Source: a virus. From it: a DNA stretch of 42,752 bases. Below the pieces are notes generated by a model. That model saw nothing but the letters and a program-made list of their open reading frames with translations. It was not told the DNA's origin and ran no database searches. A program made the translations under genes and the position numbers. The DNA lies in IMG/VR virus record IMGVR_UViG_3300017719_000031, positions 1 to 42,752 of that record, one strand, 5' to 3'. Positions 1 to 42,752 of this stretch are shown here, one piece after another (the stretch's first letter is position 1; each line of letters opens with the position of its first letter).

Positions 1-1470
1 AGTAAGATCACTCGTAAGAACATGGACGAGGAAAAGGATGATGAGATTGAAGGGCTTGACACAACCATTGACTGGAAGAACACGGATGACAACAGCTATG
101 ACGGTGAAAAGCTTTTACTTCTTGTACATGACGAGAGTGGTAAGTGGTTGAAGCCAAATAATATTCAGACTAACTGGCGTGTAACTAAGACATGTCTAAG
201 ACTGGGTAGTAAGATTATAGGTAAGTGTATGATGGGATCCACATCCAACGCACTCTCAAAGGGTGGTGAGCAGTTCAAGAGATTATACATGGATAGCGAT
301 CCATCCGTAAGGTCTGCAAACGGACAGACAAGGAGTGGGTTGTATTCATTGTTTATACCGATGGAGTGGAATTATGAGGGCTATATCGATCAGTATGGAT
401 GGCCTGTGTTTGAGGATCCATCTAAGCCAGTTGTAGGTGTAGATGGCGAGATGATAGATGACGGTGTTATAACGTATTGGAATAATGAGGTTGAGGCACT
501 TAAGTCAGATCCAGATGCATTGAACGAGTACTACAGGCAGTTTCCTAGGACTGAATCTCACGCATTTAGGGATGAGTCTAGACAGTCTATATTTAACCTC
601 ACAAAGATATATCAGCAGATCGATTACAACGACTCATTGATAAAGGACAGAGTTTTAACACGAGGATACTTTCATTGGAAGAATGGAGAGAAGGATACAA
701 CGGTTATATGGACCCCTGACAAAAAAGGCAGGTTTGTTGTATCATGGGTTCCGAGCTTTGAGCATAGAAATAATGTTATAAACAGAGGTGGTGTTAAGTA
801 TCCTGGAAACGAACACATGGGATCCTTTGGATGTGACCCGTATGATATATCTGGTGTTGTTGGAGGTAGTGGATCTAACGGTGCACTGCACGGTCTTACT
901 AAGTTTCATATGGAAGACGCTCCGTCTAATGAGTTCTTTCTTGAATACATAGCCAGACCAAAAACGGCAGAGATATTCTTTGAGGATGTACTCATGGCGT
1001 GTGTATTTTATGGTATGCCTATACTTGCGGAAAACAACAAGGCTAGACTTCTTTACCATTTTAAGAACAGAGGATACAGAGGATTTTCAATGAACAGGCC
1101 AGACAAGAACAAGAAGAGGCTATCTAAGACAGAATTAGAGCTTGGGGGTATACCTAACACCAGCGAGGATGTAAAACAAGCTCACGCATCAGCTATTGAA
1201 TCCTACATAGAACAGTACGTAGGGTTTGACTCTGAGGGTACATATAGAGATATGGGTAATATAGGTAGTATGTATCTCACTAGAACTCTTGAAGACTGGG
1301 CAAAGTTTGAGATAAATAACAGAACAAAATACGATGCCTCTATTAGCTCAGGTCTTGCCATAATGGCAAATAAGAAGTATATTTCTAATATACAGAAAAA
1401 AGAATCAAAAATAAGTATTAAATTTGTAAAATACGATAATCGTGGTAATAGAAGCGAAATAATAAAATAA
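1..1470 (+). CDS. terL: Terminase large subunit, 5'-truncated by window edge
   Basis: This is the DNA-packaging motor ATPase/nuclease, cut at its N-terminus. Frame 1 is open from base 1, so the methionine at base 22 is probably internal and the Walker A part lies outside the window. The visible part starts near the Walker B region (LLLVHDES, acidic pair at 130-135) and a motif III-like stretch (GSTSN, about 235-249). An RNase H-like nuclease domain follows, with GCDPYD (first acidic residue at 835) and AENNK near 1027-1041, and a later helix rich in acidic residues (EDVKQAHASAIESYIEQ). The layout matches TerL proteins of crAss-like and related Bacteroidota phages. Its TAA stop overlaps the next ATG by one base, so it is translationally linked to the portal gene. 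I am sure of the family; the exact lineage is inference. Confidence 0.9.
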   Translation, partial: SKITRKNMDEEKDDEIEGLDTTIDWKNTDDNSYDGEKLLLLVHDESGKWLKPNNIQTNWRVTKTCLRLGSKIIGKCMMGSTSNALSKGGEQFKRLYMDSDPSVRSANGQTRSGLYSLFIPMEWNYEGYIDQYGWPVFEDPSKPVVGVDGEMIDDGVITYWNNEVEALKSDPDALNEYYRQFPRTESHAFRDESRQSIFNLTKIYQQIDYNDSLIKDRVLTRGYFHWKNGEKDTTVIWTPDKKGRFVVSWVPSFEHRNNVINRGGVKYPGNEHMGSFGCDPYDISGVVGGSGSNGALHGLTKFHMEDAPSNEFFLEYIARPKTAEIFFEDVLMACVFYGMPILAENNKARLLYHFKNRGYRGFSMNRPDKNKKRLSKTELELGGIPNTSEDVKQAHASAIESYIEQYVGFDSEGTYRDMGNIGSMYLTRTLEDWAKFEINNRTKYDASISSGLAIMANKKYISNIQKKESKISIKFVKYDNRGNRSEIIK

Positions 1471-3899
1471 TGGAGAAACCCTCAGTAATAATTAATCAAT
1501 TACCCTTCCCGAATCAGATGGCCTCTGACGAAGAAAAATCTTCAGAGAAGTATGGGCTAAGTGTAGCAAAAGCTATAGAGGGTGAGTGGTTTAAAAGAAA
1601 AGGAAATTCTTGTAGGTTTTACGATCAATGGGGAGAGTACCACAGATTAAGGCTTTATGCCAGAGGCGAGCAGCCAATGCAGAAGTACAAGGATGAGTTA
1701 GCCATAAATGGCGATATGTCTATGTTAAACCTAGACTGGACTCCTATTCCTATCATACCTAAATTTGTAGATATAGTTGTTAACGGAATGAATGACAGGC
1801 TTTACAAGGTTAAGGCCGAAGCTCAGGATGTAATGTCTGCAGAAAAAAAGAATCAGTTTCAGGAGTCTATAGAGAAGGACATGGTTTCCAAGGACTTCTT
1901 AGAAATGACAAAGCAGGAGTTTGGCATTAATGCATTTAACATGGATCCTAACGAACTGCCAGCTGATGATCAGGAGTTGTCATTGTATATGCAGATAAAC
2001 TACAAGCCTGGTATAGAGATAGCTGAGGAGGTTGCAATAGACACCATACTTAAGATGAACAAGTTTGACGAGGTTAAAAAGAACTTCGACTACGATGTAA
2101 CAACCATAGGTATAGGTTGCATGAAGCATAATTTCATGGTAAATGATGGTGTGAATGTAGAGTATGTTGATCCAGCAAACTGGATACATAGCTACACTGA
2201 AAAGGAGGACTTCTCAGATTGCTATTACTTCGGTGAGGTAAAGCAGGTTCATTATACAGAGCTTTTAAAAATAAATCCAGACCTTACCGACGAGCAGCTT
2301 ACAGAGATAAAGAACTCTAGTTCTGCATATAACAATTACTTCCCTATAATTAGAAATTATCAGGACGATGCTTTCCTGAATGAGGTAGTTACACTGATGT
2401 ACTTTAATTATAAGACGAGTAAAAGATTTGTCTGGAAGAAAAAAATATTAGATAATGGTGGAGAGCGAGTTATTAGAAAGGGAGACACGTTTAATCCTCC
2501 GACAGGAGATGGTATTCCTTTTGAAATAATCGAGGCACCAAGAGAGGTTTGGTATGACGGAATACTTGTGGGTGGTTCTAACATACTACTAAAGTGGGAG
2601 ATGGCTAGAAACATGGTAAGACCAAAGTCAGCCTCTCAGAGTGCGATGCCAAACTATGTGGCTCACGCACCAAGACTATATAAAGGTAATATAGAGTCAT
2701 TAGTTAGAAGAATGATTCCATTTGCAGATCAGATTCAACTGACACACTTAAAGTTACAGCAGGTGATGTCAAGGGTTGTACCTGACGGTGTATTTATAGA
2801 TGCAGATGGAATTAATGAGGTAGACCTAGGCACAGGTGCCGCATATAATCCTGAGGATGCACTAAAACTATACTTTCAGACAGGTAGCGTCATTGGTAGG
2901 AGCTATACACAGGAGGGAGACTTTAACAATGCACGAGTTCCAATACAGGAACTAAACTCAAACAGTGGGCAGTCTAAGATGTCTGCACTTATTGCAAACT
3001 ATAACCACTACCTAAACATGATCAGAGATGTGACGGGTATAAACTCTGCAAGGGATGGATCAAGTCCTAACCCTGACGCACTTGTGGGTGTACAGAAGTT
3101 GGCTGCATTGAGCTCCAACACTGCCACAAGACACATACTAAACGCAGGTCTTTATGCAACAAGAAGACTTGCCGAGTGTATATCATTGAGGGTTGGAGAT
3201 ATACTTGAGTATGCAGACTTTAGAGAGGAGTTCGCTATGCAGATAGGAAAGTATAATGTCGCTATACTTGACGAGATCAAAGACTTGTACCTGTATGACT
3301 TTGGAATATTTATAGAGGTCGCTCCAGACGAGGAGGAAAAACAGATGCTTGAAGCAAATATAAATGTGGCACTTCAGCAGAAGACTATAGATCTTGAGGA
3401 TGCAATAGATATCAGGGGGATGAATAATATAAAGCTGGCAAATGAGATGCTTAAGGTGAAGAGACGTAGGCGTATGGAAGAGATGCAGAAGCAGGCTCAA
3501 CAGCAGCAGCAGATGAAGTTGCAGTCAGACCTTCAGACTCAGCAGTCGGCTGCACAGCAGAAAGCACAGCTTATACAACTTGATGCTCAGGCAAAGACAC
3601 AAGTAAAAGAAGCAGAGGCACAGTTTGAGATTCAAAAGATGAATGCAGAGGTTGAGGCAAAAAAATATCTGATGGATTTAGAGTTTCAGTATAACATGCA
3701 GCTTAAGGGTATAGAGGCAGAGTCATTGATGGGTAGAGAGGATAAAAGAGAGAAGGCGAAGTCTGAAAGAATAAGTCAACAAAATACTGAGCAGTCTAAG
3801 CTTATAAATCAAAGAAAGAACAACCTGCCACCTCAGAACTTTGAAAGTACAGAGGACACTCTGGATGGTTTTGGATTAGAATCATTTGGTCCTAAATAA
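1470..3899 (+). CDS. Portal protein
   Basis: This 809-residue protein is the presumed dodecameric portal through which DNA is packaged and ejected. Support is its place between terminase and the scaffold/capsid genes, a length typical of the large crAss-like portals, and its architecture. A mixed alpha/beta core (about residues 60-640) is followed by a long Gln/Ala/Glu-rich coiled-coil C-terminus (about 650-770, with runs such as QKQAQQQQQMKLQ) and a short acidic tail ending in LESFGPK. The core has repeated short helix-turn segments and the tunnel-helix-like region expected of portals, but no catalytic motif is expected. The start overlaps the terminase stop (TAATG). The glutamine-rich helix may form a barrel inside the capsid. 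Confidence 0.82.
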   Translation: MEKPSVIINQLPFPNQMASDEEKSSEKYGLSVAKAIEGEWFKRKGNSCRFYDQWGEYHRLRLYARGEQPMQKYKDELAINGDMSMLNLDWTPIPIIPKFVDIVVNGMNDRLYKVKAEAQDVMSAEKKNQFQESIEKDMVSKDFLEMTKQEFGINAFNMDPNELPADDQELSLYMQINYKPGIEIAEEVAIDTILKMNKFDEVKKNFDYDVTTIGIGCMKHNFMVNDGVNVEYVDPANWIHSYTEKEDFSDCYYFGEVKQVHYTELLKINPDLTDEQLTEIKNSSSAYNNYFPIIRNYQDDAFLNEVVTLMYFNYKTSKRFVWKKKILDNGGERVIRKGDTFNPPTGDGIPFEIIEAPREVWYDGILVGGSNILLKWEMARNMVRPKSASQSAMPNYVAHAPRLYKGNIESLVRRMIPFADQIQLTHLKLQQVMSRVVPDGVFIDADGINEVDLGTGAAYNPEDALKLYFQTGSVIGRSYTQEGDFNNARVPIQELNSNSGQSKMSALIANYNHYLNMIRDVTGINSARDGSSPNPDALVGVQKLAALSSNTATRHILNAGLYATRRLAECISLRVGDILEYADFREEFAMQIGKYNVAILDEIKDLYLYDFGIFIEVAPDEEEKQMLEANINVALQQKTIDLEDAIDIRGMNNIKLANEMLKVKRRRRMEEMQKQAQQQQQMKLQSDLQTQQSAAQQKAQLIQLDAQAKTQVKEAEAQFEIQKMNAEVEAKKYLMDLEFQYNMQLKGIEAESLMGREDKREKAKSERISQQNTEQSKLINQRKNNLPPQNFESTEDTLDGFGLESFGPK

Positions 3900-3916
3900 G
3901 ATATAAAAATATTAAT

Positions 3917-3924
3917 TAACTTTG
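3917..3924 (+). promoter_or_regulatory. TAnnTTTG promoter-like box before scaffold gene
   Basis: TAACTTTG fits the -7 consensus TAnnTTTG of Bacteroidota housekeeping promoters. It lies 23 bases before the scaffold ATG in the only sizeable gap of the head module. A clear -33 TTTG at the usual distance is not visible, so this is a candidate only. Confidence 0.4.
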
Positions 3925-3946
3925 TGGGTAAATAAAATTTAATAAA

Positions 3947-5065
3947 ATGGCAGAAGAATTTAAAGTAAGAGCCGTTGACTTTGAAGAGAAGTCGGCACAA
4001 GAGATCGAGAGAGATCTTTTAGCCAAGGCAGAGGATGAAAATAAACAGGCTGAAGTAGCTACTGAAAACACTGATATTGTAGACACTACAGAAGCACAAC
4101 AAGATACTGAGCCGAAAGGCGAAGCACAAGATCCGTCCTTGAATGACGGTGACGTTCTTTCATATATTGGTAAGAGGTACGACAGGGAGATAAATTCTTT
4201 GGACGAGTTGTTCGAGCAGCGTAATGCTAACGAGGAGCTACCAGAGGATGTGTCGGCATTCCTGAAGTACAAGAAAGAAACAGGTCGAGGTATCGGAGAC
4301 TTTGTTAAGATCAATAAAGATTATGACACTGTTAACGACGACCAGCTACTACTTGACTACTACTTAGAGCAAAACAAAGGTTTAGATCGTGAAGATGTAA
4401 GCTTTGAGATAGAGGACAAGTTTTCTTATGATGAGGATCTCGATGACGAAAGAGATGTCAAGTCCAAGAAGGTGGCGAAGAAGAAAGAGCTTGTTAAAGC
4501 TAGAGATTACTTCAACTCTTTAAAAGAACAGTACAAGGTTCCACTTGAGTCAAGGGATTCCTTTGTTCCAGACGAAGAGAAGGAGGAGTTTAATAGCTAC
4601 AAGAAAACAAAAGAGCAGCGATTGCAAAACGATAAGACGCTTGCTGAGAGGGCTAAAAAATTTACAAGTAAGACAAGTGAATTGTTTTCTGAGAACTTCG
4701 AAGGTTTCGGGTTCAACGTATCAGAAGATAACAAGGTTGTCTATAAGCCAGCTGATAGCAAGACCTTGCTCAACGAGCAGTCTGACCTTAATAACTTTGT
4801 TAATAAGTTTACAGGTGAGGACGGATCGATTGAGGACTATGAGGGATTCCATCGTTCTATAGCCGTGGCTTCAAACCCTGAGAAGTTTGCCAAGTACTTT
4901 TACGATAAAGGTATGGCAGATGCGGTAGGCGATGTGGCTAAAGAGTCTAAAAACATTGACATGACTCGTCAGTCCACAAAGGTTACCCCTAAGGAGGGTG
5001 TGCAGGTCAGGTCTATAGACGCAAGTCGAGGCAATAGATTAATTATTAAAAAACGTAAAAACTAA
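3947..5065 (+). CDS. Putative capsid scaffolding protein
   Basis: This 372-residue, highly charged protein lies directly before the major capsid gene, the standard place for a scaffold. It has an acidic, low-complexity N-terminal third (many Glu, Asp, Gln, Thr, about residues 15-70), Lys/Glu-rich predicted helices in the middle (about 150-240), and a strongly basic C-terminal tip (NRLIIKKRKN). Scaffolding proteins often use such a basic tail to bind capsid subunits. No protease motif is visible in it. The start is preceded by an A/T-rich leader (aaatttaataaa) with no Shine-Dalgarno sequence, as usual in Bacteroidota. The role is inferred from position and composition; a minor head protein cannot be excluded. 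Confidence 0.65.
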   Translation: MAEEFKVRAVDFEEKSAQEIERDLLAKAEDENKQAEVATENTDIVDTTEAQQDTEPKGEAQDPSLNDGDVLSYIGKRYDREINSLDELFEQRNANEELPEDVSAFLKYKKETGRGIGDFVKINKDYDTVNDDQLLLDYYLEQNKGLDREDVSFEIEDKFSYDEDLDDERDVKSKKVAKKKELVKARDYFNSLKEQYKVPLESRDSFVPDEEKEEFNSYKKTKEQRLQNDKTLAERAKKFTSKTSELFSENFEGFGFNVSEDNKVVYKPADSKTLLNEQSDLNNFVNKFTGEDGSIEDYEGFHRSIAVASNPEKFAKYFYDKGMADAVGDVAKESKNIDMTRQSTKVTPKEGVQVRSIDASRGNRLIIKKRKN

Positions 5066-5077
5066 AAACTAAAAAAA

Positions 5078-6502
5078 ATGGCTGGATCATTACAGGCCAC
5101 TCCAGGTGTAGCAATTACACCGAGTTCGGTCAAGGCAACATTGCCTACAAATTACATCACCAATTTCGACTTCTTAACACAGTATCTTCCAGATACTTAC
5201 GAAGCTGAATTTGAGCGATATGGAAACAGATCAATCTCATCATTCTTGAGAATGGTCGGTGCAGAACTTCCTACTAACTCTGACTTAATTAAGTGGGCAG
5301 AGCAAGGACGTTTACATACAAAATACCAAGCAATGGTAGCAAGTGCATACGCTGCTGGTGCTGAAACATTCACTATGGCAGGTGCTCCTGCAACAGGAAT
5401 GGTATTTAGAGTTAATCAAACAGTATTTTTATCATCCGATCAAGCTGCAGCTGAGTCTGCTAAGGGTGTTATTACAGCTGTTACTGCTAACTCTTTCACT
5501 GTAGCATACTATGTAGATACTGCTGCAAGTCCTTTTACAGGTGCAACAACTACTGTTACTGCATTTGTTTATGGATCTGAGTTTAAGAAAGGATCTGCAG
5601 GTATGGACGGATCGTTAGAGGCTGAAGATTCAATCTTCTCTTGCAAGCCAATCATCATCAAGGACAACTACGAGGTGTCTGGATCTGATATGGCTCAAGT
5701 TGGATGGGTTGAGGTTACAACTGAAAACGGAGCGACAGGATACCTATGGTACTTGAAGTCTGAGCATGAGACTCGTCTACGATTTGACGATTACTTAGAG
5801 ATGGCTATGGTTGAAGGTGTTCCTGCAGAAGGTACATCTGCTGCTGAAGCTTTCTTATCTACAAATGTAGGTGCTGCTGGAGTAGATGCTGGAAACGCAG
5901 GTACTGAGGGTATGTTTGACACTATCGAGAATAGAGGTAACGTATGGTCAGGTGGTAACCCAGCTGCATTGGCAGACTTTGATACAATCGTACAACGTCT
6001 TGACAAGCAGGGTGCTATCGCTGAGAACGTATTGTTCTTAAACCGTCAGTTCTCTTTCGATATTGACGACATGTTAGCAGCTCAAAACTCTTACGGAGCA
6101 GGTGGTACATCTTACGGATTGTTTGACAATTCTGAAGAGATGGCACTTAACCTTGGATTCTCTGGATTCAAGAGAGGTTATGAGTTCTACAAGACTGACT
6201 GGAAATACTTAAACGATGCTACGCTTCGTGGAGGTTTGACAGGAGGTGCTATTAATGGTGTACTTGTACCAGCTGGTACTACATCAGTGTACGATCAAGT
6301 TCTTGGTAAGAACGCTAAACGTCCATTCTTACATGTACGTTACAGAGCTTCTGAGGCTGAGGATCGTCGATACAAAACTTGGATGACAGGTTCTGCAGGT
6401 GGAGCTATGAGTAGCGACATCGATAAGATGCAGGTTAACTTCTTGTCAGAAAGAGCACTTTGTGTTATGGGAGCTAATAACTTCGTATTGTTCAAAGGAT
6501 AA
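5078..6502 (+). CDS. Major capsid protein
   Basis: This 474-residue protein should be the HK97-fold shell subunit. Position (after portal and scaffold), length and the stretch PIIIKDNYEVSGSDMAQVGW (about residues 188-207), a signature I associate with crAss-like capsid proteins, support this. Residues about 85-175 are rich in Ala, Thr and Val and look like an inserted beta domain on the capsid fold. Codon choice differs from neighbours: it prefers tct, gct, gga and ctt/tta type codons and avoids the ata- and agg-rich style of the tail genes, which suggests high expression. The ATG follows an A-run leader (aaaaactaaaaaaa). A strong terminator follows 18 bases after the stop, matching high-level transcription of the head genes. 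Confidence 0.9.
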   Translation: MAGSLQATPGVAITPSSVKATLPTNYITNFDFLTQYLPDTYEAEFERYGNRSISSFLRMVGAELPTNSDLIKWAEQGRLHTKYQAMVASAYAAGAETFTMAGAPATGMVFRVNQTVFLSSDQAAAESAKGVITAVTANSFTVAYYVDTAASPFTGATTTVTAFVYGSEFKKGSAGMDGSLEAEDSIFSCKPIIIKDNYEVSGSDMAQVGWVEVTTENGATGYLWYLKSEHETRLRFDDYLEMAMVEGVPAEGTSAAEAFLSTNVGAAGVDAGNAGTEGMFDTIENRGNVWSGGNPAALADFDTIVQRLDKQGAIAENVLFLNRQFSFDIDDMLAAQNSYGAGGTSYGLFDNSEEMALNLGFSGFKRGYEFYKTDWKYLNDATLRGGLTGGAINGVLVPAGTTSVYDQVLGKNAKRPFLHVRYRASEAEDRRYKTWMTGSAGGAMSSDIDKMQVNFLSERALCVMGANNFVLFKG

Positions 6503-6519
6503 TACAGGACTATTTATAT

Positions 6520-6545
6520 ACCAGGGGTTTCGGCCCCTGGTTTTT
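6520..6545 (+). terminator. Intrinsic terminator after capsid gene
   Basis: A perfect stem (ACCAGGGG pairing with CCCCTGGT, eight base pairs) closes a six-base loop and runs straight into a T tract. It lies 18 bases after the capsid stop and separates the capsid transcript from downstream connector genes. Confidence 0.9.
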
Positions 6546-6570
6546 ATTGTAAAAATTAAATTAAAATAAA

Positions 6571-7332
6571 ATGAAAAAGAAAAAATCAATACTCGAACCT
6601 AAGGACAGAGTATACCTATTAAAGGGAAACAAAGAACCTCTTGCCTACTTCATAGCGTCAAGAGATACACCAAGAAACAGACTGCTTTACTACGACGAGG
6701 AGAACAACATAAATAGACCTCTTCGATACGCACGTAATGCAAACTCACCATTTCAGGATGAGCAGGATAGCAATGTTATTTTAGAGCCAATAGTTTTTGA
6801 GGATGGGATATTAAGAGTTCCAAAGACAAACCCAGTGCTTCAGGAGTTCTTACACTACCACCCAAATAACGGTGCAGAGTTTTATGAGTTTGACGAGGAG
6901 AAGGATGCTCAGGATGATGTTGACTTCATGTATAATGAGCTTGATGCTCAGGTTGCAGCTAGAGATTTAGACTGGACTACAATGGAGGCCGTAGCGAATG
7001 TGCTTCTAGGAGGAAGGGTATCCTCTATGGCTGTGGCTGAGGTCAAGAGAGATATGATGCTTTACGCAAAGAGATATCCTCAGGACTTCATGGAGGCGGT
7101 TAACGATCCATCTCTACGTGTGAACAACATAGCGGCCAGAGCTTTATCTGACGGCTATCTGTCATTCAGAAACAACAAGAAGGAGATATTTTATAATCTT
7201 AAGGAGAACAAGAAGAAGTTGATGACCATACCATTCGGAGAGGATCCGTTGTATACATTGTCATCTTACCTGCAGTCTAATGATGGGCTGGAGTTGTTCA
7301 AGTTCCTGGATGAAAAGATATCTGAGAATTAG
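6571..7332 (+). CDS. Conserved phage protein of the head module, function unknown
   Basis: I do not recognise this 253-residue protein. It is charged, has no membrane segment and starts with a basic MKKKKS tip. The middle (about residues 110-200) is predicted helical and includes a segment rich in small residues (MEAVANVLLGGRVSSMAVAEV) followed by LRVNNIAARALSDGYLSF, which suggests a compact helical domain. It lies between the capsid terminator and a small, separately transcribed gene, so a head-completion, neck or assembly-chaperone role is plausible. The ATG follows an A/T-rich leader (aaattaaattaaaataaa) like that of other starts in the window. Confidence 0.55.
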   Translation: MKKKKSILEPKDRVYLLKGNKEPLAYFIASRDTPRNRLLYYDEENNINRPLRYARNANSPFQDEQDSNVILEPIVFEDGILRVPKTNPVLQEFLHYHPNNGAEFYEFDEEKDAQDDVDFMYNELDAQVAARDLDWTTMEAVANVLLGGRVSSMAVAEVKRDMMLYAKRYPQDFMEAVNDPSLRVNNIAARALSDGYLSFRNNKKEIFYNLKENKKKLMTIPFGEDPLYTLSSYLQSNDGLELFKFLDEKISEN

Positions 7333-7340
7333 TATATTTG
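7333..7340 (+). promoter_or_regulatory. TAnnTTTG promoter-like box before 96-codon gene
   Basis: TATATTTG matches the Bacteroidota -7 box and lies 29 bases before the start codon, just after the previous stop. The -33 element is not clear. With the terminator downstream it would make the next gene a one-gene transcription unit. Confidence 0.45.
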
Positions 7341-7369
7341 TGGTATTATTAACCCATTAATTTTTAACA

Positions 7370-7660
7370 ATGGCAAAGTTTTTATCTATTCCTGTAACAA
7401 ATGAAGGAAATCAATTAGTTTCTGCTGATAATATTAAGATCATCAAGCAGGCATCTGCAACCACAGTAACAGTAGTTTACGGTGGAGCTGCATCTCAAGA
7501 TGTTTTAACAATCACTCATGCACCACTTGCTGATGATAGAAGTGAAGATATGAGAGACGTTATTCAGAATGCAGTTATTGATGCACATAAGTCTTTATGG
7601 CATAATGTTGTAACAAATGTAGTGCCTTCAAATGTAGTAAGCGGAATCGACATTAGGTAA
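7370..7660 (+). CDS. Small virion-type protein, possible capsid decoration/cement protein
   Basis: This is a 96-residue, beta-rich protein beginning MAKFLSIPV, with Thr/Val-rich strands (TTVTVVYGG, QDVLTITHA) and one amphipathic helix (about residues 60-80). It has its own promoter-like box upstream and a strong terminator downstream, and its codon use resembles that of the capsid gene, so high expression is likely. Small, abundant proteins beside the capsid gene are often decoration, cement or tail-tube-like proteins. I recognise the general type from marine phages but not a named family. The role is inference from context. Confidence 0.5.
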   Translation: MAKFLSIPVTNEGNQLVSADNIKIIKQASATTVTVVYGGAASQDVLTITHAPLADDRSEDMRDVIQNAVIDAHKSLWHNVVTNVVPSNVVSGIDIR

Positions 7661-7682
7661 GAGTAATATCACGTAATTCATT

Positions 7683-7714
7683 AAAGGCACTTTTTAATCG
7701 AAGTGCCTTTTTTT
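7683..7714 (+). terminator. Intrinsic terminator after 96-codon gene
   Basis: A ten-base perfect stem (AAAGGCACTT with AAGTGCCTTT) encloses an eight-base loop and is followed by a T run. It ends the head transcription unit before the connector genes. Confidence 0.9.
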
Positions 7715-7717
7715 ATT

Positions 7718-7725
7718 TATCTTTG
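7718..7725 (+). promoter_or_regulatory. TAnnTTTG promoter-like box before connector/tail operon
   Basis: TATCTTTG matches the Bacteroidota -7 consensus, lies directly after the terminator and 15 bases before the next start codon. That is the expected place to restart transcription of the connector and tail genes. The -33 box is not obvious. Confidence 0.5.
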
Positions 7726-7739
7726 TTAAAACTAGATAG

Positions 7740-8438
7740 ATGATCAATCAAGTAAGAAATACCGTACTGTCTATAATCAGCAAGGAGAACAGGGGATACA
7801 TAACTCCGTTTGAGTTCAACCTGTTTGCAAAGCAGGCACAGCTTGAGGTGTTCGAGCAGTACATATACTCGTACAGCACGTCAATAGTCAAACAGAACGC
7901 AAGACTTCATGGCGAAGGATACTCAGACATACCAAAAAAAATAGCGGACGTTATAGATACTTTTTATAAGGTTTCTACACTGACATACGCAACTTCAAAG
8001 TTTACACCACCTACAGACTACTACTTTGTGGACAAGCTTATATACAACACCTCTGTCGAGGTTGAGAAGGTGAGTCATAACAAGGTACTTAAGCTTACGT
8101 CTTCAAACTTAACGGCACCTACTGTGGCATACCCAGTATACACACTTGACGAGACAGGATTTATAGTGTACCCAACAACGATAACATCAAACGTAAACAT
8201 GGGATACATAAGGTACCCAGTGGACCCAAAGTGGACATATATAGCGACAAGTGCATCAGACGCAGATCCACTCTTTAATGAATCAGCTGCAGACTACCAA
8301 GACTTTGAGCTTCCTAAGAGTGACTTCGTGAACCTGGTATTAAAGATACTTCAGTACTCTGGTGTTTCAATTAGAGAGGCAGAGGTTGTTCAGGCTGCTA
8401 AGTCTGAAGAACTTCAGGACGCACAACAAAAACAATAG
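7740..8438 (+). CDS. Putative head-tail connector / ring protein
   Basis: This 232-residue protein opens the tail operon. Its N-terminus (about residues 1-60) is helical and reads like the start of adaptor proteins (VRNTVLSIISKENRGYITPFEF, here shortened as VRNTVLS...YITPFEFN). A beta-rich middle (about 85-180) with many Tyr, Thr and Pro and a helical C-terminus (about 190-232) follow. In crAss-like and related podoviruses two consecutive genes of this size before the long tail-hub gene encode ring/adaptor proteins under the portal. It ends two bases before the next start. I do not see a diagnostic motif, so the call rests on order and general fold pattern. Confidence 0.55.
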   Translation: MINQVRNTVLSIISKENRGYITPFEFNLFAKQAQLEVFEQYIYSYSTSIVKQNARLHGEGYSDIPKKIADVIDTFYKVSTLTYATSKFTPPTDYYFVDKLIYNTSVEVEKVSHNKVLKLTSSNLTAPTVAYPVYTLDETGFIVYPTTITSNVNMGYIRYPVDPKWTYIATSASDADPLFNESAADYQDFELPKSDFVNLVLKILQYSGVSIREAEVVQAAKSEELQDAQQKQ

Positions 8439-8440
8439 AT

Positions 8441-9349
8441 ATGACATATATAACTAACTATCAATACTACACAAATGGAGGTGTCATACCTACAGATGTA
8501 AATCATGGAGAATACCAGTACGTATCCTTGGCTGACATCGTAAACAACTTTATGCTTATGTATGTGGGCAACGATAAGCTTGTAAACAATGTAGATAGAT
8601 ATGCAATTCTATTTCATGCCAAGAGAGCGATACAGGAGCTTAATTATGACGCACTTAGAAATATAAAAGTAATAGAGCAGGAGATGGGAGATCAGCTCAA
8701 GATGGTCATGCCTCCTGACTACGTAAATTATGTACGTATATCAGTGCTAAGTGGAAACGTACTATTTCCGTTGACAGAAAACAGACAGCCTATCTCTGCT
8801 GTGGGATATCTTCAGGATAATAACCTAGATATACTATTTGATCAGACGGGAGAAATTCTCACGGGAGATTCAAGGGTAGACATACTAAGGCAGGAGAAGA
8901 CTCTATATATGGGAGGCGGTGCATACAACGGATGCCATGGATATAACTACAACGGTGACTGGTACTTTGGTTACAGGATGGGTGGTAGATATGGACTAGA
9001 CACTGCAGAGGCAAACAACAACCCAAGGTTCTCAATAAACAAGGCGTCTGGTGTCATAGACTTCTCTTCAGGTATAGAGAACAAGCATATAGTTCTTGAG
9101 TACGTGTCTGACGGCATGGAGAACGGAGACGACAGTAAGATTACCATCAATAAGATGGCTGAGGAATATCTGTATAACTACATAAAGTTCGCCCTACTAA
9201 ACAACAAGACAGGCGTTCAGGAGTACATCGTAAACAGAGCCAGAAAGGATAAGACGGCCACTCTAAGAAATGCAAAGATTAGACTAAGTAATCTACATCC
9301 ATCCAGGCTATTAATGAGCCTTAGAGGTAGAGATAAATGGATTAAGTAA
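8441..9349 (+). CDS. Putative head-tail adaptor / tail tubular-like protein
   Basis: This 302-residue protein has an N-terminal helical region with the pattern YVSLADIVNNFM...RYAILFHAKRAIQELNYDALR (pieces at about residues 27-85). I recognise this from tail-tube/adaptor proteins of Bacteroidota podoviruses and of several marine phages. The middle is Gly/Tyr/Asn-rich (about 150-195) and the C-terminus is helical and basic. Its place between the preceding connector-like gene and the long tail-hub gene fits a ring protein that joins portal and tail. The genes are spaced by two bases on each side, so it is part of one operon. Confidence 0.65.
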   Translation: MTYITNYQYYTNGGVIPTDVNHGEYQYVSLADIVNNFMLMYVGNDKLVNNVDRYAILFHAKRAIQELNYDALRNIKVIEQEMGDQLKMVMPPDYVNYVRISVLSGNVLFPLTENRQPISAVGYLQDNNLDILFDQTGEILTGDSRVDILRQEKTLYMGGGAYNGCHGYNYNGDWYFGYRMGGRYGLDTAEANNNPRFSINKASGVIDFSSGIENKHIVLEYVSDGMENGDDSKITINKMAEEYLYNYIKFALLNNKTGVQEYIVNRARKDKTATLRNAKIRLSNLHPSRLLMSLRGRDKWIK

Positions 9350-9351
9350 GT

Positions 9352-12300
9352 ATGGAATTAAAGAAGACATTCCTGGGAGGGAAGATGAACAAGGATCTTG
9401 ATCAAAGACTTCTGTCTGGAGGTCAGTATGCGGATGCTTTAAACATAACCATAGACACGTCTGAGGGATCCAACATTGGATCTGTGTCTAACTCGTTAGG
9501 TAACAGAATAGCGGGAGATATATCTTCAGTTTTATCTGGATATGTACCAGCAATAGACACGACAAACGCCAGAACTATAGGTGCAATAGCATACGAGCCA
9601 TTGAACCTTATATACTGGTTTGTCTCATCTGATGAGTACGATGCTATATTTGAGTACAACCAGATAGATAATACAACGTCACAGGTGATTATCTCCACAA
9701 AAAGTGTAGGTAACCCTAGTCAGTTAAACTTTAATCAGCAGTACCTAATAACAGGCGTAAACTATCTACCAGGTCATAAGGAATCTGGAGCACTTTTATT
9801 TTGGACAGATAACCTTAATCCTCCAAGAAAAATAAACATTGCAAGGGCTAAATCATACTCAGTGGATGACAGTCGGATTGACAATGATATAGACGTGATA
9901 ATTCGACCACCATTAAAGGCACCAGTCATATATCCAAACAAAGGAATAAGTCAATCCAATAATATGGAAGAGAGGTTTCTTTACTTTGCTTACAGGTATA
10001 AATACGTAGACAACGAGTACAGCTCAATATCACCGTATTCAGGTGTTGCATTTAAACCTGGAGAGTATAGAGTAGATCCGTTTGATGGTGACAATACCGC
10101 TATGGTTAATGAGTATAATGAGTGTAGGATTGTATTTGAAACTGGAAATGAGTTTGTTCAAGAGATACAACTACTTGCGTATGACACACGAAGTCTTAAT
10201 GTAAAGATAGTAAAGTCTATAGACAAGGAGGAGGATCAGCTTGAAGATAATGCCGTGGGAAGCTATACATTTAACAATAACAAGATATATGCACCTCTTG
10301 CAGCGGATCAGGTGACTAGACTGTTTGACAATGTGCCTCTTCTGGCTAAGTCTCAAGAGATAATAGGAAACAGATTGATATATGGTAATTATACTCAGTT
10401 CCAAGATGTTGATGAGGTTTTATTTAACGTCACATACTCATCTACAGACACCGCCAAAGGCGAACCTATAAGTACATTTAGAACAGATAGAGATTACGAG
10501 GTTGGGATTATATATGGAGATGATTACGGACGTATGACTACGGCATTGATAAGTAATAATAACTCGGTATATATACCTCCTAATGTTTCTGATAAGGGGA
10601 ATAGTATAAAGGTAAGAATAAAAAATACAGCTCCTGTTTGGGCTACAAATTATAGATTAGTAGTAAAACAATCTAAGAAGGAATACTATAATATTTTTCC
10701 ATTATGGTATTATGCAGATGGTCCATTTAGATACTTTAGAATAAACGAATTTGATAGAGATAAGTTTAAGGTTGGGGAATATGTTATATTCAAATCTTCA
10801 GGCCTGGGACCTACCTACTCTGACAAGGAGTATAAGATACTTGAATTTGAATTAAAGACAGATCAATTTGAGGATATACCACTAGCTGAAGCAGGGCTTT
10901 ATTTTAAAATAAAGGTAGACTCAAGCAGTATGTTTGCAGAAGATGACAAGTTTAAGGCGATCTGGGATGGTATGGGAACCAGTGCACCTTTAGTTGAAGG
11001 CTTTGCATCTCCTATTGAAGCAGAGCAAGAAAACCCTCATTTGAAATACAAAAGACTTCCTGTCGCTATATCTGAGAATAGTTATATTGACCCTCACACT
11101 CCTTATTATGGGTCAAACGATGCCAACTCTATGTCGGTATCAGACGCTCAGTTTATTCCAGAGTCAGAATTACCAGGCTCGTCAGCTACATGGGCATCTG
11201 GTCTCGGAGACATAAGGCTCACTGTAGAGATAGATAGCGTGACAGAAAATGGCGTTACATTCAAATACACAAAAGATATAGATGAAGGTATATATATAGA
11301 AGAAAACGTATCTATATCTAGTCCTTATTTTCTTATGTCTCCTACACCATCACCTGCACTCGTACCGATTTGCAGAGTTACCTTTAACGAAAACTCAGCA
11401 TATAGCGTGGGTGATAAATGGAAAATTATTTGCAGAAGCAATCATAACGATTTTGATATAGGGTCTAATTATTTTCAAGGGGCTGAGGAAGACGCTGGTA
11501 CGGTCCCTACATTTTTAACTTTCATAGATAATGTGGGTGACGGAAACTACGGTGGCGGTGCTGTTGGAATTGTAAATACACAAAGTACAGATCCAAACAT
11601 TAACAAGGAGTTAGCGATACAGCCTTTGGCTAAAATTACAATTCATATTAAAGGAGATGCAAATGGATCAGGTCAAAATTCAGTTACTACACCGCAAAAC
11701 CCACAAGAATTTATTTCAGATGCATACTACGATAATATTGAGGAATGGTTTGTAGAGTCTGGAACATATAAAGATTTTGTTCAGATAGACAGAGACGGTA
11801 ATGATGTAGGTGCTAAAGGAGTGTGCTTTAGAAGGGCTAGGTATGCAGTACTTGGAAACCCTGGAGTAACTCAGGAAGATGCTGACTTAACACAAGGTAG
11901 AAGTGATTTTGCTGACATCACACAGTACTCAACTCAAACTTCGACACTTCCACCTGAGGACTATCCTGTCAGGATGATTATAAAAGGATTTGGGAAAAGT
12001 GCAAATCTCACCGATGGAGATGCTCCTTATAGAAATCGCATTCTCGTGAGGTTTATGATACAGCAACTAGATAATCCATTGGTTTGTGAGACAGACCCAA
12101 TAGATAAGGATGTAGAGATATATCACGAGATAACAGACTCCAAAGATATAGTAAACAATCTTCATCAGGTGGGTTGGAAGTATGCCGATTTTACACATGC
12201 CAACACTGTATTTCCAGATATCACATCTATAGTTGGTAAGACAGTACTAGGCCCATCATACACAGGACAGGTATCTGTTCCTAATCCTGCAAGTACAGAC

Positions 12301-13533
12301 AAGCCTCATAATTTTTCAGTAGGTCAGAGGGTGTATGTATATGGAGGTACATCAAATGTAACTGATGGATACTACACTATCACATACATACCAAACCAGT
12401 ACTCCATAGTTATAGATCTATCATGGCCTGGGAATGGATCTCCAGATACTAATCAACGTGTATATCATCAGGATTGGGAGTCAGATCAGTCTATCACTCA
12501 GGCGGCTACCATTGAGATAAATCAAACCTCAGCACTTAATAGTCAATTTAACGCATTTTCATTTGGTAATGGTGTGGAGTCTGACAGGATAAAAGATGAC
12601 TTTAACGCTGCTTCCATGAAGTTTAGCCCTAGGATTACAAGCATCATAGAGGACTACGAGAATGAGCGTAAAGAGGCCTCATTAACATACAGCGGTGTGT
12701 TTAGAGGAGATACATCCATAAATAGATTAAACGAGTTTAACCTTTCACTGGCAAACTTCAAGGATCTTGATAGAGAATTTGGTGCTATTGAAAAGCTGTA
12801 TGCCAGAGATACTGACGTATTCGTACTTCATCAAGACAAAATAAACAAGGTTCTTTACGGAAAGAACGTGTTATTTGACGCAGTCGGAGGCGGTCAGGTT
12901 GCATCGATACCTGAGGTATTAGGAAACGAGATGCCTTTTCCTGTAGAGTATGGAATCAGTAATAACCCTGAAAGTTTTGCAACAAATGCTGGAGATATGT
13001 ATTTCACAGATGCAAGAAGAGGTGCTGTTATAGGTATAGATAGGGGTGCTGTGAATGAAATATCTTCTATGGGAATGACTGATTACTTCAGGGATGAGCT
13101 GAAGGATAATCCAAACAAGCAGAAGTTGGGAGGTTTTGATCCTTACTCTAATAGGTATACATTAGCAATTGAAAACAACAAAAGAGTAACTCCATGCTTT
13201 TTAAGATTAAGACCATCGTCAAGTACATTTTCTAATAACACAGGCGGTGTTTCTCTGTTTATATTTAATATAGAAACATTTTTGTCTTGGTCTATATCAT
13301 TAGTAGACACTGGATTTGGAACATCTTGGGTAAATGCATCTGCATCATCTGGATACGGTGCACAAAATATATACGCAAATATTGCAAATAATTTCACAGG
13401 TTCCACAAGAACTGTTAATTTTGTTATAACATATTGCACTAGCTTTACAGAGACATTTACCCTTACGCAGGCTAAAGGATCTTCAGGAACTGTTGTGCCG
13501 TTTATAGTAAATAAACCAGAAGATAAAAAATGA
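9352..13533 (+). CDS. Large tail hub / tail stabilization protein with C-terminal BACON-like domain
   Basis: This 1393-residue protein begins MELKKTFLGGKMNKDLDQRL, a start I associate with the 'stabilization protein' of crAss-like phages. The body is beta-rich with many repeated Tyr/Asp/Asn strands, as expected for a podoviral tail hub or nozzle. A late segment (about residues 1100-1260) contains FRGDTSINRLNEFN and the aspartate/glycine-rich motif region common to these proteins. The last about 105 residues (from about 1280) form a separate domain with the BACON pattern: a tryptophan strand (LSWSISLV), GTSWVNASASSGYG, paired strands (RTVNFVITYC) and TFTLTQAKGSSG at the end. BACON domains are linked to carbohydrate or mucin binding. 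The last four bases overlap the next start (ATGA). Confidence 0.75.
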   Translation: MELKKTFLGGKMNKDLDQRLLSGGQYADALNITIDTSEGSNIGSVSNSLGNRIAGDISSVLSGYVPAIDTTNARTIGAIAYEPLNLIYWFVSSDEYDAIFEYNQIDNTTSQVIISTKSVGNPSQLNFNQQYLITGVNYLPGHKESGALLFWTDNLNPPRKINIARAKSYSVDDSRIDNDIDVIIRPPLKAPVIYPNKGISQSNNMEERFLYFAYRYKYVDNEYSSISPYSGVAFKPGEYRVDPFDGDNTAMVNEYNECRIVFETGNEFVQEIQLLAYDTRSLNVKIVKSIDKEEDQLEDNAVGSYTFNNNKIYAPLAADQVTRLFDNVPLLAKSQEIIGNRLIYGNYTQFQDVDEVLFNVTYSSTDTAKGEPISTFRTDRDYEVGIIYGDDYGRMTTALISNNNSVYIPPNVSDKGNSIKVRIKNTAPVWATNYRLVVKQSKKEYYNIFPLWYYADGPFRYFRINEFDRDKFKVGEYVIFKSSGLGPTYSDKEYKILEFELKTDQFEDIPLAEAGLYFKIKVDSSSMFAEDDKFKAIWDGMGTSAPLVEGFASPIEAEQENPHLKYKRLPVAISENSYIDPHTPYYGSNDANSMSVSDAQFIPESELPGSSATWASGLGDIRLTVEIDSVTENGVTFKYTKDIDEGIYIEENVSISSPYFLMSPTPSPALVPICRVTFNENSAYSVGDKWKIICRSNHNDFDIGSNYFQGAEEDAGTVPTFLTFIDNVGDGNYGGGAVGIVNTQSTDPNINKELAIQPLAKITIHIKGDANGSGQNSVTTPQNPQEFISDAYYDNIEEWFVESGTYKDFVQIDRDGNDVGAKGVCFRRARYAVLGNPGVTQEDADLTQGRSDFADITQYSTQTSTLPPEDYPVRMIIKGFGKSANLTDGDAPYRNRILVRFMIQQLDNPLVCETDPIDKDVEIYHEITDSKDIVNNLHQVGWKYADFTHANTVFPDITSIVGKTVLGPSYTGQVSVPNPASTDKPHNFSVGQRVYVYGGTSNVTDGYYTITYIPNQYSIVIDLSWPGNGSPDTNQRVYHQDWESDQSITQAATIEINQTSALNSQFNAFSFGNGVESDRIKDDFNAASMKFSPRITSIIEDYENERKEASLTYSGVFRGDTSINRLNEFNLSLANFKDLDREFGAIEKLYARDTDVFVLHQDKINKVLYGKNVLFDAVGGGQVASIPEVLGNEMPFPVEYGISNNPESFATNAGDMYFTDARRGAVIGIDRGAVNEISSMGMTDYFRDELKDNPNKQKLGGFDPYSNRYTLAIENNKRVTPCFLRLRPSSSTFSNNTGGVSLFIFNIETFLSWSISLVDTGFGTSWVNASASSGYGAQNIYANIANNFTGSTRTVNFVITYCTSFTETFTLTQAKGSSGTVVPFIVNKPEDKK

Positions 13534-16088
13534 AACTAAATCAATCTTATCAATACACAGGAAGCAATGAGTTTACGTTTAATAATGTACTCCTAGGAGC
13601 AACAGGTATAGCGTTATTTGATACCAAGACAGGTATTGGTGGTATAGATTTTATACCTAATCACGGGGCTACTGTTACATTAAAAGCAGGTGACCCATCT
13701 ACAGAGTACTTTGATTTTTCTCCAAGTCTTAATAATAAGATATACTACCTGGTTACAAATCAGGAATACTCTGATTCAGATAAAGCAACCATAAAATCTC
13801 TAGGTACAGCAGTAAGTGTTCATTTTAATGGCACATCTTATCAGGGTGATTTTGTTTTTCAAAACCCGAATGATTTTGAATTTCTTTATCTAATGTGGGA
13901 CTATGAAGACTCCGTAGGAACAGGAACTGCATCTTTTAAAGGTATAGCTAAATCTAGATCTATAAAACTTGACCTTGGAAGCGACATAGGAGTTGCTGGT
14001 ATCGATTATCAGGCTATAGATTTACCCGTCAGGTTTCAGATACAAAATAATAATACCATTATAGAGGACTCTGGATATGTAGGTCTAAATTCTCTTGCTA
14101 ACTACAACGCCTTGATTGCTGCAGGTGTTATTGCTAGTGATATAAAACTACAGAGTCCGTATGATGGTACGGTTAATAATGGAACAGGTTCATTAAGGTT
14201 TGACAAGATTACATCTTCAGATGATTCAAGGGTTGTAGTTGATTCACCGATAGCTAATTCTGTATGGATAGTTAATCGAGTTATGCCTAGCCTAACGTCA
14301 TTTTATATTGATACAACTAATGGGACAGAAGCAAATGTATGTACACAGTGCCCTGTGACAAACTACTATCACAATGGTACATCTGCACTTCCTGAGCCAG
14401 GTGATAGAGTATATACAAACTCTACAGGATCTTCAACTTATAATGGAGGTAATGCTCTTCATATGATAGACACGTTAGTATGTACGGTGCCTAGCTCTAC
14501 AGGTAAGAGCTATGTAAGTATAGACTCAGCAGGTAACGTACTTACAAAAGATCCATGCGATTGTCCTGAGTTTGCTGTTCCTTTTATATATCAAGAGGAT
14601 ATGGTTTTTAGCTCCTTAATTGATATTAACATACCTATGAGTGTTCATGGTAACCCTAGTTCATTCACACTTGTTACAACATGCGTTCAGTATTCGATAC
14701 AAGGAGGATTAGAATCAACACTGTTTACATTTACAGACTGTGAATCAAATGCTAAAACTATAACTGTTGGATTCGGTTCTAACGCTATAGTTTGTGCGAC
14801 TACAGTTCCTTCGATTGTACGTGGCGATGGTAGTGTTACAAGTATGGGCAAATGTATAAGTCATATATTCCCACAAGGTCTTTTCTTTGATGAATTTAAT
14901 GGTGCCGTAACAGGAAGGTCTGTGAAAGAGTTATCATTCTCTTTCACAATCAACGCAACTAATTGCTTTGGAACAAGTGCTAATAAGACTATAAATGTGG
15001 ATGTAATATCCTCATCAGACAGGAAGCCATTCCTTATGGACATTACAAACTTTACAACCGAGTCTTCAAATGCATGCAGCATAACGCCTGCATCAAGCAT
15101 ATCATTTACTAGGATGTACTTCGATGGACCTAATCCTGTACCAACCCTTAGAGACAGAGTGTTTGACTACAGCGATCAGAATGGATTCATACCATTCACT
15201 GGTGGAGACAAGTGGTACTTCGTTGATAACTCTCAGCAGGTAATCAGGATAGATGACAATGGATATGTTTCAGACGTTTATGCATGTCCTGGTACAACTA
15301 CGACAACTACCACTACTACGACAACTACAATACCAGCTGTAGGTAATTACTATACGGCTAAACTTTGTGCTGAACCCACAACCGTAGTTACCCTTTTAGA
15401 TGCAACATCTGTAGCTATAGTGGTTGGAAATGTTGTCAAGACTACAGACGGAAATTGTTGGGAGATAACAGGAACATCATCAGGATCATACCCATATTAT
15501 TTAATGCAAAACCCCGTAGTAATATATGCAGACTGCACGACTTGTACTGGTACAACTACAACCACAACAACTACAACAACTACAACAGCACCAGTCATTA
15601 GTTCCTTCAGTATGGATGGAACTGCCCAGACAACAGATTTTGCTGCATGTTCACTTACCCCCTCTCTTTCAACATTCTACCACAACGGTAGTGGCTCGGT
15701 TCCTGCAGTTAACGACTTTATCTACACGGACGCCTTAGGAACGACTCTGTTTGATGGGGTCTTTAAGTGGTACTATGTAAATAACGGGGGTTCAGACTAC
15801 ACGATACAGGTCTCAAACACTGGGCAAGTGCTGGAGGCAAAGGCATGTGCAGGCGTCACAACCACGACTACCACCACAACGGTTGCTAAGACTTACTACA
15901 CATACAAAGACTGTAGCGATGGAATTATTGCAGGGAAGTTATTTTTCTTGGGACCAAAGGTTCTTGCATCAGATACAGCTGTAAAGGCTTCTGACGGAAA
16001 CTGCTATAAAATATTTAATGTGGACTCAGCTGGTGGGCCAGAGCTTGAGGTATTGTTTGTATATAACTCCTGCTACGATTGTCAGTAA
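13530..16088 (+). CDS. Modular tail protein with repeated domains and poly-threonine linkers (likely receptor-binding)
   Basis: This 852-residue protein is probably a tail appendage that contacts the host. The first about 250 residues are beta-rich. After that, one domain type (A) occurs three times, at about residues 253-343, 500-588 and 688-776. Its shared pattern is a cysteine, YHNG or FDGP, PxxxDRVY/DFIYT, a short glycine patch, KWYY/YFV, I..S..G.V, and a closing AC/PC. A second type (B) occurs twice, at about 605-674 and 787-852, with the pattern YYT.K.C...GNVVK..DGNC..I...C..C. Poly-Thr tracts of 12, 12 and 8 residues follow A2, B1 and A3. Many paired cysteines suggest metal or disulfide stabilisation. 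The start overlaps the previous stop by four bases. Receptor binding is inferred from position and modularity. Confidence 0.7.
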   Translation: MKLNQSYQYTGSNEFTFNNVLLGATGIALFDTKTGIGGIDFIPNHGATVTLKAGDPSTEYFDFSPSLNNKIYYLVTNQEYSDSDKATIKSLGTAVSVHFNGTSYQGDFVFQNPNDFEFLYLMWDYEDSVGTGTASFKGIAKSRSIKLDLGSDIGVAGIDYQAIDLPVRFQIQNNNTIIEDSGYVGLNSLANYNALIAAGVIASDIKLQSPYDGTVNNGTGSLRFDKITSSDDSRVVVDSPIANSVWIVNRVMPSLTSFYIDTTNGTEANVCTQCPVTNYYHNGTSALPEPGDRVYTNSTGSSTYNGGNALHMIDTLVCTVPSSTGKSYVSIDSAGNVLTKDPCDCPEFAVPFIYQEDMVFSSLIDINIPMSVHGNPSSFTLVTTCVQYSIQGGLESTLFTFTDCESNAKTITVGFGSNAIVCATTVPSIVRGDGSVTSMGKCISHIFPQGLFFDEFNGAVTGRSVKELSFSFTINATNCFGTSANKTINVDVISSSDRKPFLMDITNFTTESSNACSITPASSISFTRMYFDGPNPVPTLRDRVFDYSDQNGFIPFTGGDKWYFVDNSQQVIRIDDNGYVSDVYACPGTTTTTTTTTTTTIPAVGNYYTAKLCAEPTTVVTLLDATSVAIVVGNVVKTTDGNCWEITGTSSGSYPYYLMQNPVVIYADCTTCTGTTTTTTTTTTTTAPVISSFSMDGTAQTTDFAACSLTPSLSTFYHNGSGSVPAVNDFIYTDALGTTLFDGVFKWYYVNNGGSDYTIQVSNTGQVLEAKACAGVTTTTTTTTVAKTYYTYKDCSDGIIAGKLFFLGPKVLASDTAVKASDGNCYKIFNVDSAGGPELEVLFVYNSCYDCQ
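15294..15329 (+). repeat. ACN microsatellite, 12 threonine codons
   Basis: Twelve consecutive ACN codons, using all of aca, act, acc and acg, form a linker between domains A2 and B1 of the modular tail protein. The mixed third positions argue for selection on the protein rather than simple slippage. Confidence 0.9.
15552..15587 (+). repeat. ACN microsatellite, 12 threonine codons
   Basis: A second run of twelve threonine codons links domains B1 and A3 of the modular tail protein. It is nearly all aca/act and therefore close in sequence to the first tract. Confidence 0.9.
15858..15881 (+). repeat. ACN microsatellite, 8 threonine codons
   Basis: A third, shorter run of eight threonine codons links domains A3 and B2 of the same protein. 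It uses more acc and acg codons than the second tract. Confidence 0.88.
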
Positions 16089-16999
16089 AATACAACCTTA
16101 GATTTATATCGGCACAGCCAGCCACGGATTACTATTCATGGCAGGTTGAGGTGTATCTAAATAACTTTATATCACTCGGATATAAAGACATAGATATAGT
16201 GTGTGGATTTCAAAATAAAATCCCTGAGTCATGGGGAAAGCTTGTCGCAAGGTATAGCGATGTGGCTAACTTTTACTTTTACGAAGACAACCTTGGGGCT
16301 GTTAAATACATACCAGCGATACAGGCACATGTACTTAAGAAGCATTTCGATGAGAATCCAAGTGATGACGCATTCTTCTTTCACGACTCGGACTTCATAT
16401 TCACAAGGCATCTTGACTTTACTCCATATCTTAATGACGACAACTGGTATTTTTCTGACACCACAAGCTATATAGGACACGACTACATAGTGAGCAAGGG
16501 CGAGGAGGTTCTGGATGCTATGTGCGAGATAGTTGGTATATCAAAAGATGTCGTTAAAAATAACCAGAAGAACAGCGGAGGTGCACAGAAGCTTATGAAA
16601 AACCTAAGCTCTGAATATTGGGCAAAGGTAGAGAGCGACAGTATAAGATTGTATGACAAGCTTATAACCATGCAGCATGTCAAGAAGGATAACGATCCAT
16701 ACGGAATACAGGCCTGGACGTCGAGCATGTGGGCCGAGCTATGGAACGGATGGCTTTTTGGTAACAAGGTAGTTGTCCCTAAGGAGTTTGATTTCTGCTG
16801 GGCGACATGTCCTGTAGAGAGGTGGGATGAGACATACTTCTTTCACAACGCAGGTGTCCCTAACAACAAGCAGGGTATGTTCTACAAGGCCCAGTATGCA
16901 GACAGGCTGCCATACAATGAGGATCTTGAAATAAACCCACACAGGTGTTCATACAGGTATTACACGGATATGAAGTCGGTGGACAGCTGTTTACTTTAA
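16079..16999 (+). CDS. Glycosyltransferase-like protein (GT-A type)
   Basis: This 306-residue protein looks like a nucleotide-sugar-dependent transferase. The N-terminal half has an alternating beta/alpha pattern ending in a hydrophobic strand followed by a DxD motif (AFFFHDSDFIFTR, Asp103 and Asp105), the usual metal/nucleotide-sugar site of GT-A enzymes. Later acidic and aromatic segments (W.SSMWAELWNGWLFG; ERWDETYFFHNAG) may form the acceptor site. The start is a TTG at 16079 that overlaps the previous gene's end by ten bases; no nearer ATG keeps the N-terminal strand. Its location next to a threonine-rich tail protein suggests it might modify virion proteins, but host surface sugar modification is also possible. 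The family call is moderate; substrate is unknown. Confidence 0.6.
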   Translation: MSVKYNLRFISAQPATDYYSWQVEVYLNNFISLGYKDIDIVCGFQNKIPESWGKLVARYSDVANFYFYEDNLGAVKYIPAIQAHVLKKHFDENPSDDAFFFHDSDFIFTRHLDFTPYLNDDNWYFSDTTSYIGHDYIVSKGEEVLDAMCEIVGISKDVVKNNQKNSGGAQKLMKNLSSEYWAKVESDSIRLYDKLITMQHVKKDNDPYGIQAWTSSMWAELWNGWLFGNKVVVPKEFDFCWATCPVERWDETYFFHNAGVPNNKQGMFYKAQYADRLPYNEDLEINPHRCSYRYYTDMKSVDSCLL

Positions 17000-17005
17000 A
17001 ATTGT

Positions 17006-17013
17006 TAAATTTG
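17006..17013 (+). promoter_or_regulatory. TAnnTTTG box abutting a start codon
   Basis: TAAATTTG lies only four bases before the ATG at 17018. If it is a promoter -7 box, transcription would begin at or near the start codon and the message would be leaderless. It could equally be an A/T-rich translation leader. Confidence 0.3.
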
Positions 17014-17017
17014 TATT

Positions 17018-17791
17018 ATGGCAACTGTAACTTATTCTATATTTTCAAAGGGATGGACATCCTTCTGGTCATATTCACCAGACTGGATGATCGGTCTAAA
17101 TAGTAGCTTCTATTCATTCTCAGGTGGCGACCTTTACAAGCACAATGACTCAACGGTCCCTAGAAATAACTTCTACGGTGCTCAGTACAAGTCAACTATC
17201 ACTACAGTCTTTAATGATAATCCGATGCAACAGAAGATGTTTAAGACGCTGTCACAGGACTCAAACAAGCCGTGGAAGGCTATCATAGATACAGATATAA
17301 ACACGGCAGAAATAGCGGCAAGCTATTTTAATCAGAAGGAAGACGAGTGGTTTGCATACATAAGAAGGGTTGACAACACTATAGACCTCAAGGCTGTGTC
17401 TACACAGGGTATAGGAAATGCCACCTCTGTAGACAGCACGGATCCAGATGCAGTGGTTGTGACATTTGCATTCAATATAAACAATCCTATAAGCATAGGT
17501 GATAATATCTACAAAATGGGAATTGTAGATCCAACTGCAGACCCAGTTATAGCTGATGGAACATTAACTAGCATAGGTGTGGTCACAGCTATGACAGCTA
17601 CAACTCTAACCATAGATGCAAATCCAGGAACTATACCATTGATAAGTGATTTCTTGGTGGGGGTAAAGAACAGTCAGGTAGAGTCATACGGAAGCAGGGG
17701 GTTCTTTATGTCTGTAAAGCTTGAGAACGAGGACACAACGCAGGTTGAAATGTTTTCAATCGGAAGTTCTATATTCAAAAGTTTTCCTTAA
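17018..17791 (+). CDS. Virion structural protein, probable tail component
   Basis: This 257-residue protein has a beta-rich, aromatic N-terminus (IFSKGWTSFWSY.PDWMIGLNSSFYSFSGGDLYKHN), a pattern I have seen in structural proteins of crAss-like and other Bacteroidota phages. It continues with NNFYGAQYKSTITTVFNDNP and a region around FNQKEDEWFAYIRR (about residues 110-125). The remainder contains short beta segments with Val, Thr and Asp. It lacks a signal peptide and membrane segments. Its place among tail genes suggests a tail or baseplate-like part, possibly a fibre base. No enzyme motif is visible. The family is recognised as conserved but I cannot assign a precise job. Confidence 0.6.
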   Translation: MATVTYSIFSKGWTSFWSYSPDWMIGLNSSFYSFSGGDLYKHNDSTVPRNNFYGAQYKSTITTVFNDNPMQQKMFKTLSQDSNKPWKAIIDTDINTAEIAASYFNQKEDEWFAYIRRVDNTIDLKAVSTQGIGNATSVDSTDPDAVVVTFAFNINNPISIGDNIYKMGIVDPTADPVIADGTLTSIGVVTAMTATTLTIDANPGTIPLISDFLVGVKNSQVESYGSRGFFMSVKLENEDTTQVEMFSIGSSIFKSFP

Positions 17792-17796
17792 ATTTG
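17789..17796 (+). promoter_or_regulatory. TAnnTTTG box abutting a start codon (second copy)
   Basis: A second TAAATTTG stands four bases before an ATG (17801), exactly as at 17006. The shared spacing suggests a common function, either a leaderless promoter or a translation-start signal. No -33 element is evident. Confidence 0.3.
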
Positions 17797-17800
17797 TTAA

Positions 17801-18202
17801 ATGGAAGTTAGGCTCTTGACAAGCGATGATTACGAGACGTTATCTTCGTGGTGGAAGGACTGGAGATGGACGGCTCCTCCTAAGGACATGCTACCAGAGA
17901 ACGGACTTGGGGGTGTTATGGTTCACAAGGATGGTAAGGAGATTTGTGCAGGATTTGTATACTTCACAAACTCAGCAGCCGCATGGCTGGAGTTTATAGT
18001 GTCAAACTTTAACTACAGAGAGGACGACAGGCAGGATGCTATAAGGTTCCTGATCAACGTCCTTACAGAGATGATAAAGGACAAAGGTTCTTACAGATAC
18101 ATATATACCTCTCTAAAGAGCAAGAGCTTGATAGACAGGTACAGCGAGTGTGGATTTAAAATGGGAAGCACAAACTGCAACGAAATGATAAAGGTATTAT
18201 AA
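17801..18202 (+). CDS. GNAT-like N-acetyltransferase
   Basis: This 133-residue protein resembles the short GNAT proteins found among tail genes of many phages. An N-terminal strand-helix (MEVRLLTSDDYETLSSWWKDW, positions 1-21) leads to a conserved patch GLGGVMVHKDGKEICAGFVYF with a central beta hairpin. AWLEFIVSN and a helix at about 75-95 follow, and the C-terminus has the GNAT-typical pattern of a strand, then helix (SKSLIDRYSECGFK) and final strand. The classical Q/RxxGxG/A pyrophosphate loop is not obvious, so coenzyme A binding is uncertain. It might modify a virion or host protein. It ends one base before the next gene. Confidence 0.55.
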   Translation: MEVRLLTSDDYETLSSWWKDWRWTAPPKDMLPENGLGGVMVHKDGKEICAGFVYFTNSAAAWLEFIVSNFNYREDDRQDAIRFLINVLTEMIKDKGSYRYIYTSLKSKSLIDRYSECGFKMGSTNCNEMIKVL

Positions 18203-18203
18203 T

Positions 18204-18863
18204 ATGGCAGCAATAACATCAACAGTAATAGCAGGTGCAGGTTTAGCGATGGGTGCAATCCAGGCTTCTAAAGCAAACAAAGAAATGAAAGCAGCAGATG
18301 CAGCAGCCGTTAAGGCAGAGGCAGCGATGCGTGCGGTAAAGGAGGAGAACGTAATGAAGCAGGTTCAGGTCCCTACGCTTGGTTTTGACTTAGCACAGCA
18401 GGGACAGGCACAGAGAGATGTGTCTACCATATCGGCACTTCAGGGGGCTGGTGCGGCAGGAGTTATCGGTGGAATCGGAAAGGTTGCACAGGCAGGTGCA
18501 GCGGCAGACCTACAGCTTGCGGCACAGGCCGAAAGAGCACAGTCACAGAGAGATATGGCAGTAGCTCAAACAGCTCAAGGAATAGAAGGAAGGCGTGCTC
18601 AGAGAGAGTTCGGTATAGAGTCAAACGCACTTGCAGGTGCACAGAATGCATCAGCTGCGGCACAGGCTCAAAAAAATCAAGCATTTCAAGGCATGTTTAG
18701 CAGTGCACTTTCGGGAGCAGGAACACTTCAAACGGGAATACAGGCAATGAGTGGAGCTGACGATTTTCAAGGCTACCTTAAAAATCTTACAGGTATACAA
18801 CAGTCAAATCAATTAGCAGCTGCAGGAAGTCCGACAAGGTACACTAACAATACTACAAGATAA
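18204..18863 (+). CDS. Putative internal virion / ejection protein, Ala-Gln-rich
   Basis: This 219-residue protein has a short hydrophobic, glycine-rich N-terminus (VIAGAGLAMGAIQAS, about residues 8-22) that could insert in a membrane. Long helices made mainly of Ala, Gln, Glu and Arg follow. A central glycine-zipper patch (GAGAAGVIGGIGKVAQAGAAA, about 81-101, 21 residues shortened here to GAGAAGVIGGIGKVAQAG) is also membrane-compatible. This composition is typical of podoviral ejection proteins such as T7 gp14. It is followed by two larger virion-type proteins, as in the T7 gp14-15-16 order. The role is inferred from composition and gene order. Confidence 0.6.
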   Translation: MAAITSTVIAGAGLAMGAIQASKANKEMKAADAAAVKAEAAMRAVKEENVMKQVQVPTLGFDLAQQGQAQRDVSTISALQGAGAAGVIGGIGKVAQAGAAADLQLAAQAERAQSQRDMAVAQTAQGIEGRRAQREFGIESNALAGAQNASAAAQAQKNQAFQGMFSSALSGAGTLQTGIQAMSGADDFQGYLKNLTGIQQSNQLAAAGSPTRYTNNTTR

Positions 18864-18865
18864 AC

Positions 18866-20488
18866 ATGGCAGAAAAAAGCTATATAGGATTTAAGGCAGC
18901 CCCAGCGATTGATTGGGGTAAGTTGACGTCAGAGTTCTCACAGGGACTTATGGAGATAGGTGCAAGGAGAGGTATACAGAATGCATACTTCGATGAACTG
19001 CAGCGTAACAATATGAGTGCTGTTAGAGAGACTGAAAACTTTCAGACTCAAGATCTAAACACACTTCTTTCTGGTGCTATATCTCAAAATGTTAACAACA
19101 CCTATGAGATCAACAAAGGAGTTAAAGCTGGTAATATTAATCATAACGACTATAGAAACTTTATAAACAATAGCAATGACGATTGGAAGTCATTTGCAAC
19201 CACTGCAAAGACATTGGACCAGACAATACAGAATGGACTTGCCAGACAGCAGCCTGGAGACGATGGCTTACCAGCAGGATCCAAGTATGAGGAGGACTTA
19301 ATAGAGAGGCGTTCCGAGCTATTGAATTTAAAAAATAAAACCATGTATCAGGATCCTAATACAGGTAAGTTTTTTTTAGCTGACCTTGATGAGACTGGAA
19401 ACATATCAGACTACAACAATCTTCATGATGTCAAGAGTTTAAATAAGCCAATGAATGTTAACGATAACTTTTTTAACTTCAATGGTTTGATTAAAAACAG
19501 AACAGAAAACATTGGTGTTTACGAGGAAGCTTTTGTTGAGGATATAGAAACGGTAGATGGTAGGATAAGAAAGAATATATACATGACAGAAAAAGGAGCA
19601 GTCATGAATCCAGGCGTGCCTGATGCTATATCTAGGGTTCAGTCGTATATAAAATCGAATCCAAGACTTACCTATAACACACTTGCTCAGTCTGACAATA
19701 GATATGAAACTTACTTTGATCCTAAAGATCAACAGGGTGGAGACTATCAAAAAAAGATGAATAAGTTTATAGAGATAGAAAACGGATCTAGACGTATTAG
19801 AGGAGAAGAACCATTAGAAGGTGAAGAGCTTGGTGGATTTATAGCCGAATACGACAGGTTTCTTGTACCTAACATTACGGACGCTCAGGGTATATTTCAA
19901 CCATCTTTAAATCAAGAACAAATGATGGCACTTGACGCAGTTGTAGAGAGTGCATTTATGTCTAACCTTGGATACTCAAAGGTGGAAGCCAAGCCGCCTA
20001 AACCCAAGGCTTCAAAGACTTCAACTTCTAAAGAAGAAGAAGGAAAAGTAAACTATGACCTGTACGAGACATTGTACGATGCAATAAAAGAAGGTGACTC
20101 TGAGACTTTAAATATCAGAAAGACACCAGAGGCTAAGGATCTAAGGTTTGAGGTTAGACAAGATGGCTTTATAGATGTGTACGACATATCTGAAAATACT
20201 GTTGGAGATCCTAAGAATAAATTAGTTTTTGAAAGAAAGTCATTGACAGACCTCGTTCCATACTTCTACGGAAAGTCTGGTGCGACTGGTGGTACTAAAC
20301 CAGAGGCTACATACAACGCAGAGAGAGACGCATTCTACAAGGCAACAGGAAAGCCAGAAATAGCAATGATGGAAGAGCAGACGGAAGAGATGCCAGCCGA
20401 TCAGATGGCCAGTAATCAGGGCGGTAATTTTTTACAAAGACTAGCAAACGGCATCCTAGGAAGGGGTAACAATCAAAACATATCATAA
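18866..20488 (+). CDS. Putative internal virion / ejection protein
   Basis: I do not recognise a named family in this 540-residue protein. It begins MAEKSYIGFKAAPAIDWGKL, is mostly soluble and helical, rich in Asn, Asp, Gln and Lys, and has an internal linker of Lys/Ser/Thr (KPPKPKASKTSTSKEEEG, about residues 374-391). The C-terminal tail is acidic then glycine/asparagine-rich, with a short amphipathic helix (FLQRLANGILGRG). It sits between the Ala-Gln-rich ejection-type protein and the giant polyvalent protein, with gaps of two bases on both sides, so the three are likely co-translated and packaged together. By analogy with T7 gp15 it may line the ejection conduit. Confidence 0.5.
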   Translation: MAEKSYIGFKAAPAIDWGKLTSEFSQGLMEIGARRGIQNAYFDELQRNNMSAVRETENFQTQDLNTLLSGAISQNVNNTYEINKGVKAGNINHNDYRNFINNSNDDWKSFATTAKTLDQTIQNGLARQQPGDDGLPAGSKYEEDLIERRSELLNLKNKTMYQDPNTGKFFLADLDETGNISDYNNLHDVKSLNKPMNVNDNFFNFNGLIKNRTENIGVYEEAFVEDIETVDGRIRKNIYMTEKGAVMNPGVPDAISRVQSYIKSNPRLTYNTLAQSDNRYETYFDPKDQQGGDYQKKMNKFIEIENGSRRIRGEEPLEGEELGGFIAEYDRFLVPNITDAQGIFQPSLNQEQMMALDAVVESAFMSNLGYSKVEAKPPKPKASKTSTSKEEEGKVNYDLYETLYDAIKEGDSETLNIRKTPEAKDLRFEVRQDGFIDVYDISENTVGDPKNKLVFERKSLTDLVPYFYGKSGATGGTKPEATYNAERDAFYKATGKPEIAMMEEQTEEMPADQMASNQGGNFLQRLANGILGRGNNQNIS

Positions 20489-20490
20489 CT

Positions 20491-23400
20491 ATGGCTGAAG
20501 ACAATCCGATAGAAGGCTTGGATCCAAATCAATCGGCATTCGAGCCGATGTTGGATATGATGAATCAAGAGACACCAGAGGACCTAAGCAGGACCACAAC
20601 GACAACGACTCTCTATATCTCTGGAGATCAGACACAGATAGATCAGCCTAGGGTTAGTACAACTACAACTATGGCTCCAGTGGAGACTTTGGATATAGTG
20701 TCACAGTTTAGACAGTCTAATCCAGAGGTCAAGCTTGGCGATGTAAACAAGGTAATTCCTAATGCAAGCTATGAGGAGAGAATGCAACTTCTTTTTGATT
20801 ACCCAGATCAGTTCGGTGCAGACATAGAGTACAATAATAAGATCAACAGCTATGTCACACAGTTAAAAGATCAGGGATATAAAGACGATCAAATACTTTC
20901 ATACCTAGAGCAACAGAAGGAGGGTAAAAAGTCAGATCTGATGACCAACTTTCCAGACCTTTTTGATGTAAAGTCTATAAAGAGAAAGGACAATATAATT
21001 AAGGCTCTAGAGAGCGACAAGATTTCATACAGCAAACTATTAAAGTTTGGATCTGAGTCTAAGTTAAAGAATGAATATCCTGAGTTTGCTAACCTTATAG
21101 ATCAGAAGAAGAAGAACGAGAAGATTCAGAAAGAGATAAAGGCTAAAAATAAGAAGATAGATGCTAATATTGAGGCAGAAAAACAAGCAATAGAAAGACA
21201 GTTAGAGACTGGTAAAAACTTTATAGGTCAGGACATGTCTCCTATAGATCAAGAAGCTGCTAGAAAAAGACTCAGAGAAATTGAAGGGGAGCAGACGCTG
21301 GCTGACCTTGATGCAGGTGATCCATTTCAGGGAGACACGTCAAGGGCGGATATAGGAAAAATTTCATACAAGCGAAAGCCTGTCACAGGGTTTGAGTTTG
21401 AAAGAATAAATGAGTTCAATGTAGAACCTATAGTCAAGGATTACAGGTTTGTTGACCAGGATCAGGTAAAACAAGAGTTAGAGCTACTTAACCAGTTGAA
21501 CATAAATATTAGAGCCACAGGAGGTAAATCCCTTAGTGACGAGCAGATAAGAGAGGTATATGTAGACGGAACAAAGCCGTTTAATGAGAACTACAAGGAC
21601 TATGATGATAAGCTGTGGAAGACCGTCTCTGGTATTGTATCTACGCAGCCTGTCGTGGATCTAAATGATGAGTTCTTTGAGAGACATGATACCACAAGGG
21701 AGGAGTTCATAAATAAAAGAAAGCTTATACTATCAAGCGGACTCTTTAACACTCAAAAATTAGGAGATACGTACTACACTGAGGAGGAGTTTCAGGCTAT
21801 GTATAATAGGGCCTCTGAAAAATTAATCAATAAGTATGGATCCACTATAGGTACATATGAAAAAATTACAGGGACAAATCTTAGAGAGAACCCTGAGCAG
21901 TTTTATGACGAGGCGAGAAAGAGTAGTTCTTTATACATGTCAGACATAGATGAAGATATAGTGATAGGAGACTCTGAACAGACATCTAAAAACCTAAGGG
22001 AAAGATTTGGGTTTCTTCCTTACGGATCAAGAGATGAGTCACAGAATTATTTGGAGACAGAGGGATTTAGATTTAGCTATGACGGGGACAACCTGGTTAT
22101 ACAGTCCACCATAACACCAGAAGGTAAAAACACTCCAGAGTTACTGAATGGTATAGAGATAAACATGAATGGATCTGATCCAAGTGCAAAGATCAAAAAC
22201 TTCATGTCTAAAGCTATAGTTACCGACGAAATCAGAGACGTTATAAATGAGTACTCAAGAGGAGAGGGCAGGTTTCAGGAAGAGTTTGACAATCCAATGA
22301 GGGCATCTATAGACTTTAGCAACTATATACTTTCAAAGCCTTATGTGTTTGGAGATGCAAATGGTTTTGCCACAGATGGATATGGCCAAGGATTTTTATT
22401 TGGCCTTATACCTATGGGGCCCGATAATAAGTCAAAGTTCATGAGAAATATGTCTGTGATAAACACTCAGGTAAATGCACTTAAGGCGAAGGATCCTATC
22501 TCTAACCAGTATCTTATAAATAACTTAAACAAAAATATTCAATACGCACAGTATGTAGAAGACCAAAAGGCTCCAGAGTTAACCAGTCTAACTCTTGCCG
22601 CTGCTGCTGGACTTACTGAGACAATATCAGGTATAACTGAGGGTGTTGTAGACTTAATAATAGACATCCCATTTGCTCCTGTATCTAACACCCTGTCAGA
22701 GGATGAGGTTAACATGCTAAAAGAAAGTGGGCTTGAGGAGTATCAGATTTTAGATATACAGAACAAGCGTATAAAGGATGAGGTTGAGTACGGTATAGAC
22801 GAGTGGATAAATAACACGACAGCGGTTACAGACAAGTCTATAGCAGACGCAGGACTTACCTATGAATTAATTAAGACGATGATTCACAGCATCAGCACTG
22901 GTGCTATCGTTGGATTTAATCCATCACTTGTTCCTGTCGCATTCGGACTTCAAACCACAGCAAGGGTAGAGAACGAGCTAAAAGACAGCGGTCTTAGTAA
23001 CTTTGAGAAGAGAGTTATATCTTGGCCTATGGCCACGTTTGAGGGTATACTTGAAAACTTTGGTCTTCAGACTGCACTATCTCCAGGCAAGTCAATGCTT
23101 TTTAAATGGGTTGCAAATAAAGCCCTAAAAGGATTACCTAAAAATGCAAGTCTTCACGCAATAGAGGCGAGCATGAAGTACACCATGAAGGGACTTGGTA
23201 CAAGGACAATGCTAGGAATACTTGAGGGTGGTTCTTTTGAGGCATTAACGGAGGTAGGTCAAGAGGCTGTAGAATTTACAGAAAAAAATACTGTAAACAT
23301 GCTCCTAGGTAAGGACGTGTTTAAGAACATGCCCGACATTACGACGGAGAAAGGAGCTAATCAGTTTTTAAATCAGCTTGGCAAGGCTGCACTATTAGGT

Positions 23401-26400
23401 GGATTATCTGGTGGTGGTATATCTGCAATTGGCGGGACAACTAACCTTCTTGTAAATGGGTTTAAGTTAAAGGGATTAAATAAATCATTTGAGAATCAGT
23501 ACGATGTAATAACCAGCGAGGAAGGTAGAGCTATTGCTTTATCACAGATAAACTTAGCCTACCAATCTAAGCAGATAACTAAGGAGGAGGCCAATGCAAG
23601 AATAAAGGCAATGAATGATGCCTATCCATTGATGATGGAGATACCTGCCGAACTGTCTTCAGGTCAGAAGAGACAGGCATATGATTTAATGCTAGAGAGA
23701 AAGGCATTAGAGGCAGAGGTAAAAGACAAGGACAAGAACCTGGTCGTCAAGCAGACGGAGAGGATCGCAGAAATAAATAATCAGTTACAACAAATAAGCA
23801 AGACAGATGCCGTTCAAGAGCAAGAAACAAAGGAGGAAGTGCTACCAGATGAACAGTCCGAAATGGGACTGCAAGATGTGGGACAAGGAGACACCCAAGG
23901 GGAAGAAGCTTCCAAAGTACAGCAAGAGTTAGATTTACAAGAGGTTACAGTTACAGGTAAAAAACCTACAGAAGTACAGCAAGAACAATTAGTAGAATCA
24001 GTAGATGATCAAGGAAGAAGTGCTAAACCAGGAGCAAGATTGTTCAATGATCCTAATCCAGAGACGTCAGATATATCTGCTAAGTATAAAAAAGAAAAGG
24101 GTATAGAAACAACTGCTGGTGAAAAGATAACTGAGCTTGACACTAACAAATCTATGGAAATAGCTGATGCTTATGAAGCTATGGAAAACAATCCTAATGA
24201 TCCAGAAGTAAAAGAAGCATACGAATCTCTTGCTAAGGAAACTATAGATCAGTATAAAGCTATGACTGATGCTGGATATGAGATTGAGATTTACGAGGGC
24301 AAAGGAGAGCCATACGCTAATTCTCAAGAAATGATAGATGATCTTATTAATAATAAGCACATGTATATTTTTTCTACAGAACAAGGTTATGGAGAAGCTG
24401 GAATAACAGATCAGCAGCGTCAAGAAAATGCTATGCTTGCAGAGACTGAGTTCGTGGATAAAAATGGTAAGCCTCTGTTAATAAATGATTTATTTAGAGG
24501 GGTACATGATTTCTTTGGACATTCAGAAAGAGGTAATGGTTTTGGAGCTAAAGGAGAGGAGAACGCATGGGATGTTCATGCTAGAATGTTTACCGATAAA
24601 GCAAGAAGAGCAATGACAGCTGAGACAAGAGGTCAAAATTCTTGGGTAAACTTTGGTCCTCAAATGAGAGATAGCAACGGTAATCTTTTAAAGAAAGGAG
24701 ATCCTGGACACAAGAGTGCTAGAGAAAGAGATTTTGCTCCACAAAAAATAGGTCTGTTGCCAGAGCAGTATTCCGAAATAACAGATACCCCCACTACTGA
24801 GGTTACTAAAGAGGTGGTAGAAGATATAACTCCTGAGGTTGCAGAAAATATAAAAAACATAGAGAAGCAGGTTGATAATGCTAAAAAAGCTATATCTAAA
24901 ATAATACCTGGCGTTGAGATTATCACTCACAAGGACGAGGATTCATACAGGAAGGCCACTGGAGAGACAGATAGCAAGGAGCAGACATCTCGTGGTGAGT
25001 ATAACCCTAAGACCAAGAAGATACATATAAACCTATCTAAGGCGAACAACAGGACTGTGGCTCACGAGGTCTTCCATGCTATACTTCTGGATAAGGTTAA
25101 GACTAACAAAGCGACTAGGGATTTTACAGAGAGGATGATCAAGTCTCTATTAAAGAGTGACCAACTTGAAAATATTAAGATAACATATAGAGGTGAAGAG
25201 ATCACACTTGCTGAATACCTTGAGAAGTTTGCCTCAAACTATGACGAAAACATACAGAGCGAAGAGAAGCTGGCTGAACTTGTAGGTATCCTCGCAGAGA
25301 ATTACGGTCAGTTAAGTAAGACGAACAAGAGCCTGATCAAAAGATTTTTAGATCGATTGGCCAAGATGTTTGGTCTAAAGCCATTCACAGACAATGAGGT
25401 GGTTGATGTTCTTAACGCTATAGCTGGAAAGGTTGCTTTCGGTCAGGAGATCAGTGAAATAGACGTAAAAGTAATATCAGAAGGTGCATCTACATTCATA
25501 GCAGAGCCAACAACAATTGAACCTAGAAAATCTATAGGCAAGAAGGTTGTAGCATCTAACAAGCCATCAGAATTATCTTTTGTAACTAAAAAAGATCTTA
25601 TAGATATTGAGAGTCTTGTAAAAGAAATAGCAGATAAAAAACAAAAGGTTTGGTTTTGGGTAGCAGATCAGATGGGTAGAGGAATGTATTCTGATGTAGT
25701 TGTTGATGGTCAACATTTCTTAGACGCTGGACCAAGTTATGCTTTAGATCCTGTAAATAAAAGCAAAGACATAATATGGGCAACAGGTAAAGATCAATCT
25801 GAAATAGAAAAACTAATAGATAAATCTGATTTTATATTTATTATTAGCGGATCTCCTATTAGCTCAAAACTTTTTAATAAAAAAAATATAGATATACTTG
25901 AGAAAAGGATTGGGGATTATAGTAAGTTTAAAAAAGATTTATTGAAATCAAAACCAACAAAACCAATAAAAGATATACTTAACAAACATAATAGTTGGAA
26001 AAGCTTAAAAGAATCTCCAGATAGAAAAAAACTATTAATAGCATTTGAAAATCAAAAAGATAAAAACACTGAAACTAAAAAGGTGTTAGGTAAATACAAT
26101 GCCTTTATAGATTTTAATTCATTAAGAGATGGATTTTATAAAGAGAATGATTTTAAAATGAATGAAGTTATGTTGGTGTTAAAACCAACAGCTTATGGAG
26201 GTAAGTCTAATCACTCTACATATGAAAATGATATATTAGGTGAGGTTATTGGAGTACCTGATACTAAGGTAGATTCTTTTGATCTAATGCCTGAAGCTGT
26301 GAGAAAAAAATATTCAGAAACTTTAGGGGCAAGTCAAAAGGCACAAGTCGTTGCACCTTACGGAATAGGTGTTAAAGAGATAGAATCCCCAGCCAAGCGT

Positions 26401-29400
26401 AAGCAGATTGTAATAGGTGAGAACGCAAATCTAAAACAGAACGTCAAGGACTTTCTTTTACAGGCAAATGAGATGGAATCTAAGGGTCAGTCTCGTGAAG
26501 AAATAAGACTACTCACAGGATGGGAAAGAGGTGCAGATAACAAGTGGGGTTATGAGCTTAATGATGTTATAGATATAGATGTAAAAAATATCAAAACAGA
26601 TAAAGTTTATAACATAGAAGAAATCGTTAGTTTCCCAAGCCTTTTTGATGCATATGGTGATGCAAAAAAATTAAAAATAAAATTTATTAATAATTCATTA
26701 AAGTCTGGAATGGCAGCATACCTCCCTAAAAGGGGATTGATAGAGGTTAATCTTTCTAAGATAGGCCTTTCAGAATACATAGAGGGTATGATGGCACAGT
26801 CACGCCTCAGCAAGGATGATAAAGTTTTAAATGCTGCTGTATTAGACGCTAGATTGTTAAAGAAAGAAAACGAATTAGAAAGCAAAAATGTCAGAAGAAA
26901 TAGTGATACATGGATAAAAGAAACCGAAAGCGTGTATCCTTCTTCTCAAAGAATTATTAACAAGAAATTAATAGACGAATATAAAAATAAAAACAATGTA
27001 TCAGCTATTGAATACTTTAATGATATAAAATCCATTCAATCCTTAATTGATAAAAGAACAGATATAGATACAGCTAAAGGACTCGATGAATTAAATTCAA
27101 AGGTGCTACATGAAATCCAACATGCAGTATCAGATCTTGCAGGATTCCCTATGGGAGGAAGTGCTCAAACGATAACTAAAACTTTTACAAGCAAAGAAAA
27201 AAACGAATACAACGATATAGTAAAAAATATAATTGAAACCAAAAAATTATTAGAAGAAGGTAAGGCTACTCAAAAGCAGCTAGATGATGCAAAGCATGAG
27301 GAGGCAGAGTATAGGTATAAAAAATATGATGAGCTTGCTGGAGAGACTATGTCAAGAAATGTAGAGAAAAGAAGAAAGTTAAGTCCTCAGGAAAGAAGAG
27401 AGAAGACTCTTGAGAGTACCATGGATGTCGACATAAAAGATCAGAAACTACTGTATGAAGACGAAAAAAATATATCTATAAAAGAAAAAAAGGTAGAGAG
27501 TAAGCAGAAGCCTAAAGAGAAGAAAGGATTGCTTGGCATATTTAGAAAGCGTAAGCAGAAGGACGACGGGCCTGTAGAGCCAAAGATTGACATCAGAAAT
27601 CTGAAGAAGAAGTCTGACAAGAAGATAAAGGAGACAAACAAAGGTAAGGGACCTATACTTAGAAGACTAAGAAGAGGATTGTTCGACAGACAGAACGATA
27701 TAAAGAGAGTCATAAAGGACTTTGTTCCTAACCCTAAGAAGGTGAGTAAGATCATAAACAGGATAGTAACAAAGGCTGGTGCGTCTGGATATGCAAACGA
27801 ACTGTTTACACAGCAGGACAAAAAAATATTTGGAAAGCTAAAGGCAGACCAGATAGAAAACCTTGAACTCATAATATACGCAAGACGTATTGTTGCGATC
27901 AATGAAAATAGACGTGATAGGGGAATGAATCCATATAAAGGTATGGATGGACTTGACGAGCAGGCTGCACTTCAGAACTTAGAGAAGTTTGAGCAGGATC
28001 TAGGTAAGAAAGAGTTTGATGCCCTATCAGAAAGAGCAGACGAATACTTCGAGGCATTCAAGAACAATCTTAAGATGCTCAGGGATTCTGGACGTATAAC
28101 AGAGGAGATTTACGAAAACCTTAAGGATGTGGAGTACTCTCCGATAAAGACTCTAAAGTATATCATACCTCAGGACACCATGACTGACGAGGATATAAAC
28201 AACGCTGTGTCTACGCTTGGTGTAAACAAGAAGGATATAATGAAGCTCTCAGACATGAACGAGAATGAGATCCTATTCGACGCAAGGTTTCTTCTTATGA
28301 TGAACACTAATATAGTTGTAAGGAGATCATTTGAAAATGAAATGCTGAATGAGTTTGCTCAGGGATATGAATCCATAGACAAGGCAGGCAAGGAAGCTCT
28401 ATCAGACTTTATAATTGAGGGGCCTGTAAAGAAGGTACCCCCTGGTTTCAGAAAGGTTGAATACTTTCAGGATGGTGTAAAGAAGGAGATGGTCATGAAG
28501 GAAGACTATGCAAGACAGCTTTTAGACATCAAGAATCAAAATAATTTTCTAAAAGGCCTTGGAAAGATAAGTGGTGCAAATATATTAAGGTTCTTTGCGA
28601 CGGGTGGTAACCCATTGTTTATCGTTGGTAACACTGCGGTTGACTTTGCAAACATAGCATTCTTTTCAGACGTATACTCATCCATAAAGCCACTGGCAAC
28701 AGTACAGCTGGCATATGATTTCGTAAAAAACTTTTTAAGAAAAACTGGAAATACAAACAATTACAACAAAATTAAGATGGAGTTTATGGAGCACGGAGGT
28801 GCTATGGACTTCCTGTCTACAGACGGTCTTAGAATGGTTCAGGACATGAAGCTTAAGAACAGAATACTTAACAAGGCACAGAAGGGGTTGGCTGCATACG
28901 CTAGGTTTATGTCTTACGTTGGAGAGACTGGTGAGATGTCATTTAGACTGGCTGTCTATGAAAGGGTTAAGAAAGCAGAGATTAAGAAGTTTGAAAAGGA
29001 GAATGATAGATCTCCAAACCAGCAGGAGATGGAGGATATAATGTTCGAGGCAGCTGCACAGTCTAGAGAGACTATTGACTTCTCTCAAGGAGGTACATGG
29101 GTTAAGCAGATGGATCAGGCACTGCCATACTTCAACGCTGCAATGCAGGGACTTAGAAGACCGTTAGACTTTGCAAGAAAAAATCCAGTAGGCTTTACAT
29201 CCAATGTGGTACAGTATGCGGTAATGGCCGCAGGTATGACTGCGACTTCTTTAGGAACATTACTTAGAGCGATAGGAGACGATGAGGAGGAAAAGAAAAA
29301 AGTTCAAGACACATTAGATTCAGTATCTATGTACGAAAAGGCAAACTATCATATAATATTTACAGGTAACAAGGATAAGGACGGCAACTATCAGTACGTG

Positions 29401-30498
29401 AGAATTAAAAAACTTCCCCTCCTTTCTATACTTGGAACAGCGACAGAGCAGTACACAACAAAGTATCTTTTAAAGTCTCAAGGTATTGATTACAAGACAG
29501 ATGATAAAGCTATAAAAAAGTCCATAGAGATGTCTGCACCATTAGACGTACTCGGACCTGTTATGGGGGACGAGTCGGTAGGTCAGGCTCTTGGAGGTAT
29601 TGTAAAAAGAAATCCACTTGCTTCAGCTTGGTTGACATACACATACAATGAGGATACATTTACAGGAGATAAGGTTTTTTATGAGCCTAAAGATAAAAAG
29701 ATAAAGCCGTATGCAGAAGGCCTTTACGATAACAGAGTAAATGATATATACAAGGTGGTTGCACCTGCACTTGACATGTCTCCAAAGAGAGCTCAGGCTG
29801 CCGTAGAGAAAATTGTAACAAGTGAAAGCACAAACCCAAGTATATCTATATTTTATGCTCTTACAAACGGATTATTTGATACAGAGGCAGATGCATTTAA
29901 AGAAAATTCTGATACGTTTGATAATGGTATGGGACATTTCCTAGATGTGGTTAGTAAAAAAATGGTAAGGCATACGAATCCAAACCTCTTGAGATACAAA
30001 AACAAAGATAGATTAGAAGATCTTGAGAAAAGTATAGATACAGATGCATATCTAACCAAGATAAAAATAAAAAAAGATATCAATAAAAATGTAGACTCAG
30101 AGGTACTTAGAAATGGAGACTACAATAGTAAAGAATATAAAAAAGAATTAAAAAAACTTGAAGATATACTTGACAAGAACGATGTCAATACAAAGGACAG
30201 ACCTTACTACGGTTCATACACCGTTAGAAAAGATTTAAAAGGTCAGGAGATGTTTAAGGAAATGACAGATATAATTTACGAAAGATCCCCTAAGATGATG
30301 GCTGCAAGACTATACTCAAGGTATGGAGACAGCTTAGATGATCAAGAATTAAAAGAACTATCTCAGTCATTTAAGCTTGCAAAAGTAGGAAACAAAATAC
30401 TCAAAGAGGGATACCAGATATACTACAAGAAAAACTATCTTAAGAAATCTCAAGAAGAGATAGATAAGTTCGAGAAAACATTTGGTAAGATAAGGTAA
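20491..30498 (+). CDS. Giant polyvalent virion/ejection protein with two zincin-like motifs
   Basis: This 3335-residue protein fills a quarter of the window. The N-terminus has two short poly-Thr tracts (about residues 35-60) and long charged helices. Hydrophobic patches at about 697-730, 790-826 and 966-991 could insert into a membrane. An acidic linker (about 1110-1190) leads to a cassette of separate domains. One carries VHDFFGHSERGNGFG (about 1338-1352), one a zinc-protease motif HEVFH (1525-1529), one WFWVADQMGRG and GPSYALDP (about 1715-1755), and one HEIQHAVSDLAGFPMGGSA (2207 on), which resembles large polyvalent protein domain LPD23. A C-terminal domain has LPYFNAAMQGLRRP (about 2876-2889), typical of LPD38. 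It is probably injected with DNA, delivering enzymes early. The stop adjoins the convergent operon's stop. Confidence 0.75.
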   Translation: MAEDNPIEGLDPNQSAFEPMLDMMNQETPEDLSRTTTTTTLYISGDQTQIDQPRVSTTTTMAPVETLDIVSQFRQSNPEVKLGDVNKVIPNASYEERMQLLFDYPDQFGADIEYNNKINSYVTQLKDQGYKDDQILSYLEQQKEGKKSDLMTNFPDLFDVKSIKRKDNIIKALESDKISYSKLLKFGSESKLKNEYPEFANLIDQKKKNEKIQKEIKAKNKKIDANIEAEKQAIERQLETGKNFIGQDMSPIDQEAARKRLREIEGEQTLADLDAGDPFQGDTSRADIGKISYKRKPVTGFEFERINEFNVEPIVKDYRFVDQDQVKQELELLNQLNINIRATGGKSLSDEQIREVYVDGTKPFNENYKDYDDKLWKTVSGIVSTQPVVDLNDEFFERHDTTREEFINKRKLILSSGLFNTQKLGDTYYTEEEFQAMYNRASEKLINKYGSTIGTYEKITGTNLRENPEQFYDEARKSSSLYMSDIDEDIVIGDSEQTSKNLRERFGFLPYGSRDESQNYLETEGFRFSYDGDNLVIQSTITPEGKNTPELLNGIEINMNGSDPSAKIKNFMSKAIVTDEIRDVINEYSRGEGRFQEEFDNPMRASIDFSNYILSKPYVFGDANGFATDGYGQGFLFGLIPMGPDNKSKFMRNMSVINTQVNALKAKDPISNQYLINNLNKNIQYAQYVEDQKAPELTSLTLAAAAGLTETISGITEGVVDLIIDIPFAPVSNTLSEDEVNMLKESGLEEYQILDIQNKRIKDEVEYGIDEWINNTTAVTDKSIADAGLTYELIKTMIHSISTGAIVGFNPSLVPVAFGLQTTARVENELKDSGLSNFEKRVISWPMATFEGILENFGLQTALSPGKSMLFKWVANKALKGLPKNASLHAIEASMKYTMKGLGTRTMLGILEGGSFEALTEVGQEAVEFTEKNTVNMLLGKDVFKNMPDITTEKGANQFLNQLGKAALLGGLSGGGISAIGGTTNLLVNGFKLKGLNKSFENQYDVITSEEGRAIALSQINLAYQSKQITKEEANARIKAMNDAYPLMMEIPAELSSGQKRQAYDLMLERKALEAEVKDKDKNLVVKQTERIAEINNQLQQISKTDAVQEQETKEEVLPDEQSEMGLQDVGQGDTQGEEASKVQQELDLQEVTVTGKKPTEVQQEQLVESVDDQGRSAKPGARLFNDPNPETSDISAKYKKEKGIETTAGEKITELDTNKSMEIADAYEAMENNPNDPEVKEAYESLAKETIDQYKAMTDAGYEIEIYEGKGEPYANSQEMIDDLINNKHMYIFSTEQGYGEAGITDQQRQENAMLAETEFVDKNGKPLLINDLFRGVHDFFGHSERGNGFGAKGEENAWDVHARMFTDKARRAMTAETRGQNSWVNFGPQMRDSNGNLLKKGDPGHKSARERDFAPQKIGLLPEQYSEITDTPTTEVTKEVVEDITPEVAENIKNIEKQVDNAKKAISKIIPGVEIITHKDEDSYRKATGETDSKEQTSRGEYNPKTKKIHINLSKANNRTVAHEVFHAILLDKVKTNKATRDFTERMIKSLLKSDQLENIKITYRGEEITLAEYLEKFASNYDENIQSEEKLAELVGILAENYGQLSKTNKSLIKRFLDRLAKMFGLKPFTDNEVVDVLNAIAGKVAFGQEISEIDVKVISEGASTFIAEPTTIEPRKSIGKKVVASNKPSELSFVTKKDLIDIESLVKEIADKKQKVWFWVADQMGRGMYSDVVVDGQHFLDAGPSYALDPVNKSKDIIWATGKDQSEIEKLIDKSDFIFIISGSPISSKLFNKKNIDILEKRIGDYSKFKKDLLKSKPTKPIKDILNKHNSWKSLKESPDRKKLLIAFENQKDKNTETKKVLGKYNAFIDFNSLRDGFYKENDFKMNEVMLVLKPTAYGGKSNHSTYENDILGEVIGVPDTKVDSFDLMPEAVRKKYSETLGASQKAQVVAPYGIGVKEIESPAKRKQIVIGENANLKQNVKDFLLQANEMESKGQSREEIRLLTGWERGADNKWGYELNDVIDIDVKNIKTDKVYNIEEIVSFPSLFDAYGDAKKLKIKFINNSLKSGMAAYLPKRGLIEVNLSKIGLSEYIEGMMAQSRLSKDDKVLNAAVLDARLLKKENELESKNVRRNSDTWIKETESVYPSSQRIINKKLIDEYKNKNNVSAIEYFNDIKSIQSLIDKRTDIDTAKGLDELNSKVLHEIQHAVSDLAGFPMGGSAQTITKTFTSKEKNEYNDIVKNIIETKKLLEEGKATQKQLDDAKHEEAEYRYKKYDELAGETMSRNVEKRRKLSPQERREKTLESTMDVDIKDQKLLYEDEKNISIKEKKVESKQKPKEKKGLLGIFRKRKQKDDGPVEPKIDIRNLKKKSDKKIKETNKGKGPILRRLRRGLFDRQNDIKRVIKDFVPNPKKVSKIINRIVTKAGASGYANELFTQQDKKIFGKLKADQIENLELIIYARRIVAINENRRDRGMNPYKGMDGLDEQAALQNLEKFEQDLGKKEFDALSERADEYFEAFKNNLKMLRDSGRITEEIYENLKDVEYSPIKTLKYIIPQDTMTDEDINNAVSTLGVNKKDIMKLSDMNENEILFDARFLLMMNTNIVVRRSFENEMLNEFAQGYESIDKAGKEALSDFIIEGPVKKVPPGFRKVEYFQDGVKKEMVMKEDYARQLLDIKNQNNFLKGLGKISGANILRFFATGGNPLFIVGNTAVDFANIAFFSDVYSSIKPLATVQLAYDFVKNFLRKTGNTNNYNKIKMEFMEHGGAMDFLSTDGLRMVQDMKLKNRILNKAQKGLAAYARFMSYVGETGEMSFRLAVYERVKKAEIKKFEKENDRSPNQQEMEDIMFEAAAQSRETIDFSQGGTWVKQMDQALPYFNAAMQGLRRPLDFARKNPVGFTSNVVQYAVMAAGMTATSLGTLLRAIGDDEEEKKKVQDTLDSVSMYEKANYHIIFTGNKDKDGNYQYVRIKKLPLLSILGTATEQYTTKYLLKSQGIDYKTDDKAIKKSIEMSAPLDVLGPVMGDESVGQALGGIVKRNPLASAWLTYTYNEDTFTGDKVFYEPKDKKIKPYAEGLYDNRVNDIYKVVAPALDMSPKRAQAAVEKIVTSESTNPSISIFYALTNGLFDTEADAFKENSDTFDNGMGHFLDVVSKKMVRHTNPNLLRYKNKDRLEDLEKSIDTDAYLTKIKIKKDINKNVDSEVLRNGDYNSKEYKKELKKLEDILDKNDVNTKDRPYYGSYTVRKDLKGQEMFKEMTDIIYERSPKMMAARLYSRYGDSLDDQELKELSQSFKLAKVGNKILKEGYQIYYKKNYLKKSQEEIDKFEKTFGKIR
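20593..20670 (+). repeat. Two short ACN (poly-Thr) tracts in giant protein N-terminus
   Basis: Six ACN codons at 20593-20610 and four at 20659-20670 encode threonine runs. Together with the tracts in the modular tail gene they give five similar microsatellites in two late genes. Confidence 0.8.
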
Positions 30499-31608
30499 CT
30501 AGAAAAGGTGAGTAAGCCTAGCGACCTGACCATGCTCAGGGCTATGAATGAAGGCTTCCACCGCCTGTGGGGCGTGCTGAAATCCTTTTCTGTGATGCCA
30601 TGAGTCACTGCCCGAAGGGCTTCTAAGCGTTTCTATACAGACAGAAAATACATCCTTAGATGTCTTGTGATGTATGTGATGCCCATAAATATACCTGTGC
30701 TTGCAATCGTTCCAGTTCTCTGACGCCTCGTGTGCCATAAGCATCGGAAGGTCCTGAGACTTGGCACCGTCCATGTGTGTGCTTCCAATAAGATTCTTCC
30801 CATAGACCGTGTACTTCCTGTGAGACATGTCGTTATCAAACGTAATGTTCTTAGACTTACGGAACCATGCCTCGATACACTGAAGCAGCATGAAGCCACT
30901 CATATAGTCATGGTTACTTGGGTTGTAAACCACCTCGACATCAGCGACAGACATCAAGGTCTCGATGATATCTACAAGCAATCTCTTGGCCGTCACAAAG
31001 TTCTCGTACCACATACCATCGGTATCCTGTGGGGTTTGAGAGGTCGTCTGCCGCCTGGGATTGTCGGTGTGAAGGACGTCGTTACCAGCTATGAATATTA
31101 TCTTGTCTATGTTCCATGACTCAGACTTAGATAGGATACCCTCAAGTCCCTCCTTAACCCTCTGTACAGCGATCTGACTGTTATACTCCTCTCCAGTCTC
31201 GAAAGACGAGCAAAGCTTTCCTATATGTATATCGGCAGGATCAAAGACAAGGCAGTGAGGATCCTTTGTCCTCTTCCTCTTGATCTTTTTGTACTTAGGG
31301 CTCCATGTGGATATCTCCTCCGTAAGTTCAGATATAAATGACTCTGGGTCAAACTCATCCTTACCTGACACATTTATGGAGTAATGCTTGCCCTTGTACC
31401 AGTAGTGCTTAACCTTATCTGGATCTATACCAACAGCCTCGCATTCGTCATCGATGGCTCTGTTTTTTATAATCTTTAACACCTGCATCCTGACGGCATC
31501 AGGATTTGAATCAAGCTCAAACTCTTTTATTATAGTCCTAGATATCTGTGCTTTGTTTCTAATATTATTGTCATACAATTCAAGTACTCTGTTACGGTAA
31601 GCTTTCAT
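30499..31608 (-). CDS. Calcineurin-like metallophosphoesterase with N-terminal helical domain (SbcD/Mre11-type)
   Basis: This 369-residue protein has all core motifs of binuclear metallophosphoesterases: DIHIGK (Asp126, His128), GNDVLH (176-181, Asp178), NPSNHD (230-235) and GHHIH (310-314). Residues 1-60 form a helical, possibly DNA-binding region (VLELYDNN...KAQISRTI...NPDAVRMQVLKII). Such proteins in phages are usually annotated as DNA repair exonucleases. It is the last gene of the leftward early operon, so it probably acts in DNA processing or host genome breakdown. The upstream 55-codon gene overlaps its start by 17 bases. RNA or nucleotide substrates cannot be excluded. Confidence 0.8.
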   Translation of the reverse strand: MKAYRNRVLELYDNNIRNKAQISRTIIKEFELDSNPDAVRMQVLKIIKNRAIDDECEAVGIDPDKVKHYWYKGKHYSINVSGKDEFDPESFISELTEEISTWSPKYKKIKRKRTKDPHCLVFDPADIHIGKLCSSFETGEEYNSQIAVQRVKEGLEGILSKSESWNIDKIIFIAGNDVLHTDNPRRQTTSQTPQDTDGMWYENFVTAKRLLVDIIETLMSVADVEVVYNPSNHDYMSGFMLLQCIEAWFRKSKNITFDNDMSHRKYTVYGKNLIGSTHMDGAKSQDLPMLMAHEASENWNDCKHRYIYGHHIHHKTSKDVFSVCIETLRSPSGSDSWHHRKGFQHAPQAVEAFIHSPEHGQVARLTHLF

Positions 31609-31759
31609 GTGATTTTTGTATATCTTTGAGAATTTTTATTAAATTTTGAATACTGTCTTTCAACTCACTATTATCCTCATCCATCAACGCCTCATATATA
31701 GAATCGGTCATGCTATTGATCTCAGACATCACAGCGTTGACATAGTTTACATGACTCAT
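31592..31759 (-). CDS. Small acidic helical protein, 55 residues, unknown
   Basis: This short gene fills the gap between the 82-codon gene and the phosphoesterase, and its end overlaps the phosphoesterase start by 17 bases. It starts MSHVNYVNAVMSEINSM and continues with Asp/Glu-rich, amphipathic helix (SIYEALMDEDNSELKDSI) then ILKDIQKSHESLP. There is no membrane segment or catalytic motif. The overlap and lack of any other gene in the gap favour it being real. Function is unknown. Confidence 0.6.
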   Translation of the reverse strand: MSHVNYVNAVMSEINSMTDSIYEALMDEDNSELKDSIQNLIKILKDIQKSHESLP

Positions 31760-31778
31760 AATCGTAAATATATGTATT

Positions 31779-32027
31779 TTATATGTCGTAGCAAAGCCCT
31801 GACAGGTATTTCTTGTTACACATTGAGTACTTAACAGTGTACTTGTGAATATCTTCGCTTTTAATAAACCTACTTATAAACCTTTCATTTAGAGGATTTA
31901 ATGAGTCGTCAAGTGCCAAAGGTATCTTCGTTATTGTCTTATTTATTTTACGAAGACGGGACCTCATAGATATAGGTCTAGCCTCTAAAGTTATGTCTAC
32001 ACAATAGACCCCTCTAGTATCTTTCAT
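31779..32027 (-). CDS. Small basic protein, 82 residues, unknown
   Basis: I do not recognise this protein. It begins MKDTRGVYCVDITLEARPIS, is basic in the first half (RSRLRKINKTITK), and has a helical second half with LNERFISRFIKSEDIHKYT and a cysteine near the end (MCNKKYLSGLCYDI). It overlaps the upstream DnaA-like gene by 14 bases, consistent with one operon. A nucleic acid-binding helper role is possible from charge and context only. Confidence 0.6.
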   Translation of the reverse strand: MKDTRGVYCVDITLEARPISMRSRLRKINKTITKIPLALDDSLNPLNERFISRFIKSEDIHKYTVKYSMCNKKYLSGLCYDI

Positions 32028-32382
32028 TTTGAATCCTCCTCTTTATAACGTTTAGCATGCTCATATCATTGCATCTTATTATATCGTCCATGATGTCTCT
32101 CTTTTCAGGTATGTACTTTTCATAGTAATCTAGAAAAACCTTGTAGTCCTGAACGTCTTCCAGAAACAAAGGATCATCGATTTCACTCCAATGCAGATAG
32201 TTTTTTATTGAGTGTATTACAGTAGCATGATTACGATTAAAAAGCTTTCCTATATAGTTAAGTGGGTACTTCTGCTCTCGCAGTATGGCACATAAAAACG
32301 CTCTCTTATGTATCTTCTCTCTACCCCTGTCTTTGGTAGCTAGATTATCCCTCTCGATGACGTGCAAAATTTTATCTATCAT
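32014..32382 (-). CDS. DnaA domain IV-like DNA-binding protein
   Basis: This 122-residue protein matches the C-terminal DNA-binding domain of the replication initiator DnaA. A helix with KRAFLCAILREQKYPLNYIG leads to the signature turn-helix NRNHATVIHSIKNYL (about residues 49-63), the counterpart of the DnaA-box-contacting motif (xDHxTVxxAxxKI). The AAA+ part of DnaA is absent. The remaining C-terminal half is charged, with YDYYEKYIPEKRDIMDD-like acidic/basic helices. It is flanked by nuclease and helicase genes in the replication block. It may recognise DnaA-box-like sites in the phage origin or compete with host DnaA. Confidence 0.75.
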   Translation of the reverse strand: MIDKILHVIERDNLATKDRGREKIHKRAFLCAILREQKYPLNYIGKLFNRNHATVIHSIKNYLHWSEIDDPLFLEDVQDYKVFLDYYEKYIPEKRDIMDDIIRCNDMSMLNVIKRRIQNERY

Positions 32383-32575
32383 CTTCTTCGTTTTTTAATT
32401 GCTTCATGTTATTAAAGTCTCTACTAAGCTCTACCCTATACTTAATCATAGTCTCAGGATCTATCCATATCTCGGACATACCATTCTTAAATGTTTCATG
32501 AAGCTCTAACCTGTCCATCATAGCATTTTTTTGATTCTCTCTGTACTGTGCAAATATTTGATTGTCTATACTCAT
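32372..32575 (-). CDS. Small protein, 67 residues, unknown
   Basis: This protein begins MSIDNQIFAQYRENQKNAMMD and is mostly helical and charged, with one Ile/Trp-containing segment (SEIWIDPETMIKYRVELS). The start lies behind a conserved A-rich leader (aaaaacaaataaa) also found before the DUF3127 gene. It overlaps both neighbours by 11 and 4 bases. I cannot assign a function. Confidence 0.6.
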   Translation of the reverse strand: MSIDNQIFAQYRENQKNAMMDRLELHETFKNGMSEIWIDPETMIKYRVELSRDFNNMKQLKNEEDDR

Positions 32576-32814
32576 TTTATTTGTTTTTGATTTTTAATTA
32601 AAATTCTTATCTCACCTCCCAGATCTGCATCATTGGGATGCATCTTACATAGTTCTTCTATCTCTGTGACTTTATTTTTCATAATCTTATCCATCTTATC
32701 TTTATGAATATTAGATTGCCTTACAAGAAGCGGTGATGATTCTTTACGAACATCGTGTTTAAACACACTGTCTTTTACCTGTCTCAATTCATTTAATTTC
32801 TCCATCATATACAT
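32572..32814 (-). CDS. Small charged protein, 80 residues, unknown
   Basis: This Lys/Glu-rich protein has two likely helices (LNELRQVKDSVFKHDVRKES and KDKMDKIMKNKVTEIEELCK) and ends GGEIRILIKNQKQIK. The long start MYMMEKL at 32814 overlaps the VRR-NUC gene by 26 bases; an internal start (MEKL) at 32805 is also possible. Downstream it overlaps the next gene by four bases. No motif is recognised. Confidence 0.6.
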   Translation of the reverse strand: MYMMEKLNELRQVKDSVFKHDVRKESSPLLVRQSNIHKDKMDKIMKNKVTEIEELCKMHPNDADLGGEIRILIKNQKQIK

Positions 32815-33037
32815 ATACTTTTATTCCGTGTTTTTTTAATTCTTTAATTCTATATTCCTGAAGAGGCCTAGGCTTCTTACCAGGACGTTTGACCTCATAG
32901 AACTCAGCGTCCGAGTCCTTAGGTATTGCAATAAGATCAGGTATCCCTGGCTTATTGGTGACGGACAGCTTTACAACGTAATAGCCATCCGACTCCAACT
33001 GCTTTATCAACTTAGCCTGTATCTTTTGTTCAGTCAT
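32789..33037 (-). CDS. VRR-NUC domain nuclease
   Basis: This 82-residue protein is a stand-alone VRR-NUC nuclease of the PD-(D/E)XK superfamily. The key residues are visible: an N-terminal Glu/Gln/Lys helix (TEQKIQAKLIKQLES), GIPDLIAI with Asp34, FYEVKRPGKK with Glu48 and Lys50, and the following Gln60 in PLQEYRIKEL. Phage VRR-NUC proteins of this size are thought to resolve Holliday junctions or other branched DNA. Its place next to the SF2 helicase in the replication block fits a role in recombination or packaging preparation. Confidence 0.9.
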   Translation of the reverse strand: MTEQKIQAKLIKQLESDGYYVVKLSVTNKPGIPDLIAIPKDSDAEFYEVKRPGKKPRPLQEYRIKELKKHGIKVYVYDGEIK

Positions 33038-33052
33038 ATAAGTAGTTATATG

Positions 33053-33226
33053 TTATTCACAATCATCAAAGTCTAACTCTAATTGATTTATTAACTTTTC
33101 CTCATACAGCTCAATGCTAGACCTTACGGTTGACTTGTCATTGTTAAGCTTGCATAGTTTAATGTTTATACCTGCAAGCTTTTCTTTAAGGCTGATAAGC
33201 CTATCCTCAATCTCTTCTCTTGTCAT
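33053..33226 (-). CDS. Small coiled-coil protein, 57 residues, unknown
   Basis: This short gene lies in the gap between the helicase and VRR-NUC genes and overlaps the helicase end by 20 bases. The product begins MTREEIEDRLISLKEKLAGI, continues as one amphipathic, probably coiled-coil helix and ends in an acidic tail (ELDFDDCE). It has no membrane segment. The good start position and absence of competing genes favour it being real. A possible role is as a small partner of the helicase or nuclease, but only the location says so. Confidence 0.65.
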   Translation of the reverse strand: MTREEIEDRLISLKEKLAGINIKLCKLNNDKSTVRSSIELYEEKLINQLELDFDDCE

Positions 33227-34445
33227 AATCCTTTTTAAATATGTTAACAGTATAGCTCTTCTTCTTCTTGACTGCGGTGTATATCTTGTCCTCTATACCA
33301 CCCTCACTAAATATCCAGTACACTTTGTTGAATGTCCTCTCCATAGTTGTCATCCTATCCCTAGCCTGCCAGTAGCTTACGGCAGAGAAGTCTATGTTGT
33401 AGAAGACAAGGTGTGCTGCATTACGTAGCGATATACCCTCACGCCCAGACACGATCTGTAGGGCGATTGACCTGTCAGTTGAGTTAAACTCATCTAGGTC
33501 TGTAGTGAGGCTATCACCGAATACAGACTGAAGCAGCTTCAACTCCTCTTTAAACTTGTAGAATATACCGATCTTACTTCCCTTAAATCTATCCCTAACA
33601 AATATAGCCTTTGTTCTGTCAATAGCCATGCTATTCCCAGATTCAAACTTAACGGTTCCGCTATACAACTGGTGTAGCTTCTGCATCAACTTAGCAGGGG
33701 TATCACCAAGTATTACCTCCTCCTTACCCTCCACAACAAGATCCTTTGACAGTGTGTCGCATACCTGATACGTCCTGTCCTGCATCTTTACATAGAGGAT
33801 CTCCTCCTCTATGTCTGTAGAGAATCCAGCCTCCTTTTGAGTAAAGGAAATGACGTAAGGTGCAACAGCACCCATTATCTTGTCCTCGATACCACGAGAG
33901 TAGTCATTGACCATAAAACTGTTTATCTTTCTCTGCCATACATTCACATAGTCATGAGACCATGCATAGAAGTTTTTATATGACCTGAACGGATTGTCAG
34001 GATGCACATAGAACTGATGGTATATCTGACTGTATGACTCTGGAGTCAGCGTGCCAGTCATGAGTATAAGCTTGGCATTGTTTATGGACAACATTTTTCT
34101 TATCTGACGTGTCCTTATGCTTGGCTTAGGGAATGCAGACATGGTGTGTGACTCATCGCACACAACCACGTCAAACATCACATCCTCAATCTTATGTATA
34201 GACTCATAATTTATTATAGTTATATCAAACCCTGGATCCATCGTGTCGTAGTCAGACTGTATTGATGATATGGCCTTCTTCTTTGTCAAGAACAAAACCT
34301 TGGTAGCCCCAGCAAGCCTACATATCTCTAAGGATGTGAAGGTCTTACCGAGGCGTACCTCCATCGCAAGGCAAACCATATTAAGCCTGTTCAGTATGTC
34401 GACGCCCCTCTTGGATATGTCAACCTGATAGTCACGTAGTCTCAT
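33207..34445 (-). CDS. SF2 (SNF2/DEAD-like) helicase
   Basis: This 412-residue ATPase starts with a Q-motif-like RDYQ (residues 4-7). Motif I is MEVRLGKT (28-35), an unusual but workable Walker A with R in place of a glycine. Motif II is DESH (97-100), motif III is MTGTLTP (129-135), and motif VI lies near residues 375-390 (YWQARDRMTT). It resembles the small SNF2-type helicases common in phages, which are thought to remodel DNA at replication forks or recombination intermediates. It starts three bases after the primase-helicase stop, so the two genes are co-transcribed. Confidence 0.87.
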   Translation of the reverse strand: MRLRDYQVDISKRGVDILNRLNMVCLAMEVRLGKTFTSLEICRLAGATKVLFLTKKKAISSIQSDYDTMDPGFDITIINYESIHKIEDVMFDVVVCDESHTMSAFPKPSIRTRQIRKMLSINNAKLILMTGTLTPESYSQIYHQFYVHPDNPFRSYKNFYAWSHDYVNVWQRKINSFMVNDYSRGIEDKIMGAVAPYVISFTQKEAGFSTDIEEEILYVKMQDRTYQVCDTLSKDLVVEGKEEVILGDTPAKLMQKLHQLYSGTVKFESGNSMAIDRTKAIFVRDRFKGSKIGIFYKFKEELKLLQSVFGDSLTTDLDEFNSTDRSIALQIVSGREGISLRNAAHLVFYNIDFSAVSYWQARDRMTTMERTFNKVYWIFSEGGIEDKIYTAVKKKKSYTVNIFKKDYDKRRD

Positions 34446-34448
34446 ATC

Positions 34449-36803
34449 TTAAAAGTTTAGTTTCACCTGTTCAGGCTCAGTTTCTATAAATTCTATCATC
34501 TTTCCAGCAGCATTCCTGGTTATGATCGGCTTGGTGTCGTACTTAAACTTACCAAAGCTATCAAGCCACTTGTAGAACTTGCTATGAGAAAGCTTGAACT
34601 TTCCATACGGTCCATAGTCTGGATACTCCTCAGTAAAGTTGTTATAAAGGTCCATGCCCATACTTGCAGACCCCTTGTTTGTGTAGTAGTTGTCCTTTCC
34701 GTCAGCCCATTCCCAGAAGTCTGAGTTTGTTTCTGCAATAAAGTTCCTTACCTTAAGGTTCTTGAACTCGCATACAACAAGACCACTCTTCAGGTATAGT
34801 TGAAGGTTATCGATCATGTAGTTGTCAAACTTTGACCATTCAGAATCTGTCCACTCGCTGAATAACATGTGGCCAAAGTCACTCTCAGGCGTGAAGCTTT
34901 TAGTATAGTACTGCTTGAACTCCAGGTCCCACTTACGTCTCTCAAAGCTATTTCCAGCACCCTTGATCGCATAGTTTGTGGTTATAACAATCTTTGGAGA
35001 GTACTCAAAAGGTATGTGTATCTCGTCTTTGTTCTTCTTCTCAAGGGTAATACCCTCTGTGATTACAGAGAATAGTCTCTCGAAATCAAAATTCTTTGCG
35101 ACGTCATCAAACACAAGGGTCTGTGTATCTACCTGTACCCTCTGGTACGGGAAAGATTTTTGAAATGAAAATCCCTTACCATCAATTATAACCATCTTCT
35201 TAATGTGACTTATTGACTTGACAAAGATACCCTTACCAGTGCCACCTTCAGGATGGTCCGATATAATCTCGTCATTGAGTATCACGGCAGGGCAGTAGCT
35301 TGCTGGCTTGTGTGAATGCATAAGGTATCCAAGAGTACTCTCCATAGATCTTGTACTATCAGATCTGTCTCCAGATATATTCTTAATGAAGTACCTGAAC
35401 TCTGAATCCTTAAAGTCAGACTTTATGAAGTCCCTGTCTATCTTCTGCTTCTCCCATACATGACCTTTTAGGTTCTTATAAGAAATGGTTTCTACGCTAT
35501 CCCTTGTGACCTTTACGGCACAATTTAAGTAGTAAAGATAAGCCTCGTCAGTGTTGTCCACCATGAATTCTGGCTCTATCCTTGAGACATAATTTAAAAA
35601 TGTCTCCTGAAAAAACTTTGTATTGAGTGCAAAGAAGTTGTATACCGACATATCGTCGATACCTAGAAGGAAGTCAAGTACAAAATCCTTTATCATCTCC
35701 TCGTTCACGTCAGATATGGTGTTGTCAATCACCCTGACGAATACAAAGTTATTACTACCTACTGGGTAGTACTTGTAGAAACCATTGTCCTGCAAGTATA
35801 GTCTAAACAGATGAGGTACAAGATCAATCTTGCCCTTGCTGTTCTTTATCCAAAACTCGTTGAAGTCTACAGTCTTAGCGACCTCGTCGACATCGACGTC
35901 CTTGTTACTGTCCTTTATCTCACCAAGAGGGACGCCCATCTTTATATTATTGACTATCTCTGACGTCTTATCAATGTCCTCATAGAACTTAGTGTTGTGT
36001 CCAGACATGTTCTTGTAAGCACTTCGTACTATTGCCATGATCTCTGAAGACTTTTCGCCAGTTGAGTCGTATGAGTTCAGCGTGGTGAATGCCTCGTCCT
36101 GATTGATTCCAAACTCATTCAGTGCGGATGCCAGGATAAAAAGGTTGTTGTTTTTTTGACCCTGAACCATACCATACTTCTTGTCCCACCATAGCGATAG
36201 CCTGCGTATTATTTCATTAGAGTCAGAGATCTTTATGGTTGCCTTTGACTTTGTCACAAACTCTGTCTCGTTCTCCATGTCCTTCCATACCGAAGAAAGT
36301 TCATTTACATATAAATCAGGATCGTAACTCTCGTAACATACCCTTGATATATTCTTGCATGAGGTATCGAACTCATCGCATGCATAGTACTTCTCCAGTG
36401 ACTTGAAGTACTTCTTATGATTCTTTGCATCCTTAGGTATACGTACCAGTGTCTTGATACCATCTCCAGATGGGGATGTGAATAGGCAGTACGTAAACTC
36501 GTCCTGCATCAGCTCCACCCTCTTTGAGTGTAGGTGCTGCTCGTCCCTAAAGCCATCGAAGTCAAGGCACATGATACCACTGTGATCTATGATAGAGCTG
36601 TCACGCCTATCTGAAAAGGTTCCAGAGAAGCAGATGGCAGGAAGCTGTTTTTTCAACTGATTCCTACCACCCTTATCTACCTCTAACCTAACCTTACCTA
36701 TTAACTCCTTCGAAGATCCGTCACGGATACGATCTATCGCCCTATCTATGTCTATATGGTAGGGTTTGTCTGTCTCGTTTATTGTCTTAAAGTATGTTAT
36801 CAT
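34449..36803 (-). CDS. Primase-helicase: BT4734/VirE-type N-terminus with SF3/D5-like helicase
   Basis: This 784-residue protein probably primes and unwinds phage DNA. The N-terminal part (about 40-180) matches the BT4734-like/VirE N-terminal domain seen in Bacteroidota mobile elements: AICFSGTF, IMCLDFDGF (acidic pair), FTSPSGDGIKTLVRI and CKNISRVCYESYDPDLYVN. A helical linker with a PriCT-like segment (about 195-250) follows. The C-terminal ATPase has Walker A PEGGTGKG (about 517-524), Walker B TLVFDDV (about 561-567) and a sensor strand KIVITTNY. These are the features of D5-type helicases. No separate primase or polymerase gene is visible, so this may be the phage's only replication initiator enzyme in the window. 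Confidence 0.85.
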   Translation of the reverse strand: MITYFKTINETDKPYHIDIDRAIDRIRDGSSKELIGKVRLEVDKGGRNQLKKQLPAICFSGTFSDRRDSSIIDHSGIMCLDFDGFRDEQHLHSKRVELMQDEFTYCLFTSPSGDGIKTLVRIPKDAKNHKKYFKSLEKYYACDEFDTSCKNISRVCYESYDPDLYVNELSSVWKDMENETEFVTKSKATIKISDSNEIIRRLSLWWDKKYGMVQGQKNNNLFILASALNEFGINQDEAFTTLNSYDSTGEKSSEIMAIVRSAYKNMSGHNTKFYEDIDKTSEIVNNIKMGVPLGEIKDSNKDVDVDEVAKTVDFNEFWIKNSKGKIDLVPHLFRLYLQDNGFYKYYPVGSNNFVFVRVIDNTISDVNEEMIKDFVLDFLLGIDDMSVYNFFALNTKFFQETFLNYVSRIEPEFMVDNTDEAYLYYLNCAVKVTRDSVETISYKNLKGHVWEKQKIDRDFIKSDFKDSEFRYFIKNISGDRSDSTRSMESTLGYLMHSHKPASYCPAVILNDEIISDHPEGGTGKGIFVKSISHIKKMVIIDGKGFSFQKSFPYQRVQVDTQTLVFDDVAKNFDFERLFSVITEGITLEKKNKDEIHIPFEYSPKIVITTNYAIKGAGNSFERRKWDLEFKQYYTKSFTPESDFGHMLFSEWTDSEWSKFDNYMIDNLQLYLKSGLVVCEFKNLKVRNFIAETNSDFWEWADGKDNYYTNKGSASMGMDLYNNFTEEYPDYGPYGKFKLSHSKFYKWLDSFGKFKYDTKPIITRNAAGKMIEFIETEPEQVKLNF

Positions 36804-37017
36804 TCTTTCTCTGCATTAAAAGTTTAGTAATATATGCCGTAGCATCCATCAACTCTTCTAGCAGATGCACAAGGAAGTCATCGTCATTATTGTCATGTAG
36901 TGTGGTATCGTACTTAATGATACCATCACTACTTCTTCTATCATAATGAGCCTTCAAGGTCTCGATCACCTTGTCTCTCTTCTCAAGCTTATCTGTACGT
37001 GATGAAAAATATTTCAT
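36787..37017 (-). CDS. Small helical protein, 76 residues, unknown (weakly MazG-like)
   Basis: The product has a basic N-terminal half (MKYFSSRTDKLEKRDKVIE) and an acidic helix DDDFLVHLLEELMDATAYITKLL. The EELMDA..Y pattern recalls the metal-binding helix of all-alpha NTP pyrophosphatases such as MazG, but the second acidic motif of that family is not evident and the protein is short. It lies between gldL and the primase-helicase and overlaps the latter by 17 bases. I would not rely on the enzyme call. Confidence 0.55.
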   Translation of the reverse strand: MKYFSSRTDKLEKRDKVIETLKAHYDRRSSDGIIKYDTTLHDNNDDDFLVHLLEELMDATAYITKLLMQRKNDNIL

Positions 37018-37023
37018 AGTTAT

Positions 37024-37569
37024 CTATTTAAAAATATCTAACATCGAACTGTACTTATCGTTTATATGTTTTAAGGTAAACGACAATTCTTCCATAGAAT
37101 TTTTGTAAGAACGTGTATGTAAGGAGGATGTCGTAAGATCATCTGAGATTGTATTTAAAGAAGATGATATATCTTTAATTTTTTCAGACAAATCATTTAT
37201 AGATTCTTTTAAATTAATGACATCAATATCATTTAATTCATTTATAGAATTTATGTTACTTCCATTTGATTTCTGTAATAAATCATAAAGACCTACATCC
37301 TCAATTTCATCAACACCTTTACCTTCGGTGTCATCAAGCTCTGGGAAAACCCTAGACCAATCTTTATCCAAATGAACTGGTTCCATGACAGACATTACAA
37401 ATATTAATGCTTCTGTGCTTAAACCTACAATCAACATTTCAGAAGCAAATGGCCAGTGCATAATTTTAAATAATGCACCCATAATAACAACTGCTGCCCC
37501 TAATCCGTATATGTACTTCATGATATTTTTCCATGACTTACTTGCAAAAAAACTTTTAGTATTACTCAT
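37024..37569 (-). CDS. gldL: GldL homologue: type IX secretion / gliding motor subunit carried by the phage
   Basis: Within the first about 80 of 181 residues this is unmistakably GldL-like. The sequence runs YIYGLGAAVVIMGALFKIMH (first membrane helix), a short loop, MLIVGLSTEALIFVMSVMEP (second membrane helix) and DWSRVFPEL. Host GldL forms a pentamer around GldM in the inner membrane and converts proton flow into gliding and type IX secretion. Charged membrane residues important in GldL are kept here: Lys35 and His38 after helix one, Glu53 in helix two and Glu63 at its end. The rest (about 80-181) is a charged coiled coil with no match I recognise, and the protein is shorter than typical GldL. 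ATG at 37569 is preferred over one at 37599 because the latter lies in the terminator. Confidence 0.88.
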   Translation of the reverse strand: MSNTKSFFASKSWKNIMKYIYGLGAAVVIMGALFKIMHWPFASEMLIVGLSTEALIFVMSVMEPVHLDKDWSRVFPELDDTEGKGVDEIEDVGLYDLLQKSNGSNINSINELNDIDVINLKESINDLSEKIKDISSSLNTISDDLTTSSLHTRSYKNSMEELSFTLKHINDKYSSMLDIFK

Positions 37570-37588
37570 AATATTTAATTTAATTGTT

Positions 37589-37620
37589 AAAAAAAGCACC
37601 GACTACCATACAGTCGATGC
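37589..37620 (-). terminator. Intrinsic terminator just before gldL
   Basis: On the minus strand a nine-pair stem (GCATCGACT with AGTCGGTGC, one G-U pair) with a seven-base loop runs directly into seven T residues. It ends 20 bases upstream of the gldL start, after the DUF3127 gene. It either ends the upstream transcript or works as an attenuator controlling gldL. Confidence 0.88.
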
Positions 37621-37623
37621 TAC

Positions 37624-37671
37624 AGAGTTTTTGCCGAGTATGGTCAGCTAACCAGCAGAACTCTAACTGCT
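37624..37671 (-). ncRNA. Possible RNA pseudoknot upstream of the terminator
   Basis: Reading the minus strand, AGCAG (37671-37667) pairs with CTGCT (37658-37654). The loop between holds AGAGTT (37664-37659), which can pair with AACTCT further downstream (37629-37624). This gives stems of five and six pairs with a two-base crossing loop and no bases between the stems, the geometry of an H-type pseudoknot. The long second loop contains a small hairpin (GGTT/GACC). The structure lies between a gene end and a terminator and does not overlap a coding region. Only pairing by eye supports it; no known riboswitch class is recognised. Confidence 0.45.
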
Positions 37672-37692
37672 TTCATCATGAACACACAATGC

Positions 37693-38037
37693 TTAGAACG
37701 GAAGATCTCCGTCCTTATCTTCAGTTGTAACTGGCTGTGGGGATGGTTCAGAGGACCCATCTATTCTCCATGCCTCTAGTGTGTTGAAGTACTTAACCTC
37801 ACCACTTGGTGATGTCCACTCACGCCCTCTAAGATTAAACGATACCTCTACCTCTTGACCCTCTATCATAGAGTCCAAAAGTGTCGTCTTGTCCTGCACC
37901 GTCTGAAACGATATGGTTTGTGGATACTTCTCTGCCTGATCATTCAGTACAAATGTTCTCTTCTTAAACTTTTCGCTTACGTGTTCTGTGTCGAAGATCT
38001 TTTCCACGACTCCTTTCATTTTAAATTGATTACTCAT
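37693..38037 (-). CDS. DUF3127-family single-stranded DNA-binding-like protein
   Basis: This 114-residue protein matches the DUF3127 family of Bacteroidota. The characteristic sequence elements are KGVVEKIFDTEHVSEKFKKR, FVLNDQAEKYPQTISF, VQDKTTLLD, VEVSFNLRGREW, and KYFNTLEAWRI. The fold is expected to be an OB-type domain. The C-terminus is acidic and ends in DGDLPF, the same type of tip that SSB uses to recruit replication proteins. It lies directly after the PD-(D/E)XK nuclease gene with one intervening base and is led by a conserved A-rich leader. Use as the phage's SSB is likely. Confidence 0.85.
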   Translation of the reverse strand: MSNQFKMKGVVEKIFDTEHVSEKFKKRTFVLNDQAEKYPQTISFQTVQDKTTLLDSMIEGQEVEVSFNLRGREWTSPSGEVKYFNTLEAWRIDGSSEPSPQPVTTEDKDGDLPF

Positions 38038-38038
38038 T

Positions 38039-38803
38039 TTATTTGTTTTTGGTTGTTAAAAAATTTACATATTCTTTTGCGTACATCTCTGCCGCAAACA
38101 TCCTTGCATCCATGTGCTTGATGTCATCCTCAGTCAGCTCTATCTTTACTATAGTTGCACGTAGGTTATCGTCCAGTGCGTCCATGTAGTGAAGGCTGTC
38201 ATCCTCATGCTCAGGCATAAGCTCCTCAGGTGTGGTGGTGAGTATGTATGCTATCTCACCATTAGCCCATTGCTTGCCAGTCTTCTTGGTAAGCATGTAT
38301 AGGTACATTTTGACCTGCCATTCGTATGCTGGGTTCTTTGGCGGACGTTTTGGAAACGTCTTCTTTGACCAGCTAGACTTAATGTCTATCACCTTAAGTC
38401 TTTCACAATCAACAATGTCAGGATGACCTGATGCAAATAAAAACTTGAGAGAGAAGTGATCGTCGAACTCCTCCATCTTACGGTAGTCAGTGAAGAAGAT
38501 TCTGTTGTATATCTCTATACTCTCGTCCTCGACATCGGTACCCTTGGTCATCTCCCTGGTGCTGAACGATACCTTGTAGTCATATACCACCTCATCGATG
38601 GCCTCCTCTATAAGAGTCTTAGCACCCTCGCCCAATGTAACTGGTGCGTCACGCTTGGCTATCAAATCATCACGCTTGGCCGTCTGGTTGTCTGTAAGTT
38701 TGGACTTAGTCATCAATACGTTAAGTGCCTCCATCTGCTTTTCAGTGAGGCCGTCCGTACCCGTAAATAGGGCCGAACACTTACTTGCTCTTACTCTCAG
38801 CAT
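38039..38803 (-). CDS. PD-(D/E)XK nuclease (RecB/Cas4-like exonuclease)
   Basis: This 254-residue protein belongs to the PD-(D/E)XK nuclease superfamily. The core is GHPDIVD (126-132, Asp129), VIDIKSSWS (138-146, Asp140, Lys142) and the Gln-Tyr motif YEWQVKMYLYM (160-170). The N-terminal third is charged and helical with a repeated TxxQxAKRDDLIAKRD stretch. Phage enzymes of this type process double-stranded DNA ends for recombination, often with a partner annealing protein. The neighbouring 163-codon gene overlaps by 23 bases and may be that partner. It is also possible that it acts in host DNA breakdown. Confidence 0.82.
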   Translation of the reverse strand: MLRVRASKCSALFTGTDGLTEKQMEALNVLMTKSKLTDNQTAKRDDLIAKRDAPVTLGEGAKTLIEEAIDEVVYDYKVSFSTREMTKGTDVEDESIEIYNRIFFTDYRKMEEFDDHFSLKFLFASGHPDIVDCERLKVIDIKSSWSKKTFPKRPPKNPAYEWQVKMYLYMLTKKTGKQWANGEIAYILTTTPEELMPEHEDDSLHYMDALDDNLRATIVKIELTEDDIKHMDARMFAAEMYAKEYVNFLTTKNK

Positions 38804-39272
38804 CTTTCAAGGTTTTAGTTTGTGAATCACTCAGTTCGTAAACGGCAGCTATCTTTGCCAGTGTTGACCGTCCGTTTGATACGGACTCAGTCGCCTTCTC
38901 CATCTGGTCGTCTGTCAGTACCTTCTTGGTCTTCTTAGGCAGTGGCCTGGTGCTAAAACGCAGTGCGTCTACCATTCCCTGCGGTGACTTGACCTTCTCG
39001 GTGTTTAGGACGATCTGCTTACCGATATACTCGTTGTAGTCGAATGTTCCAAAGAACTTCTCCAACCTCTTGAAGTTTGATCGGTTGCAAACCATCGGCT
39101 TGTCGAACTCATTCATCATCAGGAAGACCTTGTCCTCCTTACCCATCTCGCCTACGAAGACGTCCTGGTATATCTTTTTGATGGTTACCAGCTTTGGCTC
39201 ATACTTTCCATTGACCTCCAAGTCCCATGAGCCTAGATACTTGTTGTCTTTCATTAAATTTCTCCAGTGCAT
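38781..39272 (-). CDS. Phage protein with probable OB-like fold, possible recombination partner of the nuclease
   Basis: This 163-residue protein is conserved in Bacteroidota phages in my recollection, but I cannot give it a named function. Residues about 10-110 are beta-rich: DNKYLGSWDLEV, KLVTIKKIYQDVFV, KVFLMMNEFDKPMVCN, IGKQIVLNTEKVKSP and DALRFSTRPLP. The C-terminus is a charged helix with the SxxxTLKDAESKSK end. Its overlap with the exonuclease gene by 23 bases suggests a linked function such as binding or annealing single strands. MHWRNLMKDNK is the longest start; an alternative is the internal MKDNKYL at 39254. Confidence 0.6.
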   Translation of the reverse strand: MHWRNLMKDNKYLGSWDLEVNGKYEPKLVTIKKIYQDVFVGEMGKEDKVFLMMNEFDKPMVCNRSNFKRLEKFFGTFDYNEYIGKQIVLNTEKVKSPQGMVDALRFSTRPLPKKTKKVLTDDQMEKATESVSNGRSTLAKIAAVYELSDSQTKTLKDAESKSK

Positions 39273-39298
39273 ATTAAATTAAATTAGGGGTTACAATA

Positions 39299-39685
39299 TT
39301 AATCATTATTTGTTAATAAGTTACGGTATTTGTGAATTTTTTTTTGTAGGTCTTCTCTTCTTCGCTTGAACATATCTACCACTCTGTCATTTCCGTTGGA
39401 TATAGATATTCGTACTAACTCGTTGGTCCTTACTAGCTTACGTTGATGAACCTCTATGTTTAGCTTTACGCATCCCATGAACCATCCCTCATCCTTAAAA
39501 ACTTTTAGATGCCTGCCTTCGACATCCTCAAACTTATCTGTGTGTGTCATTACGTTCTTTATTTCTATACGTCCGTCTTCGTGAAACTTCTCTATCTTGA
39601 CACCCATGTCCAGGTACCAGTCGCTATTTTCTGTCCAGTATAATGACTTTTCATCGTCATTTACCAGATCCTCCCAGGCCTTCAT
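39299..39685 (-). CDS. Conserved phage protein, 128 residues, unknown
   Basis: I do not recognise this protein. It is soluble and mixed alpha/beta, with an aromatic N-terminus (LYWTENSDWYLDMGVKIEKF), a beta middle (GRIEIKNVMTHTDKFEDVEGRHLKVF shortened: RIEIKNVMTHTDKF), DEGWFMGCVKLNIEVHQRKL and a C-terminal basic helix (FKRRREDLQKKIHKY). It overlaps the exported protein gene by four bases (ATGA). It may bind nucleic acid through its basic end, which is only an inference. Confidence 0.6.
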   Translation of the reverse strand: MKAWEDLVNDDEKSLYWTENSDWYLDMGVKIEKFHEDGRIEIKNVMTHTDKFEDVEGRHLKVFKDEGWFMGCVKLNIEVHQRKLVRTNELVRISISNGNDRVVDMFKRRREDLQKKIHKYRNLLTNND

Positions 39686-40071
39686 TGTTTTCTGTATATT
39701 AGATCGTACGTATATCCGTCATAGTCATCGTAGCTAAAGAAATAGGTATCTTTATCCTTTATTTCTCTCAATACAACGTCATAGTTATCCTTGTGCTCTA
39801 TAGCAAACAGTATGTAAACGTGATTCCTTCTGTCACTATTAAGGTATTTAAAAATCAAAACCTTTGAATTTTTATTTACATCAAACTCATCCATATTGAC
39901 GTCATAGAAGTCATATACCTTGCTGCATATATCTATGGCCTCGTCCTTGTCGTCTGCTATGCAGAGATACTCTGAATCACCCATGCATTTGAACCCTTTA
40001 GGTACATTGAATGGTTGTGCTATTGAATTAGTACTGAATATCAGCACCATAATTAAAATTACATTTTTCAT
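39682..40071 (-). CDS. Exported protein with signal peptide, 129 residues, unknown
   Basis: The product starts with a clear Sec signal peptide, MKNVILIMVLIFSTNSIAQP, with a likely cleavage after Ala18, a site type common in Bacteroidota (A-Q). The mature part is small and acidic, has two cysteines (KCMGDSEYLCIADD) that could form a disulfide, an acidic YDDYDGYTYD region near the end, and no lipobox. The start at 40071 is preferred over a longer one at 40128 because it begins the signal peptide and overlaps the upstream stop as ATGA. A phage-encoded periplasmic protein expressed with early genes suggests an effect on the envelope, such as superinfection exclusion or inhibition of a periplasmic system. 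Confidence 0.75.
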   Translation of the reverse strand: MKNVILIMVLIFSTNSIAQPFNVPKGFKCMGDSEYLCIADDKDEAIDICSKVYDFYDVNMDEFDVNKNSKVLIFKYLNSDRRNHVYILFAIEHKDNYDVVLREIKDKDTYFFSYDDYDGYTYDLIYRKQ

Positions 40072-40241
40072 ACTATTAAATTTAAGATTGATAAAAATAA
40101 TGCGATGCATGAGCCGAACATACAACACATTAGCGTTGGTATAACAATCGACCTGACGGCTATGCTCAGTATGTTGTCCATCGCCAGATGTAAAAGCCAG
40201 AGCGATAGGCCGAATGTTAGTATTGAAGTTATTGATATCAT
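40068..40241 (-). CDS. Small membrane protein, 57 residues
   Basis: This gene is very short but its stop overlaps the exported protein start as ATGA. The product is mostly hydrophobic, with two likely transmembrane helices at about residues 2-21 (ISITSILTFGLSLWLLHLAM) and 31-55 (IPTLMCCMFGSCIALFLSIL) separated by a short basic/polar loop (DNILSIAVRS). It contains several cysteines. It could be a holin-like or envelope-modifying protein, but holins are late genes, and this lies in the early operon. Coupling to the exported protein suggests they work together. Confidence 0.65.
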   Translation of the reverse strand: MISITSILTFGLSLWLLHLAMDNILSIAVRSIVIPTLMCCMFGSCIALFLSILNLIV

Positions 40242-40242
40242 A

Positions 40243-40428
40243 TTAGTTTTGATTTATCTCCTCGATGACTATTTGCACTTTACTCTCCTCTATGTCTATC
40301 AACACTGCCTCTGGGAAGAAGAAGTTGAAGTAGTTGAGTGCAGTCAGATCGTCCTCGCAGTGTATTTTTGTGTATGACTTCTCACCGTTAAGGGTGAATG
40401 TCAGTCCGAATGATTTATTGTGTGTCAT
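40243..40428 (-). CDS. Small protein, 61 residues, unknown
   Basis: The product begins MTHNKSFGLTFTLNGEKSYT and is a small alpha/beta protein with an aromatic centre (LNYFNFFFPEAVLIDIEES) and a beta end (KVQIVIEEINQN). A longer start at 40437 exists, but the one at 40428 is favoured because it overlaps the upstream 44-codon gene's stop by four bases (ATGA), the pattern used by several neighbours. No motif is recognised. Confidence 0.55.
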   Translation of the reverse strand: MTHNKSFGLTFTLNGEKSYTKIHCEDDLTALNYFNFFFPEAVLIDIEESKVQIVIEEINQN

Positions 40429-40559
40429 AACCTGCATATGTATATAATGTTACACTTCCTACCGAACTTTCGTAGTGCGTCTCGGTAGCTTGACGCTTGT
40501 ATTGTGTCGCCAGTGCATAGGTTCTCACCTATCATGTAGCATATGTGGAAGCTATTCAT
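40425..40559 (-). CDS. Tiny basic protein, 44 residues, unknown
   Basis: This tiny gene is supported by the ATGA overlap at its end and an eight-base overlap at its beginning with the 45-codon gene. The product is basic, begins MNSFHICYMIGENLCTGDTI and contains four cysteines in all, with a central SSYRDALRKFGRK helix. The cysteine content might allow metal or disulfide binding. No family is recognised; the evidence that it is translated is only the gene packing. Confidence 0.5.
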   Translation of the reverse strand: MNSFHICYMIGENLCTGDTIQASSYRDALRKFGRKCNIIYICRL

Positions 40560-40689
40560 CTTCTTTGTTTTGGTTTAATAATTTCATCAGTTCATATATA
40601 GCACTGTGTGTCTGTGAGTCTGTCAACGCATCGCCAGTCAGCTTGCTTTTCAAGGCCTGAATCTCTGCATTTATATCCTTTTCTTTCAT
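40552..40689 (-). CDS. Tiny helical protein, 45 residues, unknown
   Basis: The product MKEKDINAEIQALKSKLTGD... is a charged, mainly helical peptide with an acidic C-terminus (NQNKEDE) and no cysteine. Its ATG overlaps the upstream stop as ATGA (40686-40689) and its end overlaps the next start by eight bases. This tight chain favours it being a real gene. Function is unknown. Confidence 0.55.
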   Translation of the reverse strand: MKEKDINAEIQALKSKLTGDALTDSQTHSAIYELMKLLNQNKEDE

Positions 40690-40874
40690 CTTAGGTATAT
40701 GTTTATATGGTTAGTAATCATCACGTCATCGCCACCGATCCTGGACACCATCTCGTCCGTCCGATTGCCTATCAGGATGATGTGCCTCCTCGATATCTGT
40801 ATGCGATAGAAGTGGTCGATGTCTATGCCCTTCTTAATGCACACGTATCTGAGGTATCTCATCATGACATTCAT
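40686..40874 (-). CDS. Small basic protein, 62 residues, unknown
   Basis: The protein begins MNVMMRYLRYVCIKKGIDID and has a basic, alternately hydrophobic profile, with RIQISRRHIILIGNRTDEMV forming a likely hairpin or strand-helix. It overlaps both neighbours by four bases (ATGA at each end). A DNA-binding or regulatory function is possible from its charge but no helix-turn-helix or zinc motif is clear. Confidence 0.55.
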   Translation of the reverse strand: MNVMMRYLRYVCIKKGIDIDHFYRIQISRRHIILIGNRTDEMVSRIGGDDVMITNHINIYLR

Positions 40875-41083
40875 GGCGTAAGGGTCTTTGCTATCTCACT
40901 TATCTTGGACTCTAGGATGACTATCTGTCTGCCCTTCCTGTCGGCATTCCTACCCCACCTGTCTCTCAAATCTACTAAATCTTTTGGAGACTTGTAAATG
41001 TTGTCCCTGAGTATATCTATGTCGGTCTGTAGGTATTCTATCCTCTCCACTATCTCAAGTAGTTTCTCTATCTTCTTCTTCAT
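40871..41083 (-). CDS. Small coiled-coil protein, 70 residues, unknown
   Basis: The protein is a charged coiled coil: MKKKIEKLLEIVERIEYLQT opens a long helix, and a basic stretch in the middle (RDRWGRNADRKGRQ) separates it from a second helix (VILESKISEIAKTL). No enzyme motif is present. Its gene overlaps the downstream one by four bases and lies two bases after the 86-codon gene. Nucleic acid binding through the basic patch is possible. Confidence 0.6.
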   Translation of the reverse strand: MKKKIEKLLEIVERIEYLQTDIDILRDNIYKSPKDLVDLRDRWGRNADRKGRQIVILESKISEIAKTLTP

Positions 41084-41085
41084 AT

Positions 41086-41346
41086 CTATTTATTTATTTC
41101 ATCTTCGATTAATTCTCTCAACTCCTCGATGTTCACGTCGCCATCTCCGTCTACTTTATCTATAAAGGTAGGTCTCATATATGTCATGTGTCCGTAATGG
41201 TAGTCTGTCTCGTCAGTAAGTCCGTTGAATCGTACTGGGAACTGCTCTCGCCTTAGCTCCCTCTCTATCCCTACGTTGAAGTGTTCAGTACCTGATACGC
41301 ATACGCATATGTTTGCATCGTCTATGTAGTCTATGTCTATGTTCAT
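41086..41346 (-). CDS. Small acidic protein, 86 residues, unknown
   Basis: This gene heads the operon that continues to the left, directly after the repeat-rich intergenic region. The protein is acidic, with an N-terminal strand (MNIDIDYIDDANICVCVSG), a basic middle (RELRREQFPVRF), aromatic HYGHMTYMRPTF, and a C-terminal acidic helix (DVNIEELRELIEDEINK). Its ATG is preceded on the coding strand by three direct copies of a CCAACACAAA-like ten-base repeat, which may affect translation or transcription. Function is unknown. Confidence 0.6.
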   Translation of the reverse strand: MNIDIDYIDDANICVCVSGTEHFNVGIERELRREQFPVRFNGLTDETDYHYGHMTYMRPTFIDKVDGDGDVNIEELRELIEDEINK

Positions 41347-41376
41347 TTTGTGTTGGTTTGTGTTGGTTTGTGTTAA
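41347..41376 (-). repeat. Three tandem 10-base repeats upstream of operon start
   Basis: On the plus strand tttgtgttgg occurs twice in a row and then as tttgtgttaa. On the coding strand this gives (A/C)-rich repeats directly before the start codon at 41346. They may be a translation-enhancing leader or protein-binding iterons. Confidence 0.8.
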
Positions 41377-41509
41377 GAAATGTTGGTTTTTTTTTGGATT
41401 AACATCGCTGAAACCCTTGATATTACTATGTTTCTTTAGTGAAATGTTAGAATGTTAGTTTTTTTCCTTCTGTGAGAAAAAAATAAATAATATATATATA
41501 TATAGTACT

Positions 41510-41539
41510 ATTGTGGGGGATATATATTTTCCCCACAAT
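41510..41539. repeat. Inverted repeat ATTGTGGGG / CCCCACAAT
   Basis: Two perfect nine-base arms are separated by an AT-rich 12-base spacer, next to an (AT)n run. The arms contain TGTGG/CCACA, a partial match to a DnaA box (TTATNCACA). The hairpin lacks a T tract on either side and is therefore not a typical terminator. It may be an operator or origin element. Confidence 0.75.
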
Positions 41540-41603
41540 TTGTAATATTTCTAACATTCCAACATTCTTCCGTTCAATTGATTGATTTACAGACAGTTAG
41601 CCA

Positions 41604-41629
41604 ATGTTGGTCTGTTTTAAAACCAACAT
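41604..41629. repeat. Inverted repeat ATGTTGGT / ACCAACAT
   Basis: Eight-base perfect arms around a ten-base AT-rich spacer, each arm holding one copy of the AATGTTGG-type repeat of this interval. It looks like a protein-binding site for a dimer rather than a terminator. Confidence 0.7.
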
Positions 41630-41681
41630 GGCGTAACATTTTATCGGCTAATCGATTGATTGTCAGTCAGGTATGTTAACA

Positions 41682-41948
41682 TTACAGATGACCTCCATAT
41701 TTCTCTGATTCAATATCGTACCTTGTCTCTGATGGTTGATCTTCATTTGTCCAATCTTCACCTATACCCATACCGAATCCATATTCGTATTCCGATACTG
41801 ATATCTTGTTATATAGTCTGTCTACATATAGGTGTTCATTCTGCATCAGATAATCTGATACATCATCTAGTTCTATGTTGCTAGGTATCTCTATCTCTAC
41901 CTCTGATATCTTGTGGTATACTCGTCTTTCGCTTATTGTTACTTTCAT
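41682..41948 (-). CDS. Small acidic protein, 88 residues, unknown
   Basis: The protein has a two-strand N-terminal part (MKVTISERRVYHKISEVEIEI), similar in style to small acidic proteins widespread in phages, an acidic helix (NIELDDVSDYLMQNEHLY) and a C-terminal GFGMGIGEDWTNEDQPSE stretch. It is led by an A-rich leader (aaaaacaaatagat), and its stop lies at the edge of the repeat region. No enzymatic residue is recognised. Its position directly before the control region could fit a regulator but charge alone does not show it. Confidence 0.6.
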   Translation of the reverse strand: MKVTISERRVYHKISEVEIEIPSNIELDDVSDYLMQNEHLYVDRLYNKISVSEYEYGFGMGIGEDWTNEDQPSETRYDIESEKYGGHL

Positions 41949-41950
41949 AT

Positions 41951-42409
41951 CTATTTGTTTTTATGGTTTCTAACTAACTCGTCTATCTTCATGTTCAGGT
42001 AACTCGCCTTCTGTGTCATAGTTCCTGCACCCTGGCCTTTCGGTAGGCGTATGTCCTTGCCTGACTGGAAGTCGTGTATCGCCTCCTGTCCGTTGCGTAT
42101 CCCTTGCTCGATTGCATTGCGTAGGTCTGAGACTACGTTTGTGATGTCTAGGTATAGCTTACCCTCCTCGAACCATCCACCAAGATGATTGTCTATTGAG
42201 TATAACTCTACACCCTTTTCTCCTACGAATGTCTTGACTGCTTGTTCTACCTCTGAGATCGTAAACATTCCTTCCAATGTGTTGTGTATCTTCTCGTGTC
42301 CATGTATAGCATAGGCGTATCCCTTGAACTCATGCTCTCCTGATACAAGGTTAAATGTTGCACCACCATCCTTAAGTAGTGCTCTGCTGAATTGTTTTAA
42401 GTTTTTCAT
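41951..42409 (-). CDS. Conserved phage protein, 152 residues, unknown
   Basis: The protein has an N-terminal alpha/beta region (FSRALLKDGGATFNL, EFKGYAYAIHGHEKI) and a compact motif region GGWFEEGKLYLDITNVVSDL (about residues 77-96) followed by RNAIEQGIRNGQEAIHDF. This G-W/Y-x-x-x-G-x-x-YLD...D...A...NGQ-A-I-x-D pattern is one I recall from small domains in phage and mobile-element polyvalent proteins, where its function is not known. Its location at the start of the early operon suggests early expression. The downstream start overlaps by none but lies two bases away. Confidence 0.6.
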   Translation of the reverse strand: MKNLKQFSRALLKDGGATFNLVSGEHEFKGYAYAIHGHEKIHNTLEGMFTISEVEQAVKTFVGEKGVELYSIDNHLGGWFEEGKLYLDITNVVSDLRNAIEQGIRNGQEAIHDFQSGKDIRLPKGQGAGTMTQKASYLNMKIDELVRNHKNK

Positions 42410-42714
42410 TTCGTTTTATTGTATTGATTTATAAATTCTACTACTGCTTGGTATGTTTCTTTAATGTTAGTTGAGAGGAAGTTGTTAGACTCCCAATCCT
42501 CATCGTTAGGTATGTTACCAATATGAGTTGGTAGTTCACCGCTTAAGGTTTCAATCCTATCCACTACAGGCATCAACCAATCCCAAGACTTGTGGAACTC
42601 CATATTGGTGTCATAGTACCCACCGTTGTAAAAATATAGTCCATCTAAATACAATCCATCCTCAATAGATTGCATAAATTCTGCGATTAGTTTATTGTTC
42701 TCTTGTGTGTTCAT
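42406..42714 (-). CDS. Conserved Bacteroidota phage protein of the 'NKLIAEFM..WDWLMPVV' type, unknown
   Basis: This 102-residue protein has the ordered elements NNKLIAEFMQS, a YHxSWDWLMPVV-like core (here KSWDWLMPVVDRIETLSG), and a C-terminal YQAVVEFINQYN. I recognise it as a very common family of short proteins of unknown function in Bacteroidota phages and prophages. It is the most upstream gene visible in the leftward operon and overlaps the next gene by four bases. Other genes may lie beyond the right edge. Confidence 0.75.
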   Translation of the reverse strand: MNTQENNKLIAEFMQSIEDGLYLDGLYFYNGGYYDTNMEFHKSWDWLMPVVDRIETLSGELPTHIGNIPNDEDWESNNFLSTNIKETYQAVVEFINQYNKTK

Positions 42715-42752
42715 GTCTAGTGTGTTATGTATAGTTCGTCATGCGTAGTGCC

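Follow-up and report, generated by a model that had tools for sequence, protein, structure and literature searches.

We find that the minus strand of a 42,752-nt stretch of viral DNA (IMG/VR record IMGVR_UViG_3300017719_000031; hereafter the window) encodes an RNA that, judging from paired changes among its relatives, almost certainly folds into an H-type pseudoknot (P1/P2) with a third hairpin (P3), the loop of which forms a kissing helix (K) with that of the adjacent terminator. Comparison with relatives establishes the predicted fold, K, the strand specificity, the position, the spacing and the single copy. The element is a new RNA family in which known motifs occur in a new combination. 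By analogy with guanidine-IV RNAs, we propose that it may be a loop-docked attenuator of a replication operon (o76-primase-helicase), a reading that we regard as an even call.

Read 5' to 3' on the minus strand, the element is AGCAG-UU-AGAGUU-CUGCU-GGUUA-GCUGA-CCAUAC-UCGGC-AAA-AACUCU-GU-AGCAUCGACU-GUAUGGU-AGUCGGUGCU, followed by the U-tract (Table 1). The initial annotation had described an H-type pseudoknot with a P1 of 5 bp, a P2 of 6 bp, a two-base L1 and abutting stems; all of these are present, P2 abutting P1 with zero gap, and compensatory changes back them. It had missed P3 (37648-37633) and the contact of P3 with the terminator loop: the 6-nt P3 loop is exactly complementary to GUAUGG of that loop, giving K between 37643-37638 and 37611-37606. 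In the window the nested fold alone outscores 196 of 200 shuffles (z = -2.34). GGUU of the joining segment can alternatively pair with AACU, forming a competitor of P2 (P2') that RNAalifold predicts; P2' is possible in all members, yet its pairs show no covariation.

Table 1. Features of the RNA element and its neighbouring genes in the window.
Feature	Position	Strand	Remarks
Folded RNA element (P1/P2 pseudoknot, P3 and terminator)	37671-37589	minus	
P0, weak 5' hairpin CAUUGUG-UGUU-CAUGAUG	37674..37691	-	just after DUF3127 stop codon; peripheral
P1 5' strand AGCAG	37667..37671	-	covariation C-G/U-A, A-U/G-U/U-A
L1, crossing loop UU	37665..37666	-	invariant 40/40; letters partly set by search pattern
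P2 5' strand AGAGUU	37659..37664	-	pseudoknot strand inside P1 loop; 14 distinct P2 helices
P1 3' strand CUGCU	37654..37658	-	pairs with 37671-37667; covariation
Joining segment GGUUA	37649..37653	-	invariant 40/40; letters partly set by search pattern
P3 5' strand GCUGA	37644..37648	-	100% paired; 3 pairs with both-sided changes
P3 loop CCAUAC, 5' half of K	37638..37643	-	covaries with terminator loop
P3 3' strand UCGGC	37633..37637	-	covariation
A-run of L3 (AAA) continuing into P2 3' strand (AA)	37628..37632	-	invariant except one A to G
P2 3' strand AACUCU	37624..37629	-	pairs with 37664-37659; 0-3 nt before terminator stem, 40/40
Predicted terminator hairpin AGCAUCGACU-GUAUGGU-AGUCGGUGCU	37595..37621	-	best-scoring of 8 local terminators
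Terminator loop GUAUGG, 3' half of K	37606..37611	-	covaries with P3 loop
Terminator U-tract, 7 U	37589..37595	-	
DUF3127 gene (upstream), phage single-strand DNA-binding protein (SSB) as predicted from fold	37693..38037	-	PF11325; phrog_4932
GldL_N gene	37024..37569	-	PF22827, E 7e-29; in some relatives separates element from o76 gene
o76-domain gene	36787..37017	-	usual downstream gene of element family
Primase/helicase-like gene (BT4734-like_N)	34449..36803	-	

Upstream of the core, P0 is 96% paired in 19 close relatives and is not kept in distant types. Its AUGAUG starts an 11-codon frame in the window, as a leader-peptide attenuator would require, but the length and sequence of this frame differ between relatives and P0 is absent from the distant types. 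The lack of conservation of the frame largely refutes this reading, and we give it almost no weight.

Using the upstream DUF3127 protein as a query, we collected 30 loci from IMG/VR (L002-L031) in which the element lies right behind the DUF3127 stop codon, and a degenerate pattern added two further close loci (L119 and L122). Across the 12 distinct cores of these close relatives, every cell of P1, P2 and P3 holds a standard pair (180/180), as against at most 48% for slid partners, and on the tree of the DUF3127 gene every change in these helices replaces a standard pair with another standard pair. Across the close relatives, the upstream gene is only 48-88% identical to the window at third codon positions, whereas a core of about 25 nt hardly varies. 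G-U pairs in the element are kept on one strand only, the strand that also carries the U-tract, which argues for function at the RNA level. An element acting as DNA, such as an origin or a protein site, could explain why every member carries it between the genes for SSB and primase, but the other strand would contain A-C mismatches where this one has G-U pairs, and we think a DNA-level element very improbable.

Searching with a covariance model of the close set recovered significant homologues (E about 1e-6 to 1e-5) from phages further removed, and a pattern distilled from these homologues matched 83 viral stretches, one of them by chance. In total the element is present on about 80 IMG/VR contigs as 40 distinct sequences of 84-87 nt; the carriers are a family of uncultured viruses that probably infect Bacteroidota. 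The initial annotation had suggested covariation in related phages as a check, and the compensatory changes seen in the close relatives extend to this wider set: 98.6% of the cells of P1, P3 and K are standard pairs (slid partners, at most 50.5%), 10 of their 14 pairs have both-sided changes, and none of 500 shuffles reaches the observed paired percentage or covariation score. K alone (37-42 with 69-75 of the 40-sequence alignment) is 97.9% paired. P2, counted separately, has 5-7 bp in 40 of 40 sequences, formed by 14 different helices.

Natural K pairs include CCAUAC/GUAUGG, CCAUAA/UUAUGG, ACAUAC/GUAUGU, CCAUGU/ACAUGG and CUACAUU/AAUGUAG, and when the terminator tails were permuted among loop types the observed complementarity was reached in only 24 of 40,320 cases. 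Since shuffle counts ignore relatedness, changes were also counted on a tree of the SSB and exonuclease; here the changes in K are compensatory and independent, and include C-G to A-U, C-G to U-A, U-A to C-G, A-U to G-C and several at the sixth pair. The weak spot is L132 and L158, whose K is down to about 4 bp when read in the aligned register. A single strong copy is present per record in 20 of 20. The family search pattern fixed AGTTA, TTCT, GGTTARC and AAAA and left free the variable pairs of P2, P3, K and the terminator, so the invariance of the fixed letters is partly a product of selection. A relaxed viral pattern hit at least 27 new contigs, all by chance among the matches listed, and the family therefore looks saturated in IMG/VR at this divergence. 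L090, L120, L121 and L140 were rejected as members, being chance matches by context or absent fold.

The strong intrinsic terminator described initially is the highest-scoring one locally, and its U-tract ends at 37589, leaving 19 nt to the GldL ATG (37569). In all 40 members a G+C-bearing hairpin is followed immediately by a U-tract, as in an intrinsic (Rho-independent) terminator, and the stem is intact and stable in every one (about -9 to -17 kcal/mol). The stem follows P2 without any gap in 25 of the 40 and after 2-3 nt in the other 15. The start codon of the next gene lies 11-30 nt past the U-tract in 40/40 members, mostly at 17-22 nt, a distance so short that no promoter fits between them; the earlier claim that this interval lacks a promoter thus holds throughout the family. 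With no promoter room, the downstream genes must be fed by read-through, unless the U-tract does not terminate. In the distant types B, C, D and E (L050, L141, L145) the 3' arm of the terminator often has a bulged base, which separates the outer stem from the pairs close to the kissing loop.

The same gene order is found in all members examined: o128, o163, exonuclease, SSB, a variable segment, the element, another variable segment, primase and helicase; for this reason the neighbours are not independent evidence. The immediate upstream neighbour varies between the SSB gene, a 58-aa ORF, DUF5856 and a tRNA (Lys, Tyr or Arg), and where it is a tRNA, it ends 13-17 nt before the core. Examples of tRNA-Lys, tRNA-Tyr and tRNA-Arg just before or near the element are L132 2844-2915, L151 5105-5188 and L150 744-816; some of the element-adjacent copies look degenerate and were missed by ARAGORN. 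The downstream gene in most lineages is an o76-domain gene (70-120 aa; a 76-aa ORF in the window's own clade) that precedes primase and helicase. In the window's clade either gldL is inserted or o76 is lost with primase next, and the downstream gene also differs in L142. Based on these arrangements, the earlier idea of an attenuator stands as our best guess, but its assignment to gldL does not, as many relatives have the 76-aa ORF or primase directly downstream. The other initial suggestion, that the structure is just the 3' end of the DUF3127 message, does not hold generally, since many relatives have a tRNA or some other gene upstream. Fixed spacing to the following gene, together with changing upstream neighbours, instead favours a leader element.

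For the flanking genes themselves, we looked for clues to function. The DUF3127 product ends in DGDLPF, resembling the acidic DLPF/MPF tail of SSBs, and a fold search with its AlphaFold (AF2) model matches bacterial SSBs in the PDB; its predicted fold is that of an SSB, and Pfam still lists DUF3127 as unknown. The o76 domain, with the motif RSxxGIxKYNTTxDR...HLxEELMDAxxY and two predicted helices, occurs alone or fused to an SH3-like part (type C phages, for example L141 3197-3556), and neither sequence nor fold searches find a Pfam or PDB relative. GldL_N is directly downstream of the element in a patchy 8 of 32 close-relative contigs, and it is nearly absent from GenBank phages, with one weak match. 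GldL belongs to the motor of gliding motility and type IX secretion; here its N-terminal domain is encoded by a phage, where it might interfere with host gliding or secretion.

The proposed mechanism is as follows. The element would act in cis as an RNA switch, or at the least as a tuned gate, within the leader of the o76-primase-helicase operon, into which gldL would have been inserted in the window. Transcription from the SSB (or tRNA) side would make the pseudoknotted domain, with P1/P2, the UU of L1, the A-run of L3 and P3, and the P3 loop would then kiss the loop of the directly following terminator. RNA polymerase presumably terminates at the U-tract; docking, with P2 and the terminator stem only 0-3 nt apart, would alter termination by changing how the hairpin is completed, and stabilising or melting the fold would set read-through into the replication genes. 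Strain on the terminator would be plausible given so short a junction. As to direction, we lean towards docking that promotes read-through, as it does in guanidine-IV; P2' could be a second state that competes with P2.

No conserved pairing with either terminator arm exceeds shuffles, that is, there is no conserved antiterminator. The classical scheme of mutually exclusive hairpins is thus unsupported, and docking of the terminator through its own loop is the better fit, which argues against a textbook attenuator and for a guanidine-IV-like mechanism. In guanidine-IV RNAs, which are ON switches, an upstream loop pairs with the terminator loop, and this kissing has been proposed to put strain on the terminator's outer pairs (PMC7736828, PMC10907184). 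As in guanidine-IV (GGAM-1), the hairpin whose loop docks lies upstream, the terminator stem is within the fold and the whole precedes protein genes (PMC7736828). However, here an H-type pseudoknot carries the docking hairpin, the sequence differs and has no Rfam match, and the genes downstream are o76, gldL and primase (phage replication genes) and not guanidine genes. The element thus appears to resemble guanidine-IV in mechanism and is not a member of that class. In a second comparison, PreQ1 class I riboswitches of the B. subtilis type also place an H-type pseudoknot with an A-rich L3 before an intrinsic terminator (PMC11625349), but in our element L3 holds a whole hairpin that kisses the terminator, Rfam gives no match and no antiterminator was found. 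Near the element, no queuosine genes were seen. In the env8 cobalamin riboswitch (L5-L13), an expression-platform hairpin likewise kisses an upstream domain (PMC10907184); there docking hides the ribosome-binding site, whereas in our much smaller element the hairpin that docks is an intrinsic terminator.

Some observations count against a gate. K can coexist with a formed terminator loop and the terminator stem is stable in every member, so the fold could simply be a released 3' end; in addition, the downstream gene is inconstant in the window's clade and in L142, and K is short in L132 and L158. The main rival, which we consider possible though improbable, is a domain for RNA stability or processing. 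The fold and its terminator would form a compact 3' end shielding the SSB mRNA or tRNA transcript made upstream; alternatively, once read-through RNA has been cleaved, they would cap the operon mRNA at its 5' end. This reading draws on the terminator hairpin being integral to the fold via K and on upstream genes that end within a few tens of nucleotides. The invariant UU of L1, the U-A and U-A that begin P2 and the A-run may also resemble triple-helix stability folds; base triples occur in H-type pseudoknots (PMC11625349), and U.A-U and A-minor contacts would confer exonuclease resistance. Protection of this kind is harder to reconcile with the diversity of upstream partners, including tRNAs, whose trailers normally get removed, and it leaves the fixed spacing to the next start codon unexplained. 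Moreover, several of the sister phages L032-L049 have only a plain terminator (for example, GCCCACCGACAACCATCGGTGGGTTTTT) in this place, directly behind the DUF3127 stop, which indicates that the knotted part was gained or lost.

Another use of the released transcript would be in trans, as a terminated RNA of about 100 nt that acts on other RNAs via its loops. A single copy, the terminator end, strong folding and the tRNA genes adjoining it in several phages are all compatible with such a small RNA, but the loops would be consumed by the intramolecular K and no conserved promoter of the Bacteroidota type (TTTG-N-TANNTTTG) precedes the element; we doubt that it acts this way. We are similarly sceptical of a protein operator, in which the phage SSB (DUF3127) would bind the pseudoknot and adjust read-through into, or translation of, the replication genes. 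The SSB fold of DUF3127 prompts this analogy, and in the window UUAAAUUAAA comes after the terminator, but AT-rich leaders are common in Bacteroidota phages. In T4 and RB69, gp32 recognises an RNA pseudoknot and then UUAAA repeats (PMC535899), and T4 gene 32 shares with our element the link between an RNA pseudoknot and a phage SSB gene. The T4 operator, however, is 5' of the SSB gene and has neither terminator nor kissing loop, and our element is downstream of the SSB gene in every member examined, often with genes between. Returning to the loop-docked attenuator, we suggest tentatively that it may represent a new riboswitch-like phage class: a ligand- or protein-sensing pseudoknot that gates a replication operon by docking a loop into the terminator loop. 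It would be a second independent use of the mechanism proposed for guanidine-IV, and what it senses might be a nucleotide, the phage SSB or the replication state.

These results add to the known RNAs a covariation-supported family absent from Rfam, with a rare architecture in which the terminator hairpin is the kissing partner inside a pseudoknotted domain. The family also offers a second, compact and sequence-diverse system for the question, raised by guanidine-IV, of whether docking blocks or helps termination, with natural compensatory K pairs available for swapping. It suggests that, in an uncultured-phage lineage, expression is controlled at a point between SSB/tRNA and primase/helicase.

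Outside the family, Rfam 15 gives no family match at the gathering threshold and only chance matches at E<=10, with no riboswitch among them. Searches of the open-access literature found no description of the element. With blastn, the element and its flank have no match in INPHARED, or only chance ones, and the exact core of the window's type matches 8 times in 84,980 prokaryote genomes, in each case by chance inside unrelated sequence. Among cultured phages that bear the SSB or the primase (L183-L186 and L131), none has a significant covariance-model match. The cultured Flavobacterium phage elemoF (L186, 3620-3700) has a weak model match (E 6) with UUCUGUCUGGUUAACUC. This site lies behind a tRNA-Met and ahead of replication genes, and it is possibly a very distant relative, or a chance match.

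Follow-up and report, generated by a model that had tools for sequence, protein, structure and literature searches.

It is probable, on the strength of sequence comparison, that a region of 335 bp among the early genes of an uncultured marine phage, known from a metagenomic record, is a cis-acting origin at which an initiator encoded by the phage opens the DNA for theta-type replication. The region, here termed R1, lies in a window that comprises the whole stretch of DNA analysed, the 42,752 bases of IMG/VR virus record IMGVR_UViG_3300017719_000031. Four features favour the origin reading: a layout that is kept despite change of the motif, two copies with matched spelling in genomes of distant relatives, relocation of the element and an easily melted tract. 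The first-pass annotation had considered an origin bound by a phage initiator plausible and this is now the best-supported reading, although the DnaA-box-like palindrome and GC skew have both dropped out as pointers to it.

The control region and its repeats

Up to 30498 the window carries late genes, which lie on the + strand; the early genes follow beyond that point, on the - strand. R1 (41347-41683) has no plausible gene and lies between the - strand ORFs 41086-41346 and 41682-41948, so that it is flanked by two early genes on the same strand, with no divergence between them. Its description as the longest gene-free interval holds for this truncated contig, but fuller relatives, which point to a full genome length of about 58 kb, have a non-coding region that is longer (R2, 535-559 bp or more) some 3.3 kb further upstream of R1, at the early/late divergence. 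R2 of three such relatives (L056, L053 and L058, that is G001, G002 and G003) is conserved and carries T-arm-like hairpins (GGTTCGATTCC), GTCA-type tandem repeats and TAnnTTTG promoter-like sites. Neither ARAGORN nor Rfam gave a match on R2 of the same three. A GC-skew profile did not single out R1, the minimum in G002 falling about 3.4 kb away, at the early/late divergence, and as the skew follows gene strand it was discarded as proof of an origin. Among the other genes of the window, a 191-residue early protein (37024-37599, - strand) matches the N-terminal domain of GldL, of the gliding motility/secretion motor (E 8e-29), and a 3335-residue late protein (20491-30498, + strand) has only a weak PHROG match and no NCBIfam match.

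Read in the direction of the early genes, R1 consists of a LEFT motif pair, a palindrome with an AT tract, an inverted RIGHT pair, a middle element and the FAR repeats, after which comes the next gene with its start codon (Table 1). The core word TGTTRG occurs nine times in the 335 bp (six copies on the + strand and three on the - strand). An earlier count of about nine copies of AATGTTRG applies to this core, whereas the octamer itself has six copies in R1 and four in the rest of the window, against a mean of 0.06 and a maximum of two for R1 in 2000 dinucleotide shuffles. Three tandem 10-mers had been noted and were found, TTTGTGTTGG at 41347-41356 and again at 41357-41366 and then TTTGTGTTAA (8/10), as was the (AT)n tract, at 41490-41504. 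The claim of two perfect inverted repeats stood for one of them, with perfect 9-bp arms at 41510-41518 and 41531-41539, the other (41600-41632) being imperfect with one extra base. In L013, at about 4200, a 17-bp deletion takes one arm of this outer repeat and leaves the rest of the region intact. When 50-bp stretches are ordered by instability the AT tract ranks second in the window, first in G001, second in G002 and third in G003. R1 thus has several copies of a short word, as iteron-type theta origins do, and in G000-G003 an AT-rich unwinding tract (ranks 1-3) lies beside the words, as is also the case in such origins.

Table 1. Positions in the window of R1, its component features and the genes considered with it
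Feature	Position	Strand	Remark
R1, whole control region, early-gene direction	41347..41683	-	75-94% identity to five other lineages with complete region
FAR repeats	41347..41386		TGTTRR cores every 10 bp, at 41351, 41361, 41371, 41381
Middle element TAGTAATATCAAGGGTTTCAG, about 20 bp	41408..41428	-	family-conserved; distant relatives have CTGATAATCANNNAGTTA-like stretches in this place, as judged by eye
RIGHT tandem motif pair CTAACATTCTAACATT	41443..41458	+	41458-41443 in early-gene direction; inverted relative to LEFT
AT tract, candidate duplex-unwinding element	41478..41527		second least stable 50-bp stretch of window
Palindrome, 9-bp perfect arms ATTGTGGGG/CCCCACAAT	41510..41539		letters not conserved; lost in L019
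LEFT tandem motif pair AATGTTGGAATGTTAG	41551..41566	-	one forward and one reverse pair per contig with whole region
Two direct repeats	41561..41673		41561-41599 and 41635-41673; 72% similar, at a distance of 74 bp
Outer imperfect inverted repeat GCCAATGTTGG..CCAACATGGC	41600..41632		one arm deleted in L013
Stand-alone DnaA-domain-IV-like protein, 122 residues, candidate initiator	32014..32382	-	Pfam Bac_DnaA_C, 4.2e-8
Primase-helicase, 784 residues, likely helicase, other candidate binder	34449..36803	-	BT4734-like_N, PriCT_1, DUF5906
SSB-like protein (DUF3127)	37693..38037	-	array A between ssb and primase in distant relatives

Conservation in close relatives

The AATGTTRG array is conserved in relatives. 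Its tandem pair occurs once forward and once in reverse in all seven contigs that contain the whole region (G000, G001, G002, G003, G004, G005 and G008), one of the two matches carrying one mismatch in G001 and in G005, and the right half is retained in G006 and G007, contigs that begin inside the region. The pair was not matched in MW202828, nor in G009-G013, whose sequence examined does not show the region. Another match to the 18-base pattern, L047, looks like unrelated coding DNA and was excluded. The palindrome fared differently: the first-pass annotation had seen DnaA-box-like sequences in its TGTGG/CCACA halves, but this link fails because those letters change in relatives, and in L019 the palindrome is lost.

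The identity of R1 is 75% with L019 and 88% with L021, which is higher than the 39-55% identity at fourfold sites of the primase, the exonuclease and g38781 in L019, L021 and L033. The neighbouring gene g41951 has a fourfold identity of 0.76-0.78, compared with 0.44-0.46 in the primase (L021 and L033), and local exchange is suggested by this high value. It is very improbable that R1 is instead some other cis-acting site, for packaging, recombination or partition; such a site would fit with the variable small genes that R1 borders and with the signs of local exchange in g41951, but the terminase gene (window 22-1470) is distant on the map and the arrays track replication genes and contain an unstable tract. 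A structured RNA was considered as well and dropped, since an RNAalifold analysis of six sequences gave an unfavourable covariation term (+3.42), with one pair changed on both sides, and Rfam gave no match in five sources. The lack of RNA covariation points to DNA sites and not to a structured RNA.

The same layout with other words

A primase-helicase profile search of viral contigs yielded 157 relatives, from which 80 loci were retained, and a scan of host genome contigs found no relative. In distant phages, whose primase-helicases are 48-62% identical, the layout is kept and the word is respelled: TGACGA in L078 and L079, TGTCAA in L076 and L077, GTGTCG in L084-L086, TGTCGA in L092, L108, L110 and L111, and TGTTGA in L093, L117 and L120. 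Examples of the numbers of left and right copies are 5/6 for TGACGA, 5/3 for TGTCAA and 2/6 for GTGTCG, and a FAR-type pair, with a spacing of 10-12 bp, is also found. The position of the array varies while the element persists, either before the primase, beside groEL or among small early genes, the last being the place of the single array of the window lineage. In many distant relatives the array lies between ssb and the primase start codon, downstream of a terminator-like hairpin.

A compound pattern made up of the left pair, a spacer, the right pair, a spacer and the far pair matched once each on the primase strand in 17 of 69 loci, a set that includes near-duplicate contigs and some ending short of the array. 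Five further matches lay on the opposite strand, which follows from the near symmetry of the layout. There were no matches in three passes over 1.05 Mb of shuffled sequence and none in six other phages (two covered only to base 50,000). A repeat-score scan gave mostly coding noise and a combined k-mer and unwinding scan was noisy for many of the 50% loci, the arrays of which were read by eye.

Two arrays in one genome

Two separate arrays of the same word are present in 11 of the 14 records at 48-51% primase identity, compared with one array in each of G000-G003 (the window lineage) and in G015. Array A is just upstream of the primase and array B, when the record is taken as a circle, is 8.4-11.6 kb off, where it adjoins a groEL-like gene at its 5' end. 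The latter is identified by Pfam Cpn60 in L051 (2366-3925, 3.4e-60) and by the annotation of MW202828, and in other records is a frame of 527-552 residues in the same place. Among the remaining three records G023 is without an array, and no more than weak copies were seen by eye in G018 and G027. Several records in this whole-record survey were covered to base 60,000 only, and G014 has no primase in the bases covered. A palindrome, TGTCGTTAACGACA, occurs at least twice around the early genes of MW202828 (L050: 8138 and 9006).

The spelling of arrays A and B matches better within a genome than between genomes (permutation, P 5e-5 for 11 genomes and 1e-4 for nine, the smaller set omitting G019 and G021 as near-copies of G020); array A of G028 and G031 and array B of G028 and W01 were set by hand before the test. 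None of 200 random sets of RACA sites attained the observed value. The primases of these two-array genomes are 62-79% identical, except for those of G019-G021 (95-96%). Matched spelling is the strongest evidence from sequence that points to one trans-acting binder, but gene conversion between the two arrays could be an alternative source of it.

Arrays placed in this way might be operators or promoters only, to which a regulator would bind in order to control the gene that follows (primase, groEL or the small early genes), with no role in initiation. Arrays do lie directly upstream of the primase and beside the groEL 5' end. The terminator-like hairpin that many relatives have downstream of ssb implies that the primase has a promoter in front of it, which array A may therefore also hold. 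The sequence TTG-N17-23-TAnnTTTG is the sigma-A promoter consensus of the Bacteroidota, and in five of nine genomes array B has on its left side a match directed toward groEL. However, in the sample scanned (nine two-array and four single-array records) the consensus is found in none of nine arrays A on the primase strand and in none of the four single-array records; it is absent from R1, and its two matches in 22 arrays compare with a shuffle mean of 1.3. Furthermore, R1 of the window lineage is inside a block of genes running in one direction, the orientation of the arrays is constant although the neighbouring genes differ, and a fixed geometry of about 190 bp, with inverted sites around a meltable tract, is more than a promoter needs. 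A role as operator alone, the chief rival to the origin reading, is on this evidence unlikely, though it keeps real weight, and one site can serve as both origin and promoter.

Candidate binding proteins

The DnaA domain IV-like protein that the first-pass annotation had recognised is indeed encoded by the window, its Pfam match lying above the family cutoff. NCBIfam DnaA matches it over this domain only (1.7e-5, far under the cutoff for whole DnaA) and phage proteins labelled 'DnaA C-terminal' match it at E 1e-8. Its AF2 model (pLDDT 87) has the fold of a DnaA DNA-binding domain, the best PDB match being 3pvp, that domain of Mycobacterium tuberculosis DnaA on box DNA (prob 1.00, E 0.13). Homologues are present in 20 of 22 family records scanned, the exceptions being G003, which is truncated, and G023, which is of full length and has neither the gene nor the array. 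Other records speak against such a role: L120 has an array and no DnaA-like gene was detected in its 17-kb locus, the 60 kb examined of G025 contains two arrays and a single DnaA-like gene, and P12024S and phi46:1 possess the gene and lack the array. Two DnaA-domain-IV-like paralogues, whose stop-to-stop frames have about 100 and 140-225 residues, were seen in G018-G022, G024, G026, G028, G029 and G031.

The primase-helicase, also predicted previously, was confirmed by its domains. By analogy with the alpha protein of phage P4, an enzyme of the same kind, it is possible, if doubtful, that the origin would be bound by the primase-helicase itself through its C-terminal region. Array A abuts the primase gene in many relatives and, across nine of the 11 genomes with two arrays (G025 and W01 being omitted), motif distance tracks primase distance with a Spearman coefficient of 0.70, compared with 0.19 and 0.44 for DnaA-like distance. 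However, primase N300 and C165 track motif distance equally (0.70 and 0.71), which may reflect shared ancestry, and the comparison of distance matrices was set aside as a means of naming the binder. Moreover, G023 has a primase that is 50% identical and yet no array, and the model of the C-terminal region, at pLDDT 43, is too low to judge a winged helix. A PDB sequence search with the primase gave no matches. The stand-alone DnaA-domain-IV-like protein is regarded as the more likely initiator, ahead of the primase-helicase.

If R1 is an origin, a phage-coded initiator would bind the copies of TGTYR/YRACA that flank the AT tract in opposite orientations and, once bound, would strain, distort and open the tract. 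The primase-helicase and the SSB-like protein would then be loaded on the opened strands and theta replication would begin.

Comparison with known origins

Theta origins of the iteron type, with a duplex-unwinding element, are known from phages and plasmids and, like R1, have short repeated words by an AT-rich meltable tract and are linked to replication genes. In the present arrays, unlike those origins, the words form pairs with a spacing of 8-9 bp, the pairs on the two sides of the tract are turned toward each other, there is a fixed middle element and the spelling is lineage-specific.

Satellite phage P4 has two such regions, ori and crr. The phages described here resemble it in having a primase-helicase and short words and, in distant relatives, two arrays kilobases apart. 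They differ in that the primase domain is BT4734-like (AEP-type) and not Toprim, a DnaA-IV-like protein is encoded as well, and the window lineage has one array. The winged-helix domain of P4 alpha is reported to bind origin repeats (PMC4234260), whereas the array words are only putative binding sites.

A likeness to bacterial oriC lies in the encoded DnaA-domain-IV fold, but the phage protein, unlike bacterial DnaA, is without an AAA+ domain. DnaA domain IV is described as binding 5'-TTATnCACA-3' by means of an HTH helix that enters the major groove and a basic loop that contacts the minor groove (PMC11511705). For the arrays the word is [A/T]T[C/T][G/A]ACA (WTYRACA), which would depart from the DnaA-box sequence ATCCACA chiefly at a single position. 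The canonical box TTATCCACA is not enriched, since 23 records contain eight matches to it and 26 to the reversed control, and none is present in R1, which in this respect is not oriC-like.

Implications

No description of these arrays was found in the titles and abstract openings of the literature searched, in which the origins of phages of this group with such a primase-helicase appear to be unmapped. An origin composed of repeats and an unwinding tract is of a known kind; it is the arrangement, the pairing and the respelling that look new. A phage collection contained no isolate of the group besides the metagenomic MW202828, and of its 20 matching records one spans 80% or more of the primase. 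Hosts among the Flavobacteriia are suggested by the names that related phages bear.

It is conceivable, and is put forward tentatively, that stand-alone DnaA-domain-IV proteins lacking an AAA+ motor are dedicated initiators across a widespread group of uncultured phages, each genome having one or two origins at which they read a DnaA-box-like word in respelled form; the spelling would drift with lineage and yet be matched within a genome. This raises the question of how DNA would be opened by an initiator without an AAA+ domain. The array family provides a concrete and testable origin signature and a route to the origins of metagenomic phages, and paired sites whose spelling drifts together could serve to identify the initiator and the residues that determine its specificity.
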